A stretch of 64,000 bases of DNA from Nannochloropsis salina CCMP1776 (Eukaryota; Sar; Eustigmatophyceae; Eustigmatales; Monodopsidaceae): positions 1,380,875 to 1,444,874 of the forward strand of contig SDOX01000021.1 in the NCBI GenBank assembly GCA_004565275.1, written 5' to 3'. Position numbers and translations under genes: made by a program. Positions within the stretch are counted from its first letter, which is position 1. The number at the start of each line of letters is the position of its first letter. Positions 1 to 64,000 of the stretch are shown in pieces. Under the pieces are notes generated by a model, which saw only the letters and a program-made list of their open reading frames with translations, was not told the DNA's origin and searched no databases.

Positions 1-3000
1 GGGGGGGAAAGGGCAGAATTTCGTGACTCGGCTGGACACTCGCGTACTGGAACTGGGATCCCATGGAAGCGCCCATGCGCACAACACCGTCTTCTTTCCC
101 CCGTCCCCCCCCGTCCCTCCCTCCCTCTTCCCCCTCCCTACCTGATTAGGCATGGGGCACTGATGCCCGTACTCGTACACATACATGGCGAAGAGGATAA
201 CGTCCACACCGTCGATGTTCTGGAACAGGACCAGGCACTTGCTCTTGGCGGGGAACTCGCTCGGGTACTCCTACCCGGGAAAAGAAAGGCGCGACAGGTC
301 GGTTGTAGAACATTCTCTCCAGATGGCCACAGAAGTGGGCTTATCGCCTTCCCATGCAACGACATCCCCTCGGCCGTAGCCCATCGACGTCCTTACAGGC
401 GTCAACACTCACTCACTCCCTCCCTCCCTCCCTCCCTCCCGTCCTCCCTCTCTCCCTTCCTCCTTCTTTCCCACCCTTCGTCTCCCTACCTGAGCGGCAT
501 AGCGTTTGAGCATCCGTTCTCGGACTGGGAAAGTCTTGTCGGTCGAAAGGACTTGCCGAATGTAAACGGCGTTGCGCTCCATTTCTTCCACTGAGCATGA
601 TGGGGAGGGAAGGGAAGAGGGAGGGAGGGAGGGGAAGAGGGAGGGAGGGAGGGGAAGAGGGAGGGAGGGAGGGGAAGAGGGAGGGAGGGAGGGGAAGAGG
701 GAGGGAGGGAGGGGAAGCAAAAGGGCATGAATTCCACGGGCCTACAGGCTAACATGAGAATAATAAGGCAATCTTAAGGCAAACGGGGCTTGAAACGTAA
801 AGAAAATGCCAGGATATATATATATAACGTATGAAGGGAAGAATAGGCATTGTGTACTGTGTACATCCAAGTACAGTGAGGGGAGCGAAAAGGGAAGGGA
901 GGGAAAGAGGGAAGGAGGAAGGACACGTGTACTGTGTACATCCAAGTACAGTGAGGGGAGCGACAAGGGAAGGGAGGGAAAGAGGGAAGGAGGAAGGACA
1001 CGTACCGATCTCAGTGAGGGGAGCGAAAAGGGAAGGGAGGGAAAGAGGGAAGGAGGAAGGACACGTACCGATCTTGTAGCGTTGCTCCTTCTTCGCGTCC
1101 CTCACACGGGCCTCATAGCACTCCTGGTACCTGGCATGCACTCTGATGAGGAGGGAGGGCGACGGATCAGGGGGGGGAGGGGAGTGGAGCGTGAGAAATA
1201 AATGTTTGGGTCCCCGATTGTTTCACACTGTGCTCGGCTCCTCCCTTTGTCCTCAGTCCCCCACTTGCCCCTCCTTCCATATCGCCGTGACACGCCAACG
1301 CCCCCTTCTGTCTCCTCTCCGTCGACCCCCCCCCGCCTTTTCCCGTCCCTCCTTCCTTTCCTCCTCCCATCTTCTCCCCGCACCTCTTCTCGATGAAGGC
1401 CGAGAATTTGTTGTGCTTGATAAACTTGGCGGACAGGGGAGGCGTGGAAGGAATCCCCCCGTTCGGCATGCTCTTTCGACGTTTCAGGGTACAGGGGGGG
1501 CAATAGTACTTGACTTGCTCGCCTACAGCCAGGACAGCGTGGGGCAAGGGAGACAGGGAGGGGACGGGAGAGGGAAAGCTGTCAAGCAAAAAGAAACGTG
1601 CCCGTCGCATCCAAGTAGCTAAGGGGAGGGGAGAGGGAGGGGTGGGTAGACGTACCTTGATCGTTCCGCCCGTTGTAGAGTGCGCAGACTTGGTGCACCC
1701 ATTGGGAGCACGAATCGCAGCCGACCCAAAATTCCTCCCGAAGCTGCACGGAAAGACAGGAGGTATCCCCGAAAAACACCGAGACAGGAACAAGGCGTGA
1801 GCAAAGGAAACATTGGGCCTCCGCGTTCTCGCAAATTGCGCCTTGGCTCCTGACCCCTTCCTCCATGGGTGATGGTACGTACCTTGTCGTTCTTATCCTT
1901 GATGAGCTCGCTTTTCTTCAGCACGGTCCCGCCGATATGGATCTCCTCTGTGTGTGTATTGGCCTCGTTCATGTCCACGTCTGGGCCTCGTCTTTGGGAC
2001 CGGTCCGGCCCATGTTCCCTCCCTCCCTCCCTTCCTCCCTCCCTTCCTACCTCCTTTGATTTCCTGGTAGCAGGGGACACACCAATGGTACTGGTTCCGC
2101 CCGCCGCTGTAGAAATAGGAGCCTCGACGTATACGACTGCTGTTGCATGATCCTGAGGTTGGGGGAGAGGGCGGAGGGCGATACAAGGTTACGTGCCAGG
2201 AAAGCAATCCTTTGCGACGGAGCATGTCGCATGGTGCTATTCCACCTTCGTCCTGTCCTCTTTCCCGCCCTCCCTCCCTTCCTCCCGTCCTTTCTCCCTC
2301 CCTCACCGTTACAATAGTAGACAGGCGGCTCAAAATAGAGTTTCTCGCAACCACATAGTAGGCAAGACTCCCCCCTGTCCCATGCGAAGCGACGAGAAAT
2401 GGAGGCGTCAGTACCACGAACGTCGCTCCTAGAGCCATGTTCCACCCTGTTCTCCCTTTCTACGGCCTTACCACACAATCCTCCGTCCTCCCCATTGCCC
2501 CCCCCCGGTAATGACCCTGAACCCCTTCCCCTCCCCCTCCCCCTCCCCTCCCGCTTCTCTCCGCCCTCCCCTTCTGTTAGGTTTACCTGTTGACAGTCAG
2601 CTGCTGTTCCCTCTTAACCTCCTCCTCCAGCTGCCTGAAGTCCTTGAAGAAACTGTCCCGCATGTCCTTGGCCATCTGTAGGGGCCAGCAAGGAGGGAGG
2701 GAGGGTGAGAGGGAGGGATGGCACACCCACCAGACTTCTGTATCCTGCAATTTCTTTTCCGTGTCCCCCCTTTGCCCGTCACTCCATTTTCGTCGTAGAA
2801 CCATCCATTGCTCCGGTCTGCCCCTAACACGATCCTCTCTCTGTCAACCTCCTCGTCTGCCTCCTCCTCATCCAGCCTTGACCTGCCCCCTGTTCCCGCC
2901 CGTTTTTCATCCGTTACCTTGTGGATTTCTTGCCCCGGGGGGTTGTAAAGGATGGCATTGTCGAATGTGAGCTTCACGTCCGCTGCCACCTTTTCCAGCT

Positions 3001-4051
3001 CTGTGTAGGAGCCGTTTTCCAAACGACGCTTGACCTGATCGAGGAAGAACGGAGGGACGGAAAGCCATGGTCAGCACGGGCTGGGAAAGCAAAAGGGCAA
3101 CTTGACCAACAAGGGGCAATGTCCGTTTTTTGAAAAGGGGGGGAATATAAGAAAAGGCACAGACAAAAGAGGGAAAAAGATGGAGGGAAAGTAGAGGACA
3201 TGGTGCGAACAGCAGCACTGGTCATATTTTGGGGGGGGGTGGGGGGCGGGGCGCGATGGGGAGGGAAAGCGCCTCGACACAAGCCGACGTACAGTGCCCA
3301 AGTCCATGGGATACTTGATCACATCGAAGTAGTCCGGGAGCCCGAGCTTGAGTGGGTCCACGGGCTCTTCAAAGATCCATCCATACTCCGATTTCAGCTG
3401 TTTTACCACGAGGGGGAGAACCTAGGGGAAAGGGGGGGGACAGGGCATGTGAGAGGAGAACATAGTGTGCGGCATCCAGGTATGCAGGAGCGTCATGAAA
3501 GCGGGGAACACAAGGAGAAACAAACAAAGGGACCGCGTGCTCGGTAGATGTCCTTGAACGCACCTTAAGTTTCAACTTGGTGGGAGTCCAAAACCCTCCC
3601 CCTGAACGCAAAGAGGCCATGTGCGCCTTGATTTGTGCGTCCGTGAAGGAGTTTACCAAGGACACGGAGTCTTCAAACCGCTGCAACGCCGCCGCGGAGG
3701 GTGGGGCAGGTACGCCGGGCACCTGTCTCCCACCGCCGCCAGGACGTCCGCCCGCGCCGGCCCCGCCGGCAGCCTGTGAGAAGCCTTGACCAGAGCCAGG
3801 CAAAGGCACCAGGGGACGGTAGCCGCCGTTTTTCGTGGGCTCTACCGGCACCCATCCATGGCTTTCCGTCTGGATCATGAGGCCATTCGGAGTCTTGGCT
3901 ACGACTGGCATTTTCCCTGAACTGCTCCGGGGCCCAGCTTTGCTACCCGCTCCACCCGCAGTGCCCAAGGCGAGGGCTTCCCCGCCTGCTCGCACCCCTC
4001 CTCCCCCACGTCCTGCTCCAGGAACCGGCACGGAAGCCAAATTTTGTGAGC

Positions 4052-4091
<40 letters not shown>

Positions 4092-4098
4092 TTGTTGT

Positions 4099-4130
<32 letters not shown>

Positions 4131-4407
4131 TTGCTGTTGCTGCAATCGTTGTTGCTGGTTCATTCCACTTCCACCTACATTCTGACCGCCTATTCCCCGC
4201 CCCCCGGCCGCAACCTGCGGAGGAAGCACGACTTGACCCCCCCTGCCCCGCGCCCTCCCTCCGACCCTCCCACCCCTGCCTCCATTCGCCAGGGTCCCAG
4301 TCATGCCTCCTCCCCTCCCTCCCCCCATCCCTGCGGGGGGGGGCTGCTGGGCGATCAACATTTGTTGCTGCTGCGCGCGTTGATTACTCTGTGCTACCAA
4401 TTGCTGC

Positions 4408-4488
<81 letters not shown>

Positions 4489-6373
4489 TGGGCTCCAGAT
4501 CCGCCTCCTTCGCCTCCTCCGTCGGCGTCTGCCACACCCTGGCCAAGTTGCGGCATTGGATGCGCCGAGGAGCGAGATGATCGGATCGTGTTTCGCACGG
4601 GTCCACACACCGGGCATAGCGTGTCCTTGCATTTGTGGTAGTGGGACAGGACGTATCTGCGGGGGGAAAGGGAGGGAGGGAAGGAGTGTGGGAGGGAGGG
4701 AGGGAGGGAGGGAAACGGTCAACGAGGCGCAATGCAGAACAACGTCCCATTGAGACACCGCCCACTTCTTCAAAGGGAAACGAGGAGACATGCAACAGAT
4801 CGGTCGAAAAGTCCTCGTCCTACCTCGACGACACGCAGTGGGGGAACTTGCACCGTTGTTCCCTACAGGAGGCAATGTGCTTCCAAAGCTCCTTCATCCC
4901 GATGCAGTTCGGGTACCCCTGGGGACAGCGGCCGTCCACATGAATGCACTTGGACGCATGGCGCAAGTAAAGCAGCCGCTGCTGCTGCTGGTGCAAGATT
5001 TGCTGACGTTGTTCGGGCGTGTGCTGGACGCGTTTCTTCTGACTGGCGGAGGCGGTACCCCCGGGCCCTGAGGGCAAAGGGATAGGGATCCCACGGTTCG
5101 AATTACCGCCCCCCCCCACCTGCTGTGCCCCCCCCATCACGTTCAAGGGAGCGGCTTGCCCCTGTCCTGATGACTGTTGCGGCGGCTGCAGATGGCCTTG
5201 TGGAGGACCTGGCGCGGGAGGAGGGTGGCTGTTACCCCCATTTACGGGCAGCATCCCTCCCCCCCCTACCCGCCGACCTTGCATTTGCGTTTGTTCCTGT
5301 GGTAAAAACGCGGGTTGTGTGCCAGGCGCAGGCGACAGACCCGTTCCCACCCTTCTTTGCTGACTTCCCTGCTGCGAGGTCGGTGGCACTTGCCCTTGGT
5401 GGGGGAGAGAGCTGCCCCGCAACTGGGGTCCAGGGGGATGTCCATGGATGGCACTCCCAGGTTGCATGATCAACCCCCCTCCGCCGATCCCACTGCCCCG
5501 CCCTCCCACACGCGCGCCGCCCGGCCCCATTCCACCCGAAAGACCTCCGGGATGAGGGTTGGGCAGGTGAATATTACTGGCATTGGCGGTAGGCACCAAA
5601 CGTTGCAGTTGGTTCGTGTTCCCAGAGAGCCCCCCCCCCTGTGGCTGGGTCGCTTGATTCGGCATCCCTCCCCCCCTGCCTCCTGCGCCCGCCGGTACAG
5701 TTTGACTCCGCTGCTGGTGCTTGCCCATGTAAACTGCCAAACACTGCAGGCGGTGTTTGAGGGTGCTCAGGTCCGAATACTCCGCCAACGTGGACGAGCG
5801 TTTCCACAGGTAGTCCTCCAGCCGGATCGCCATCTCCTTCAACCGAGTTTCGACCAAGGGTTTGGTAGGATCGGCGGCGGGTTTGCGTTGTTGGAGCAAG
5901 ACCATGATGTTCTTGACCATCCCGGACCGTAAGGCGGTGTCCTGCGGGTTTAGGGGCTGCGCGCCCAGGCCCTGCCGTTGGGGCAAGGAATGCGCGGGTT
6001 GTTGTTGTTGGGAGAGCTGGGCGTGAGGCAGTTGCGACGCGTGCGGGGTGCCTGTTGCCTGCCCGCCTGGGACGGCATTGCCCACATTTGGAAGAGGGAG
6101 GAGTTGCTGCTGCCGCTGTTGCTGTGGAGCCCGAACGTGCTGGTGCTGTAGGCGGGGGGCAATCGGAGAATCGAAAGCGAAGAGAAAAAAACCCAAAAAA
6201 GGTGCGCGTGAGTAGGGTCCCGGACGTCCCGCAGGACCTGAACAGAAAAAAGAAAAGGCTTACCTGAGGCATGCCCTGGGGTGGGACTCGATGCTGTGCT
6301 TGTGGATGCTGGAGTGGCTGCTGCTGGTTGTGTCGCTGTTGTTGCTGCAGTTGCTGTGGGTGTGGGTGGTGTC

Positions 6374-6447
<74 letters not shown>

Positions 6448-7659
6448 GAAGATGCATAGAGAGCTTGCTGCTGCTGCTGCTGCTGCTGCTGCTGGGGCCC
6501 TGGCACCAGTCCCCGCGGTTGCTGCCGTTGCTGCACCTGGAGTGGTGCTACTTGCGGGTGGGAGCGCGAGTGGAACTGTTGGTGCTGCTGGGGTTGCAAT
6601 TGCTGGCGTTGTTGCAATGGCGCCGACTGTGGCAACGATGGCGCGGGGGCAGGTGCAACCATGTGCGACGCCCCTCCCCCCCGGCCCATCCCCATCGCCC
6701 TGGGCGTCTCCGACGAATGCAAAGGAGGATCACTGGACCCTTCCATCATCCGAGTCGGCTCCGATACCGAACCAGGCTTGTACTGCAGCGAATCTTGTGC
6801 CTGCGGAGGCGGTGGCCCCGGCAACGGCGCGAGTTGCGTCTGCGACTGGGCAAGGGGGGGGTAAAAACCTCCCGACCCTCCATCCCCGCCCTCAAGCCCT
6901 CCTTCCCCCGCGCCCATCGCCGGAGGGGCCAGCCCTTCCGTACTGACGGGAGGAAGGAACGAGTGCTCCCCGCCGTGGAGGCCTCCAACGGTCTGGTAAG
7001 GAGAAGGCGGGGCTGGGGCGGGCGCGGGGCGGGGGGTGGACGATCGGGTGTCCAAGGGGGTGTCCAAGCCGGTGGTCGGCAAGGGCAAAGGCGACAGAGC
7101 CTCGCTGGGCCCGTTTTGAGGCACTTGGATCAGCACTGACATGCCGGAGCCGGCGGAGGGGGACGGCGACAGGCCGCTAGCCGAGGGGGCGAAGGCAGGG
7201 GAGGAACCGAGGGAGGGCACCCCTGGGGTGGCCCCAGCTTCCCCTCCTTGACCGCTGCTCGCTTCTGAGGCTGTCATCGAGGTGGATGTGAGGAGGGGGA
7301 GGGGGAGGGGAGGCTCCTCTCTGTAGGCGCTGGAGGCGCGGTCCTTGTCGTTCACGTCGGCGGCCGAAGGGGCAAGCTGTGGGGAGGAAGAGGGAGAGAG
7401 TGAGACGGCGGTTACGGCGTACAGTGCCCCGCATGCGTGCGGGCAGCATGCGAGAGCGTCTCTCCTCCATCGACTGGTCCGCAATACTCACTGGCACGTC
7501 CCCAGGGACCCGCCCTGCTAACTGGGAGGGGGGGTCTGGGCCGGACTCAAAGCTTGGAGAAGGAAGGGAGGACGGAGGCATGGGTGCGGGCGCAGAAGCC
7601 TCTCCATTGCTAGCCGTGCTTTCAACGTTGCCACTGGCGGTTTGCGCGTTCGAATCCAT
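1..7659 (-). CDS. CBP/p300-type (HAC) histone acetyltransferase, 3' end outside window
   Basis: Nuclear lysine acetyltransferase and transcription coactivator. About 15 exons read leftwards. Exons 7659-7492 and 7376-6264 encode a Pro/Gln-rich disordered region with polyQ. Exon 6145-4824 has a KIX-like helical segment (VKNIMVLLQ, then RLEDYLWKR and LKHRLQCL), as at the N-terminus of plant HACs, and the first half of a TAZ zinc finger (HASKC...CPQGYPNC...HIASC). The TAZ ends in exon 4656-3564 (CKDTLCPVC). Exons 3421-3293, 3034-2918 and 2675-2587 carry a bromodomain ([14 protein letters not shown]). Smaller exons around 2371-1386 give the PHD/RING region ([41 protein letters not shown]). Exons near 1133-1069, 590-495 and 358-142 enter the KAT11 catalytic domain ([25 protein letters not shown]). 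The rest of KAT11, ZZ and TAZ2 would lie to the left. Family assignment is strong; the small exon borders are approximate. Confidence 0.9.
852..1069. repeat. Intronic tandem repeat, about 75 bp x 3, carrying a splice donor
   Basis: Two 75-bp copies (852-926 and 927-1001) and a shorter third (1002-1064), nearly identical, lie in an intron of the CBP-like gene. Each ends in ggaaggacac. The third copy and the true exon border share gtaccgatct, so on the minus strand the donor context ATCG|GTACGTG occurs twice (1069 and 1006). Confidence 0.85.
4054..4150 (-). repeat. polyQ-coding triplet repeat in the CBP-like gene
   Basis: CTG/TTG triplets on the plus strand read as CAG/CAA (Gln) on the coding minus strand. 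Mixed CAG and CAA codons suggest selection on the Gln run itself. The Leu, Ala and Cys runs read in other frames are artefacts. Confidence 0.9.
4403..4491 (-). repeat. Second polyQ-coding triplet repeat
   Basis: About 29 Gln codons, mostly CAA with a CAG block at the 5' end of the coding strand, in the exon that follows TAZ1 in the CBP-like gene. Confidence 0.9.
6376..6443 (-). repeat. Third polyQ-coding repeat, near-pure CAG
   Basis: About 22 consecutive CTG triplets on the plus strand, read as CAG/Gln in the CBP-like exon 7376-6264. It is purer than the other two runs and so the most likely to vary in length between strains. A second short run lies at about 6468-6494. Confidence 0.9.
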
Positions 7660-9136
7660 GAAAAATATGCCTCACTCTGCCCTTTCAGTCTGTTGCATCA
7701 AAAGCCTGATTTCCCTCACGCCTCGCGCGGCTCCCAGTCACGTGCGGTCACACGCCTAACAGTCGACGATCAAAAATGGTGCACAGTCGAGATGTGGACG
7801 CTATTTCAGACGGTTGTTATCACAAATCCATTCCGAGACGGCGCTTTCTCGACTTCACCCTGACGGCCGTCCGGGGGCACCAACCTTTAGATCCCGTCCT
7901 GTGTGGCGAGAGGGTAGGAAGGAAGAAGTGAGGGAAATACACGGACGAATGATCGATCATCTCTACCCTCGGACAGACACCCCTCTTTGTAGGCCTGCCA
8001 TGTCCCAAAGTGGTGTCTTTTACCGCCCCGAGAAGCGTGATTGGATGCCTCTAGGGTCTCCACACCGACAAAATTCGCGGTCAAATCCTCCAAAAACACA
8101 GGCACCCGTTTTTTGCGACGATTTGAATCGTGTTGGTCTCATTACGGGCATTTTTCTCGACGTTTGCTCACGTTGCCTGCACAAAAGGGCGCACGACAAG
8201 CACTTCAGGAACACTGGGGTTGCGTATTTTGATCTTTGCGGGGCCACAATGGCCCACCGGGCGAATAATATACCAGCCCACCTTCTGATACCGTTCTTTA
8301 GTTTCCTATGGAGGTGCCCATGACGGTGGAAGGACTCAATAGCTTCACAAATTCAAGTGGGAAGCAGCATGGATGAAGGTGCCACTCAGGTGCACCCCAT
8401 GCCCCCCCCTTCGTTCGCCGCTCCTCGAACGCTCCTTTCCTGATCTCTCCCCACACTGTGGTGCGCACACCAATCAAAACCATACATGTGAACGTATTGC
8501 CATCGAGAGAGATATCAACCTCATGTACATGGTCTGGTGTAAAAATCGTCAAATTTAACTTGCGGGGCCAACACCCGTAAGGTGCACCAAAAAGCACGGC
8601 CAGGCATGATCATGAATGCCCTGCCTGCAACTTTATAAATAGGCAAGCACCGCACATCCCACTATCCAGAACACAAAGGACACAGCTTGTTAAATTGGGC
8701 CAAAGACGTGGAAGGGCACGCGGCGGCCTTGTCGATGCAATGAAAGGCCTCCAAACCCCGTCCAGGTCCCGCTGCTCGCTGTTGCTATGGTTCAGGAGAT
8801 GGGGAGCGTTCAAATTTGTGGACCGAGAGCCCCCCCCTCCTACAGCCTTTTGCCAAGGTGGAAACACGCAGGAAGTCTCCCGTACAACCTGCCGTCGTCT
8901 CCGCAAAGTGGACTGCTGAAGCTGCTGCGTAAGGGGCGATCGTCTGCGGGGGCTTACTATTCCGGTGCCCGTGATTTAATCTTGGAATTCACTGAACCCT
9001 TTCCACCTCTAGACTGGCGGCAGCAGCGCGACGCAACAATAGCCTCCCCACCCCTCTTCGGCCGCCTACCCCATTTCCTTTCCTAGCGTCGAAAACGATC
9101 AAAAAACAGTAAATTTTATGGTAAGATAGAGCATTA
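7660..9136. other. Intergenic: divergent 5' regions of the CBP-like and WD40 genes
   Basis: No convincing coding exon on either strand. It should hold the promoters of both flanking genes. A TATA-like tataaata lies at about 8633, but is not placed convincingly for either gene. Confidence 0.6.
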
Positions 9137-10303
9137 TTGATGCCTTACATCCGCATGAATGTTCCTGAATTCATCAATAAAACTGGCATTTCCCATGAAA
9201 AGGCACCATCAAATGCTTCAAATGGCGGGCCTCTGGAGGCAGGTGCCACCGCGCTAGAGGCCAATCACGAGGACAGCATCTGGAGCCTCGTATGGACGCC
9301 TGAAGGCCAGATTCTTTCGGGCTCCGTGGACGAAACTGTGAAAGTCTGGTCCATCCCCCCCGTTTCCCCTCCCTCAGCCCCGCCCTCTTCCCCTCCCCCG
9401 CCTCCCTCCCTCAGTCTCGCCCATACCCTCCCGGGGCACCGGCTTGGCGTCGTCTCGGTGGCTGCCAGCGGGCAACGGCCCGGCCTGGCCGTGAGCTGCT
9501 CGTTGGACTCGACGTTGCGTTTCTGGGACACTTTCAAAGGAGAGAAACTAGGTTTGGGTGACCTCAAGGTTGGAATGGGGGAGGCGTGGACGGTGGCATG
9601 GTCGCCTACATCGCCCTTGGTGGCTTCTGGGACGCAACGGGGATGCGTCAATTTGTGGGACGTAGGGGGTTTGGAAAAGGACGGCGTGGCGGTGCTGCCC
9701 TCGGCGCCTTCCATGACGTTACGCACGCAGGCTCCCAAGGGCGGTGGGAAGGAGGGCGGGAGGCAGGGAGGGCCGTTCATTTACAGCGTAGCCTTTGCGT
9801 CGGACGGGAAGCAAATTGCATGCGGTGGAAGCGACGGCGACATCCATGTCTTCGACGTGGAAACGGGCCATTTGCTCGCTAACCTCCCCGGCCACACCCA
9901 GCCTGTGCGGGCCTTATCCTACACTCGGGGGGGCTATGCCTTGTTAAGCGGGTCGGATGACCAACGCATTCACGTGCACGAAATCAACGCCGGTTCATCC
10001 AGGGGCCGGTCTCCGTCCTTGGTCTCGAGTTACGACGGGCACGCCTCCTTTGTCCTGAGCCTGGCTGCCAGTGGGGACGGGCGGCATTTTGCGTCTGGGG
10101 GGGGCGACCGGAGGATTAATCTGTGGGACTTGGCAATGAAAGAATGCGTGCATGGCATCGAACGACACGGGGAGGCCGTCTGGGCTTTGGCTTTCGAGCC
10201 GGGGGGGGGCGGGGCGCAAGGTGGAGGAGGGGGAAGGCGCTTGGCGAGTGGGGGGGAGGACGGATCCCTCTTGGTCATGGAGGTGGGGGCGTACATAGGT
10301 TGA
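9137..10303 (+). CDS. WD40-repeat protein of the Ski8/WDR61 type
   Basis: Single-exon 388-residue protein made almost wholly of WD40 repeats, enough for one seven-bladed propeller. Repeat signatures in order: EDSIWSLVWTPEG with VDETVKVWS; HRLGVVSVAASG with LDSTLRFWD; AWTVAWSPTSP with CVNLWDVG; FIYSVAFASDGKQIA with DIHVFDV; HTQPVRALSYT with DDQRIHVHE; HASFVLSLAASGDGR with DRRINLWDL; HGEAVWALAFEPG. The opening motif and length resemble WDR61/Ski8, a shared subunit of the Paf1 transcription complex and the cytosolic Ski complex. The propeller is certain from sequence; the Ski8 identity is inferred. MNVPEF, six codons after the first ATG, could be the true start. Low-complexity Pro/Ser and Gly inserts sit in loops. 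Confidence 0.8.
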   Translation: MMPYIRMNVPEFINKTGISHEKAPSNASNGGPLEAGATALEANHEDSIWSLVWTPEGQILSGSVDETVKVWSIPPVSPPSAPPSSPPPPPSLSLAHTLPGHRLGVVSVAASGQRPGLAVSCSLDSTLRFWDTFKGEKLGLGDLKVGMGEAWTVAWSPTSPLVASGTQRGCVNLWDVGGLEKDGVAVLPSAPSMTLRTQAPKGGGKEGGRQGGPFIYSVAFASDGKQIACGGSDGDIHVFDVETGHLLANLPGHTQPVRALSYTRGGYALLSGSDDQRIHVHEINAGSSRGRSPSLVSSYDGHASFVLSLAASGDGRHFASGGGDRRINLWDLAMKECVHGIERHGEAVWALAFEPGGGGAQGGGGGRRLASGGEDGSLLVMEVGAYIG

Positions 10304-10699
10304 GCGAGGGAGGGAGGGAGGGAGGGCGGGAGGGAGGGAGGGGTGACTGGGGTGCCGTCAAAGTAAAGCAGGAAACTCGGGACCGGTGTTTACAACCACA
10401 CTTTTCTTTTCGGGGCATGGGCCAGAGGGGGAAAGAGGTCGTGGGCGACTCGACGGGCGCGTCCCTGCTGCTCTTTGATAGCTCGCGGCTCCCCCCCGTC
10501 CTGACAGGCCAATGTCCCCTCCCCTCTTCCACCACCACCACCTCCGCCTGCCCTCCCTCCCTCCCTCCCTCCCTCCTTTTCGTCCGCGGGGCCCTGTCCT
10601 TTTCCATCCCCTCCGTTCCCCCGGGTCACTCCATCGCCAAAAGGAGGGAGGGAGGAGGGGAGGGAGGGAGGGAGGGAGGGAGGGAGGGAGGGAGGGCCT

Positions 10700-12840
10700 A
10701 GACGCCGAACGGTCGCGTCCGAGAAGGTGACGTAGAGCAAGCGTCCGTCCACTTCCTGGTTGTGCAGAAGGATGCACGCATGCACAGCCGCCTCCACAGA
10801 CTGGAACGAAACGAGGGCGGGGGAGGTATGGGAGGAGGGCAGGAGTCGAGTCACCCCCATCACGCCCTCCTGCTGGGTAAGCAAGCTCCGGAATGTGATC
10901 TCCGAGGTGTCCTGGAAGGAGGGAGGAAGGGAGGGAGGGAGGGAGGGAGGGAGNNNNNNNNNNNNNNNNNNNNNNNNNNNNNNNNNNNNNNNNNNNNNNN
11001 NNNNNNNNNNNNNNNNNNNNNNNNNNNNNNNNNNNNNNNNNNNNNNNNNNNNNACCGGCGATCGAGAAAAGGGCGGGAGGAAGGGCGGAAACGAAGGAGG
11101 GAGGGAGGGAGGGAGGGAGGGAGGGAGGGAAAGAGCACCTGTCTACGGGGCCCACCACCGCGGGGGGACCGGAGGGCGTGGCGGAGGACGTGGCGGAGGA
11201 AGGGGTAGTGTCGGCAGGTCCGGCGGGAGCCGATCCCTCGGAGGTTTTCTTTTTCGTGTAGTCCCACGTCCGGTCGGTGTTGGCTCGCTAAAGGGAGGGA
11301 GGAGAAGTCGGCAGGAAGTTGTAAATCCGTGCAATCGCAGCGTGAAAAGCGAAAGGGAAGGTAAGACAGAAGAAAGAAGGAGGGCGGGAGGAAGGGAGGG
11401 AGGGGCGTGCGCACCACTTTAATGTCGTGATGGGTGGAGTATCCGACGCGAATCAAATTCGAGTCTGTGTACATGTTGCGGTGGTCGGCCTGCTCGTAAG
11501 CGGCTTGAGCCGAAGCGACATCGGGGTATTGGACGAGGGCCTGAAGGAGGGAGGGAGGGAGGGAGGGAGAATGAGTGGAGAGCGTTAGGTCCACGGGAGT
11601 GATGTCCGAAAAGGCAGGGCGGGCAGGAAGGCGGGAAGGAAGGCGGGAAAGAAGGCGGGAGGGAGGGCGGGAGGGAGGGCGGGAGGCAAGTACCTGGTTC
11701 CCAGCGCCTTTGTTGAACATGACGATCTTCTGGACGGGACCGTAGAAGGAGAAGAGGGTGTAGAGCGCGTCGAGGGTCACGGGGAAGAGGCCGTCGGTAA
11801 TGCGGGCGAGGATGACGTTGGAGGGCTCCGAGGTCCCGGGCCGGAGGTCCTGGGGGTTGGTGACCGTGCCCACTGAGGGAGGGAGGGAGGGAGGATGGGT
11901 GGGAGGGAGGGAGAGTGGGTGGGCGCGGCGGGGGGGGGTGCGACGAGGGCCTGGAGGGATCGAAGCGTCGGACAAGGAAGCTTCCAGAAAGTTCCACAGG
12001 TAAGGAGACGGCTACAAAAAGAGCGGAACATGACGGAGACAGGCACGTACATAGATGATCGTAGCGTGACGATGGGATGTTCCGCCCCCCCCGCCCTCGG
12101 CCCCGCCCTCCGCCTCTGCCTCGTCCTCCCCGCCCTTTCCCGTGCCTTGGCCGTCCCTCTCTCCCTCCTTCGCCCCTTCCCTCCACCGGGGTGCCTTCCA
12201 ACCCTGCCTCGCGCGTGGGAAAGGGCGCCTGGTACTCCTCCGCCCCCATCACTTCCGGGAATACACCGGTGTTCAACCCCGCGACCGTTTCCTCCTCCCG
12301 AGTAACGGCTGCGTGTTTTGTCCGTTTCTGCTGCCGTTGTTCCGATTCGGCCCGGGGCAACCCTCCCTCCGCCCCGCCTTCTTCCCCTCCCTCCCGGTCG
12401 TCGCCTTCTTCTTCTGTGGGCGGGAAGCTGATGTCCTTCACGCTCCGTTTTTTCCGCGACGGCGAGCCCCCCACTGGTCCCTCCACCTCCGGAGGTGCCT
12501 GCCTAGCCTCCTCCTCTCCCCGTCCCGTCTCCGCCGCCTCCCCGTTTCTTGCCGCTTGGCGTGAACCACCCTTCGCCCTTGTCTTCTTGGAAGGGGACGC
12601 GGGTTCGTTGGGTGCCGTCTCCTCTGCCTGGCTTGCTCCCTCCTCCACCACCGTCGGCGCGCCACGGCCTTTTCCTCCCCCCGCACGGGCCCTTCGCACG
12701 GGGGATATGGGCGCCGAGGGAGGGTCCTGCATTTCCTGTACCTCGTCCGCTGCAGGCGTTGTTCCATCGGCCGGAGTGTGACGTGTCTTTGACCGGCGTG
12801 TCACTTGGTTGCCCGTAGCCCCATTCCGTGTCGCGGGCAT
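10700..12840 (-). CDS. PTB / hnRNP-L-like RNA-binding protein (interrupted by gap)
   Basis: Likely nuclear regulator of splicing that binds pyrimidine-rich RNA. Exon 12840-12051 is a charged disordered region ending in a Gly-Arg (RGG-like) stretch. Exons 11872-11694 and 11540-11415 encode an RRM close to PTB RRM2 (ITDGLFPVTLDALYTLFSFYG, QYPDVASAQAAYEQ, NLIRVGYS). Exon 11287-11139 has DRTWDYTKK, equivalent to the PTB segment after RRM2. The last clear exon starts at 10911 and resembles the end of PTB RRM4 (ALVSFQSVEAAVHAC, LHNQEVDGR, YVTFSD). The 100-N gap lies between these parts, so RRM3 and the start of RRM4 are not visible. The 3' end is uncertain: the frame stays open through CCCT repeats to 10390, but known PTBs stop just after this motif. 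Confidence 0.75.
10954..11053. other. Assembly gap (100 N)
   Basis: Exactly 100 N, the usual placeholder for a gap of unknown size, flanked by (GGGA)n on both sides inside an intron of the PTB-like gene. Confidence 0.98.
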
Positions 12841-14367
12841 GCTCAAAGTTGTGCTGCAGAGCGGGGGGACAGGTAAAAAAACGGAAACAGAAGCCTCAAA
12901 AATACTGTCAAAATGCCATGGCAAAGTCTCTATACGCGTCGCGGAGCTAGCAAGCTTGAAAACATTCACACCCCCAAGTATCCCCCACCAGCACCCGAGC
13001 GTAGGATTATGGGTAGAAGGACCTGTGTCATCCACCACACGTTCCAACAAATCAAAACTCTCCATAATTGTTAAGCACTCACCGTATTCTTGGCCAGTGT
13101 CACCCACCTGTCCTAAGCTAGACGGGGTGGCGTCAAAGGAAAGAAAGTGATCGAACAGTGAGGGAGGGAAAGGCGGCGTCTTCCGCGGAGGGGAACCTCA
13201 TTCAAAATGCAAGCTGGTCTCTGGAAAGGACATATGAACGCAAAATCATCCCACTTTCAAGCTGATGTGCACCACGGGCAAATTTCTAACCGGTGCCCTC
13301 CAGAATCCAGCGGGAAATCGTGGGCATGTGGGTGGGTAGTGCTTGTGGATGGTCGAGACAGGCATTTCTGATCATCCTGCGGTGGTTAGGCAAAGAAAGC
13401 CTTTTTTTTTCACACCACCCCTTACGCACTGCCGCTGTGGGACGGAGTTGCCACTCACTACACGTGAAATGAGGAGCGGCACGAGCCCTGGTGATGTGGC
13501 AACGGCGTGCGGGCGTTGCGGCGTAAGCAGGCTCGGTTGTGGTGTTTTTCATGGGATATGCGGCGGACAGGAGCGAAGATTTTTGTTCTTCTTCCCTTCG
13601 GTGTTCCCAGCTGAAAGCCATACGACGCCTGCAGGGACAGGGAGTCACGGGACCACGACGACACACGTGTCATTGGCTTTGAGTTACACATATCTAGGAG
13701 GGGAGTACGGCGTTGTGGATGCCAGCATTTCTTGGCAGTAAAGCGGTGAGGAGTTGGGGCGCTTTGGCTGCTCTGCAGGTGCATGGAGAGAAGGAGCCTG
13801 AGAGCTTGTGGTGGATAGCTATTCACATTAACAACAAGCGCAAGCAACCACGTGGCACATTTTTACCGTCATTAAGGCATGCAAAAAGCGACCAGGGGTA
13901 CCGTGGTCTTGGAAGCGAAGCGTTCGTGTGAGGGCAAGACCACGTCGGAAGTTTTGAACGGGCCTGACGTTCTTCATCTCTCCCGCCCATGTTATCCCTT
14001 GTTCCTGTGCTTGCTTTTGGGATTGACCGCGGCATGTCCCTGGACAGTGCTTCTTCCCGTATCCTTGTGGGGAGTTTTTGGGACACGGCCATGCTGGACC
14101 AGATTTTGTCATAGGCTTGCCAGCGGTGGCGAGATCCTTATGAAGCTGTCGACCGCAGTACGCTTGTGTTCTGATAGCAATTGGCTTGGCGGCAGTGGCC
14201 GAGACATTTTTACATGTGAATCAGATGGCTATTGCTGTGGGCACTTGACTCCTTCTTGGCGGTTTTCTGGCCCTGCTGACCAAGTTCTTCTATATCCATC
14301 ACGGCATTCCACCACCTTCCCCCTCTAAACATGCGCAGAAACCTTCTTAATCTTGGCAATTGTAGTT
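12841..14367. other. Intergenic region between PTB-like gene and SUB2
   Basis: Several open frames of 60-150 residues exist on both strands (for example 13343-13741 + and 13828-14112 -), but none has a recognisable domain, convincing composition or splice partner. It presumably holds divergent promoters. Confidence 0.5.
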
Positions 14368-17300
14368 ATGGCAGACACGACGACACCCACCAACGAGGAC
14401 GAGCTGGTAGACTACGACGAGGAGAACGAGCAGGAGGAGAAGGTGGGGAAGGGGTTGATGGGGCAAGACGATGAGGATGGAGGGGAGCCGGCGCCCCCGG
14501 AAGGCCCCAGCTTTGTTGCTCAACGATCCAATTAAAAAACGATAGGGAGCCGAGGCGGGGGGAGATGAAGGACGCAAAGGTCACTACGTGGGGGTGCATG
14601 CGTCGGGATTCAAGGATTTTCTTTTGAAGGCGGAGTTGCTTAGGGCGCTGGTCGACTGCGGCTTTGAACATCCCTCGGAAGGTGGGATGGGAGGGAGTGA
14701 GGGAGGAAGAGGGGGGAGGGAGGGAAGGAGGGAGAGTTAGATGAAGAAGAAGTGATAGGGAGGGAGGGAGGGGGGGAGGGAGGAACAGGATTGCAGGTGG
14801 GGGTGTTATTTATGAGGATTCCTTTTCGGACGAGGACTCACTCCGACTTCTCTCCCCATCCCTCCTCCCTTTTCTCCTCCCTCAGTGCAACATGAGTGCA
14901 TTCCGCAGGCCATATTGGGCATGGATATAGTCTGTCAGGCCAAGTCCGGCATGGGGAAGACGGCGGTCTTCGTCCTCTCCACCCTCCACTTGCTGGAGCC
15001 CAAGGTAAGAAAGGGAGGGAGGGAGGGAGGGAGGGAGGGAGGGAGTGAGAGCGCTGGAGTGCCACGTGTGTGGTGGATTGAAGTAAGACGCGAAAAATGC
15101 GCTGAACATTAGGCTTGCTGACTTCCTCTCCTCCCTCCTTCCCTCCCTCCCTCCTTCCCTCCCTCCTTTCTCCCTCTCTTTGGGGGCCCCTCAGGACGAG
15201 GAATGCCCCTCTGTGATCGTGATTGGCCATACCCGTGAGCTGGCTTTCCAAATCTCCAAGGAGTATGCCCGGTTTGGCAAGTATTTGCCGCAGGTAACAT
15301 GAACCTTCCCTCCTTCCCGCCCTCCTTCTCGCCCCCCCTCCTTCCCCCCCTCCTTCCACACGCTTTCCCGCAAGGTCTCTCCGATCTATTTCAAGACCTG
15401 CTCGTTTTAACTTCCTCTCTTCGTCTATCGTTTTTTTGTTCTCGTTGACTTACAGGTGCGCGTGGCCGTATTCTACGGGGGGGTGCCCATCAAGCAAAAC
15501 ATGGATCTTCTCGCCAGCGACCAGAAGCCTCACATCATCGTCGGGACACCGGGGCGCATTCTGGAGCTTGTCCGGAAGAAGGTCCGTCCTCCCTCCCCCC
15601 CTCCTTCCCTATCTCCCTTTCGTTCTCCTTCCCTTGTTGCGGCACGCTCTTTCTCGTCCATCCTGCACGTGTGATGGACCCTAGGAGCCACCCCACCCTC
15701 AGCCGTCCCTGTCTCCCATCCTCCCCGCCTCCCTCAGGTCCTCAAGCTCGACCACGTGAAACGCTTCGTCTTGGACGAGTGCGACAAGCTTCTGGATGCT
15801 CTTGATATGCGTCGCGACATTCAGGAGATTTTCCGGGCCACACCGCACGAGAAGCAGGTGCGCCCTTCCTCCCCTCCCTCCCTCCCCCCCTCTCCTCCCT
15901 CCCTCCTCTACCTCCAATCTTTGTGCTCCCCTTTATTGGCCGTTAGGGGTTCATGGAGATGGTGTGGGCGGCTGCGATCGCTCGTGAGACGCGACTGTTG
16001 ACGCAGATGGTCTCTCCCCCCTCCCTCCCTCCCTCCCTCCCTCCCTCCCTCCTTTTACCAGGTGATGATGTTCTCGGCCACGCTTTCCAAGGAGATCCGG
16101 CCCGTTTGCCGCAAATTTTGCCAGGCCCCTTTGGAGATTTTCGTGGACGATGAGACCAAGCTCACCTTGCACGGGCTTCAGCAATTCTTCATCAAGCTGG
16201 GTCCGGAGGAGAAGAATCGGTGCGGGAGGGAGGGAGGGAGGGAGGGAGGGAAGGGGGTTAGGAGGGAGGGGAGGCAGAAGAGGGGGATGCGTCATTTGTA
16301 TGGGGTGGGTGGTGGGTGGAGGTGAGGATCATCGAGCTCTGCTCACCACACCCGTGCCTTTTGTTTTCGTCGCTTGTTTTGTGGCCATGGTGATGTTTCT
16401 CGTCCCTCGGTCGGGCCTTTTTCTCACCCTTCCCGTGCTCTTTGTCGTCCTCCTTACAGCAAGCTGAACGAACTCCTCGACGCTCTGGAGTTCAACCAGG
16501 TGGTCATCTTTGTCTCAAAGGTATACTTCCTCCTTCAATCCCTCCCTCCCTCCCTCCCACTCTCTTTTCCTCTCGCTCACGTGCCCCGCCGTTTCTTGTA
16601 GGTGAACCGTGCGAACGCGTTGAACAAGTTGCTCGTGGACTGCAACTTCCCTTCGATATGCATTCATGGCGGGATGAGCCAAGACGAACGGTAGGGAAAG
16701 ATAGATGCAGGGGGAATGGAAAGCCAGGATCAGACGTGTGACTGCGGGAATGGCTGCGACAATGCCGTCGAGGGAGGCAAGCTGAAGACACCGCTTCTCT
16801 TCTTCATCCTTTTCCGCGCCTTTTTTTCCCGCTTCTGCCCTTCCCACTTGTCTTTTATTCGCAGCATCCAGAAGTACAACTCGTTCAAAAATTGGGAGAA
16901 GCGCTTACTGGTCGCAACTGACCTCTTTGGACGTGGCATTGATATTCAGCGCGTCAATGTCGTGATCAACTACGACTTTCCTACGGTAGGAGCTGTCGGG
17001 CTTCTCCTTCCCTCCCTCTATCCCCCCCTTCCCTCCCTCCGCCCTTCCCTCTCATGTATGGCGCATTTTGGCTTTGGTTTCTTGGTGCCCCGTCCTCCAC
17101 GGGTGCTGCGGCATATCAGGGGGAAAAGAGTGCATCGTCTTTCCTGTTGACTCCATGATGTCGGCAAAGAACGAACACGTGAATGGTGTAGGCGAGCTCC
17201 TCCTATTGCCCGGCCCAAATCGGATAAGCATGGCCAGTTGGGGCAGAGGCGCCTGTGATTGGATGCAAAGACGTCGACTGAACCTTTTCCTCTCTCCCTC

Positions 17301-17812
17301 CCGCCCTCCCGCGTTCCCTCTCTCCCTCCTGCCCTCCCGCGTTCCCTCTCTCCCTTCCATCCTTTTTTCCGCCTGTAGGGTGAGGACGGTTCCGACAGCT
17401 ACTTGCACAGAGTGGGTCGTGCCGGTCGCTTTGGAACCAAGGGGCTGGCCATCTCCTTCATCTCTACCCCCGAAGATGCCGAACAGCTCGCGGCAGTGCA
17501 GTCGCGGTTCGAGGTAGGGAGGGACGGAAGGAGGGCGAGGAAGTGGGAGGGGAGGACGCGGGGCCTCAGGGTCACGACCCCGGAGGAGACTTCTTTCCAG
17601 GTCGCTGGCGGGGTAGATAGTGTCTGATGGGAAACCGATGGGTGTCGGCGGTGATCGAGCGGCAAGCAGGCTGGGCCGTCCGCCTGTTTTTCTGGGAAAG
17701 ACGAGCCGGGGGGGGAGGATGTCCTAAAACTTCTCACGCTTGCTCTTTGGCTATCCCCCAGGTGAAAATCCCCGAGCTGCCCGACACGATCGAGACGTCG
17801 CTCTACATGTGA
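14368..17812 (+). CDS. SUB2: DECD-box RNA helicase SUB2/UAP56 (DDX39)
   Basis: ATP-dependent RNA helicase of the spliceosome and the TREX mRNA export complex, in the nucleus. Twelve exons: 14368-14442, 14546-14681, 14886-15004, 15195-15293, 15456-15581, 15738-15857, 16062-16219, 16460-16520, 16602-16690, 16865-16985, 17379-17513, 17762-17812. Together they make 1290 nt (429 residues), almost the length of human UAP56. Motifs: Q-motif region SGFKDFLLK...[13 protein letters not shown], Walker [19 protein letters not shown] in place of DEAD, SAT, and a C-terminal [14 protein letters not shown] is diagnostic for this subfamily. All introns are short GT-AG; several have GGGA repeats after the donor and CCCT repeats before the acceptor. 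The start was chosen because exon 1 then joins exon 2 in frame and matches the acidic UAP56 N-terminus. Confidence 0.96.
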
Positions 17813-18520
17813 GCGTGGGGGCCGCAGGGTGGGAGGGTGGGAAGGGGCAAGGGAAGGCTGCCCTTAAAAACATTTCGCAAGGAAGGAGCCAGGATGGGTG
17901 TGGGAGCAAGAGCATGCGTGCGGTACCAGGCGGCGGCTCTTGTGGTGTCGTGGCTGTGGCTGTTGTGGGGAGGCAGGGGCCATGGCGTGAGGAGGGTGAT
18001 GTGCCAGACGTCCCGTGTTGTGGGGAGGGGAAACATCCCAGAAGGGGAAGGAGGAGGCAGTATACCGAGAGGAGGCTTGATTGGCGTGATAAGGAGGACG
18101 GGAGGGCGGGAGGGAAAGGAAGGAAAGTAAAGAGACCGGTTGTAAGGCATAAAAACACGTGTGTGTGACCTGATATGTTTCCTTCCATTGCTGTGCCTCC
18201 GAGAAATGGGTGGACAGGACGGGGAGGAGGATTCCAAAGCAAAAGAATACAAGGAGCGAGTAGGTCCCTCGGAGGATCACGCGTCCTGAATGGCCCGAAA
18301 CGTTCATTTAAACGTTCCGTTCGAAGAGTAAACGCACGGAACACGTCAAAGAAAACTCTGCCCCATGGCGGCCAAAACACAAGACAGTTGCTGCCCCTTT
18401 GAACCTATGGACGCACCACTCTCACGCGTCGTGCTTTCCAGTTTACCTGCAGTTTCATCTCCTTTCTCTCCACACTTCCCTCCCTCCCTCCCGCCCGCCC
18501 GCCCTCCTTCCCGCCCTCCT

Positions 18521-20060
18521 TTATCTACCCTTGCGCGCGTAGACTTTCAGGTCCACAATTTCCGCCATTTTTCCCTCCGAGGGCGCGAAAAGAGAGGTCG
18601 CTCCTCCGGGTAGCTTGGCGTAGGCCAAGCCTAGCTTGCTGATGGCTTTTCGGTCCGTGGTGAGTTTGAGGAAAAAGTCTTCATACCTGACGGGGGAACG
18701 GGAGGGGGGGAGGGAAGGAGGGAGGGAGGGAAGGAGGGGGGAAGAGAGGCAGGGAGGGAGGGAAGGAGGGAGGGAACAATGGGTGCGTTTCCATGCGTGG
18801 ACTTGCACGGGCTACCATACAGCCGTCTTGCTGGTCCTCAACAACCAAGGAAAGGAGAATGGATAAAGGGTACAAAAAGCGTCCCCAAAAAAAAGGCGCC
18901 GCACCCAAACTTGACGGCCAGCGCCGGATTGTCGTCGACGGCGTAGGAGGCTCCTCCCACTTTCGGGCACTTTATGGGCCGAGACGCCCGCATCTTGCCC
19001 TGAGGCCAAGTGAAAAGAAATGCAGAAATGCACTGGCGCTCGTCCCCGACGCCTTCCCAGCCCTGAGGGAAGGAAGGAGAGAGGGAGGGAGGGAGGGAGG
19101 GAGAAAACTCAGCATTCTCATGCCGGGAGAGGAAGGGGTGCGATGAAAGCCGTTTTCCTTTCGCTGTCTCCTCGTGTGTGTGTGTGCGTAGGTGTGCTCC
19201 CCCTCTTCCTCCTGCGTCCTTCTCTGCAGCATCATGCCCTTCGTCCACCCCCCCGCCCATTCTCCGCCCTCCCCCTCCCTCCCTACCTCCGGGTTGTACC
19301 CCCCGCACACGGCGCCTCCCCGAGTCCGGGCTACGACCAGGGTGGCTCCTCGGTTGTCCACTTTTCGGTGAAAATCCCCTTTTTTCCATCCGTCCCGGAC
19401 CGCGTCGTAGATCAGGTTCAGCGGCGCTTTTTCCAAGCGGGTCTGGGCGAGCAACGGGCGCAATGCCGCCACGTCGCGACTTGGAAGACAGGGAGAAAGG
19501 AAGGGGCAGGGAGAGTCCGTCGATGGGTGGTGCATGTGCTTGCACGATTCCGTTCCCGGAGAAAAGAGGCACACCATGCTGAGGGATCAAGCGCGCTACA
19601 TTCCCGAGCAAAACACACTCCATGCTAAAGGATCAAGCGCGCTATATTCCGTAGAAATGTGTTGCATGCATAATTTCCTTCTTACCTACCTGTCTCCTGG
19701 TAGGGGGTCCGCGAAGATGCTGGTCGTCGCAGGGTAGACCTCGGGAGAGGACTCGACGGAAATGCGGGCAAATCCCAAAGGTTTCGCCTCCTTGGCCCCA
19801 AAAAAAAGGGAAAACAGCTTGTCGACCAGCGTTGTGGGTGGTGGAGGAGGATCGTCCTCGGATGTGGCCGGACGGTGGATGAGGGAGGGTGCAAGACACG
19901 TGGCCGTGATGATAGAGGAGGAAGGCAGGGTGCACGATGAGGGTACTCGAGCAGGAGAGACGAAGGCACAAACGACCACAGGGAGAACAAGGAGGAGTAT
20001 GAAGACAGGCACAGGTCTCCACATGCCAGCTTTCCTGCCGTCCGCCATCACTATGTACAT
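18521..20060 (-). CDS. Plastid-targeted TLDc-domain protein
   Basis: TLDc (TBC/LysM-associated) domain protein. The N-terminus has a hydrophobic segment (VPVFILLLVLPVVV) followed by CAFVSPARVPSS, a signal peptide plus Phe-led transit peptide typical of plastid import in heterokont algae. After a Pro-rich linker come the TLDc motifs: YDAVRDGWKKGDFH with VDNRGATLVVART and GGAVCGGYNPE (about 19260-19470), then GWEGVGDERQ, AFLFTW and YAVDDNPALAVKFG (about 18910-19065), and a last exon RYEDFFLKLTT...DLKVYARKGR ending at 18521. At least four exons; borders approximate. TLDc proteins elsewhere are linked to oxidative-stress resistance and V-ATPase regulation; a plastid role is inferred only from the leader. 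Start at 20060 or the Met at 20048. Confidence 0.75.
19571..19650. repeat. Two-copy direct repeat in a TLDc intron
   Basis: Two imperfect copies, 19571-19604 and about 19615-19650, share ccatgct, then ggatcaagcgcgctayattcc. They lie in non-coding sequence of the TLDc gene. Too few copies for a functional call. Confidence 0.7.
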
Positions 20061-20417
20061 TTGGTAATTAGACAAGGTGGGGATTAGTGGCACGGCTGTG
20101 GTGTTGTGCTGAATGTCCGGGGGGAACAACCTTGAAGCAGAGGAACTAGCGATGCATATGATCAGAGCGAGCGATGCGCTCCCACGCCCAAAGGACAAAA
20201 AGCCTGGTCCGTATTTAAGGTCACGCTCAAAAGAAGAGTTGGACGGTCACATGGACGGGTATGGAAGTAATGCTGTCAAATTGAGTGGTCTTCGTTGGGG
20301 GGGGCGGCCCATCAGAAAGCACAAGACGCCAAGAACGTGCACGTCAAAAACTACCTCCTCACCCCCCGACGCTTTTTGTGAAGTCGACAGGGCACTTCCT
20401 ATAATACGCAAGGCGCC

Positions 20418-21088
20418 ATGCAGCAAGCCTGGTTGTTCCTCCTAGACACAAGCACCAGCATGGGTGACCCGTACGCCCATCCAGCCCTCCTTGATGACCT
20501 TCCTTCAAGTATACAAGTCCCTCCACCCTCCAAACTCCAAGTTGCACAAGAAATAGTAACCTTGCTGGTGGCAGCGCAGGCAGTGGCGGAGTCAGGCAAG
20601 TTTTTTTCTGGGTACAACAAAGCCATGCGTGTGTTGAGAGAAAAGAAATCTGACAAGAAAGCCAGTCTCATGGAAGCATTGGACGAGGGAGGATGGCAAG
20701 TCCTTTTCGTGTCGTGCTTCGTGCTGACATCCTTCGTGTGTCTCGTTTCCCAGGGAGGGCCACTCGAAAGTGCCAAATCGGGGCCTGTGCCTTTGGGACC
20801 GACGAGACATCTCACCCGCTCGAAGCGTTGGGGGCAGGGTATGAGAATTTGCTCGAGGTCTCCCCCCTCCACCCCCTGGATTTTGGGCGTTTGCTGGACG
20901 TGCTCCACCTCCCTCCCTCCCGTACTGGCGTCAAAGGCGACATACTGGCCGGTCTGATCCTGGCAGTGGACCGGCTGAAAGCCCGGACGGAGGTGTTGGG
21001 CAAACGCTGCCTCCGGCATTTGGTGGTTGTGACGGACGCGTGCTCGGCTCTGCGGGAGGTGGAGGGCCTAGAGGCGGTGGTGGAACAG
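20418..21088 (+). CDS. Ku80-like N-terminal vWA domain (gene truncated)
   Basis: Start of a Ku80 (XRCC5) type DNA end-binding protein of non-homologous end joining. Exon 20418-20699 begins MQQAWLFLLDTSTSMG, a vWA beta strand with an intact DxSxS-type metal site, and includes helix KLQVAQEIVTLLVAAQ. Exon 20771-21088 reads CQIGACAFGTDET, then YENLLEV, DFGRLLDVL, DILAGLILAVDRL and RCLRHLVVVTDACSAL; the FGTDxT and the order of strands fit Ku80 rather than Ku70. The splice at 20699/20771 keeps frame (acceptor cgaaag). The exon ends at a donor in a GGGA repeat (21089), and the rest of Ku80 (beta-barrel, arm, C-terminal helices, about 500 residues) is not found downstream. Either the locus is misassembled or the gene is truncated. 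Confidence 0.6.
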
Positions 21089-21224
21089 GTTGGAGGGAGG
21101 GAGGGAGGGAGGGAGGGGGAACCCGCAGGCTGCGTAAGAAACGAATGGGATCACCCCCAGGTCTTCCCGTCCCTCGTCTCTCCTCCCTCTCTCCCTCCCG
21201 TCCACCCTCCCTCCCTTCCCTCAC

Positions 21225-21458
21225 CTTATCAATGATCAACAAGTCGTGGCCACAGTACAAGACCTGCACGGGCCCCGCCTCCTCCAGCGTGCTTGGTTCG
21301 CTTCGTCCCCTCCCTCCCCCCCTGCCTCCCCCTCCGTCCTCCACGGTGCCAGAAGCATCCAGGTCCGCTTGTCCACGCGTTGGTATGATGACGCGGGCGA
21401 GGTCGATGCTGTGTGTGCATTTACATGTTGTTGAGCATGGTTCCCACGCGGCAATCAT
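21225..21458 (-). CDS. Possible first exon of an RluA-like pseudouridine synthase (fragment)
   Basis: The minus-strand frame ends VQVLYCGHDLLIIDK right before a donor (AAG|GTGAGG at 21224). This resembles the start of the RluA catalytic domain, where VLYEDxHLLVVxK is followed by P-A-G. The preceding ~55 residues are low-complexity. No downstream exon with the catalytic Asp is seen leftwards, where the Ku80-like exons lie instead. A chance match is possible. Confidence 0.3.
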
Positions 21459-22378
21459 CGTGGGGGAAGTGATCAGTCGTTGACTCCTCGTGAGGCTTCG
21501 CCTTGTCGGTCGAAAGCAAACACAGGCATTTAGCGTTCAAAGGCAACATGGAAAGGCTTTTGGCGGTAGAGGAAAAGCACACAGTCCCATAAATCCATTT
21601 GTGCCGACACCTGATCGTCATTCTTCAGGGGATTCATGCGCATGTTTATGCTTCGAGATGTGCAGTACATACCTCGATTGGGAGGGCCTTGATGCCTGTA
21701 TAAGCCCACATGCAGGAAAGGGGGCACGAATAGACGAGGACATGCACTTAAATCCCCATTTGTGTCTGTCTGTGTAATTTATTCTCTTGTTGTTGATATG
21801 GGTGTTGTAGACTCGGAGTGTTGTTTCAAGTGGTTGGGGTGAAAAGGAAATATGCCAGGAGGTTAAACGACAGAGCCAGCGTGTAGTCAGTGTACACGTA
21901 TCGACGCGTACGACAGACCGGTATTACAGAGAAAGTAACAAATATGTACATGTGTGATAGACCTGGTATACTCTTTGTTTATCAACGACGCTGTAACGAC
22001 GATTACTGAAGGTGGTAACCAATCACCTTTCCGAATGTCCGCCGCATAGATTAAGTTCCAAATGAAGCAACGATTTTCCACTTTTACACCGCGACACACG
22101 ACGAAATCGTTGATTACTTCCTTCGATCAAGACACGATTAATATTCGCAGCTCAAGAGTAAAGCTTCTCTCTCGTTATATCCCTGCACGAGAGACGTGTC
22201 ATCATTCTGCTCTTGCGCCGTGGCGCTCTCAACTCCTGGACACCTTATCCTCATCGATCTTCACGGTGCCAACTGAACTCACAGCCGGAAAGCGAATCTT
22301 GAACAATAAGGGCCATGTTACGCAAATTTTTCTCCTATAACATAACCAACATCCTCTTTTTTGAGTCCATCGCGGCCC
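21459..22378. other. AT-richer intergenic stretch, nothing recognised
   Basis: Short open frames on both strands without domains or splice partners. The (GGGA)n repeats stop abruptly here. Confidence 0.5.
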
Positions 22379-23708
22379 TTACAGCAACTCAATAACTTCC
22401 AGTCCCGCATCTTTACCGAGCTTCGCGTTAGCGTCCTCCAAGGCCTTCTTCGAACCCACTACTGCCGTCGTGGCGCGCTAAAAGGCGAGAAAGATACCCG
22501 GAAGACGGAAGAGGAAGGAGTGAGAAGGGAAGGAAGTAAGGAAATCCCAATGGGGCATATATGATTCCAGGCATGATGATCCGGGGGGGCATGGAATCAG
22601 GGAGGGAGGGTGGGAGGGAGGGAGGGAGGGGAGAGGAGGGGAGGGGGAGGCGAGTGGGGCGCACCGCTTTGAGTCCTTGAAGACGTTCGGCAAATTCTTC
22701 AAAGTCCTTGCTGGACGTGGACAATATCTCGTCGCGCCATCGCTGCCTGTCTTCCGGAGACTCCTCCTGAGGACAGGAGGGAGGGAGGGAGAGAGGGCGG
22801 GCGGGAGGGAAGGAGGGAGAGAGNNNNNNNNNNNNNNNNNNNNNNNNNNNNNNNNNNNNNNNNNNNNNNNNNNNNNNNNNNNNNNNNNNNNNNNNNNNNN
22901 NNNNNNNNNNNNNNNNNNNNNNNGGAGGGAGGGAGGAAAAGAGTCAGAAGGCATGGAAGATCTAAAAGCGCCTTGTGAACGGGACATCAATACAATATAC
23001 GAAACAAATGACAAACCTAGTCTTCAGCCAGGATAGAATCAAATGCCATCGCATCCTCTTGAACCCTCCTTCTTCTCCCTCTTTCCTTTCTTTCTTCCTC
23101 CCTCCCTCCCTCCCTCCCTCCCTCCCTCCCTCCCCACCTTGTTCTCGTCGTCCACGCTCACACTCATCACCTCCGTCTGTGTCTGTCGGTGCCGGTATAG
23201 CGTGACCTTGGCACCGTACTCCTGCACAAATTCAGACTTCACCATTTCATAGCTGGGGAGGGCCCGAGGGAGGGAGGGAGGGAGGGAGGGAGGAGGGGAG
23301 GGAGGGAGAAATACGTGAGCAGAAGCCTCGCTTCGCACCAAGGCCCTTCCAGACTATTCCCTCCCTCACTTCATCCATTCTGTCGTACCAAGGATGATGA
23401 GCCACGTAGTCCCAGGATTTTTTTTGTTGCTTGTCCCCAAATACGTCACGTGCCTTGTCCAAGCGCGTGACCACACCTCCGCCCAGATCCACGGCGGCGA
23501 AGACAGAACGGCCCCGATGGAAAGAGGAAGACAGGGCACGCGCGGAGACCGCACCACCACGACGCTGGGCGTTCAGAATGGACATGGGGGTGCCATTGCG
23601 GGTGCTGCGCACTAGGAACGAAGCTGAGGATCGAAGTAGCATCATGAGGGCAAGGGAGCCGAGAAAAAGGCGACAGAAGGCCTGAGTGGGACGAAAGCTT
23701 GCGCTCAT
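22379..23708 (-). CDS. Presequence protease (PreP/Cym1-like M16 metalloprotease), central part missing in gap
   Basis: PreP degrades cleaved targeting peptides in plastids and mitochondria. Exon 23708-23389 encodes a leader with hydrophobic LGSLALMMLLRSSA followed by SFLVRS, an ASAF-like plastid signal. Exon 23251-23138 reads YEMVKSEFVQEYGAKVTLYR then EVMSVSVDDENK, the hallmark opening of the PreP family. The donor at 23388 leaves two bases that join in frame. After the 100-N gap the exon at about 22775-22672 (EESPEDRQRWRDEIL, SKDFEEFAERL) and the last exon (TTAVVGSKKALEDANAKLG...VIELL, stop 22379) match the extreme C-terminus. The intervening ~850 residues, including the HxxEH zinc site, are absent, so the real gap must be kilobases. 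Confidence 0.8.
22824..22923. other. Assembly gap (100 N)
   Basis: Placeholder gap flanked by (GGGA)n inside the presequence protease gene; the true missing length must be far greater than 100 bases. Confidence 0.98.
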
Positions 23709-24584
23709 GCGGCTCCGCTGGTCACAGCAATTGCGTTCGAGGGATGTGAGCTGGTCAGTGGACAAAAGAAAGAAGTAGGGCCGTGAAAAATAGGATAGAA
23801 GGAGGGAAGTATCTGACTCGTCTTTCGAGAGCAACGGGACGCAAGGTATTGCAACGAGCTGTGTTTTATGCAGCCAAAGCTATAACGACAGATACGAAAA
23901 GTGCCCCTCGGCAGTCAATGCTAGAATACAGGTGGATCAGGACGCATATCGTTCGTTGGTATCACAATTCCCACGGCAGCATGGTGGCACGCGTCTCATA
24001 TCACGACTTCGCTCAAGCTATCTGAGTCACTTGGGGCGATACGCAGCTTCACTTTTGATGCTTTTTATCCCGAGAAAAAGGTATTGATGCCTTTGCAGTC
24101 CAGCGAAGCATCGGATACGCTCACTTAGGCTTGCGAGGGATTTATGGTTTCAGTGTGCGTGCTTTATATGGGGTACACTTATCGTTTGTGTGGAAGGCAG
24201 GTTTATCCCAGCTCGAACGCAACTACAGGAGCAGGACCCTTCCTTTCCAAACTTTTGGAAGCGTAGCACGTACCAATTTTGGCTAACAACAGTAGTCTAC
24301 CGATATACACGAAGAAAGTGTGGGCGTTTGATTCACTGTCCCTCGCAGCAATATCTTTATTTTTGGGATGGACTGTGTAAGGGGTGCTCTTTCCTCTTAA
24401 CCTCCCCCCCCCCGTCCGGAGTGGAAAATAGGAGTGCTTAGGTAATAAAGATAATATGAGTGATTATTTTTACGGGTTGAGAATAAGCATCATACACCTC
24501 CGTTATTTTTCCTTTCTTACAAACCAGCCGGACAAGCCTCTGCATCCATGAGGCAACCTGGGGAATCCAGCAAGCAATGGTAGT
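23709..24584. other. Intergenic, divergent promoters of PreP-like gene and DPH4
   Basis: No supported exon. AT-richer than the neighbouring introns and free of GGGA repeats. It separates two genes that diverge. Confidence 0.55.
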
Positions 24585-25437
24585 ATGAACAGTACACCTA
24601 CCCTGTCTTTATACGATATCTTGGGTGTTTCTCCCGCTGCCTCGCCCTCCACCATCAAACGCGCCTATCAATCAGCTGCTAGAGCCACGCATCCTGATAA
24701 GGCTGCGGCCCATCCGAAAGGTGGTTGTCGGGCCAGACCGGGTCATGTCTCCTCTCCCAGGTAAGGAATGCAGAAGAACCCTTTATCCTTAAGGTTTGGG
24801 AGCAAAGTACTTTGAATGCCTGGCTGTGTGTGTGGGCTTCAAGCCTGTGCCGACGTGTTTCCTCGCAATCCCTTCCTTGGCCTGTCCCGGCTCTCGAAAA
24901 GTGCCGCATGGGACCTCACCACGGAGAACGAGGAAGTTGGCATGGAGGAAGTGAAGCGGGGAGGATGCACGCTGCCGCCACGAATGTTGATACAGAACCG
25001 ACGCTGACCTCAATTTACCTGCTTTCCTTCTGGTTTTCAGATTCACTTTCTTGGAGATACAGGCGGCATGGGATGTATTGAGGGCCCCGGATAGCCGCGC
25101 CGCGTACGATGAAGGCTGGGAGCGACAGAGGGATGAGGAGGTTGAGGGCTTCATCGCGGAGGAGGTGAGGGTGGCGGAGATGGAGGAGGAGGGCGGGGGG
25201 GAGGGCAGGAAGGAGGGGTGGCTGCTGTATCCTTGCCGGTGCGGCGATGCCTTCCGTGTCCCGAAGGAGGAGGGACGCTTTCTCGTGAGGGGGGCAGGGA
25301 GGCGAGAGACAGAGGAGGGTGGGACGGAGAAGGTTCAAGTGGATGGAAGTGGAGGAGGGGGAGGTGGCCAAGATGGCGGAGCTGCAGTGGTGGTGACTTG
25401 CGATGGGTGTTCGTTGCGCATCCGTGTCAGTGGATGA
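24585..25437 (+). CDS. DPH4: Diphthamide biosynthesis protein 4 (J domain plus CSL zinc finger)
   Basis: DPH4 (DNAJC24) is a cytosolic J-protein of the diphthamide pathway that modifies a His of elongation factor 2. Exon 24585-24760 starts MNSTPTLSLYDILGVSPAAS and has the HPD motif in ATHPDKAA. The perfect donor CAG|GTAAGG at 24760 joins acceptor 25040 in frame to FTFLEIQAAWDVLRAPDSRA, finishing the J domain. The C-terminal half holds the CSL zinc finger with two Cys pairs: LLYPCRCGDAF and VTCDGCSLRIRV, separated by an unusually long charged and Gly-rich insert. Total 190 residues, a little longer than human DNAJC24. DPH1 of the same pathway lies at 56829-58365. Confidence 0.9.
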
Positions 25438-25844
25438 TGATGGAAAAGGACGCGAAGGAGGCTGTCGTCAGGGGATGATGAGGGAAAGGACCCGGGTCCA
25501 CGCCGATTGAAGGGCGAAATTGCCGCCCACTGCGACTACCGCCAAGCTCGTATTGCACATAGATAGTCAGAAAGTAACGTAAAATCTCACGACGCTTCTA
25601 CTCGAGCGTTGCCGTCAGAATTTAAACACACGTGATATGTTCGACGCCACACCCACCTAGCCAGACGTCACCACGGGCGCGCAAGCGCATGTTCCTTTCT
25701 TCTTTCTATTCGACGGATTTTCGCCTGCTTCCTCGGCATTTTCCGCCCCCACACCCGACCCTATCACACGAGGCTTGTCATATGTACCTTCCTATACACA
25801 CTACACTCTCACTCACACCACACCTCCCTCTCTACCCCCCCCTT

Positions 25845-27137
25845 TCAAAGACCCTCCCTCCCCCGCATGCCTCGCTTGCGCCCACGCGGGGTCCGCCGGG
25901 CGGCCTTTCCTCCTCCTCCTTCCTCCTCCTCCCCTTCCATCCCTTCCTCCTTCCCCCCCCCTCCGCGTCCTCGTTTCGGGCACCTGCTACTGCTACTACC
26001 ACTTCCCCCAGCCTCCTTCCCCTGCGCCATGGCCTCCCCCTTCCCTTCCTCTCCCTCCCCTTCCCCTCCTTGTGCCCCCACGGCCCCCCTCCCTCCCTTT
26101 CTGGAATGCGTCTTCTTCCCTCCCTCCACGGTCCGGGCGCGCTTCAACCTCTCTAAGTTTTCAACCCCTTTGGGAGATACCCCCGTCCCGGCCACGCCTG
26201 TGACTGCCGTCGTTTTCAGCTCACGGGCCATCATATTCCCGCAGGCCTTCTCCCCCTCCCTCCCTCCCTCCCCCTCCTGTTTCCCTTTCACTTTCCCTCC
26301 GGCCATGCGCATGCCTCCCTTCCCGACAAGCCTCATTTCCCCGTTTTCAACTTCCGAAGAGGACGATAAGGATGACGACGAAAGACGCTTTCCTCTCCCA
26401 CGCTGCCTCGGTGCCCCCATGGACCCTCCCTCCTTCCCTCCCTCCCCCCCTCCCTCCTTCCTCACCACTCCCGCCTGAGAGGGATACCTACTCTCTGTCT
26501 GCGTCGTTGCTGTCCTTCCCATATGCATCCTTCCCTTCCTTTCTGGGGCTCCATCCCCATTCATCTCCTCCACGATTTGCTTTCCTCCTCCTCCCTCTCC
26601 CCCTCGTCTACCGCTGGTCGCCTCCCCCACCACCTCCCGCACCCACCCCGGCTCAACCGACGGAGAGGATGGCGAGGACAGACGTAAAGGCACCATGCGT
26701 GCAGTCAGCTCCATCAAAGCCGTCGATGCGTCCCAGCCTTGTCGCCTTAATTGTCCCAGAGCGCTCTTCACGAGTAAGGCCCGACGGGCTTCCTCAGGTG
26801 TGAGACCATAGCATTCCATCACCGCATGGAGCTCCGACGTGAGCACAGGCTTTGTTTTGTGGTACGGGGATGTCGGCACTGGATTGGATGGGGCATCCGG
26901 GGAGGCGAGTCGCGCCAGTAGCTTCTCCACGGCAGCCGCGCGAGGAAGGCCATCGTGGTGTTGAAGACGCCGCATCTCTTCTTGCACAGCTTGCCGAAAA
27001 AGACGAGTTTGGGAACGGGCGAGCGTGCCCGTCCAGAAAAGGGACGACGGGCTGCTCAAGGTGGCGTTGGTGAGGGTGGAACACACGGGTTGTGGTTGTT
27101 TGGGGTCACGAGCACCACTCCAGTCGGGCATACTCAT
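25845..27137 (-). CDS. Unknown 430-residue protein, low-complexity C-terminal half
   Basis: Single open frame with no recognised family. The N-terminal ~180 residues look like ordinary folded protein rich in helix: QTRLFRQAVQEEMRRLQHH, then ELHAVMECYGLTPEEARRAL and GQLRRQGWDASTALMELTA, the last reminiscent of a UBA-like three-helix unit though not convincingly so. The rest is Gly, Lys, Arg, Glu and Ser repeats from GGA/GAG-rich DNA. The opposite strand is open too, but gives only Pro/Ser repeats. Start at 27137 or two codons later. Confidence 0.5.
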   Translation of the reverse strand: MSMPDWSGARDPKQPQPVCSTLTNATLSSPSSLFWTGTLARSQTRLFRQAVQEEMRRLQHHDGLPRAAAVEKLLARLASPDAPSNPVPTSPYHKTKPVLTSELHAVMECYGLTPEEARRALLVKSALGQLRRQGWDASTALMELTARMVPLRLSSPSSPSVEPGWVREVVGEATSGRRGGEGGGGKQIVEEMNGDGAPERKGRMHMGRTATTQTESRYPSQAGVVRKEGGGEGGKEGGSMGAPRQRGRGKRLSSSSLSSSSEVENGEMRLVGKGGMRMAGGKVKGKQEGEGGREGEKACGNMMARELKTTAVTGVAGTGVSPKGVENLERLKRARTVEGGKKTHSRKGGRGAVGAQGGEGEGEEGKGEAMAQGKEAGGSGSSSSRCPKRGRGGGGKEEGMEGEEEEGGGGKAARRTPRGRKRGMRGREGL

Positions 27138-27965
27138 GATCGAGAAGAGGAGGAATTCAAACCCTCCTGTTTGGTAGGGTTGAAAAAAGGATTAAAGTGA
27201 GGACAACCCGCCGCAAAACTTCCACCATGGTACGGAAACACCTTGTGGCACGCCATGTGGACGTAGTGGGTGCCAGGTTATCCGGCATGTACGCTTTTCT
27301 CGTTTGTTTACGACTGTCTGAAGATAGAGCGCGGGCGACTCTTGGGGTCCTCATCGCGACCGTCACCACTGGCAGTCGTTTCGAGCAAATTTATCCGCAC
27401 ATTTTACAAATTCCACGAGAGGGTTCATTCCCACACGTGTGTAGCAATGGCTTCACTTCGTGGCGAATCTCGTGCTCCAGGGATGCGTGTGAAGTTTGCG
27501 ACACCACGGAATCGAAAAAGTTACAGTCGTGCGTAGAGAGGTCTCCACCTCACTGGCAAGTAGCTTACCGCCGGTCATCATGAACCGATGATGAAAAAAG
27601 AACAGATTTCTCACCACAAAACCCTTTGTTATGACACGCATCACAGGCTCACCGCATGCCTTACCCACGCACGGCGACAAAATGCCTCCTACCACGTGCT
27701 GGTGCAGCCGTGGGCATGTACGAAAAGGTCACTCGACGAAGTACATCACAAGCAGCCATTGGAACTGCCGCCTCCCCTCCCTCCACCCCAACATTTATAA
27801 AGAAAACAAGCCCAATTTTGCCCTCCATCACGTCACCTCCCTCAATTGAAGCTAGGTACGTTCAGGGTCTTTCCCTTGTTGCGAAAAAGTTTTTCTAGCG
27901 GTGTTCATCTTTCTCTCCACCGTGGAGATGGGACTAATTCTTTACCCAGCTGGTGCTGATGAATT
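27138..27965. other. Intergenic, nothing recognised
   Basis: Between the divergent unknown gene and mS35. Small open frames only, without domains. Confidence 0.45.
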
Positions 27966-29237
27966 TTGCAGATGCACTCACACACACCTCCCTTTGCCAC
28001 CACCACGCACAGATACACGCGCAGCTCTCCTCGTGGGACATCCACGGTTCATGGCAATCACACGACCGTGCTGGGGCGGAGGTACACCTCAGCCACTCGA
28101 CTCGTCCCCGCTTGTCACCTTACCTCGGCCGCCTCCTCCTCCTCCTCCTCCTCCTCCTCCTCCCCCGTCTGGGGCGGGCTGAGTCCGGGATTGGACCCAA
28201 AGCTGATGAATGAGCCGTCCTCCCCTTCCTCTGTTCCCCTCCTCCCCCACCGTCAAGTACCTGACCACGCGCTGCGTATCACCACCGTGTCCTACATGGA
28301 TTCTTCCACCTACATACCCTTTCCTCACAAGGACGGCATCGACGCCAGGGCCTTTCCCACCAATCCTGCGAATTTTAAGGTACGCTCGTTGGATGTTTTC
28401 AAATACGGGTAAAGGAAATATGATGGGCGGTGGTTTCTCGGGGACGGCTGGCCGTTTACGCGTTTAAATTCGACATTTTGAACACGAGACGGTTACTCTC
28501 AGCCTGTTTTCGGGGCTTGCGAGACCTTGCGAGCTCTTGCGCTGCCGAGAATCCTCAACCGGGCTTTCTCCTCAATTAACCTCCTCCCCGTCCCTCCCTC
28601 CCTCCCTCCCTCCTTCCTTCCCTCCCTCCCTCCCTCCTTTCCTCTTTCCCTACCTCTCTCCCTCCCTCCCTCTCGCTCTCCCTCCCTTCTTCCCGACAGG
28701 TGACTCTACAGGTAGCCATGAAGGACCTCGACTGCTCTGAACGCGAGCAGAAACGCCTGCGATGCCTGGTTCGTCCACTTCCGACCCCTCCCTCCCTCCC
28801 TCCCTCCCTCCTCCCTCCCTCCCTCTTTCCTTACTCCTTCCCTCCCTCCCTCGATTGAAGCATGTCTCCTACCGATGTCAGAAAGTGCCTCCTCCCTACC
28901 TCGTGTTGGCTTGAGACCCTACTTCTTCACCCGTTCCGCCCCTCTTTCCCACATGCAACCCTTTGTCCTCCCGCCCTCCCGGTGTCAGGTGGGAAGCCGT
29001 TACAATCCGGGGCGCGATGAGATCACGCTCGTCTCGAACCGCTTTTTGAGCCGCGAGCACAACAAGCAATACTTGATATACTTGCTGGAAAACCTGGTGA
29101 GCGAGGCGAAAGGGACGGGGGGAAGGGAAGGAGGGAGGGAGGGAGGGAGGGAGGGAGACACGGCGGAGAAAGGAAAGGAATAAAAACGATGCATTGAGGT
29201 ATACTGGAAGGAGCCGGTGAAATTTCTCGGCTTGTAG
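27966..29237 (+). CDS. Mitochondrial ribosomal protein mS35
   Basis: Small-subunit mitoribosomal protein of the mS35 (MRPS35/MRP-S28) family. Exons about 27966-28379, 28700-28768, 28989-29096 and 29199-29237. The conserved core runs across exons 2 and 3: VTLQVAMKDLDCSEREQKRL, then CLVGSRYNPGRDEITLVSN and REHNKQYLIYLLENL, matching the family pattern L-V-G-x-R-Y-N...Q-N/H-N...L-L. The small last exon gives VYWKEPVKFLGL and a stop, joining in phase 0. The N-terminal part is Ser/Thr/His/Arg-rich and could be a mitochondrial presequence, but the start codon is uncertain; about 209 residues if 27966 is right. Introns carry CCCT repeats before their acceptors. Confidence 0.75.
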
Positions 29238-29416
29238 CTCATAATGTCGTTTCTTGGCCTTCAATTTCTACAATGTCGTCATTCATGTGTTGGGGAGACA
29301 AAAGCCTCTCTATTTCTGATTCCTGCTTGTCATTCGGATGCAGCGGGGGGATGCCTGCTTTCGCAATGCACACCCTCCCTCCCTCCTTCCCTCCCCCCCT
29401 TCCTCCCTCCCATATC

Positions 29417-31385
29417 CTACTCCTCGTCCACCATCATGCCTAAGCATACCCCATCCTGACACCTTCTTCCTCTCAACCGCCCGATCTCCTCCTCCTCCTC
29501 CTCCTCCCTCCCTTCCTCCCCCCCTTCCTGTCCCCCTTCCTCCGTCACGTCCTCCATCCCTTCCTCTCTCCCTTTCGTCGCTACTTTCCCTTTATTCGCT
29601 TTCCGATGACGGATCCGTTCCTCGATCGCCGCGTACTTGCTCTGAGGGCGGGGGGGAAAGAGGGAGGGAGGAGAGAAAAGAGGGAGGAAGGAAGGGGAAG
29701 AGGGAGGGAGGGAGGCAGAGGTCACGTACAGGGGACAAAAGAAGAAAGACACCAGCTACAGGTAGACTAAATAAAAATCAGGCAAGGTGGGGGCGGAGAT
29801 AGGCGGGGAGGGAGTGAGGGAGGGAGGGAGGGAGGGAGGGAGGGAGGGTACCTGGAAGACGCCGTAAGTGTCCTACGTCGAGGAGGGAGGGAGGGAGGGA
29901 GGGTGGTACCTTGAGAGGGCGGTGGGAGAATTTCTTCAGGACGCTCTCTAAGTGCTCCAAATCCACGCCTGTCCGCGGCGCCGCGCGGATGGAGACCACC
30001 TGAGGGAGGGAGGGAGGGAGAGAGGGAGGGAGGGGCAGGTCGGTTGAGGTTTTCAGGGGGAGGAGACCAGGCATACTGCCCAACAGGGCCAGTCAGGTAT
30101 CAGCGACAAGCACCTTCAAGACTGCCCTTGTCCTTCCCTCCCTCCCTCCCTCCCTCCTTCCCTCCCTCCCTCACGACCTCGGCCACGCTCTCCCGCCAGG
30201 GGAGGAGGTTGGAGTGGTGGGCGAAGGGCCCGACCAGGACGATGGGCCGGTCTCGGATCGGGTCCGAGCAGGGTGGGAGGGGCTGGTTCAATCCCAATAC
30301 GTGCACCTATAAGAAGATAAAAGGAGGGGAAGCACGCGGGCAGAATCGACGAGGCTATGAGTGGGGAGGAAAAAGAGGAGGGAGGGAGGGAGGGAGGGAG
30401 GAGGGAGGGAGGGAAGGAGGGACCACGCACCATTTTGTGGACCGCGGCCGTGCACCCAGCGCCGACGAAGAGGACAACGTCTTCAGCAGCTTTGCCTGTC
30501 ACCCGGGCGTTCACGGACTCTGGAAAAGGGCGGGAAAAGACGCGAGTGAGGAAAAACGAGCTAAGGAGGCAAGGAGAGGGGGAGGGGACGCACCCGCGAT
30601 GATTTGACGGGCCTCGTGCCGGTAGAGGGTGGTCTGCATCCCCGTGATGGAGGTGGTGGTGTGGGTGTTCCCGTAGAAGGGCATGACCTCGAGCCGCAGG
30701 AAGTCCTGAAGGAGGGAGGGAGGGAGGGAGGAAGGGAGGGAGGGAGGAAAAGATTTACAGGGGCGGCCTCACGACAGCACTGATACCCTTTCCTTCTCCT
30801 TCTTCGTCCCTCCTCCCTCCCCCTCTCCCTTCCCCCCCTCCCCCCCGACCTCGATGAAGTGCAGCTGCCGTCCTGACGCCGTCCAGTCCGCGTACACGAT
30901 GGGCTTCTTCCCGCCTAGGGGGGAGTCGAACGCCTGGAAGCGGCCCACCAAGGAATCCTGAGGCACGGGACACAAAAGAGAGAGGCCGGGAAGTCGAGGA
31001 TTGTGTGAGGTTTTGGGTGGATGGCGGTGCATCCTCAAGATTCAGAGGGGGAAGATGTTGCGCGGTGGGTGTGTAGCACAGGGCGAATACCTGAATGCGT
31101 TGGAGGAGTTCGGGTCGTCTCGACAGGCGTTGACTGAGAAGGGAGCCTTCCCGTTCCTTCTCCTCGAGCACCTGGGCGTACAAGAACATGTCCATGTGAA
31201 CATTAATGCCGAGCGGTGGGAGACTCGCACTCATGACCTGTCGATGGACGAGTGCTTACCTCATAGAATTGACGATAGGAGATCGATGGGGTATCGGGCA
31301 GCTCTTTCTCCCCTCTATCTCCGCCCTCCCTGTGCCCGGCACCATTGCTGGTTGTGCTTGTTGTTGGCGGAGCCATCGATATCAT
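29417..31385 (-). CDS. Class V aminotransferase (cysteine-desulfurase-like) N-terminal half, incomplete
   Basis: PLP-dependent aminotransferase class V relative. Exons near 31385-31260 (MISMAPP...YRQFYE), 31170-31090, 30959-30852 (DSLVGRFQ, IVYADWTASGRQL), 30707-30597 (MPFYGNTHTTTSITGMQT), 30530-30431 (DVVLFVGAGCTAAVHKM), about 30307-30171 (PIVLVGPFAHHSNLLPWRES) and about 30000-29910 (GVDLEHLESVLKKF, HRPLK). YADWTASG, YGNxH and HHSNLLPWRE are diagnostic. The next expected piece, IGSFSAASNVTG, and the Schiff-base Lys region are absent. Instead a possible 21-nt exon (29877-29857) leads to a charged exon (SKYAAIEERIRHRKANKGK...) ending at 29417 that has no counterpart in the family. The tail may belong to another gene or reflect misassembly. 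Confidence 0.6.
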
Positions 31386-32872
31386 GGTGATGGGCGCTGC
31401 TGCGAGATCGAAGTGGTGTTATCCTGTTCCCAACGGTCCCTACGCAACGCGTCCCTTGCCAGCTATTCCAGACCTTATGCTCTCTGTAAGGATGCGGCCC
31501 CTGCAATCCCTGTTAAAGTTTGATCATATGTATGAATATGAGGATATAGAGCACGCTGGGGGTCTTGAAAGCCGGTATTTGCCTACATCCGCGGTGCGAG
31601 TAATGACGAGGAGAGACCCCACACACCCTACGCGCCAGGAAAACCCATTCCGAATTAAATCGTCTATTTCGACCCCTGTATGGCCTTCTTCACACGTCAC
31701 GCATAGTGAACGAGGTCAGGTGCTCCAGTACACCTCTACTCTATAAGAACGGTCTCGGCAACGGGGGAGACCGTGGTGTTCACATCACTTGCATGAACGA
31801 GTCGTTCCTAGGGGTGGCTAGCAACGGGCAGCACCCCACCAAAAAACCAAAAAATGACTCAAGCACCCTGCCTGCGCCCGAAACATTTCCTAACAAGTCC
31901 CTGCGGACGTGCGACGCATCACACTGACAGCAGGGCTGGCGCCTGAAGGCCGTGCGCCGTTTGGTGGAACAAAATAAAAGAATGGCTTGGACCTGTGCCA
32001 CGTCGGTCTTAATTAGGGGACGTAAAGTAATGGCCATATCTACTGCTACCCTCCGCCTTAATGATCAATTTCAAAGATTAGACGGGGCATTTCTTGATGA
32101 TCGATTGTTCACATACCCAGAATATTACTATTTGTCCTTACCGTGTAGATTGGAATAAAGTTGAGTCCTCTCTGCACTAGTTTTCTTCCACAAATTGGCT
32201 TAAGACCGCTCCTCCTTCGTCGAATCTCTTGCCTCCAGAAGTGAAGCACACCAACTTTTTGGCTCGAGTTTGTATCAGCTACCTGCATTATCCTATTTTT
32301 TCATTAATAGACAAAAGGGAAATTTTGTTGGAATATCATAAGGATGTATTTTCTCCCTCGTCTAACATCCAAACGTCGTATGATTTGCGCTCTTAAGCTA
32401 CAAAGTATACTATAAACACTGCTATTCCTTAACCCCAAACCGGCGTCCCGCATGAAAAATGCGAGATTGTGTATTTAATTCATTTTAATATGCAAAGAGG
32501 ATATATATGTCATCTCGAAAAAAGATGTAGCTGAGGAAAGATACGCTTGCATATAGCAGCGAAACCCAATTGTTGACAAGAATTTTGACTTGACAACTCA
32601 CACTGTATGTGTGATAATTGTCTTGGCTACTTACGATTCTCGTAGTAGAAGCACGCTGTTTTTCCATCACTGTTAGTTCGTTATCATGACTGCAAGAATG
32701 TGGTCCACCAGACATGCTTATCGTTATTCATTTCTATGCACGTGCGCTCCATTCATCTATCGGGTTGAATATCTCTTTTTCAAAGATATCCTTTACAAAA
32801 TAAGGGTCGAAAGAGGTTACTAAAAATACTTGAATACATGTGGACGTCCTAGCTACGTACAGTGGCAAAGGA
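31386..32872. other. AT-rich intergenic region, nothing recognised
   Basis: From about 31.5 to 32.8 kb composition turns AT-rich and no exon-like frame with domain or splice support is seen. It lies upstream of the aminotransferase-like gene and downstream of the OB-fold gene. Confidence 0.5.
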
Positions 32873-34777
32873 TCATGCTCCTCTGTCCTCCTTGACCACC
32901 GCCCCCCGCCCGTTACCTCCAATGCTCTCTTCTTTGCTGGTTTCACCAGGCACCGGTGGCGCCACAGAGAGATACAAAAGTCGCATTTGTGCATGCATCT
33001 CACCCTCTCTAGCGTGCTGCTGACGAGGCGGAGAGGGCAAGTCCGCAAAGTCGATGCCTATGTCTTCCGGTGAATAGACCGCTCGCTCGCTTCGCCTGGA
33101 CTCTACGCGAAGCGTCAGCTGCCAGGGCGGGTTCAAGGACGACGTTAGGGACAGCAGAGCCCGACGGACAAATCCCGTGTAGAAAAAAACGTCTTCCGTG
33201 TCGATTTTCCCCACCTCCTCCTCAAGCCTCCCCCTGCGACGGGCGTGCCCTGCTTCCTCCCTCACTTTGTCCGCCGGCACATTGCCCACCAAGGACTGCA
33301 GCATGGCGTCCCCCACCCGGACTCGGAGTGCTGGACCTGGAGGGGCAGGGCGGGGAGACGAGGGAGGGAGGGAGGACGGCGGCTCTTCCACGCCCAAGAT
33401 CACGTCCCTGTACATCCAGCCCTCCCGCCACCCTGGCCCCTCCTCCTCCTCCTCCTCCTCCTCCTCCTCCACGGCCGGGCATGTCTCGCGTCTTCTACGC
33501 GTCACCAGCACAGAGGCGAGCTTGTCCACCTCCGGGACCTCTACCTCTTCCTCCCCCGGACCCTCCCCCCCTCCTTCCAGCACCACGCGGGCTAGGGTTA
33601 TCAATCCTCGGACATTCACCACTTTCCCTCCGCGAGGAGGAAGGTCCAGGTCGCTTCCCACTCCCTCACGCCCCCCCTCCTCCCCATCATCCCCACGACC
33701 GTGCCCACGTTTGTCGTCCGCGAGCAGCCAAGCGCTCTTTCCTCCCTCCTCTTCCACGAGCTCCCGCGCTTCCTGGACGCTCAGCACCCTCCCTCCCTCC
33801 CCCCGCCCTATCCGTCTGCTTCTCACCCTGCGCCCCCGGGGCAAACGCACCACTCTCGTCTTTCCAACCACTACGGGAAGTAGAAATCCTCCTCGTCCCA
33901 CCGCACTCCCCAAATTCTCGAAACGCACAGCCTCCCCTCCCTCCCCCCCCCCTTCCTCCCCCTCCTCCCCTTCCTCCTCCGCCTCCTCCCCCCACTCCGC
34001 GTCCTTCCTCCTTGTCAGTGCATCCACTAAGGCCCGAGCCCCTTCAACACTCTTTGTCAGCTCCAAGACATGCACCACGCCAACCTCGTCCACGACCTCG
34101 AACCTCCCTTTCCCCCCGCCCTCCGTCCTCCTCGCATCCCCTGGGCTCCACTCCCACCTCCTCACTCGCCCTTCCACTCGCCCGTCCTCCCTTCCCATCC
34201 TCAAGCCCTCATCGAACCCTCCCGCCCTCTCATTCCTTCGCTCTTTCTCTCCCGCCCTCCGCAGCTCCTCCACCTCCCTCCACTGCCACACGGCTTCAAC
34301 CCTTCTCAACAGCGCCCGGTAGCCTTCCCCGTCCTCCTGACTCCATGCATCCTGCGTCAACATGCTGCGGATAAGACGCGGCGCGTGGCTCCGATTTGGC
34401 ACGACAACCACATGGGAATGCAGCCCGGATGCTTTGAAGCCTTTGACACCCATGAAGCGGTCGACGGTGGCGTGGGAGACGAGGATCAGGTCGCCGATGT
34501 TCAACCGAGACCCCACCGTTTCCGCCAAACCTCGACCCCAAAGGCTGAGTTTGACCACGCCTCTCTCGTCCTGCATGTAAAGAGCGCGAAGGTAGGACGT
34601 GAACGTGGATCCATCCCGTTTTCGGCATTCTAAGGCCCGCGCTTCCTGGTCCTTGGCGGTGACAATGCCCACAATCAGCCGTCCAGGCGCTCCGTCGACC
34701 CGCTGGCGGACAGATGTTGTGAGGTCCATACTATCCCAACACTCCCTCATGGTCAATAGACTGCCTTCAGCAGGCAA
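32873..34777 (-). CDS. OB-fold, RPA-like nucleic-acid-binding protein (possible MEIOB/SHLD2 relative)
   Basis: Intronless 634-residue protein. Residues ~30-120 look like an RPA-type OB fold: GRLIVGIVTAKDQEARALEC, then YLRALYMQDERGVVKLSLWG, SRLNIGDLILVSHATVDRF and VKGFKASG. The LxDERGxVxLxLWG pattern is typical of RPA70-like OB domains. The middle is Glu/Gly/Arg low complexity with acidic runs. A C-terminal ~150-residue region (LRVRVGDAMLQSLVG, DTEDVFFYTGFVRRALLSL, WQLTLRVESRRSERA) resembles the last OB fold of MEIOB/SHLD2-type proteins with a helix and beta strands. Function is probably ssDNA binding in recombination or repair, inferred only from fold. The first Met lies inside a 40-bp duplication; a second Met follows nine codons later. 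Confidence 0.6.
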   Translation of the reverse strand: MPAEGSLLTMRECWDSMDLTTSVRQRVDGAPGRLIVGIVTAKDQEARALECRKRDGSTFTSYLRALYMQDERGVVKLSLWGRGLAETVGSRLNIGDLILVSHATVDRFMGVKGFKASGLHSHVVVVPNRSHAPRLIRSMLTQDAWSQEDGEGYRALLRRVEAVWQWREVEELRRAGEKERRNERAGGFDEGLRMGREDGRVEGRVRRWEWSPGDARRTEGGGKGRFEVVDEVGVVHVLELTKSVEGARALVDALTRRKDAEWGEEAEEEGEEGEEGGGEGGEAVRFENLGSAVGRGGFLLPVVVGKTRVVRLPRGRRVRSRRIGRGEGGRVLSVQEARELVEEEGGKSAWLLADDKRGHGRGDDGEEGGREGVGSDLDLPPRGGKVVNVRGLITLARVVLEGGGEGPGEEEVEVPEVDKLASVLVTRRRRETCPAVEEEEEEEEEEGPGWREGWMYRDVILGVEEPPSSLPPSSPRPAPPGPALRVRVGDAMLQSLVGNVPADKVREEAGHARRRGRLEEEVGKIDTEDVFFYTGFVRRALLSLTSSLNPPWQLTLRVESRRSERAVYSPEDIGIDFADLPSPPRQQHAREGEMHAQMRLLYLSVAPPVPGETSKEESIGGNGRGAVVKEDRGA

Positions 34778-34836
34778 TGGAAAGAGGATGGGGGACTAGA
34801 CTGCCTTCAGCAGGCAATAATAAGAGGATGGGGCAC
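34757..34836. repeat. 40-bp tandem duplication at a gene-gene boundary
   Basis: Units 34757-34796 and 34797-34836 are about 90% identical, both starting tagactgccttcagcaggca. Unit 1 holds the first codons of the OB-fold gene; unit 2 holds the last codons of the upstream gene. Confidence 0.9.
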
Positions 34837-35650
34837 GTGTCCGAAAGTCGAGGCGGAGAGGGACGGCCACAGCTTCATTTGAACCTTCCACCGCGTACCG
34901 CTGCAGTACCTGTCGTACACATGGATGATGAAAAACAGAATTATTAGAACACATACATGCTCGGTGACATGAACAAGGTGGCATTCGTTACATATAATAG
35001 CAAACTTGCATTCGTTCTCCTTAGTGCGGAAAAATACCAGACCCCCGTCACAGACGTGTCTGCATTATGTCTCTCATGCGGTTTCCATGTTATCCAAGAG
35101 AAAGCCATGAGAAACCAAAGCAACAGAATAAATATGGAAATTGTGGCAAATTTAGTGTACAAGGGAGGGATTTTCTGAGACACGTTCGACGGGAGGTTAT
35201 CAAGCGTGCGGCGGCGAATTTCTGACAAAGCCTCGACCCCTGACATGTCTTCAGATATTAATTGCAAGTCCTGAACATCAAATCAGTGTGCCTATATCAG
35301 TATGAAGCTTAGGCGTGAGTACAACTCAAGCCCCTCCGCAAGGTGATAATGGTGCAGTTTCTTTTCAACCCTTGCGGTGAACCGTTAAAATGTGTTTACT
35401 GACACAACTACGTTGATGATAAAATCACCTTCTACGGCAAAACTGGAATATTCAATTTTTTTAGGGAGTGCCTGTTCAATACCCTGCAGCCTGTGCTGCC
35501 ACTCGTTGAACTTGGAAAATATTTCTCACGCTGATTTAAGAAATTTATGAAATCGGAAGACCTCATGTGGCTCTTCGCGATGCTGGAGAAGCTCCTTTTC
35601 CGAATTTGTATTTGCAGCCAACAAATCGTGCATGACCTATGTACAAATCA
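34796..35650 (-). CDS. Small multi-exon gene, unknown (5' end unclear)
   Basis: Four exon-like blocks on the minus strand with good splice sites. About 35640-35530 (VMHDLLAANTNSEKELLQHR...), 35510-35429 (FNEWQHRLQGIEQALPKKIE), 35270-~35190 (DLQLISEDMSGVEALSEIRR...) and 34909-34796 (VLQRYAVEGSNEAVAVPLRL...FRTRAPSSYYCLLKAV, stop). The last exon has acceptor ACGACAG. Composition is amphipathic and charged, suggesting helices or coiled coil; no family recognised. The stop is only ~20 bases upstream of the next gene's start. Exons further 5' may overlap the aquaporin 3' end. Confidence 0.4.
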
Positions 35651-35785
35651 TTGTAACATGCTGCACTTTACTGACACTCCCACGGTTATGATCTCATCAC
35701 ATTGGTGTTACGCGTTCGTCCACACAAAGTTCCCTCTCAACGATTGTATGATATTCCGTTCATGCGCGTTTTTCAGATCACAAAG

Positions 35786-37813
35786 TTACTGCGACTCTCC
35801 CAACTGGTTTGCTTTTCCCTCACGATCCTCCACGCTTCCTTCCCACCCCTCTTCCATCGACGCCTCCCCGCCCTCGACCTTCCCACCCTCCCCCCCATTG
35901 TCTTCCTTCTCTTCCTCCCTGTCTCCACCCTTTTTTTCGGTGGCTCCCTCCCACCTGCCCTTCTTTTCCTCCCGTATGCTCCGCCCGCTCGTACCCAGGG
36001 TCCAAGCACTCAACACCGCGCCTATAGAACCACACATCGGGCCTAGCCAATAGACCCAAAGCCCCTTCCCCTGCTCCTTGTCCGCACTCCAAGCATAGAG
36101 GCCCGTGACGACGGCGGGATTCAACCCTCCCCCCGAAATGGAGGCGGATGCGAGCAAGCCGCCCGTCAAGACAGCCCCGACCGCCAGTCCAAAGTATGCC
36201 TGTTGCTGAGTCCCGGGGGGGCGCTGGGAGAGGATGGTCAAGACCAAGAGGGTGGTGAACACGGCTTCCGCGCCCCACGCGTCTGGGTATCCGTGAGAGA
36301 CCCCGCGGTGTGGAAGGGCCTTCTTACAACGGCCACGACCGAGGGCGGACCGAGCCAGCCCCCCCGCGAACAGAGCGGCGAGGAGTTGCACCGTTACGTA
36401 GGCCAGGGCCCTGGGAATTTTTTTCGTCCGAGGCCGGAAAAGAAAAACCCCGAGGGTAACGGCTGGGTTGAAGTGGCCGCCGCTGACGTAGGCCCCGGCA
36501 AAGACAAGGCCGGCCAATAAAAGACCGCTGGAAACGGCCAAGGTAAGGGGGGAGGCTGGGGTGGAGGAGCTGCTGCTGAGGGCGAGAACTAGGGTGAGGA
36601 GGAAAGCTCCCTGGAACTCCGTCACGTAGGCCCTGGCACGGCATGATACCCGGAGAAGTGTCCGCGCATAGGCAGGTGGGGAGGTAGCTGGGTAGGGCGG
36701 GAAGGAGGTCGCCTCGGAAAGAAGGGCTTCTCGGTCCTCTGTCACTCCTTCCCTCTGCGCTCTCTCCCCCTGGGAGGGTCTCCTCCTGTGTTGACCGTCC
36801 GACGCCCTTCCATACGGGTACAAGGCTTCTGCTGCATTGACCACGTAAAATGCACAAGCCGCGATTAAACCGCCCGCCATCGGCAACATCCAACGGACCC
36901 ACAGCCCCGCCTCCCCCTCCCCTTGCCCCCCTCCCTCCCCCTCGTCCTTGTGCCTGGCAGCCACATAAAGCCCAGAAGACACCGCCGGATTCATGACCGC
37001 CCCCAGAGAGGCCCCTGTCACCAACGTCGCACATATCGCCACGCCCGCATAGGCATTGGGTTGCTGTGCTCGGGCAAAAGCGGTGTGGATCACCACCATG
37101 ACCAAGGCGTATGTAAAGCTGATCTCGACCAGGGCTAGCTCCCCGGTAACTCCCTCCGGCAAGAATGGATCTGCTAGTTGATCAGAGGCAGCCAGACCTC
37201 GGGCCAGGTAGGCTCCCCCGATGGCCCCGACGGTTTGGCTGGCTATGTAAACCAGGGCCCGGAAAGGGGAGACTCGTCCGATGAGAAGTAATGCGAAGGT
37301 CACCGCCGGGTTGTAATGCGCACCCGATATCGGAGCGCCTGTGTTGATCATGGCCAATAAGACGGCGGCGACTCCAATGGCGGTCGTAAGGCTGTCTACG
37401 CCTGCGGCGGGACGGGAGAGCAGACCAACTACCAGCGTAAGGGTGAGGGTACCAAGAGCTTCCGTCATGGGAACAGCTAGAAGATTTTGCAGGACCGTAA
37501 ATGTTTGAGAGCAGCATTGCGCACCCGCTGTGAGGTATCGGCGATGCTTGCGATGACCCTCTAAGACCTTCTTGTCACCGTGCTCTTCTGATAAATGACT
37601 TGTATTTCTTTCAGCGTTGCTATGACCAGCCGACGCAGTTTCCTCTTCTGACATGGCCTGCGACTCTATGTCATTGTCTTTACCCTTGTTATCCTGGGCA
37701 GGCATCAATGGCTGCTTCGACTCGTCCTCTACTTGGTGAGGTGCTGAGGATGTCCGCGGCATAATGATATCCACAACACCCCCGGAAGCCGGATCCCTGA
37801 CCAAGGAAAGCAC
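35786..37813 (-). CDS. Double aquaporin: two MIP channels in one polypeptide
   Basis: Intronless 675-residue frame with two complete major intrinsic protein (aquaporin) units head to tail. After an acidic cytosolic N-terminus of ~100 residues, unit 1 has GAHYNPAVTF (loop B) and LGAVMNPAVSSG (loop E). A ~60-residue charged linker follows, then unit 2 with SGGHFNPAVTLG and SISGGGLNPAVVTG. Each unit shows six hydrophobic helices, so 12 are expected in total. All four NPA boxes are intact. In both units the residue after loop-E NPA is Val instead of the Arg (NPAR) that forms the aromatic/arginine filter of water-selective aquaporins, so substrates may differ from water. The C-terminus is a long Glu/Lys/Gly tail. 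Gene diverges from the kinesin gene. Confidence 0.9.
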   Translation of the reverse strand: MLSLVRDPASGGVVDIIMPRTSSAPHQVEDESKQPLMPAQDNKGKDNDIESQAMSEEETASAGHSNAERNTSHLSEEHGDKKVLEGHRKHRRYLTAGAQCCSQTFTVLQNLLAVPMTEALGTLTLTLVVGLLSRPAAGVDSLTTAIGVAAVLLAMINTGAPISGAHYNPAVTFALLLIGRVSPFRALVYIASQTVGAIGGAYLARGLAASDQLADPFLPEGVTGELALVEISFTYALVMVVIHTAFARAQQPNAYAGVAICATLVTGASLGAVMNPAVSSGLYVAARHKDEGEGGGQGEGEAGLWVRWMLPMAGGLIAACAFYVVNAAEALYPYGRASDGQHRRRPSQGERAQREGVTEDREALLSEATSFPPYPATSPPAYARTLLRVSCRARAYVTEFQGAFLLTLVLALSSSSSTPASPLTLAVSSGLLLAGLVFAGAYVSGGHFNPAVTLGVFLFRPRTKKIPRALAYVTVQLLAALFAGGLARSALGRGRCKKALPHRGVSHGYPDAWGAEAVFTTLLVLTILSQRPPGTQQQAYFGLAVGAVLTGGLLASASISGGGLNPAVVTGLYAWSADKEQGKGLWVYWLGPMCGSIGAVLSAWTLGTSGRSIREEKKGRWEGATEKKGGDREEEKEDNGGEGGKVEGGEASMEEGWEGSVEDREGKANQLGESQ

Positions 37814-38315
37814 ATGAAAGATATTGTACCAGGGAGGTCACAGTAAGGTTTGAGCGTGAAGACTGCACAGCTATGCATTGAAAACTATGCCACTTTTATA
37901 AAGTACCATTCGCAGGGCATGTGATACCTACAAGAACAGGGAGGGTAGGCTGCATGAGCGAGATCGCCGCTCAGACTGGATTGTGTCGTGCTTCGGGTTG
38001 TACGTGCTTCCCGGTCAGAATTCAAAATTGGTTCAAATTCTAACGGAAAGCGCATCTAATCTGTCCATGTCCAATTCATCGACGCTCGCTCTGAGCTCGT
38101 TTCTTTTCGATGTGGTGCTTCAGTTCCATTTCTTTGTGTTTTTCATTTTATGTTTTAGGCCTCAATGTGCAGCAGGACCGCTTCCCAAGACTAACACAAC
38201 TTCCGTTTTTTCTCTTTCACTAACAATAAGTGTCCCATCTAGTGAGAAGCGGCTTCCATGCGATATTCTCGCAGACAGCTGATCGGAATTATCAACCTTA
38301 AAGTACAGGAAGAGA
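37814..38315. promoter_or_regulatory. Divergent intergenic region, aquaporin (-) / kinesin-13 (+)
   Basis: About 500 bases between two divergent start codons, AT-richer than the flanking coding DNA, and so likely to hold both promoters. No specific element recognised. Confidence 0.45.
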
Positions 38316-41300
38316 ATGGGAGATTTTCATGTTTGCGACTGGCTCGAGTCCGTCGGTAAGTGTTTCATACTTTTCTAGGCTTATGATTACTTCGCGTGTC
38401 TGACCGTCACCCTCCTTCCACGATATTTCAGGCCTTGGGTACTCGATTCCTAGATTTCAAGAGCTAGGTATATGTACCCCTGAGAGATTGGCTGCGTTTC
38501 CCTTTTCTGACTATGATCGAGCTGGCGTCGTGGATATCAACCATCGAAGAAAGCTTTTTTTCCTGATCCAGCGCCTCAACCTGGCTCTTGAGGAACAGAC
38601 GAGAAAGATTGGGAGAGGGGGTAAGATTAACGCCGTATGCGCGCACATTATTTTTCGAAACCATGCGCACTCTGACGTGTGCTCCCCGATTCTCAGCATG
38701 ATTGTTTTATTTCCCATTTCGCATGTCAACACGCTCGCGTACAGTTCCTACAACAAAGCGCGATGAAGACGAAGCCTTATCTGCGTCTCAGTATGCTCAA
38801 GTAATGAATGTGGATCTATCATCTATTCATCTTAATTGTGAAGTAAACGGACAGACATTGCCGGACAGATTAGATGAGGACGGACACGGAAGCGAACATG
38901 AAAGCCTCCTAATCACGAAAAGAGAAGACGGTAGCTCCTCTAAACCCTCGCGTCGGACCCCATCTGCACAGTCGTTGCCCGCATCCAGAGAGCTAACAGC
39001 GCTCTCCACCCAATCTATCGAAAAATATGGACCCGAGGCAGTGACGCCATTCGAAACAGCACACCTTACCTCCCGAATTCCCTCCGCCCCGCCCTCCTCC
39101 CAGTCCTCCGCCCAAACCTCCACGTCCATTTCCTCTCCTCCTGTCGGCCCGAATGCCAGCTTGCACTCGAAATTCAGCCTTTCTAGGAACTTCCTTTCCG
39201 CCATAGGTGTCCGTAAGACCAAGACCGGGCCAGTCACGGCAATCGCAGCCTCCCCGTATCAGTTTTCTATCTCCGCGGTGTACGCACGCACGGAAATGGA
39301 ACCTTCTGCCATGAGAGAGCCGCAGAGGCAGAGCCCAAATGCCAGCGCTGACCTCAGCTACAGCGGATCAAGTCTTACCAGCACCGACCCGAGCATCTCG
39401 CATGTCCGACGGAACTCCTCGCCCCTGCACCCGTACCAAGCCCTGGTGGACTGTATCCTGGAGGGGCCCGTGGACGAGACGACGATCCGGGTGGCTGTGC
39501 GGAAGCGTCCGTTGAGCGCCACAGAACGGAGCAATAAGGACACAGACATCATCGAGATCCAACATCCTCGCAACGTGGTCATACACGAGCCGAAGAAGCA
39601 GCTGGATTTGACGCCGGTGACGGAATCCCACTACTTTGCCTTTGACCACACCTTCGGCGCGGAGGTTCCGAATGACCGCGTGTATCACACGGTTTGCCTG
39701 CCTTTGGTCGTGTCCATGTTCCGTGGAGGGAAGTCCACCTGTTTTGCCTACGGACAAACGGGGTCAGGAAAGACGTTTGCGATGATGGGGGACCAAGGCA
39801 GAGAGCGGGCGGGAGGGGGAAAGGGACGGAAGGGCCACCCCACAGGGGAGGGCTGGGAGAACGCAGGACTCTACGCTCTGGCCGCCCGGGATATTTTTCA
39901 GGTCTTGGCCCACCCGGCCTTTGCCTCGCGTGGGTGGACGCTGCATGTGAGTTTCTTCGAGATTTATGGCGGGAAGCTCTTCGATTTGTTGAACCGGCGG
40001 GCGCCTGTCCGATGTTTGGAGGACGCGAGGCAGCACGTTCGATTCCTGGGACTGACGGAAAAAGCGGTGGTAAGCGTGGAGGAGCTTTTGACCACCATGG
40101 CGGAGGGACAGAGCCAAAGGTCGACGGGCTCCACAGCCGCGAATGCCGATTCTTCGCGCTCCCACGCGGTTTTGCAACTCAGCCTGAAAGGTCATGCCTG
40201 TGCAGAAAGGTCAGCGGGCAGGTCCCCGGTGACGTCCGGTCCCGAAGCGAAGAGCATGCTGCAGCACGGCAAACGGAACGTGCGTGTGAAGGATAGCAAC
40301 CAGGGGAGGCTAAAAGAGCCGGTCATTGGCAGCTTCTCGTTCATCGATTTGGCAGGTTCGGAACGCGGCGCTGACACGCGCAATACCGAGAAAGCGACCC
40401 GGATGGAGGGGGCGGAGATCAATACCTCGCTCTTGGCGCTGAAAGAAGTGATTCGAGCGCTGGACCGAAAACAAAACCACACGCCCTTCCGGGGTAGCAA
40501 GCTCACCCAAGTCTTGAAAGACTCCCTTGTTGGTGCCAGGGCAAAGACCGCGATGCTTGCTTGCATTGCCCCCGCCCTCTCCAGTTGCGAGCACACGCTC
40601 AACACCTTGCGCTATGCGGATAGGGTCAAGGAAAACGACGCCTCCGCCGTGCCCGGTCCGGAGAACCTCCTCGCTCCCATTGCCACGCCCGTGACCTGGA
40701 ATAAAGATAGCCGAGACACCCCAGCCGGGGGGGAGCATAAGCCCTCTTCAATCGGCAGGTCGATGCTCACATCCTCCCTCAGCAATGAAGAGGAGTGCGT
40801 CCTTGCCGTCTCCGCCGAGACGGGGGGCCAGGGTATGAGGAGCGGGAGGAACAGCGAAAACGCGAACTTAAGCGCGACAGTAGATGGCACAGGCAACTGT
40901 CGCTGGCCAGCTGTCTCAGCTTCAAGCCTTAGGAAAGGCCAGCAGCTTGCGTCCTTGTCGCGCACGACCCCGGGAAGGTACTCAGAGAGGTCTTGCAGAG
41001 GACGAGAGGGAGGGGGAGAGCGTTGTCATCTCCATGGGACTCACATCTTGCCAGAGTCCTCTTTGCCAGAGCTGCCGCAGATACCAAACCAACAAGGGAC
41101 GCAAACGGCGCTTCGTGGCCAACAGCCTCCGCTTTGCCCCTCCCCCGCGGTCGAGGCGGGGGACATGCAACGGTACGTAGAGCACTTGAAACAGCTGCGG
41201 GAGACCGTGTGCGTGGAGCGTGAGGCGCAACGGTGGCGACGACGGCAGCGACGGCGTCAAAAAGGGACGGAACAGGGCGCCGAAACCATCCCAGCGGAAG

Positions 41301-41617
41301 AGGAAGAGGACAATGGCCAGGAAGAAGGAGTCACGCGGAGGCAAGCGGGAAAGGAGGAAAAGGCTGAGAAAGCAGCAGTGTATCGCACGGCCACGCACGT
41401 GCTGATCGGGGCCCACCAGAGTGCGCATGTCCAGCTATTGTCTCTCCTGCGCGAGGAGGTCGACCTGCTGCAGACTGCAGAGGGGGACCGACAAGACCTG
41501 ATCCTGTACTTGGCTTCCACGGAGAAGGTTCTAGAAGCTCAGAAGGCACAGACGGAAAGTCTAATGGCCCACGTGCAGCGGGTTAAAGCCGCCCGGTCGG
41601 AGCTCCTGGAGGGCTAG
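38316..41617 (+). CDS. Kinesin-13 (KIF2/MCAK-like) microtubule depolymerase
   Basis: Internal-motor kinesin that depolymerises microtubule ends in spindles and cilia. Exons 38316-38355, 38432-38620 and 38745-41617 join in frame to 1033 residues. Exons 1-2 encode a SAM-like helical domain (CDWLESVGLGYSIPRF, LGICTPERLAAF, RRKLFFLIQRLN). The motor follows a disordered region: IRVAVRKRPLSATERSNKD, VHEPKKQLDLTPV, P-loop AYGQTGSGKTFAMMG, switch I NADSSRSHAV, switch II DLAGSERGAD, and INTSLLALKEVIRAL. VRKRPL plus the KKxLDL neck region mark kinesin-13. A charged low-complexity insert sits just after the P-loop. The C-terminal third is disordered then predicted coiled coil (SAHVQLLSLLREEVDLLQ). Start chosen from exon joining. 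Confidence 0.93.
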
Positions 41618-42041
41618 GAGGGAAAAGGAGGGGGCTGGAGGCGGGACGCGGACATTCGGGAAAGTGTACTTGGAATGGAGAGGGAAAGGCGAAGGAGGAA
41701 AGGAGGGTTGTTTCCTGGATTGTGACTACTAATGAGCCGCAAAACCAGGAGAGTCAAATCGCCGGCTATGGGCTTGAAGGAATAGTCTATCCGTTATCTA
41801 GTTTGATAAGACATGAGTGACAGCATCTATCTTTCAGCCGAGCTGCCCATCCAAGCTTTACTTTTAGGCGGGCATTACAATTTACCTTCTTTCGGTGTCA
41901 CGGCCATCCCAACACGTACACTCCGCATCAAGTACCGCACAAACTTTTGTCTCATCCGGCACGGTGCATTCCCCTGCAATCTAGGGCTCAATGCTTGTAA
42001 TATATACAAGGATATATGTATAGATATATATGTACTTCTTC
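41618..42041. other. Convergent 3' intergenic region
   Basis: Between the ends of kinesin-13 (+) and the rhomboid gene (-); no gene seen. Confidence 0.6.
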
Positions 42042-43714
42042 TCACGTAAAACCTCCTTGCCAGGGTTGCCGCCTCCGCACCCAGTTCCCTCGATCCCTCC
42101 CTCCGTCAGCATTAGTTGCCTCCTCGTAGCTGGGTAAATAAGGCTCGCCGCTCCCAGCCACAACCTCCGCCACTGGCACATTCGGGTAGGCGGGTCGGAA
42201 CAAGCCCTCCCTCCCTCCCTCCCTCCCCCACTCCGTCCCTTCCCGTGCTTGACGGCGTTGTTCTTCCGCCAATGACTCCCGAAGCGCCTCTTGTAAGACG
42301 ACATCCTCTTCTTCCTGCGTCGTCCACCGCCTGCCCGCCCTCCCTCCCTCCCTCCCGTCCTCGAACCCACCCTCGGTCCTAGATTCCGGTGCGGGCGGGG
42401 CTGACGGCGTCGGAGCTCGATATCCTGTCGAGGCTCGAGCATACGTATATCTCGTCCGCCTCGCGCTCCATCGTGGCAGGCACCGGAGCCACCCCCACAC
42501 CCTCCCACCCTCGACCCACAGCATTCCCGCCAAAATGCCGCACAAATGCCCGAGAAAGGACGCATTAGGAGTCAAGAAGGAGGTTACGACCAGCTCCACC
42601 CAGGAGGCTTTCCCTAAGGGTACCCGGAAGCCGGCAACGGTTGTCCAACCGTCGGGGTCCCTCGCGTAGGATACGTACTTCAAGGCGAAGAGGACGGCCG
42701 AGAAGCCGACGGAGCAGCTATAGAAGGAGGACAAGGGGAAGGAGAGGGAGTGAAGGAAGGTGGCCAGGAGAAGGATGAGTGTGTGGGAGACCCCCCAGAC
42801 AAAAAAGACGAGGCGGAGGAAGGGAAGGGAGCCGAGGGCGCGTTCGAGGGTGGCGCCTTTGTAGAGGAGGGAGAGCATGTTGTCTGGTAGGGGGGGGGGG
42901 GATAGGGGATGGGAGGGAGTGGTGGCTAAGGAACAAGTTCAACGCGTCAGTGAGGAGAGAGGAGAAATAGGCGTGACGCCCAGCAGGGGATCATGACAGG
43001 CGGGATGGAGGAGGGAGAGGACGGTGAGACATGTGCGAGGACGGGAAGGAGGCGTGGTTGAGCGAGAGCAACGACAAAAAGAGACGAAAAAGGGAAGAAA
43101 AGTAGAACGCGATCTGCAGATCTGCAGTGAGTCCAAGCAAGGACGCCTTCGGCAGGAGAGAAAAGAGCGAGGAGGAGAGGAAGGGGAGGAGGAGGCGGGG
43201 GTAACCTACAGTAAAGGTGCACATCGTCTCCGTGGACGATAGCGGACAGAAAGATGCGAGATGCAGCTTCACGCCAGCGGTCATACATGGAGGGAGACCA
43301 CCAGGAGGAGGAGGAGCGATAGGAGGAGAAACAATTACGAATGAACTCCGCCCAGACATTGCCAGAGCGCGGTCGGTTTCTGCCTCCCCGTCCGGGCCCC
43401 CGCCCCAAGGTGTCTCCCTGGAAGCTGGAAAAGAGGGAGGACAAAGAGGGTAGAAGCTCGAGAATATGTGCGGGTAGTAGACAAATGTCGCGGACGCTCC
43501 GGAAGTCGAAGCCCCACGGGAGGAAAAATTCAGGCATGAGGTGGACCATAATATTGAGCGTTAAAAAGGCAATCGTGACTGGAGGTTTGTATTCCAGCTC
43601 ATTAATGTACCGAAAGATGGTAGAAAGAAGAATGTAAATGATGTATGAATCATTATTTCGACGTCCTTGACGTGGATATGGTCTTCCGCGTGGCCGGTAT
43701 GGCGGGCCGTACAT
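42042..43714 (-). CDS. Rhomboid intramembrane protease, RHBDL4/RHBDD1-like, with UIM-like tail
   Basis: Intramembrane serine protease, probably in the ER. Exons 43714-43210 and 42883-42042 join in frame (448 residues), giving DDVHLYYNMLSLLYKGATLE, which matches the RHBDL4 loop. Catalytic residues: Ser in CSVGFSAVLFALKYV (GxSA motif) and His in FLGHLCGILAGML. Five or more hydrophobic helices lie between, including VFFVWGVSHTLILLLATFL. The C-terminal cytosolic region has EEEDVVLQEALRESLAEEQ, close to a ubiquitin-interacting motif (acidic-x-x-A-L-x-x-S). Human RHBDL4 also carries a UIM and acts in ER-associated degradation. A basic PR-rich N-terminus precedes the first helix. Confidence 0.87.
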
Positions 43715-44781
43715 GAACCTGGAAGGAGGAATGTGGAAGGGGACGAGAAAGAACGAGACCCAATAAGCCGTGCGGCGTCAATGGCCATCAAGCTAGCCCA
43801 GGTATAAGCACAAAATTTTATAGTTTTCAAATATAGACCGACATTTTCGCGGTCTGGAATGAAGTGGCAGGGTGTGTGTAAAACGACTAGAAGAAAAGAT
43901 AGGCCCATTGCATCTAGACGACTCCCGGGTGAGCAAGGAAAAATATGTGGCACACAAAGAGGGGAACAAAGTATTACTGCGCTCGAAAGGTGACAAGTAA
44001 ACATACTTTATCGATGTACACATATCACGATCCACTCAATTGAGAAGTGCAAAATAAAGTTGTGCCTACGGTCTGAAAAGACTCCGCGTCCCCGTACCTC
44101 CTCACCCCCCCCCAACACTTATCAATTAACCTGAGCCAAACCGAACTACGAAAAGCATTCAACAAGCCCACGCTTCTCGTACCGGCACTAAAGCACTTCT
44201 CCGCCCCAATGGCGTTGCTCTGCGCCGCATGGCACGTTTATCAATGCCACAATCAGACGTGCCCGTGGCGTGCGAGCAATGCCGCTCTCTGGACGGCGAT
44301 TCACGCGTTATATCTCATCCTCCCTCCCTCTGCATTCCACCAATGCCTCCCCTCCACCACTCGCCCCCGCCCCGCCTTCTTCCTGGGATGTCTCACTGTG
44401 TATCTGGCGTGCCACCGTGCACCATGCTGCGACGGAGAGTTGTGATAAATCTCTGCACACCGTACGCAAGTACAGTGGAATGGTGATAGGTCGTCGCGGG
44501 GTCTGGATGGTGGAGGGGCTCGGGCGAAGCATTGCGCTGACGGACGAAAGCCCTCCTTTCCCAGGAGTGAGCACTTCCATCACGGGGGACAGACATGGAA
44601 GCTGTCCTGGCCCAGCGTGCATGCCTTCTGGTGTCTGTAATGTGGAAGCTCCCATTTTGCTAGTTTGGCGGCTGGGTTGGTGGTCATGACCACTCGTTTT
44701 TCCAGCCTCCTGGGCTCCCATCACTCCCGGACCCCTCCCTCATGTTGTCTTTTTTCTTCCCGTGTTCCCACAGGCTTCACA
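43715..44781. other. Intergenic: divergent 5' regions of the rhomboid and eL19 genes
   Basis: No supported coding exon. The acceptor-like cccacag at 44767-44773 just upstream of the eL19 ATG suggests a 5' UTR intron of eL19 in this stretch. Confidence 0.45.
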
Positions 44782-46451
44782 ATGGTGAACCTCCGCATCC
44801 AAAAGCGCTTGGCTGCAAGCGTGTTGAAGACAGGCAAACGTAAAGTATGGCTTGACCCCAACGAAACAACGGAGATCTCCATGGCCAATTCCCGACAGAA
44901 CGTCCGCAAGGTGAGGAGGGGGAGGAGTGAGCAAGGGACGAGGGAAAAAAGGCTCACGAAGGACATGGGAAAACAGAGCAAGCGACGAGCAGTCGCGAAG
45001 GAACGTACTGGGAATGGTGTGAGAGAGGGGAAGGATGATGCACGGACAAGCTCCCGAGGTTTCGATCGAGCATTTTGGGGTGGCAGAGGGCATGGCCGTG
45101 TCCTTCGCTTCCTATTGCGTGTCGATTGTGAAGGGCTATTCACCTTGTGGTTCTCACGCGGCTTCCTTCATCCATGTTGTCTCGTCCTTGATACACAGCT
45201 GATCAAGGACGGCTTCGTTTTAAAGAAACCGCAAGTAATCCATTCCCGCTCCCGGTATTTGACCCGCCTGGAGGCCAAGCGCAAGGGCCGTCACACCGGT
45301 AAGCAAGGAAAGGAAAGAGCACGAAAGGGAGAAAAGGGGAAATAAACCGCCTGTGGTTCTGGCAGACGCATGGCAGTGGGAGGGGCTTCTCTCCCAGGAC
45401 TTTCCCTTCCCTTGGGGTGAGGGGAGCCCAGGAAGGGGAGAGGCCGCCCCCTCCTTCTCTCAGCCTCGAAAGAGGGGAAAGGGAAGGAGGAGTGAATACT
45501 GCCGAGATAAGCCCCCAGGAGACGCTCCACAGGGCGCGGTAGCTTTGTCGTAGACACCTACTGCTTCGCTCTACTATCACTTGTCTCCACATGACCCTGC
45601 CTGTTGGTTATCCTGGGCTGGAGCGAGGGCTAGGATTGAGGTTAAAATCAGGAGTGGGGTTAGGAGTAGGACCCTGATCACCCTCTGCACGACGAGTCTG
45701 GCAGACAGGGTGTCCGCTTGACTATTTTGGCTCCTCGGTCTTGAAATCCCCTCCCCCCCTCACGCCTCCCCCTCCTACTCACGCCTCAACCTTAGGCTAC
45801 GGGAAACGCAAGGGTACGGCCAATGCCCGCCTGCCTATGAAGATCGTGTGGCTCCGACGCACTCGAGTCCTTCGCCGACTCCTCCGCAAGTACCGGGACG
45901 CCAAGAAGGTGGACAAGCACCTCTACCACGACCTCTACCAGCGGTGCGTCTTCCTTCCTCCCTTCCTCCCTCCCTCCCTCCCTCCACGCCGCACCTAGCT
46001 CATTCACCGTCTCACCTCTATCCCCTCCCTCCCTCTCTGCTTCTTTGTCTCCCTCCCTCCCTTCCTCCCTCCCTTTCTCGCTAGTGCCAAGGGGAACCAG
46101 TTTAAGAACAAGCGCGTGCTCATGGAGGCCATCCACAAGATGAAGGCGGAGAAGGCTCGTCTCACTCAGCTTGCCGCGCAATCAGAGGCGCGCCGGGCAA
46201 AGGTGAGCGAGGGAAGGAGGAGGGGAAGGAAGGAGGGAGGAATAGCACAAATATAACATATGGGGCGCAGGAATCTTGGGAGCTAAGGATGCTTCAATGC
46301 CCCACTCAAATCCCTTCCCCTTTCCTCCCTTCCTCGCGTCCTCCCTCCCGTCCTCCCGTCCTCCCTCCCGCAGGCCAAGAGCAAGACAGAGCGCAAGGAG
46401 AAGCAAAAAATGGAGGCAGCGGGTCTGGCGGAGGCTGAGGAAGGAAAGTAA
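44782..46451 (+). CDS. RPL19: Cytosolic ribosomal protein eL19
   Basis: Large-subunit ribosomal protein. Five exons: 44782-44910 ([19 protein letters not shown]...), 45199-45298 ([11 protein letters not shown]), 45796-45943 ([20 protein letters not shown]), 46085-46202 ([20 protein letters not shown]) and 46374-46451. They total 573 nt, 190 residues, close to the 196 of human eL19, and cover the whole family. Split codons at 45298/45796 (G|GC) and 45943/46085 (CG|T) confirm the splicing. The last exon is a Lys/Glu-rich helix. The start is fixed by the invariant MVNL(R) opening. Confidence 0.96.
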
Positions 46452-47730
46452 AGGGACGCTAGCTCACGGAGAGATCGGGGAAGGGAGGGAGGGAGGGAGG
46501 CTGGGAGGGAGGGAGGGGAAGAGGCGTATTCTGTTGCTTGCTTTTCGCGGCGCGTCTCTGCCTTGCAGGATGAGACAAGGCGACCCGGAGGAGAGGGGCG
46601 TGGGGTAAGAGCGCATACGGAATAAAGTCTCAATACTATCCTCCTCACTGATTTGGGTAAGGCTTTTTGGGCCCGTCGCCTCGCTTCCAGTCCTGCAGCT
46701 GCCATTGCTTTTGCACTGTGGTCAAACAAATTTCATTCCTCGTGGAAAGTGGGAGAGGTACGGGTTCGAGTCGGGCCTCTGCCCAGGAACTCCCACAGAC
46801 ATCATTTCGTTCATTTTTTGGGGGACCGTTCTCACGAAATTTCGACGGATAATAACTACGCAGGTCTCCGTCCCTTTGAAGCAGGATTTAAAGGGAAGGG
46901 CGCCTCGCCCTCGCCTCTCCCACTTGATACCAACCTCGCAGTCACGCCTTGGCCTGGCTCTAATCTAATCACAGGGTGATACTAAATTCAATTGCGTGAC
47001 ATGACAAAGCGTAGAATGCTCCTACAGGACTCCTGTCGCAGCAGGACCGATTTCCCTCCTTTCTACTGACGCTACCTACACAACAAACAGTCCCTCCCTC
47101 CCTCCTCCCCTCCCTCCCTTCCTTCCCCTTCACTCACACCTCCCATTCCGAACGCCCTCCCGCCTCCTCCTCCCTTTCCTGTACAATACTCGCCATCACG
47201 CTCTCCAAGTCCTTCCTCTCCCACTCTCGCTCCGACCAACTTGACCCCCTTCCTTCCCGCACGACTGCCTCTGCCCTCTCTCCTTCCCCGCCTCCCTCGC
47301 GCCCTCCCTCCCCGGCCTCCGCCATCGTGTAGACAGGGGAAGGGGGGGGTTCGGACTGAAAAACGATCTTTTCTACAGCTTGATTGTTGCCACTGCTTCC
47401 ACACGACGGGGTACAGGCAGCTTGGAGACAGGCGAAGGAGCAGGAGCTGAGGGAGGGAGGAGCGATGGGGGGAGGGAGGGAGGGAGGGAGGGAGGGAGGG
47501 AGCGAGGGAGGGGCAGCGATGTTACGGTTGTGGACCTGGGCCTAAGGCGGGCATCAAAGTTCTGTTGCAGTAATACGAGATGAAAGGCTCTCGTCCCTTC
47601 GCAGGAGAGAGAACAAACGATTACCGCCCGTCACGCGATCCCTCACGGCTTTGCAGTCCAGGGGAGCAGACACGCCTCATATCCCCTTTCGAGCTTCCTT
47701 TCCCTCGGCCTCCCTCCCTCCCTTCCTCCC
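46452..47730. other. Intergenic, possible small minus-strand ORF
   Basis: Mostly unassigned. A minus-strand frame ending at 47134 (MAEAGEGG...ERKDLESVMASIVQERE...) could be a last exon, with an acceptor-like ctgtag just upstream, but no family or partner exon is recognised. (GGGA)n occurs at about 47470-47510. Confidence 0.35.
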
Positions 47731-49746
47731 TCACCTGCGCTCCCCCCCCCCCTCTCCCTCCCTCGCGCCCAGGGCCTGGCACATGCAGGCAAAGTCGGCG
47801 AGCTGCAGGATCTGGATGCGAGGGTTCAGCATCGCCCTTTCCCGCGCCGCGTCCGTGGTGTAGCCCCAGTCTGCCAGGTAGAGTTGGACGTTCTGAGGGA
47901 GGGGTGGTGGGGAGGGAAGGGAGGGGTGAGGATGGGAGGGAGGGCGGGAAAGAGGGCGGGAGGGAGGAAGGGCGGACGGACCTGCAAACGGGGATCTCCG
48001 CACACCTTTTCCAATGTCTCGACCCGATCTTCCACGAAGTGCAACTGTAGGAAACAAGGGATGCATCATGAATGATGAGGGAAAAGGACTCGGGGTCCCC
48101 AACGAGGACAAGAAGAGGAGCATGATGGAACTTGAATGCCAGAGGCTCAACCCCACGGGAGGCCAATGACAGACAAAATATTCTAAACGACATCAATCTT
48201 TAAGAGAAAAGGCCAAAATGCGACCCCTCCCGCCCTCCCTCCCTCACCGTTGGCTCCCTGTCCATGCTCGGGTCCTGCGCCGCCCTCTCTCTGTTCAAAC
48301 GCACCATGCGTGCCAATATATCCGTCTTGGGGCCAGAGCCTAGACCGTAAATACGCTCGCGCGGGAGATCAATGCCTGGGAGCGGAGTGAGGGAGGGAGG
48401 GAGGGAGGGAGGGAGGGGGGGAGGGGAGCACGGGCAGGAAGATGAGCGTTGTTGTCGAAATGCAATACACCAGGTTGTTCAGAGTACCTCCCCCCCTTCC
48501 CTTCCTCCCTCCCTCCCCCCCGCCCTCACCCTTGGCCCCTATCAGAGCCTCCACAAAGCGCGTCTGTTTCGTGGTGACTACGTAGCTCTCGAAGCGAGGA
48601 CAGTGGAGGGAGAGGTCGGTACCCGCGTAGAAGGCGTTGGCCTTCACCCAGCCCTCCGCGTCCGTCCCCAGCCACTCATCCCGCACCGAGCCATACAGCT
48701 GTCCGAAAGAATAGTTTTTAAGCCATTGATAAGGTGATGAAGACCACATGGATGTGCAGGCATTAAATCTATATCCCTCCTTCCCTCCCTCCCTCCCTCC
48801 CTCCCTCCCTCCCATCCCCCTCGCACGTCAACTAACTCCTGCGCCGTCACCCCGTAACGGTGCAGCAAGGCGGAACGCATGTGTGTTTGCCATTTCCCGG
48901 CAAGATCTGTGATGTGGATGTCGGGCGTGGACCCCTGCCCCTGCAGGTACTGCACAAAGGCGGGAGGGAGGAAGGGAGGGAGGAAGGGGGTAGGTATGGA
49001 CGCCTGCTGGGCAAGAATTCCCTTTGGATGGCAGGCATTACCTTCTCCATGCAAAGACGTGCCAGAAGGACGTTCTCGTAGCCCGTCTCGACCAGCGGGC
49101 GGAGGTGTCGTAAGCTGCAGGGCGTGCGGACAGGGTGTATGTGGGGGGGGGAGCAGAGAGGGATGACAAAGAGAGGGGGGCGCGGTGAGAGCCATGCTGG
49201 ACCGTCTGAAAGCTGGAGATTGGCGCTCAATCTCTATTTTGGGAAAGAACCTAACCCTTCAAACCCGTGCACTTTGCTTTCCAAGGCCTTCCTAGGGTGA
49301 AGGTTAACGTCCCAATCCACACACCTGTCACTCAGCCACCCCGGGCATTCGTTCGCGGAAGCGCCCCCCACAGGCGCACAATACGTGGCCAATTGCGGCC
49401 ACATTTTCTTGACGCTCCTGAAGGCGGCTTGACTACTCTCCTCGACACTGTTGCACAGGACCCCGTCGAAATCGAGGGCTAAAATGTCCTTCACTGTGCG
49501 AGGAGGAGGCATTGGAACCGATGCTTCTGGCCTGCTTTCCGTCGACGTACGGAAGGGAGGTGGATAGCTCTGAGGTTTGATTTCTGTGGCTGCTGGATCG
49601 ATGGACGAAGGATGCCAGAAGGAGGGTGGGAGCGGGCCAAACGCACGAGCATGGTGTAGCGTCGATGCCAGCAGGCAGAGAAACGCTACGTTAGTAGGGC
49701 TGCGGCCGCCCGAAAACGCTCTTTTACGGGATGTTCTTTGAAACAT
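47731..49746 (-). CDS. Plastid-targeted HAD-superfamily hydrolase
   Basis: HAD-fold phosphatase-like protein. Exon 1 (49746 to about 49333) encodes hydrophobic NVAFLCLLASTLHHA followed by RAFGPLPPSFW, a heterokont plastid leader, then HAD motif I ILALDFDGVLCNSVEES with both nucleophile-site Asp residues. Later exons, approximately 49113-49042 (LRHLRPLVETGYENVLLARL), 48950-48832 (DIHITDLAGKWQTHM), 48700-48532 (FYAGTDLSL, YVVTTKQTRFVEALIGAKG; motif II Thr and Lys), 48378-48248 (IYGLGSGPKTDILARM), 48043-47982 (LHFVEDRVETLEKVC; motif III/IV acidic residues) and 47893-47731 (YLADWGYTTDAARERA), complete the core. All introns carry GGGA/CCCT repeats. Substrate unknown. Exon borders are approximate. 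Confidence 0.8.
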
Positions 49747-50455
49747 GAGCTGTTGGTGTTGTACGGAGAAGCACTGTCAAGATGAGGATACACTTCGACA
49801 CATTCACGTTTTTCCCAGATGAAACGCCGCCGAAAAAATAACGCGTGGGGAGAAAGACGTAAAAAAAACAAGGAAAAAGATCTGAAGCCCCGGGTGCCAG
49901 AAGGCGCGTCGTTGTCTTGAGAGCACCAGCCACCAAGGAGTTCCAAAACCACGAATATAAGCGCCAACCCTCGCACACCACATTTTAAACACGTCTGCTC
50001 GCACACCTGACCTCATGCAATCAATTATCTTCCGCGTGTTGGCTTCATTTCCCCTTGAGGTCTCGCTGTAAAGGCGTCACGGAGGTCCCAACACGTACGT
50101 GGTGTTTCTTCGATCTTTCTGAGCCCTACAGATTGAGGCCGATATCACCTTTTTATTCGAGGCAAGCCCGCACTTACAATTGTAAAGACTCTCAAATCGG
50201 CACACTTCAAGGGGGAAGCACAGAAACGGGATGTGTTGGGTTACAAGCGGCTTAATTTGCGTTGGCACGCTCTCTGCGTGTGACAGCTGTTGGCACGTTT
50301 TTGAGAGGTACCTGAAGATCGATAAATTCGCTGTCTATGCGTCGAACCCCAGCAACCCAACAACACCACGGCATCCCCCAAAAGTTTGCAACAAATCAAT
50401 AAAAATATATAGTTGTTACCAACGACCTGTTATGATAAATATCTATCTGCTACAG
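49747..50455. promoter_or_regulatory. Divergent promoter region shared by two HAD genes
   Basis: About 700 bases between start codons of two divergently transcribed plastid HAD genes, free of GGGA repeats. No specific motif recognised. Confidence 0.5.
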
Positions 50456-51583
50456 ATGCCGCCCTTTATAACACGGTTTCCCGGTTTAACGAGGTCCCTC
50501 GGCACCCTTGCCACTGGTATAACATTTCTCGCTTTGATTCCCTCCTCTTGTAACGCCTTCCTCGCCCCGGGGTCACCGGCTCGATACCATATGAAAGCAA
50601 CATCAACTCAAGCTATGAAGGCCGGCACCAGCATCGTCCGCCGCAGTCAGGGGCTTCGTGAGATAGTCGACCAATATGATGTGTTTCTCATCGATCAGTG
50701 GGGTGTAATGCACGACGGTCACGCCGCCTATCCGGGGGCGGTGGAGTGCATGCAGTCAATTTTGGCCGCCGGCAAGTATGTTATCCTCCTGTCTAACTCC
50801 TCGAAACGCAAAGCCGGCTCGCTCGCGCGTCTTAAAGACATGGGTTTTCAGCCTGAAAAGTACTTGGACATTATCACGTCGGGCGAGCTCACTTACCTTG
50901 GCCTCAAGCCACCACGCAATTCCCCTTCTTACGCAAATATACGAGGCACAAATGTCCTTGTCTTCGGATCCGGAGATGAAGACCGGGAGTACGTGAAATC
51001 GTTGGGCTGTCGGCTTTCTCCGGTGGAGGCGGCCGACTTTCTCTTGGCCCGCGGTCCGTTCACAATACTGGATTCACCCGACCCTGCCACGCCGCCTCAA
51101 ACGTTTGGACCGGGTCGAAACCTGCACGAGAGCGCAGAGTTTGAAGCGGTGGCCGCCAAAGCCGTAGCACGGGGGCTGCCCATGATTGTGTCCAATCCCG
51201 ACATCGTCCGACCTGGCGGCGACAACGACCCCATGCCCGGGCTTCTCGGGCGTGCCTATGAGGAGAAAGGGGGCCAGGTCATGTATGTAGGCAAACCATA
51301 CCCTTTGGTGTATCAAGAGTGCCGAAAACGTCTCGTGGGGCTGAAGCCGGCCGGGGGAAAGGCGGATTGGAGGATATGCGCAATCGGAGACTCGATGTGG
51401 AACGACGTGAAGGGCGCAGTGGACGAGGGCTGGGCGTCTGTCCTGGTCACGGATGGGATCCACGCTGAATCTTTGGGGGTACGACAGGGCTCTGGGAAGG
51501 AAGTGCCTGGTGAAAGCCTAGATTTCTTCCTGGAAGGCTTCGCATACCGGCCAAGCCACACAATACCATGTTTTCGATGGTAA
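50456..51583 (+). CDS. Plastid-targeted HAD-IIA hydrolase (TIGR01459-like)
   Basis: Intronless HAD phosphatase of subfamily IIA. The leader is LATGITFLALIPSSC-NAFLAPGS, a signal peptide with Phe-led transit peptide for plastid import. Motif I is DVFLIDQWGVMHDGH (DxWGVxxDG as in TIGR01459), motif II LLSNSSKRK, the cap region holds SGELTYLGLK and VFGSGDEDREYV, the Lys motif is GKPYPLVYQ, and motif IV is AIGDSMWNDVKGAVDEGW. In TIGR01459 proteins the substrate is unknown. About 375 residues from the Met at 50456; an in-frame Met at 50432 would add eight residues, and a frame open to 50231 is probably 5' UTR. It diverges from another plastid HAD gene. Confidence 0.88.
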   Translation: MPPFITRFPGLTRSLGTLATGITFLALIPSSCNAFLAPGSPARYHMKATSTQAMKAGTSIVRRSQGLREIVDQYDVFLIDQWGVMHDGHAAYPGAVECMQSILAAGKYVILLSNSSKRKAGSLARLKDMGFQPEKYLDIITSGELTYLGLKPPRNSPSYANIRGTNVLVFGSGDEDREYVKSLGCRLSPVEAADFLLARGPFTILDSPDPATPPQTFGPGRNLHESAEFEAVAAKAVARGLPMIVSNPDIVRPGGDNDPMPGLLGRAYEEKGGQVMYVGKPYPLVYQECRKRLVGLKPAGGKADWRICAIGDSMWNDVKGAVDEGWASVLVTDGIHAESLGVRQGSGKEVPGESLDFFLEGFAYRPSHTIPCFRW

Positions 51584-51926
51584 GATCACGGGGAAAAAGC
51601 GATAAAAGGGCGGGAGCAAGATAACATAGGCTTGAACAGTGTGGCGCAACAACAAAGAATCCTTTGGTTCCATTTTTGATACATGCGTACCCTGAGATTA
51701 CTACCAAGGCTACTTCCATGGTGACGAATTATTGTCATGTACAAAACATTGACACTCAAAGCACATGTAGCTAGTAACGGCTCGTTTACTTTATGAATGA
51801 AAAACTAATCTGCAAATATATTCGGACATTAAGTCTGGAGGCTTGCTCTATATGCGAGTAATCGAAAAGTTCTATGGAGGCGTTTAACAACGTCTTACGT
51901 TCGCACTTCTCCTCCCTTGCGCCTCT
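51584..51926. other. Convergent 3' intergenic region
   Basis: No gene seen; lies between two convergent 3' ends. Confidence 0.6.
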
Positions 51927-52511
51927 CTAATCTCTGGCACGATGTAAAAGACGTCGATTTGCTTGTTCCCTTCGTGTCTCTTCCTTCAGTACGGCCATTT
52001 TGCCATAGATGAACCCATGCAATTGGTCGCCGGAAGCGAACGCGGCTTTCTCCCCCTCCTCGAGCATCCTGTCAAACCTTGCCTTCCTGTGCAGGGTCAC
52101 CCTGTCGAACTGCTCCTTTGCTGTTTGGTACGCTATGACGATGAAAAGAAAGAACAATTTGTCAGAGAAATCTATGAGAATGAGATTTCGAAATAGGGGT
52201 TTTTCCGAAAGAACCGTTGTGACATTACCAGGCAAGGCTGCTTGTCGATGTAACATAAGGGCCTTAATTTCTTCCTCGGACGGTTTTCGTTCAAACTGAA
52301 CTTCTTGCTGTTGTTGTTGCCTTTTGTCTTGTTGTTCTTGTTGTTGTTCGGACAATTTATAATCGACGTGCTTTTGTGTCGAGACGGCTCCTGCTGTGCT
52401 TTTCCCAGCCCGAAGCTTGGAACTGTTCCCTGAGAGGTCTGCGGCGTTTCCTCCTCGAACGAGTATTAACACAAACGCGACGATAGTCGTTGAAAATAGA
52501 AGCTTGCGCAT
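51927..52511 (-). CDS. Small secreted or lumenal protein, unknown
   Basis: The N-terminus has a clear signal peptide (MRKLLFSTTIVAFVLILVRG-GNA). A Gln-rich stretch and a charged helical C-terminus follow (KEQFDRVTLHRKARFDRML, then YGKMAVLKEETRREQANRR). The frame is open throughout (194 residues), but 52228-52121 has a good donor (CTG|GTAATG) and acceptor (AAACAG), and is 108 nt, so splicing keeps frame and removes an AT-rich hydrophobic piece (LFFLFIVIAYQT). The spliced 158-residue form looks more natural. No family recognised. Confidence 0.55.
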   Translation of the reverse strand: MRKLLFSTTIVAFVLILVRGGNAADLSGNSSKLRAGKSTAGAVSTQKHVDYKLSEQQQEQQDKRQQQQQEVQFERKPSEEEIKALMLHRQAALPGNVTTVLSEKPLFRNLILIDFSDKLFFLFIVIAYQTAKEQFDRVTLHRKARFDRMLEEGEKAAFASGDQLHGFIYGKMAVLKEETRREQANRRLLHRARD

Positions 52512-53198
52512 TCCTAGTCAACTAGTGAGTCGCTTTACTGAAATCTTATGGCCTGTATGTGAAAAGAAAGGGTTGCTGAATTGCGTAAGTGTGCCCAAAA
52601 GGACGCATTACGTCTGTCCGTCATTCAAGATATCCGGCCGCCACATGGGCCGAGGGGGGAGGTCAAATTTTGAAATCTGGAATTGGCGTGGTGGCAGTGC
52701 GCACAGGCCAGTCAATGTAACCACCTACTTGGCAGAGCATGTATGCATTTGAATGAGGAGAATATAAATCGAGATGTTGTACGGCGTGTGCTGGATGGAA
52801 CCATGCTAGGCTTTCTGAGAGGCTCATTTCAATCCATGCTACCCTGTTGAAAAGCTGGCTTCATCATATACGGATGTTCAATAATAGTGACAATAAATTA
52901 GTCCAATACTTGAATTATGAATATCAAAAGGACAAATTTTCGTAAGCAACGCTACAGCTTCGTCGAAGAGACGACTTTATATATATAACCTCTCACGCAT
53001 GCAAACTTGAAGTGACTTGAGCTGTTTGCGTGCTTAAATTCGTGTGCGTGCCAGCCGTGTCTAGCCTGAGCACCCGAAAGTAGAAACACTTCCGACGAGT
53101 GAAGCCGAAAGTGAAGATATTGCAAAGGCTTCAAATAATTTTTCGATTCATTTTGATTTTTAAAAAGACTGTATGCGTTGCGTTCAAGAAAACATCGA
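52512..53198. other. AT-rich intergenic region
   Basis: No supported gene. Includes a short AT-rich tract with tatatatat near 52980. Confidence 0.5.
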
Positions 53199-54677
53199 TC
53201 ATGTTACTACTTTGCTATGCAATCCCCAGGTCTCTGCGTACATCGTAGGGTCGTACGTGCCTGCAGCTTTATCCTTCGCTTCGTGACGCAAAGCTGATAA
53301 ACTATTTTCCATGCTTGTAATGTAGGGATGGCCTGATGGGACTGCTCTTTTCACCCAAGCAACAGCCTCTTCCAGTTGTTGTTCGGCTTGCGTATACTTA
53401 TCCATCGCCCGATAAAGCAGTGCCAAATTATTCAGAATACCAGCCATGCTCATAGGGCTTATGCCCTCGAGGCTGTCTTTTCCCGTCGCCAAGCCCGCTC
53501 CCCGTGCCCGTTGCATGGCTAGAGATGCCTGAAACAGTTTGAGAGCACGGTCATGATCTTCCAGGCGCCGATAAACTTCCCCCAGGTTGCCCAAAGCTTG
53601 TGCTATTTGAGGATGGGCTTCCGGAAGCACCATTCTGAGGATGTCTAAAGCTTCCTCTTGGAATGGCAAAGCTAAGGCACAGTTTCCTGCCTCCGTGTGC
53701 ATGGCTCCCACGTTCGTCAGCGCCTGCGCCAGTTTGATATAATTTGGAGGGTCCTCATTGCGCCTCCGCGCGATCAGCTCGGTATAAATCGGCTGTGCCA
53801 GAGTGTACTCTGCATTTTTGGCATAAGTGGAAGCAAGGCCGTACATCATTTCCATGAGTACCTCTTCTTCCTCTTGTCCTTCCTCCACGGTATCATCCTT
53901 CTCGCTTTCCTCGGTCGTCGCATCCTTTACTTCTTCCACGCGACTTCCCCCTTTCCCGCTTCTTGTGCTCGCAATTAAATTCTGTTTCAGTTCCAAGGCA
54001 TCCTTCAAAAAAGGAATCGCTCGTTCAAACTCCCCACAAAGGTGGTAAGTGGTCCCAACATCGTGAAGTGCTTCCGCCAATTTCGCCACCTCCTTCTTGC
54101 CGGCATCAGGCTTTGCAATCGATCGACGCAAAGACAACACTTCTAAGTAGATTTTTAAAGCTTTGTCCAATGAGTCCTGGTCACGGTGCAGATCGCCCAT
54201 ACGCTTCAAGCAGGCCGTCTGAGATGGATGGGTTTCGAGCATCCCTGCAAGTTCTCGCACCTCGAGGCATTCCTTAAACAAAGAAACGGCTGCCGCTCTG
54301 TCCCCCATCATAGCCCGACATTCTGCCAGGCCTTCTAAGGCATTAGGCAGCGAGAGATTGTGCGAGGGAAGACTGCTTCGGGCCAACTTGACGATCTTCT
54401 CCAAGCAAGCACTCATTTGACTGTATTGATTTAGGGCATCTAAAGCGCGAGCCTTTTTCTCCAAGATTCCGATCAATTTCACATAATCTTCATCACACTG
54501 TGGATCACTATATTGTGCAATATCTTGTGAGCATTGTCGTAACGTCCGTATGGCTTGCGCGCGGCCGATATTGCAGCTGTCAGGGGTCTTAGTCATCTTA
54601 TTTGACGATGCGCCTGTGATTGCGATTGTACGTGTGGGATGTGTCTCAGCTAAAGATGAAAAACTTTGAGAACACAA
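53199..54677 (-). CDS. Kinesin-light-chain-like TPR repeat protein
   Basis: Intronless, up to 492 residues, nearly all tetratricopeptide repeats of the ~42-residue kinesin-light-chain type. Repeats show the A-L-x-x-L-G-x-x-Y-x-x-x-G pattern: ALEGLAECRAMMGDRAAAVS, CLKRMGDLHRDQDSLDKALK, ALHDVGTTYHLCGEFERAIP, ALTNVGAMHTEAGNCALALP, ALGNLGEVYRRLEDHDRALK and ILNNLALLYRAMDKYTQAEQ. An acidic insert (EEVKDATTEESEKDDTVEEG) interrupts the array. Likely a protein-protein scaffold; no enzymatic domain. A downstream Met at 54596 (MTKTPDS) may be the real start, since the first 27 residues look non-conserved. Confidence 0.8.
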   Translation of the reverse strand: MCSQSFSSLAETHPTRTIAITGASSNKMTKTPDSCNIGRAQAIRTLRQCSQDIAQYSDPQCDEDYVKLIGILEKKARALDALNQYSQMSACLEKIVKLARSSLPSHNLSLPNALEGLAECRAMMGDRAAAVSLFKECLEVRELAGMLETHPSQTACLKRMGDLHRDQDSLDKALKIYLEVLSLRRSIAKPDAGKKEVAKLAEALHDVGTTYHLCGEFERAIPFLKDALELKQNLIASTRSGKGGSRVEEVKDATTEESEKDDTVEEGQEEEEVLMEMMYGLASTYAKNAEYTLAQPIYTELIARRRNEDPPNYIKLAQALTNVGAMHTEAGNCALALPFQEEALDILRMVLPEAHPQIAQALGNLGEVYRRLEDHDRALKLFQASLAMQRARGAGLATGKDSLEGISPMSMAGILNNLALLYRAMDKYTQAEQQLEEAVAWVKRAVPSGHPYITSMENSLSALRHEAKDKAAGTYDPTMYAETWGLHSKVVT

Positions 54678-55277
54678 TCCTCACTCATCGGAAAGAGCTT
54701 TCAAGATTCTGTTTTGTATCGTACACAAGGAAGAGCATAGCAAAGTACCAATAGCTTGGGTTAGACCGGGCCCATATCGCGCGCGTATGTCTCGTGTTCA
54801 AAAATTCAAATCAATACATGTGCGCCTGTTCAGAAGGCAACAACTCGGCAGTCTCTCCGCTTCCTGGGCCTCTTTAGGAGGAGAATAGCCTTTATAAAGA
54901 GATGTCAGAAAAGCATAACCTCAACGTACATATAGTAGCTCTAACCCCACCTGATATCCTATACCTCGCAACTTATAAGCCTATTCGTCGCTGATAGCGT
55001 ATAGAGTCTCGGTCGACTGATGAAAGCAAGCTATCTAGTCCGATGAAAGTCCGTTCAAGACATAAATGGTAAAGCCGTATGACAGAAAGAAAATTTCATT
55101 AGGAGCTCCACGACCCCGAGACCGGAAGTGCGTGCTCTCACAAAAGTGCAGCAAAAGTTAATTACAATATTCTTTATACAGTTATTTACGGGTTTCCTTG
55201 CGTGCGTTTACTTTATTTGAGTGATGGTCAGGAATCCTCTTACTATTACAGAGTTTGATAGACTTATGAGTACCGCT
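54678..55277. other. Intergenic, nothing recognised
   Basis: AT-rich, no coding signal. Confidence 0.55.
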
Positions 55278-55864
55278 CTAGATTGGTATATTATTCGCCT
55301 CCTTTACTTCCCAAATGCGGGTGCTCAACCGTTTGTAACCTTCGTCAAGGGGATGTATGCCGTCCCACCCAGTAGGTATGCTTAGATTGCGAGCGTCAGC
55401 CACATGGCAGTCTATGGGAGCGCCCTCACAAACCCGTTTGATTCCCTCCATCCCATAATCCACTGCTTCGGTCATGTTAAAAGCGTAATAAAAGCCGAGA
55501 TAGATAACGTGCTCTACGCCGTCATCATGCATGCAAAGCAAAAGCTTTTCAGCAATGTCCATGGCTTCATCTATCTGCTTACGGCATTTGTCGTTGAATG
55601 CCCAGCAATCATCTCGCACGGTGATAACGTCATTTCCTCCGCCATTCAGAACAACTGTAGTGGGCACTGCTGGTGCCGTTTTCTTTCGCATATCGCCATA
55701 AACCTGCGGTACGCTTTTTACCCATCCGTCGTGTAGGCTTGAGCCGATGAGAGCATAATTGTCAAGTTTTTGGCCCGAGAATTGGTTCAAGTATTTGTTA
55801 ATCGCTCCAATACCCCACACACCATCACGGCCCGCCATGATCGAGTCTCCAACAAGGACCTATT
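55278..55864 (-). CDS. SGNH/GDSL-type hydrolase (5' exon not identified)
   Basis: Esterase/lipase-like SGNH hydrolase. The last exon begins at an acceptor (ttaatag) near 55864 and reads VLVGDSIMAGRDGVWG: block I GDS with the nucleophile Ser. Block III Asn is in VLNGGGNDVITVRDDC, and block V DxxH in GWDGIHPLDEGYKRL, giving the Ser-Asp-His triad. Block II Gly is probably within YALIGSSLHDGW. Several Cys pairs suggest a secreted or lumenal protein. ATG at 55838 would remove the nucleophile, so the true start must lie in an upstream exon between about 55900 and 56500, which could not be placed. Confidence 0.72.
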
Positions 55865-56828
55865 AAATTGTATAAGGGACAAAGAAGTTTCAATTGAGTA
55901 AGGTATAAGGATGAATACGTTTGATTCTGGGTGTTGGTAGATGGAACTCTTACAGAAATTTTTGCTCGTTCTGTTTCTACCAGCGCATAGCTACCAATAA
56001 ATTCGTAAATGATCCACGTCGTGCTTACTTACTGTGCTGGACATGCCTGTGGAGAGTACAGGTACTGTTGACATGGCTGTCATGCAGACAAGAAGACCGA
56101 TCTCTCGCAGATGTGTAGGCATCGTCTAAATCTTGTTTGCGCCCTCCTCCAGCCTTCTCGTCCAGGAGCCAACGATGATGTCCTGCCGTAATGGTTAGCG
56201 TAAACATAAGGACGTTTCTATTCGTTCGACACAGGTGCTTCTATTTCTATCTCTTGGGTGTTACGGATAGGAATCAGCAAAGTTCCGTCAAGGACTGGCA
56301 AGTAAGAGGAGGTAATCACGCGTCGCATCGAACAACAAACCACATAGTACTCAAGCAAGGAACGAGCACTAAACTGTAGCACATGCCGGGAGACATTTTT
56401 TATAAAGTGAGGTCGTTTACACATTAAGTAAGTCATCACCAGCCCAACAGGGCACTTTCTGGAGCGCCTGGCGGGCCATTTAACTTTTTGTTGTCGAAGT
56501 ATTCATAATTCAAAAAAACGTTTGAGACGCATCCCTCCACGCCATGATTCCCCGACGCGAGAGGAATAGCCATACGGGCACCGTTTTGAGCTAAAGAGGT
56601 CTTTGAGGGACACACGGCGTCTCTTTTCCCTTTTGCATTGTTATGTATAATTCATTTTAGATTTTCCAGTGGTGCCTATATTTATGCGACTACTTTACTC
56701 CGCTTCCTGGTGTTCGGTCATCTATCCAAGCAAAGGCCCAGACCCCGACAAAGAAATGGTTGCATGGAAGAAAGTAAGACTGTTTAAGGTACATCCAAAT
56801 ATTCCAAAAGCGATGTCAATGGATGATT
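55865..56828. other. Region expected to hold the SGNH 5' exon(s) and promoter
   Basis: Short open frames only, such as 56207-56025 (-), without a convincing signal peptide or clear donor. Confidence 0.35.
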
Positions 56829-58365
56829 TTACAACATTTGCCGTTTCGCATTAGCTGGGTTAAAATTGCCCCACGCTCCACCGTCTTTAGCATAATAGTC
56901 CATCGGGTAGCTCGCCTCGGACCAGGCCTGCCCTCCCAAAGCGACTTCAAGCTCGTAGGCTGTCAGTACAGGATTCGGAAAGAAGTGCCCCCAATCAATC
57001 GACAGCCGGGGACAAGCCACCTGCACCCAGGCGTCTACCTCTTCATGTAAAAGCTCCAACTTCTGAGGCGTAATTTCCGATAAAAGCAAGATAAATGCCT
57101 CTCTCCCTGACCTTTCCAGTAGGTCCATCGCATGTTTTACCAATGCAGGGTTTCCCTGCCTTCCTAATGTACCCAAAATGACACCCCAGCGTTTGGCCAC
57201 CTTCCCAGCGGCCACGGCTTGTTTGCGAAGGCGAAGCATTTTCGGGGTGTCGTAGATTTCTCGGGTCAAAGTTTTATCGTAGGGGTCGTAACGGTAGGAT
57301 TCTAAGGATGGGTTCGCAATCATCGCTGCTTCCAAGTGGAAGCGCCCGTCGGCAACAAAGATCAATGTATCGAACTTTGTGGCGTCCAGCGTAGGGGATG
57401 TGCATCCCAGTACCTCTCCTGCTGAGAGGGGCCGCGCCTGAGGGACGTAGACGGAGGCAAAGTGGTCTGACAGCGCTTTGGCCGACTCGTGCACAGCGGA
57501 GATGAACTGAATCGTTCCCATCAGACAGACCCTCCGAGGCGCTTCCAGGTTCCGACGGAGGCTGTCGATCAAATGGGCGGCGTCCACGCTGATCTCGACG
57601 AAGACATAGAGCGCCTTGAGCGCGGTGCAGGTGACCGGCACCAGACAGCTGTGTCCGTAGTGGACCAAGAAATCCGCTCCTGCCGCCTTTGCCCCCAGGT
57701 CATCGATACAGCACGCGCCGTAGGTGACGTCGCCCATCACCACCACCTCCTCCACCGAAGGGACGTAGCGCTCCATGATATCGGCCAACGTGCAGGCGTA
57801 CATCAAGAGTCCCTCGGGAAACTGGAGCGCCACGCATGTGGCTCCCGCTTCTCGGAGCCGCCATATCGTCTTGTGCACCTCAAAATTGTAGTTGGACGGC
57901 AGCTGTGCGATGGCTTGAGCCAAGGCGGGGTCTTCAAGGATATCGACAGGAATGCGTTTGACCTTGCTGACAAAGCGCTGAGGGCAAAGAACGTTAAATT
58001 GGGAGTGCGAGGGTATAAGATATATGTGTATACAAAGTCACTTCGATTGTAAATCGGTTTGGAAAGGCTGTAAGCATGCTTCGTTGATGATACCCCCGCG
58101 GGTGGAGAGGATTGACTTCGAGGCACGTTCACTTCTACAAATCAATCTTCACCGTTTGTGTATCCGATGTCGACAGCAAACACTGCGTTTACACACTACG
58201 ATACTGATTTAAGCCAGGAAACAAATTATTGGCGTTGGAGGGAAGAATCACCTTCAAAGGTCGTCGGGACGCGGGGCCGGAAGAAGAGCTAGGGACGAGT
58301 TCCCCGGACGTCGGCTGTGATATTGAGGTGGCTGGTGTCGTTGTAGGCAAAGGTGCCTCATCCAT
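56829..58365 (-). CDS. DPH1: Diphthamide synthase subunit DPH1
   Basis: 2-(3-amino-3-carboxypropyl)histidine synthase subunit 1, a non-classical radical SAM enzyme that with DPH2 starts diphthamide formation on eEF2. Exon 58365-58252 (MDEAPLP... to ...RRPLK) joins in phase 0 to exon 57977-56829, starting RFVSKVKRIPVDILEDPAL; total ~420 residues, normal for DPH1. Signatures: LPSNYNFEVHKTIWRLREAG, FPEGLLMYACTLADI, GDVTYGACCIDDLGAKA, DFLVHYGHSCL, MIANPSLESYRYDPYDKTLT, GVILGTLGRQGNP and VQVACPRLSIDWG. Cys residues in YGACC, GHSC and ACPRL are the expected 4Fe-4S ligands. No ATG exists at the start of exon 2, which supports the upstream exon; an earlier in-frame Met at 58497 cannot be excluded. 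Confidence 0.94.
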
Positions 58366-60905
58366 TTTGTCAACAGGTGCGGTTATCTCCACGTATGGAG
58401 GAGATGAAGCTGAAAAGCTTGCCCCTTTCGTGCTATCAAACGCGATTAGCTCTTCCCGATGAGGGCGAATAAGGCCTGAACAAAAGTATCCTGACACTTC
58501 CGGCCACCCCTTGATATTTTCTGCAGCATAATTTGCAAAAAGTGAAGTGAAAGAGATCTGTGTGAGACTTTATCAGAAATCCAGTCCAGGTAATCCCTAT
58601 GATTTTCTTTCCCCTCCTAGCTATAGAAACATGCATCGTGCTTGGACCACGCCTGTGCTACACGTGTGCATACATCGAGCAGATCCCGCTCTCCATCCAG
58701 AGATAGAAAAGCAAACCACATACGCTGACAAGTGATAAGAATGCCTTCTATAAACAATTATGAGACCTCTTATCATCCATCAATGACTTTGTGAAAGGGC
58801 TAGACCTGCTTGGAGACGCTAATGCCGAGGGGTTGACCTGGAGGACGTCGGACGTATCCGACTTTTCAACCGAGAAGCTAAACAGGTAAATAGAAATGCA
58901 TTCACTTATCATGATACAACACACTGCAGTATTGCGAATGAGTACAAGGACGAGGGCTTCACTGCCTCAGCGAAGTAGTCTTCCGGGTGTTAAAAAGGTC
59001 GTTTCGCGCTATAAGTGAGAGATGGATGTTTCTCGATGTGTGGACAGAATAGCGCACTTTGGGTATGTGCCAGAATGAGCCGAGCCGATGTACCACCCGG
59101 CGGAATGCACTCAGGGGAGTATAGATTCTCCTTGGAGAAGAAGGTGTTGTCATAGTTTTACTCATCTGGTATTTCCCTGTACCCTTCAACTCCCAATGGG
59201 TACCGTCAGCCTATAAGGACCTATACTTATAGCTACGGGACGGGTGGCATGAGAGGGTGGGACTCCTGCCAAAAGGTCTGTGTGACCTGGATCTGTTTGC
59301 TGCACGCGCGCACCGGAGAAAGAAACACGCACGGAGAGATATTCTGCACAATTCTTGTCATTTTGTCTTATGAACTCATAATGTGTGTTAAATCGAGAGT
59401 GTTACACAACTTCCCCGAGGTCGTTCCCCTCACCCTCGTAGAGCTCGCTGCTAACTTGCTCAAGGGGCGACCCGACGATTTTTACAGTGGTAGCAGCGGT
59501 AGGAAAGTTCGGTCGCGTGCAAGTGCAGAATGTCTCTTCGTGCGTGTTTCTTTGCCCAGTGCGCGCGTGAGAAATACCAGACAGTAAAACTCTGGCAACA
59601 CCTATGTTTTGAAAACGCCGCCTTTTCGATGATCCTGCTCTAGCTCTCTTCCACTTAGATATTGTTACCCAGAGGGGAAATCGCAGCGATGACACAGCGT
59701 ATAAGCCAAACAATCCACTTTTCTCGTGAGGGATATGATGAGCGAACCTCTTCCATTTTTTAGAGGAATGAAAACCAAAACCGGCCTTTCTGTAACCAGC
59801 ACCTGAAATGGGATTGGGAACAATGCAACGTTTCGTCTTTTCCTCCCATACACTCTTTCCCTAGGATTGCACTACTATGTTAACAATCTATTAAAGAATA
59901 TTTACTGCTACGTAAATATTGGATGACAAGTGCTCAGGCTACACTGCTGCCGAAGCGGCCAACATTTTGGGGATCTACCCTAAACTAGAGCGCGGCAATC
60001 AAGAATTTTCATACTTTACGAATGCATTTTTAAATGATGAAGATGCAAAGTGAAACCTCTTTCTCGTAGGCACATGTTTTGATGCGGACTGGAAAATCGT
60101 CTACTCAGAAATAATTAATTTTTTTTCCTAGAGCGCCACGCCTACCCCTGTCCTTTCGTGCCCAAGACCTGCCAGAATCATCAAAGATACCATTTTCCCT
60201 GCTTTGCGCTTTCAAAGCTGATTCCTTTGTTTTTCAAGAAGCAAATGAAAGCAATACACTTCCACCAAAAAGTGCCGGTTGCATCCTCCTAACTCATGAA
60301 CTTGATAGTTGCAGACAGCCCTTTGATATTACTTGCAGAATATGCGATAGCCCTTGTTACAAACCGTCTGTCCCTGCGAGTTACCTTCGAATAACTTTCC
60401 ACCCAAGCTTAAGTCGTATATATCCTTCCGAGGCGTCATTGGTCCAAAGAAAAACATTTTAAGTGAAAATCCAGCACAATGGACCGTCGGATCCAGCTTG
60501 ACATCAGGGGTCTCCAAGAAGATACCTTCGTTTGATATTTCCGCTCACAGCACAACAAAAAGCCGCCAAAAATAGCAGATAAGAGGCCAGGACTGATGCA
60601 GGGCTACCAAAGACAGCTTCGTGCACGTCAGTGCATTCGCGGCCATACGGCCCATCTAGGTTGCGAACGAGCTCTCGAAAAAGTAACGGGAATCAAGAGC
60701 TTTTTCCTGTAGCGCGCACGGGAGGAACGCACCATATTTTTACAAATAGGCACGTGCTATGTCTTGTGCTAGCCTGCTGTAACAACCTGAGTATCGTTCC
60801 TTATTTTCCGCAAACGTTTCCTTGTAATTTTAACTTCGACAGCTTATCCTACCGACAGGCATCACATAGTACAAGGAGGTTACGCGTTCTACGAAAGCAA
60901 ATTAA
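58366..60905. other. 2.5-kb stretch without recognised genes
   Basis: Low GC, many stops in all frames. A minus-strand frame around 60517-60329 (DPTVHCAGFSL, PRKDIYDLSLGGKLFEG, VCNKGYRIFC) has ordinary composition and Cys residues and may be an exon of a secreted protein. No start or splice partner was established. Confidence 0.4.
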
Positions 60906-61127
60906 ATGGCTGACAATTCTCTCTGGTCACTGCTTATCCTTATTCTCCTCATTATTGCCGATATCATTGCTGTCTCTAAAGTTTGTCGGAGCGGGCGCTC
61001 CACCTTAGTGATTGTACTTTGGACTCTCCTCATATTCTTCTTTCCTGTGGGTGGCCTCCTCATTTGGTTCTTGCTCGGCCCGCGAGAATACAGCGCAAAT
61101 GCGCCAGTGCAGAATGCTGTGAGCTGA
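60906..61127 (+). CDS. Small membrane protein with PLDc_N (PF13396-like) domain
   Basis: 73 residues with two hydrophobic helices: WSLLILILLIIADIIAVSKV and LVIVLWTLLIFFFPVGGLLI, separated by CRSGRS and ending WFLLGPRE. This is the pattern of the PLDc_N domain (two-helix hairpin with P-x-G-x-x-x-x-x-x-G), normally found before cardiolipin synthase or phospholipase D domains, or alone in short bacterial and some eukaryotic proteins. No enzymatic domain follows. No introns; the C-terminus is short and polar. Confidence 0.7.
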   Translation: MADNSLWSLLILILLIIADIIAVSKVCRSGRSTLVIVLWTLLIFFFPVGGLLIWFLLGPREYSANAPVQNAVS

Positions 61128-61350
61128 GAATTGAATGGACGACATGTGGTCCAAGAGAATGACGAGATGAAGTGGGCGAAATGAGGGACAAATCGTGAGG
61201 GTTAGCGGCATCTATTAAAATCAACAAGGACCACAAAAAGTGATATGTGTCGTCCGCAATTTCATCATCTCAAGCTTGAACACTTTTATTTATGTTTGTC
61301 TATACAAGTAATTTATCTAATCCCTTCACGTCCTTTGTCAATCTCCATCA

Positions 61351-63100
61351 CGCATTCCCCTCCTCCATCAGTGGGCCATCTCGCCCTGTCCTCTCCCTTT
61401 CCTCATCCTCGTCCTCGCCGACGAGCTGGATCGGACCCATACCCAGCGACTCTAAGAACTGCCAATCACGGATGAGGGCCTGAATCGCTCTGTCACATTT
61501 TATAATGGGAGTCAGGGCGGAGGACATCCCAAGAGACCAGACATGAGGGTAGACGTGCAATCACAAAGAGACACAAAGGTGGTGGGGGATAGTCGTTAGC
61601 CCGCCATTTGATAAGCTTCCATTTCTACAGAATTACCTGATTTCCTGGCCTGGGGGAGTAGCGCGAATGCCGAACGGGTAAGGAGCGAGGCCAAGGCCCT
61701 CTCGAACCTCCTCAGCAGTCGCCGATGGTCTCCACCTAGAATGAGATCAGAGGAAGGTGCGGCGATGAAAGAGATGACAAAGCCACGATGAGCGGAACAT
61801 GGGTAATCATGCCTAGTCCCCCGCAGATATCACGGCCAGGAACGAGTCGTGCCCTTGCTACCTCTTTTTTACAGCATTCCTCTCAGCCGTGCGGGTATTC
61901 CTCAACCCCATCCAGTCTCCTTCCTATTCGACTTTTACAGCCAACCTTTCCGACCCCTGCCTCTCGTGCCCTCCCTGTCTCAGGGCCCTACTTCCACGTA
62001 CTCTTCCTCTTCGCCCTCCATGGCGTATATCAAACCGAAGAAAGGGCAGTGCTGCCGCAACCTCTTGTAGTCCCACGACTGGGTGTCAGAGCTGGCCTCA
62101 GGTCCTGGAATAGGATGAGAGAAACAAAGAGCGACAGAAAAGAATGAGTCAGGGCTACGTGTATGAGCTCCTGCCTTTTTCCAATACGCGGCTGACAGCT
62201 CCGCGACTTTCCTCCATGTCATCTTCTGCGAAAACCCACAGTGCACGCCCAACCCCCTCTAAGCTTCACTCGGTCATCTTCCCACTGCATCGCTCCATTC
62301 CGTCTGCCCTCCCTCTTCTACCACCCACCAAGCAGTATGCTCCCCCTCAGTGGGTGCTTTTCCAGGAAGCGAAGGACCTGACCCACGGCGGGGCCGGGAG
62401 CGGCAATGACGAAGGTGGTATTGCGCAACTTGAGTCCCTCCCTGCTCATTCAACAAGAAGAAGGAAGGGAACGGGGAAAAAATGGCTCGCAAATGGGTCA
62501 GTGTGAAAAAAAGATCTTCGGGCGCGCGCAAGGCGCGGAGGCTGACAACGAATAGGAAGGTGATCGGCCGGCACCCTCGCTGGGATCAATGATTGGAATG
62601 CGTGAACGAGCGGGAAGGCCACACTGATATAGACTTCTTCACATGTTTAAAGCGGATGGAGCTTGTGGATAGATTTTCTCAATCGTCGGACCTGACTCTC
62701 AGGAGAGACGCCAGAGAGAAACCCACCGTAGATATGCCATCCATTTCGCCTCGGGGTATGCTTGCGGGGAGGGGACCGGTAGAACTTGAACGCGCTCCTC
62801 CATCCAACCTAAGACAAGCCGGAAAAGAAAAGGCGTCCACAGGGGACGAAAATGTTGGAGTCTTGGCAGGCGAAAAGACAAGATGGGAGCCATAGACCCC
62901 CTTATTTTCAAGGCCTGCGCTTCACCCGTAGCGGCCTAGTTACCTTCGCTTATGAGACTTTCCCGCACGCCTTGTCCCCACTCTTCGCTTGGACTGCCCA
63001 AGATCGCGATGCGGGCCGTGAAGACGGGGGGGCGGGGCGAATTCTTGTTTGCCTTGCGGCTTTTTCCTGGCCAGAATGGTTTGGAAACAGAGCGAGGTTC
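61351..63100 (-). CDS. Possible multi-exon gene, unrecognised
   Basis: Several minus-strand blocks look like exons. 61560-61351 contains KCDRAIQALIRDWQFLESLG and an acidic C-terminus with stop. About 61730-61636 (RPSATAEEVREGLGLAPYPF). About 62103-61990 (SDTQSWDYKRLRQHCPFFGL). About 62460-62340 (LKLRNTTFVIAAPGPAVGQV then LRFLEKHPLRGSIL). About 63090-62945 (TARIAILGSPSEEWGQGVRE) with a donor GTAACT. Phases between them were not fully resolved and no family is recognised. Residue composition differs from random, so a real gene is likely, but its structure is tentative. Confidence 0.3.
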
Positions 63101-64000
63101 AGAGGTCCGTACTCAGTCGTGCGTCCTATCAGTCCTCCTTCCAGTCTTACACGCACCTTTTTGCGGCTTCCTTGGTTTTTCCCCGTCATCATTACCATTC
63201 TCTTTTTTCCTGTTAGACAGGACGACTAAGCTCTTAAGTGACTCCCTACCAATTCCCATCAGTGAAACAAGATGCCCAATTTTCCCTGATTTCTGAGCAT
63301 GCATGTTCTTGTTTCAAAACACAGAACTAAACCATGCTCGCATTTATCCTTTGAGCATTGTATTATCAAAGCCTCCTCCCACCCCCAAGACGCGTACGTA
63401 TGCATTAACCCACCGGACCCAAGCCGCCACCGCCTTCGACTGGGATTCTTTATTTCCGGCAACTTCTTCTCCCCGGAACAGATCACGGGATTGAAAAAGA
63501 AAGCAATCGTTTGAGCGGGCGCCTGTTTTCACCCAGTGTCTGGCCCTGGTGCTGCTGCCCTCACAGACAAGGCAAAGTACAACGAGGGTGAGGAGCGGGC
63601 AGACGCATACCCGACCAAACCTCATGCCGAAGATGATTCTTTAAAGCTTTTGCCACCAAACTGTACAGTGAAAAGAGATTGTAGTCAAGGCCAAGGCTTG
63701 GGGCTACGTTCTAGACCACGAATAGGTGGCAAATTCAATCCATTATTATCCTTTCGAATACCGATCTGTCGTTCTTGTCATTTCCAGCAGGGAGCGGCGC
63801 TCCTCCGGCTTTTTCTTTCTGCCCTCACAAGGTAGTTAGTGTACATCGTACCCGCGCACTGCAAGGCCCTTGTCGTCCATTTTTTATAAAAAGAAAATGA
63901 AGTAGGAAAATAAAAAAGGGGGTTCGGTCGGACCTCGTTTTTGAGGTTTGTGCCTGACCATGGACTGGGGAAGCGAACGGGCGATTCCACTGAGGGGACG
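63101..64000. other. Right edge, no firm gene
   Basis: A minus-strand frame at 63625-63344 opens with a signal-peptide-like MRFGRVCVCPLLTLVVLCLV and could be a first exon. Nothing else supports it. Confidence 0.25.

Follow-up and report, generated by a model that had tools for sequence, protein, structure and literature searches.

Aquaporins are known as tetramers of separate chains with one pore each, and subunits that have been linked in the laboratory fix the partners within the assembly. On the minus strand of the 64,000-nucleotide stretch of Nannochloropsis salina DNA that was analysed (the window), a single gene had been described, from the letters of the sequence, as two complete aquaporins in one chain. 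A natural fusion would fix channel partners as linked laboratory subunits do and would allow a direct test of the rule of four equal pores.

One open frame with two MIP units

Starting at a GTG, the frame (Table 1) comprises 675 open codons, or 683 when counted from stop to stop, and the latter length is expected by chance with a probability of about 1e-10 at the local base composition in a crude single-base model. The GTG is preceded by eight sense codons and then by an in-frame stop. The first ATG is codon 18 (position 37762), and the product is likely to comprise 658 aa, barring extra residues from an upstream exon. Pfam detected MIP alone in the frame, in two stretches (2e-51), and the separated halves both matched the MIP profile (PF00230, cut-off 25 bits), with 90.2 bits for the N half and 99.2 bits for the C half.

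With two MIP domains over the cut-off in one open frame, the claim of two complete aquaporin-type units in one gene was borne out. The finer points of the preliminary description were recovered as well: the four NPA boxes are present, each of them reading NPAV, the valine behind the loop-E box of both units can be read directly from the sequence, and the stated number of about 12 hydrophobic helices corresponds to 12 hydropathy peaks, six in each half (19-residue window). The gene had also been called intronless. This holds across the two units, where no splice is needed; for the gene as a whole, an upstream exon is possible.

By their G+C content at the three codon positions both MIP units are unlike both flanks, and the linker between them carries no codon-position signal (0.65, 0.65 and 0.63). 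Measured between hydropathy peaks, TM6 and TM7 are about 67 residues apart. The linker is hydrophilic and is presumed to be cytosolic. It contains DREALL, a putative motif similar to dileucine sorting signals.

Table 1. Coordinates of the double MIP genes and of the features within the window gene (positions are those of the window unless a locus is named)
Feature	Position	Strand	Basis or remark
Double MIP of the window, contig C57	35786-37813	-	PF00230 pair
Coding sequence from first ATG, 658 aa	35786..37762	-	ORF + Pfam MIP
N-terminal MIP unit	36809..37498	-	residues ~106-335 of 675-aa frame
NPA box 1 (loop B, N unit)	37304..37312	-	NPAV, residue 168
Shortened stretch from TM5 to second NPA, N unit	36992..37012	-	five residues shorter than in 79/80 MIPs
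NPA box 2 (loop E, N unit)	36983..36991	-	then Val, residue 275
Linker between MIP units	36638..36808	-	in frame, Arg-rich in first part
C-terminal MIP unit	35996..36637	-	residues ~393-606 of 675-aa frame
NPA box 3 (loop B, C unit)	36461..36469	-	NPAV, residue 449
NPA box 4 (loop E, C unit)	36113..36121	-	then Val, residue 565
C6 double MIP, 522 aa	L013 2870-4438		PF00230 pair
C93 double MIP, 550 aa	L014 2189-3841	+	PF00230 pair

Double and single MIPs in the same genome

In a search with PF00230, the genome to which the window belongs (26.5 Mb, 103 contigs) had 12 matches; all but one passed the cut-off. Half of the 12 form pairs within three long frames, namely the window gene on contig C57 and two further double MIPs on contigs C6 and C93. 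The halves of the C6 double reach 55.9 and 86.7 bits and those of the C93 double 33.4 and 39.5 bits, all over the cut-off of 25. In these two frames the linkers are short, with about 30 (C6) and about 17 (C93) residues between TM6 and TM7 as judged by hydropathy peaks, and their presence in the same genome further backs the fusion. At least one paralog, C6, shares with the window gene the fusion of two MIP domains in a single open frame, and a fusion is present in C93 as well.

The two additional doubles are not as regular as the window gene, with 15 hydropathy peaks in C6 and 13 in C93. The boxes of the C6 double are NPS, NPA, NPA and NPA, and since its frame has no ATG before TM1, an upstream exon probably exists. 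The boxes of the C93 double are eroded (NPV, NPW, NPS and NPA); this gene may have lost its pore function or may be evolving fast.

The other six matches fall at four places, on C14, on C86 and at two sites on C55, which look like single MIPs. Three of these (C14, C86 and C55 at 1.01 Mb) have Arg after the second NPA. The fourth (C55 at 723 kb; L015 ~2385-3452, minus strand) apparently contains introns and shows NPS as first box and NPM followed by Ile as second. By eye, a Pro occupies its LE1 place, and as far as the filter is given in the available text of PMC4022174, it matches the published NgMIP of N. gaditana at LE1 and LE2. Among the matches found in this genome, Val after the loop-E NPA is confined to the doubles.

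Selectivity filter and loop E

The positions of the selectivity filter were mapped on the AqpZ-like protein L019. The C half of the window gene has the filter S-L-G-V. In the N half, V, A and V stand at H2, LE1 and LE2, and H5 lies in a gap beside a deletion. For comparison we used 80 proteins, consisting of L019 and 79 proteins from among the matches listed. L081, which a loose pattern had flagged as NPAV and which was placed outside the NPAV group in the tree, was dropped from these counts. LE2 is Arg in 69 of the 80 and Val in 11, a ratio that is no census, as the set was fetched by similarity with a family query. Six of the 11 Val proteins have the filter I-A-G-V. Eight single-domain MIPs from bacteria and archaea that have Val at LE2 (L040, L041, L042, L044, L047, L048, L050 and L060) formed one group with a support of 100/99.

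The missing arginine of loop E is not connected with the fusion, as Val is also found in single-domain prokaryotic relatives and, in print, in the diatom proteins TpMIP1 and ToMIP2, for which the available part of PMC4022174 gives the filter I-A-G-V. Val as a fusion-specific change was therefore rejected. Because 11 of the 80 comparison proteins carry it, Val at LE2 is, on the evidence of sequence comparison, a trait of a wider MIP group. In addition, some plant TIPs have Val at this position according to the sections of PMC8355241 at hand.

A second peculiarity lies in loop E itself. From the TM5 anchor to the second NPA, the window gene and the C6 double have 18 residues in their N halves, compared with 23 residues in 79 of the 80 comparison MIPs and 24 in one. 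By eye, the N half of the C93 double lacks this loss of five residues. The spacing of 18 residues in the two N halves is a new detail.

Age and origin of the fusion

When the halves of the window gene were compared with the genome, the N half matched that of the C6 double and the C half likewise its counterpart, both at 38%. A first careful tree of 40 rows included these four halves, two single MIPs of the same genome, the 12 rows flagged as NPAV and every fourth other row; a second set comprised 29 rows. The halves of the C93 double were left out of both, owing to very long branches in a quick tree. The two N halves paired with a support of 100/99 in both careful trees. The pairing of the C halves was weak, with 68/34 (40 rows) and 85/95 (29 rows). 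In the 40-row tree all four halves grouped with 11 prokaryotic NPAV MIPs (98/96).

Constraints were tested on the 29 rows, with groups that were chosen in knowledge of the first tree. Forcing the two halves of the window gene together cost 19.6 log units and was marginally rejected (p 0.043), and forcing the two halves of the C6 double together cost 27.1 log units and was rejected (p 0.003). A separate duplication inside each gene is disfavoured by these tests. As the two N halves belong together and, more weakly, the two C halves, the fusion most likely predates the duplication that separated the window and C6 paralogs, as far as this can be read from sequences. Forcing all four halves into one clade was not rejected (p 0.414). 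Since such a clade was neither shown nor rejected, it is possible that two already different MIPs were fused.

For the C93 double, divergence is too great for a placement. Its halves have very long branches in the quick tree, the C half next to the N halves of the other doubles (82) and the N half apart from them, which lends no support to a pattern of N half with N half.

Comparison with described MIPs

The architecture of a double MIP is already in print. Multi-domain MIPs of ochrophytes were reported in 2024 as clade SAR IX (PMC11316224). According to the available text of that study, hmmsearch assigned at least two MIP domains, in several cases partial ones, to 1,101 of 7,541 MIPs; 624 of the 1,101 belong to SAR IX, a clade of ochrophytes and dinophyceans. 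Its members are described with three, sometimes four NPA boxes, and the authors ask for further scrutiny. The window gene, with its two MIP domains and four NPA boxes, fits the published account of SAR IX, a likeness by description. In the part at hand, that text does not describe a filter, a structure or a tree of separate halves for this clade. Among PMC11316224, PMC4022174, PMC8355241 and PMC3111385, which came from a literature search with few subscription journals in its scope, natural multi-domain MIPs are treated in PMC11316224 only, as judged from the texts available; the words fusion and tandem are absent from PMC3111385. The published hint of multi-domain MIPs in ochrophytes gains substance from the three doubles of this small genome, of which two carry the deletion in the N half.

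Among single-domain proteins, the prokaryotic NPAV MIPs (for example L040, L041 and L044) share Val at LE2 with the window gene and fall into the same tree group. However, they have one domain and a loop-E spacing of 23 instead of 18 residues as in the N half. The diatom proteins TpMIP1 and ToMIP2 and the kinetoplastid AQPX, likened here by their descriptions in the accessible parts of PMC4022174 and PMC8355241, also lack the LE2 Arg and have bacterial MIPs among their relatives, but are listed with one filter each. The AQPX/AqpX grade is defined by the absence of the LE2 Arg and by an aliphatic instead of an aromatic residue at H2 (PMC8355241, available sections), and its channels have so far shown poor permeability for water or glycerol. 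In the window gene Val stands at LE2 of both halves; at H2 the N half has Val and the C half Ser, which is not aliphatic. The LIP subfamily, to which NgMIP of Nannochloropsis gaditana belongs, likewise comprises heterokont MIPs without the LE2 Arg, with Leu or Ile at this position in nine of nine members and NPM as second box in eight of nine (PMC4022174, as far as available), whereas the window gene has NPA followed by Val. In contrast to the classical water aquaporins of the AQP1, PIP and AqpZ type, in which LE2 is Arg, Val is present in both halves.

Relatives of the fusion were also sought elsewhere. The viral contigs were scanned with the C half of the window gene and no relatives were found. 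Scans with the alignments A3 and A2 yielded 21 and 18 loci, on partly shared contigs. Among the A3 and A2 loci whose frames were listed, L019 and L032 are single-domain MIPs with NPAR and L030 holds a partial MIP of 102 aa; none of the three is kin of the fusion. Of the 119 prokaryotic and viral-contig loci among the matches listed (L019-L137), 118 contain a MIP-like frame, L030 being below the length filter. Twelve frames exceed 350 aa; they contain three NP boxes at most, and none shows the boxes of a second MIP, in a set that was fetched by similarity and is no census.

Assembly and working of the channel

The predicted structures agree with two hourglass folds. The model of the N half (pTM 0.85) has structural matches to aquaporins and shows six helices and two half-helices, as does the C half within the full-length model. 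The latter is only moderate (pLDDT 69.2, pTM 0.66). Its VIA rows span about residues 367-600, which is the C half, with two rows starting at 233; the best sequence matches to solved aquaporins also fall on the C half, and alignment A5 covers practically the C half alone.

We favour, with a probability of roughly two in three, a single-gene fusion of two complete MIP channels, two chains of which would form a four-pore assembly with pores predicted to lack the arginine. Each half would fold as an hourglass of six helices and two half-helices. Since each has six spans, both units would face the same way, and the linker would lie on the cytosolic side. Two such chains would build a tetramer-like complex with two kinds of pore at a fixed ratio of 1:1. 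The pores would have small or aliphatic filters without Arg, of the type common to prokaryotic NPAV channels, and on account of these filters they would probably not be strict water channels but conduits for small neutral solutes or gases. The loss of five residues would remodel the outer mouth of the N unit.

The strongest competitor, which we hold to be possible at well below even odds, shares the fusion and the assembly with this reading, so that the odds of the two overlap, and differs in the working pore: the C unit alone would conduct, and the N unit, its loop E shortened, would determine assembly in a structural or regulatory role. It gains from the five-residue loss beside the filter in the N halves of both the window gene and the C6 double, and from the solved aquaporins, whose best matches lie on the C half. 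Against this, both NPA boxes are retained in the N unit of the window gene, for which a complete MIP fold is predicted. Two separate channels could also be made from one frame by an internal promoter, an internal start or cleavage of the linker. The window linker, the longest of the three and hydrophilic, would suit this, but the corresponding segments of the C93 and C6 doubles leave hardly any room for a gene boundary; cleavage might still occur, but we consider this explanation as a whole improbable. An artefact of the assembly or of the gene model, or a gene in decay, is the least credible of these explanations, given three divergent double frames at separate loci, six halves over the Pfam cut-off, and corresponding halves that are best mutual matches in two of the three doubles.

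Starting from the favoured fusion of two complete channels, a more far-reaching version can be formulated: an obligately heteromeric channel with two pores on one chain, in which two non-identical Arg-less pores would alternate at a fixed 1:1 ratio, the N pore would be retuned or widened by the deletion in loop E, and the cargo carried across an algal membrane would be something other than water, such as CO2, NH3 or H2O2. We regard this as speculative and even somewhat less probable than conduction by the C unit alone.

At the N-termini of two doubles an acidic stretch is followed by Pro-Leu, EDESKQPLM in the window gene (37703-37729) and DEEEAPLV in the C93 double (L014 2225-2248). Like DREALL in the window linker, they are similar to endomembrane sorting signals and are regarded as putative. 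The double MIP gene is adjoined by a divergent gene for a kinesin motor (38702-41617, plus strand; Pfam Kinesin 4.3e-87). Farther along the window, a HAD-type hydrolase (50231-51583, plus strand) and a diphthamide synthesis protein (56829-57923, minus strand) are ordinary neighbours.
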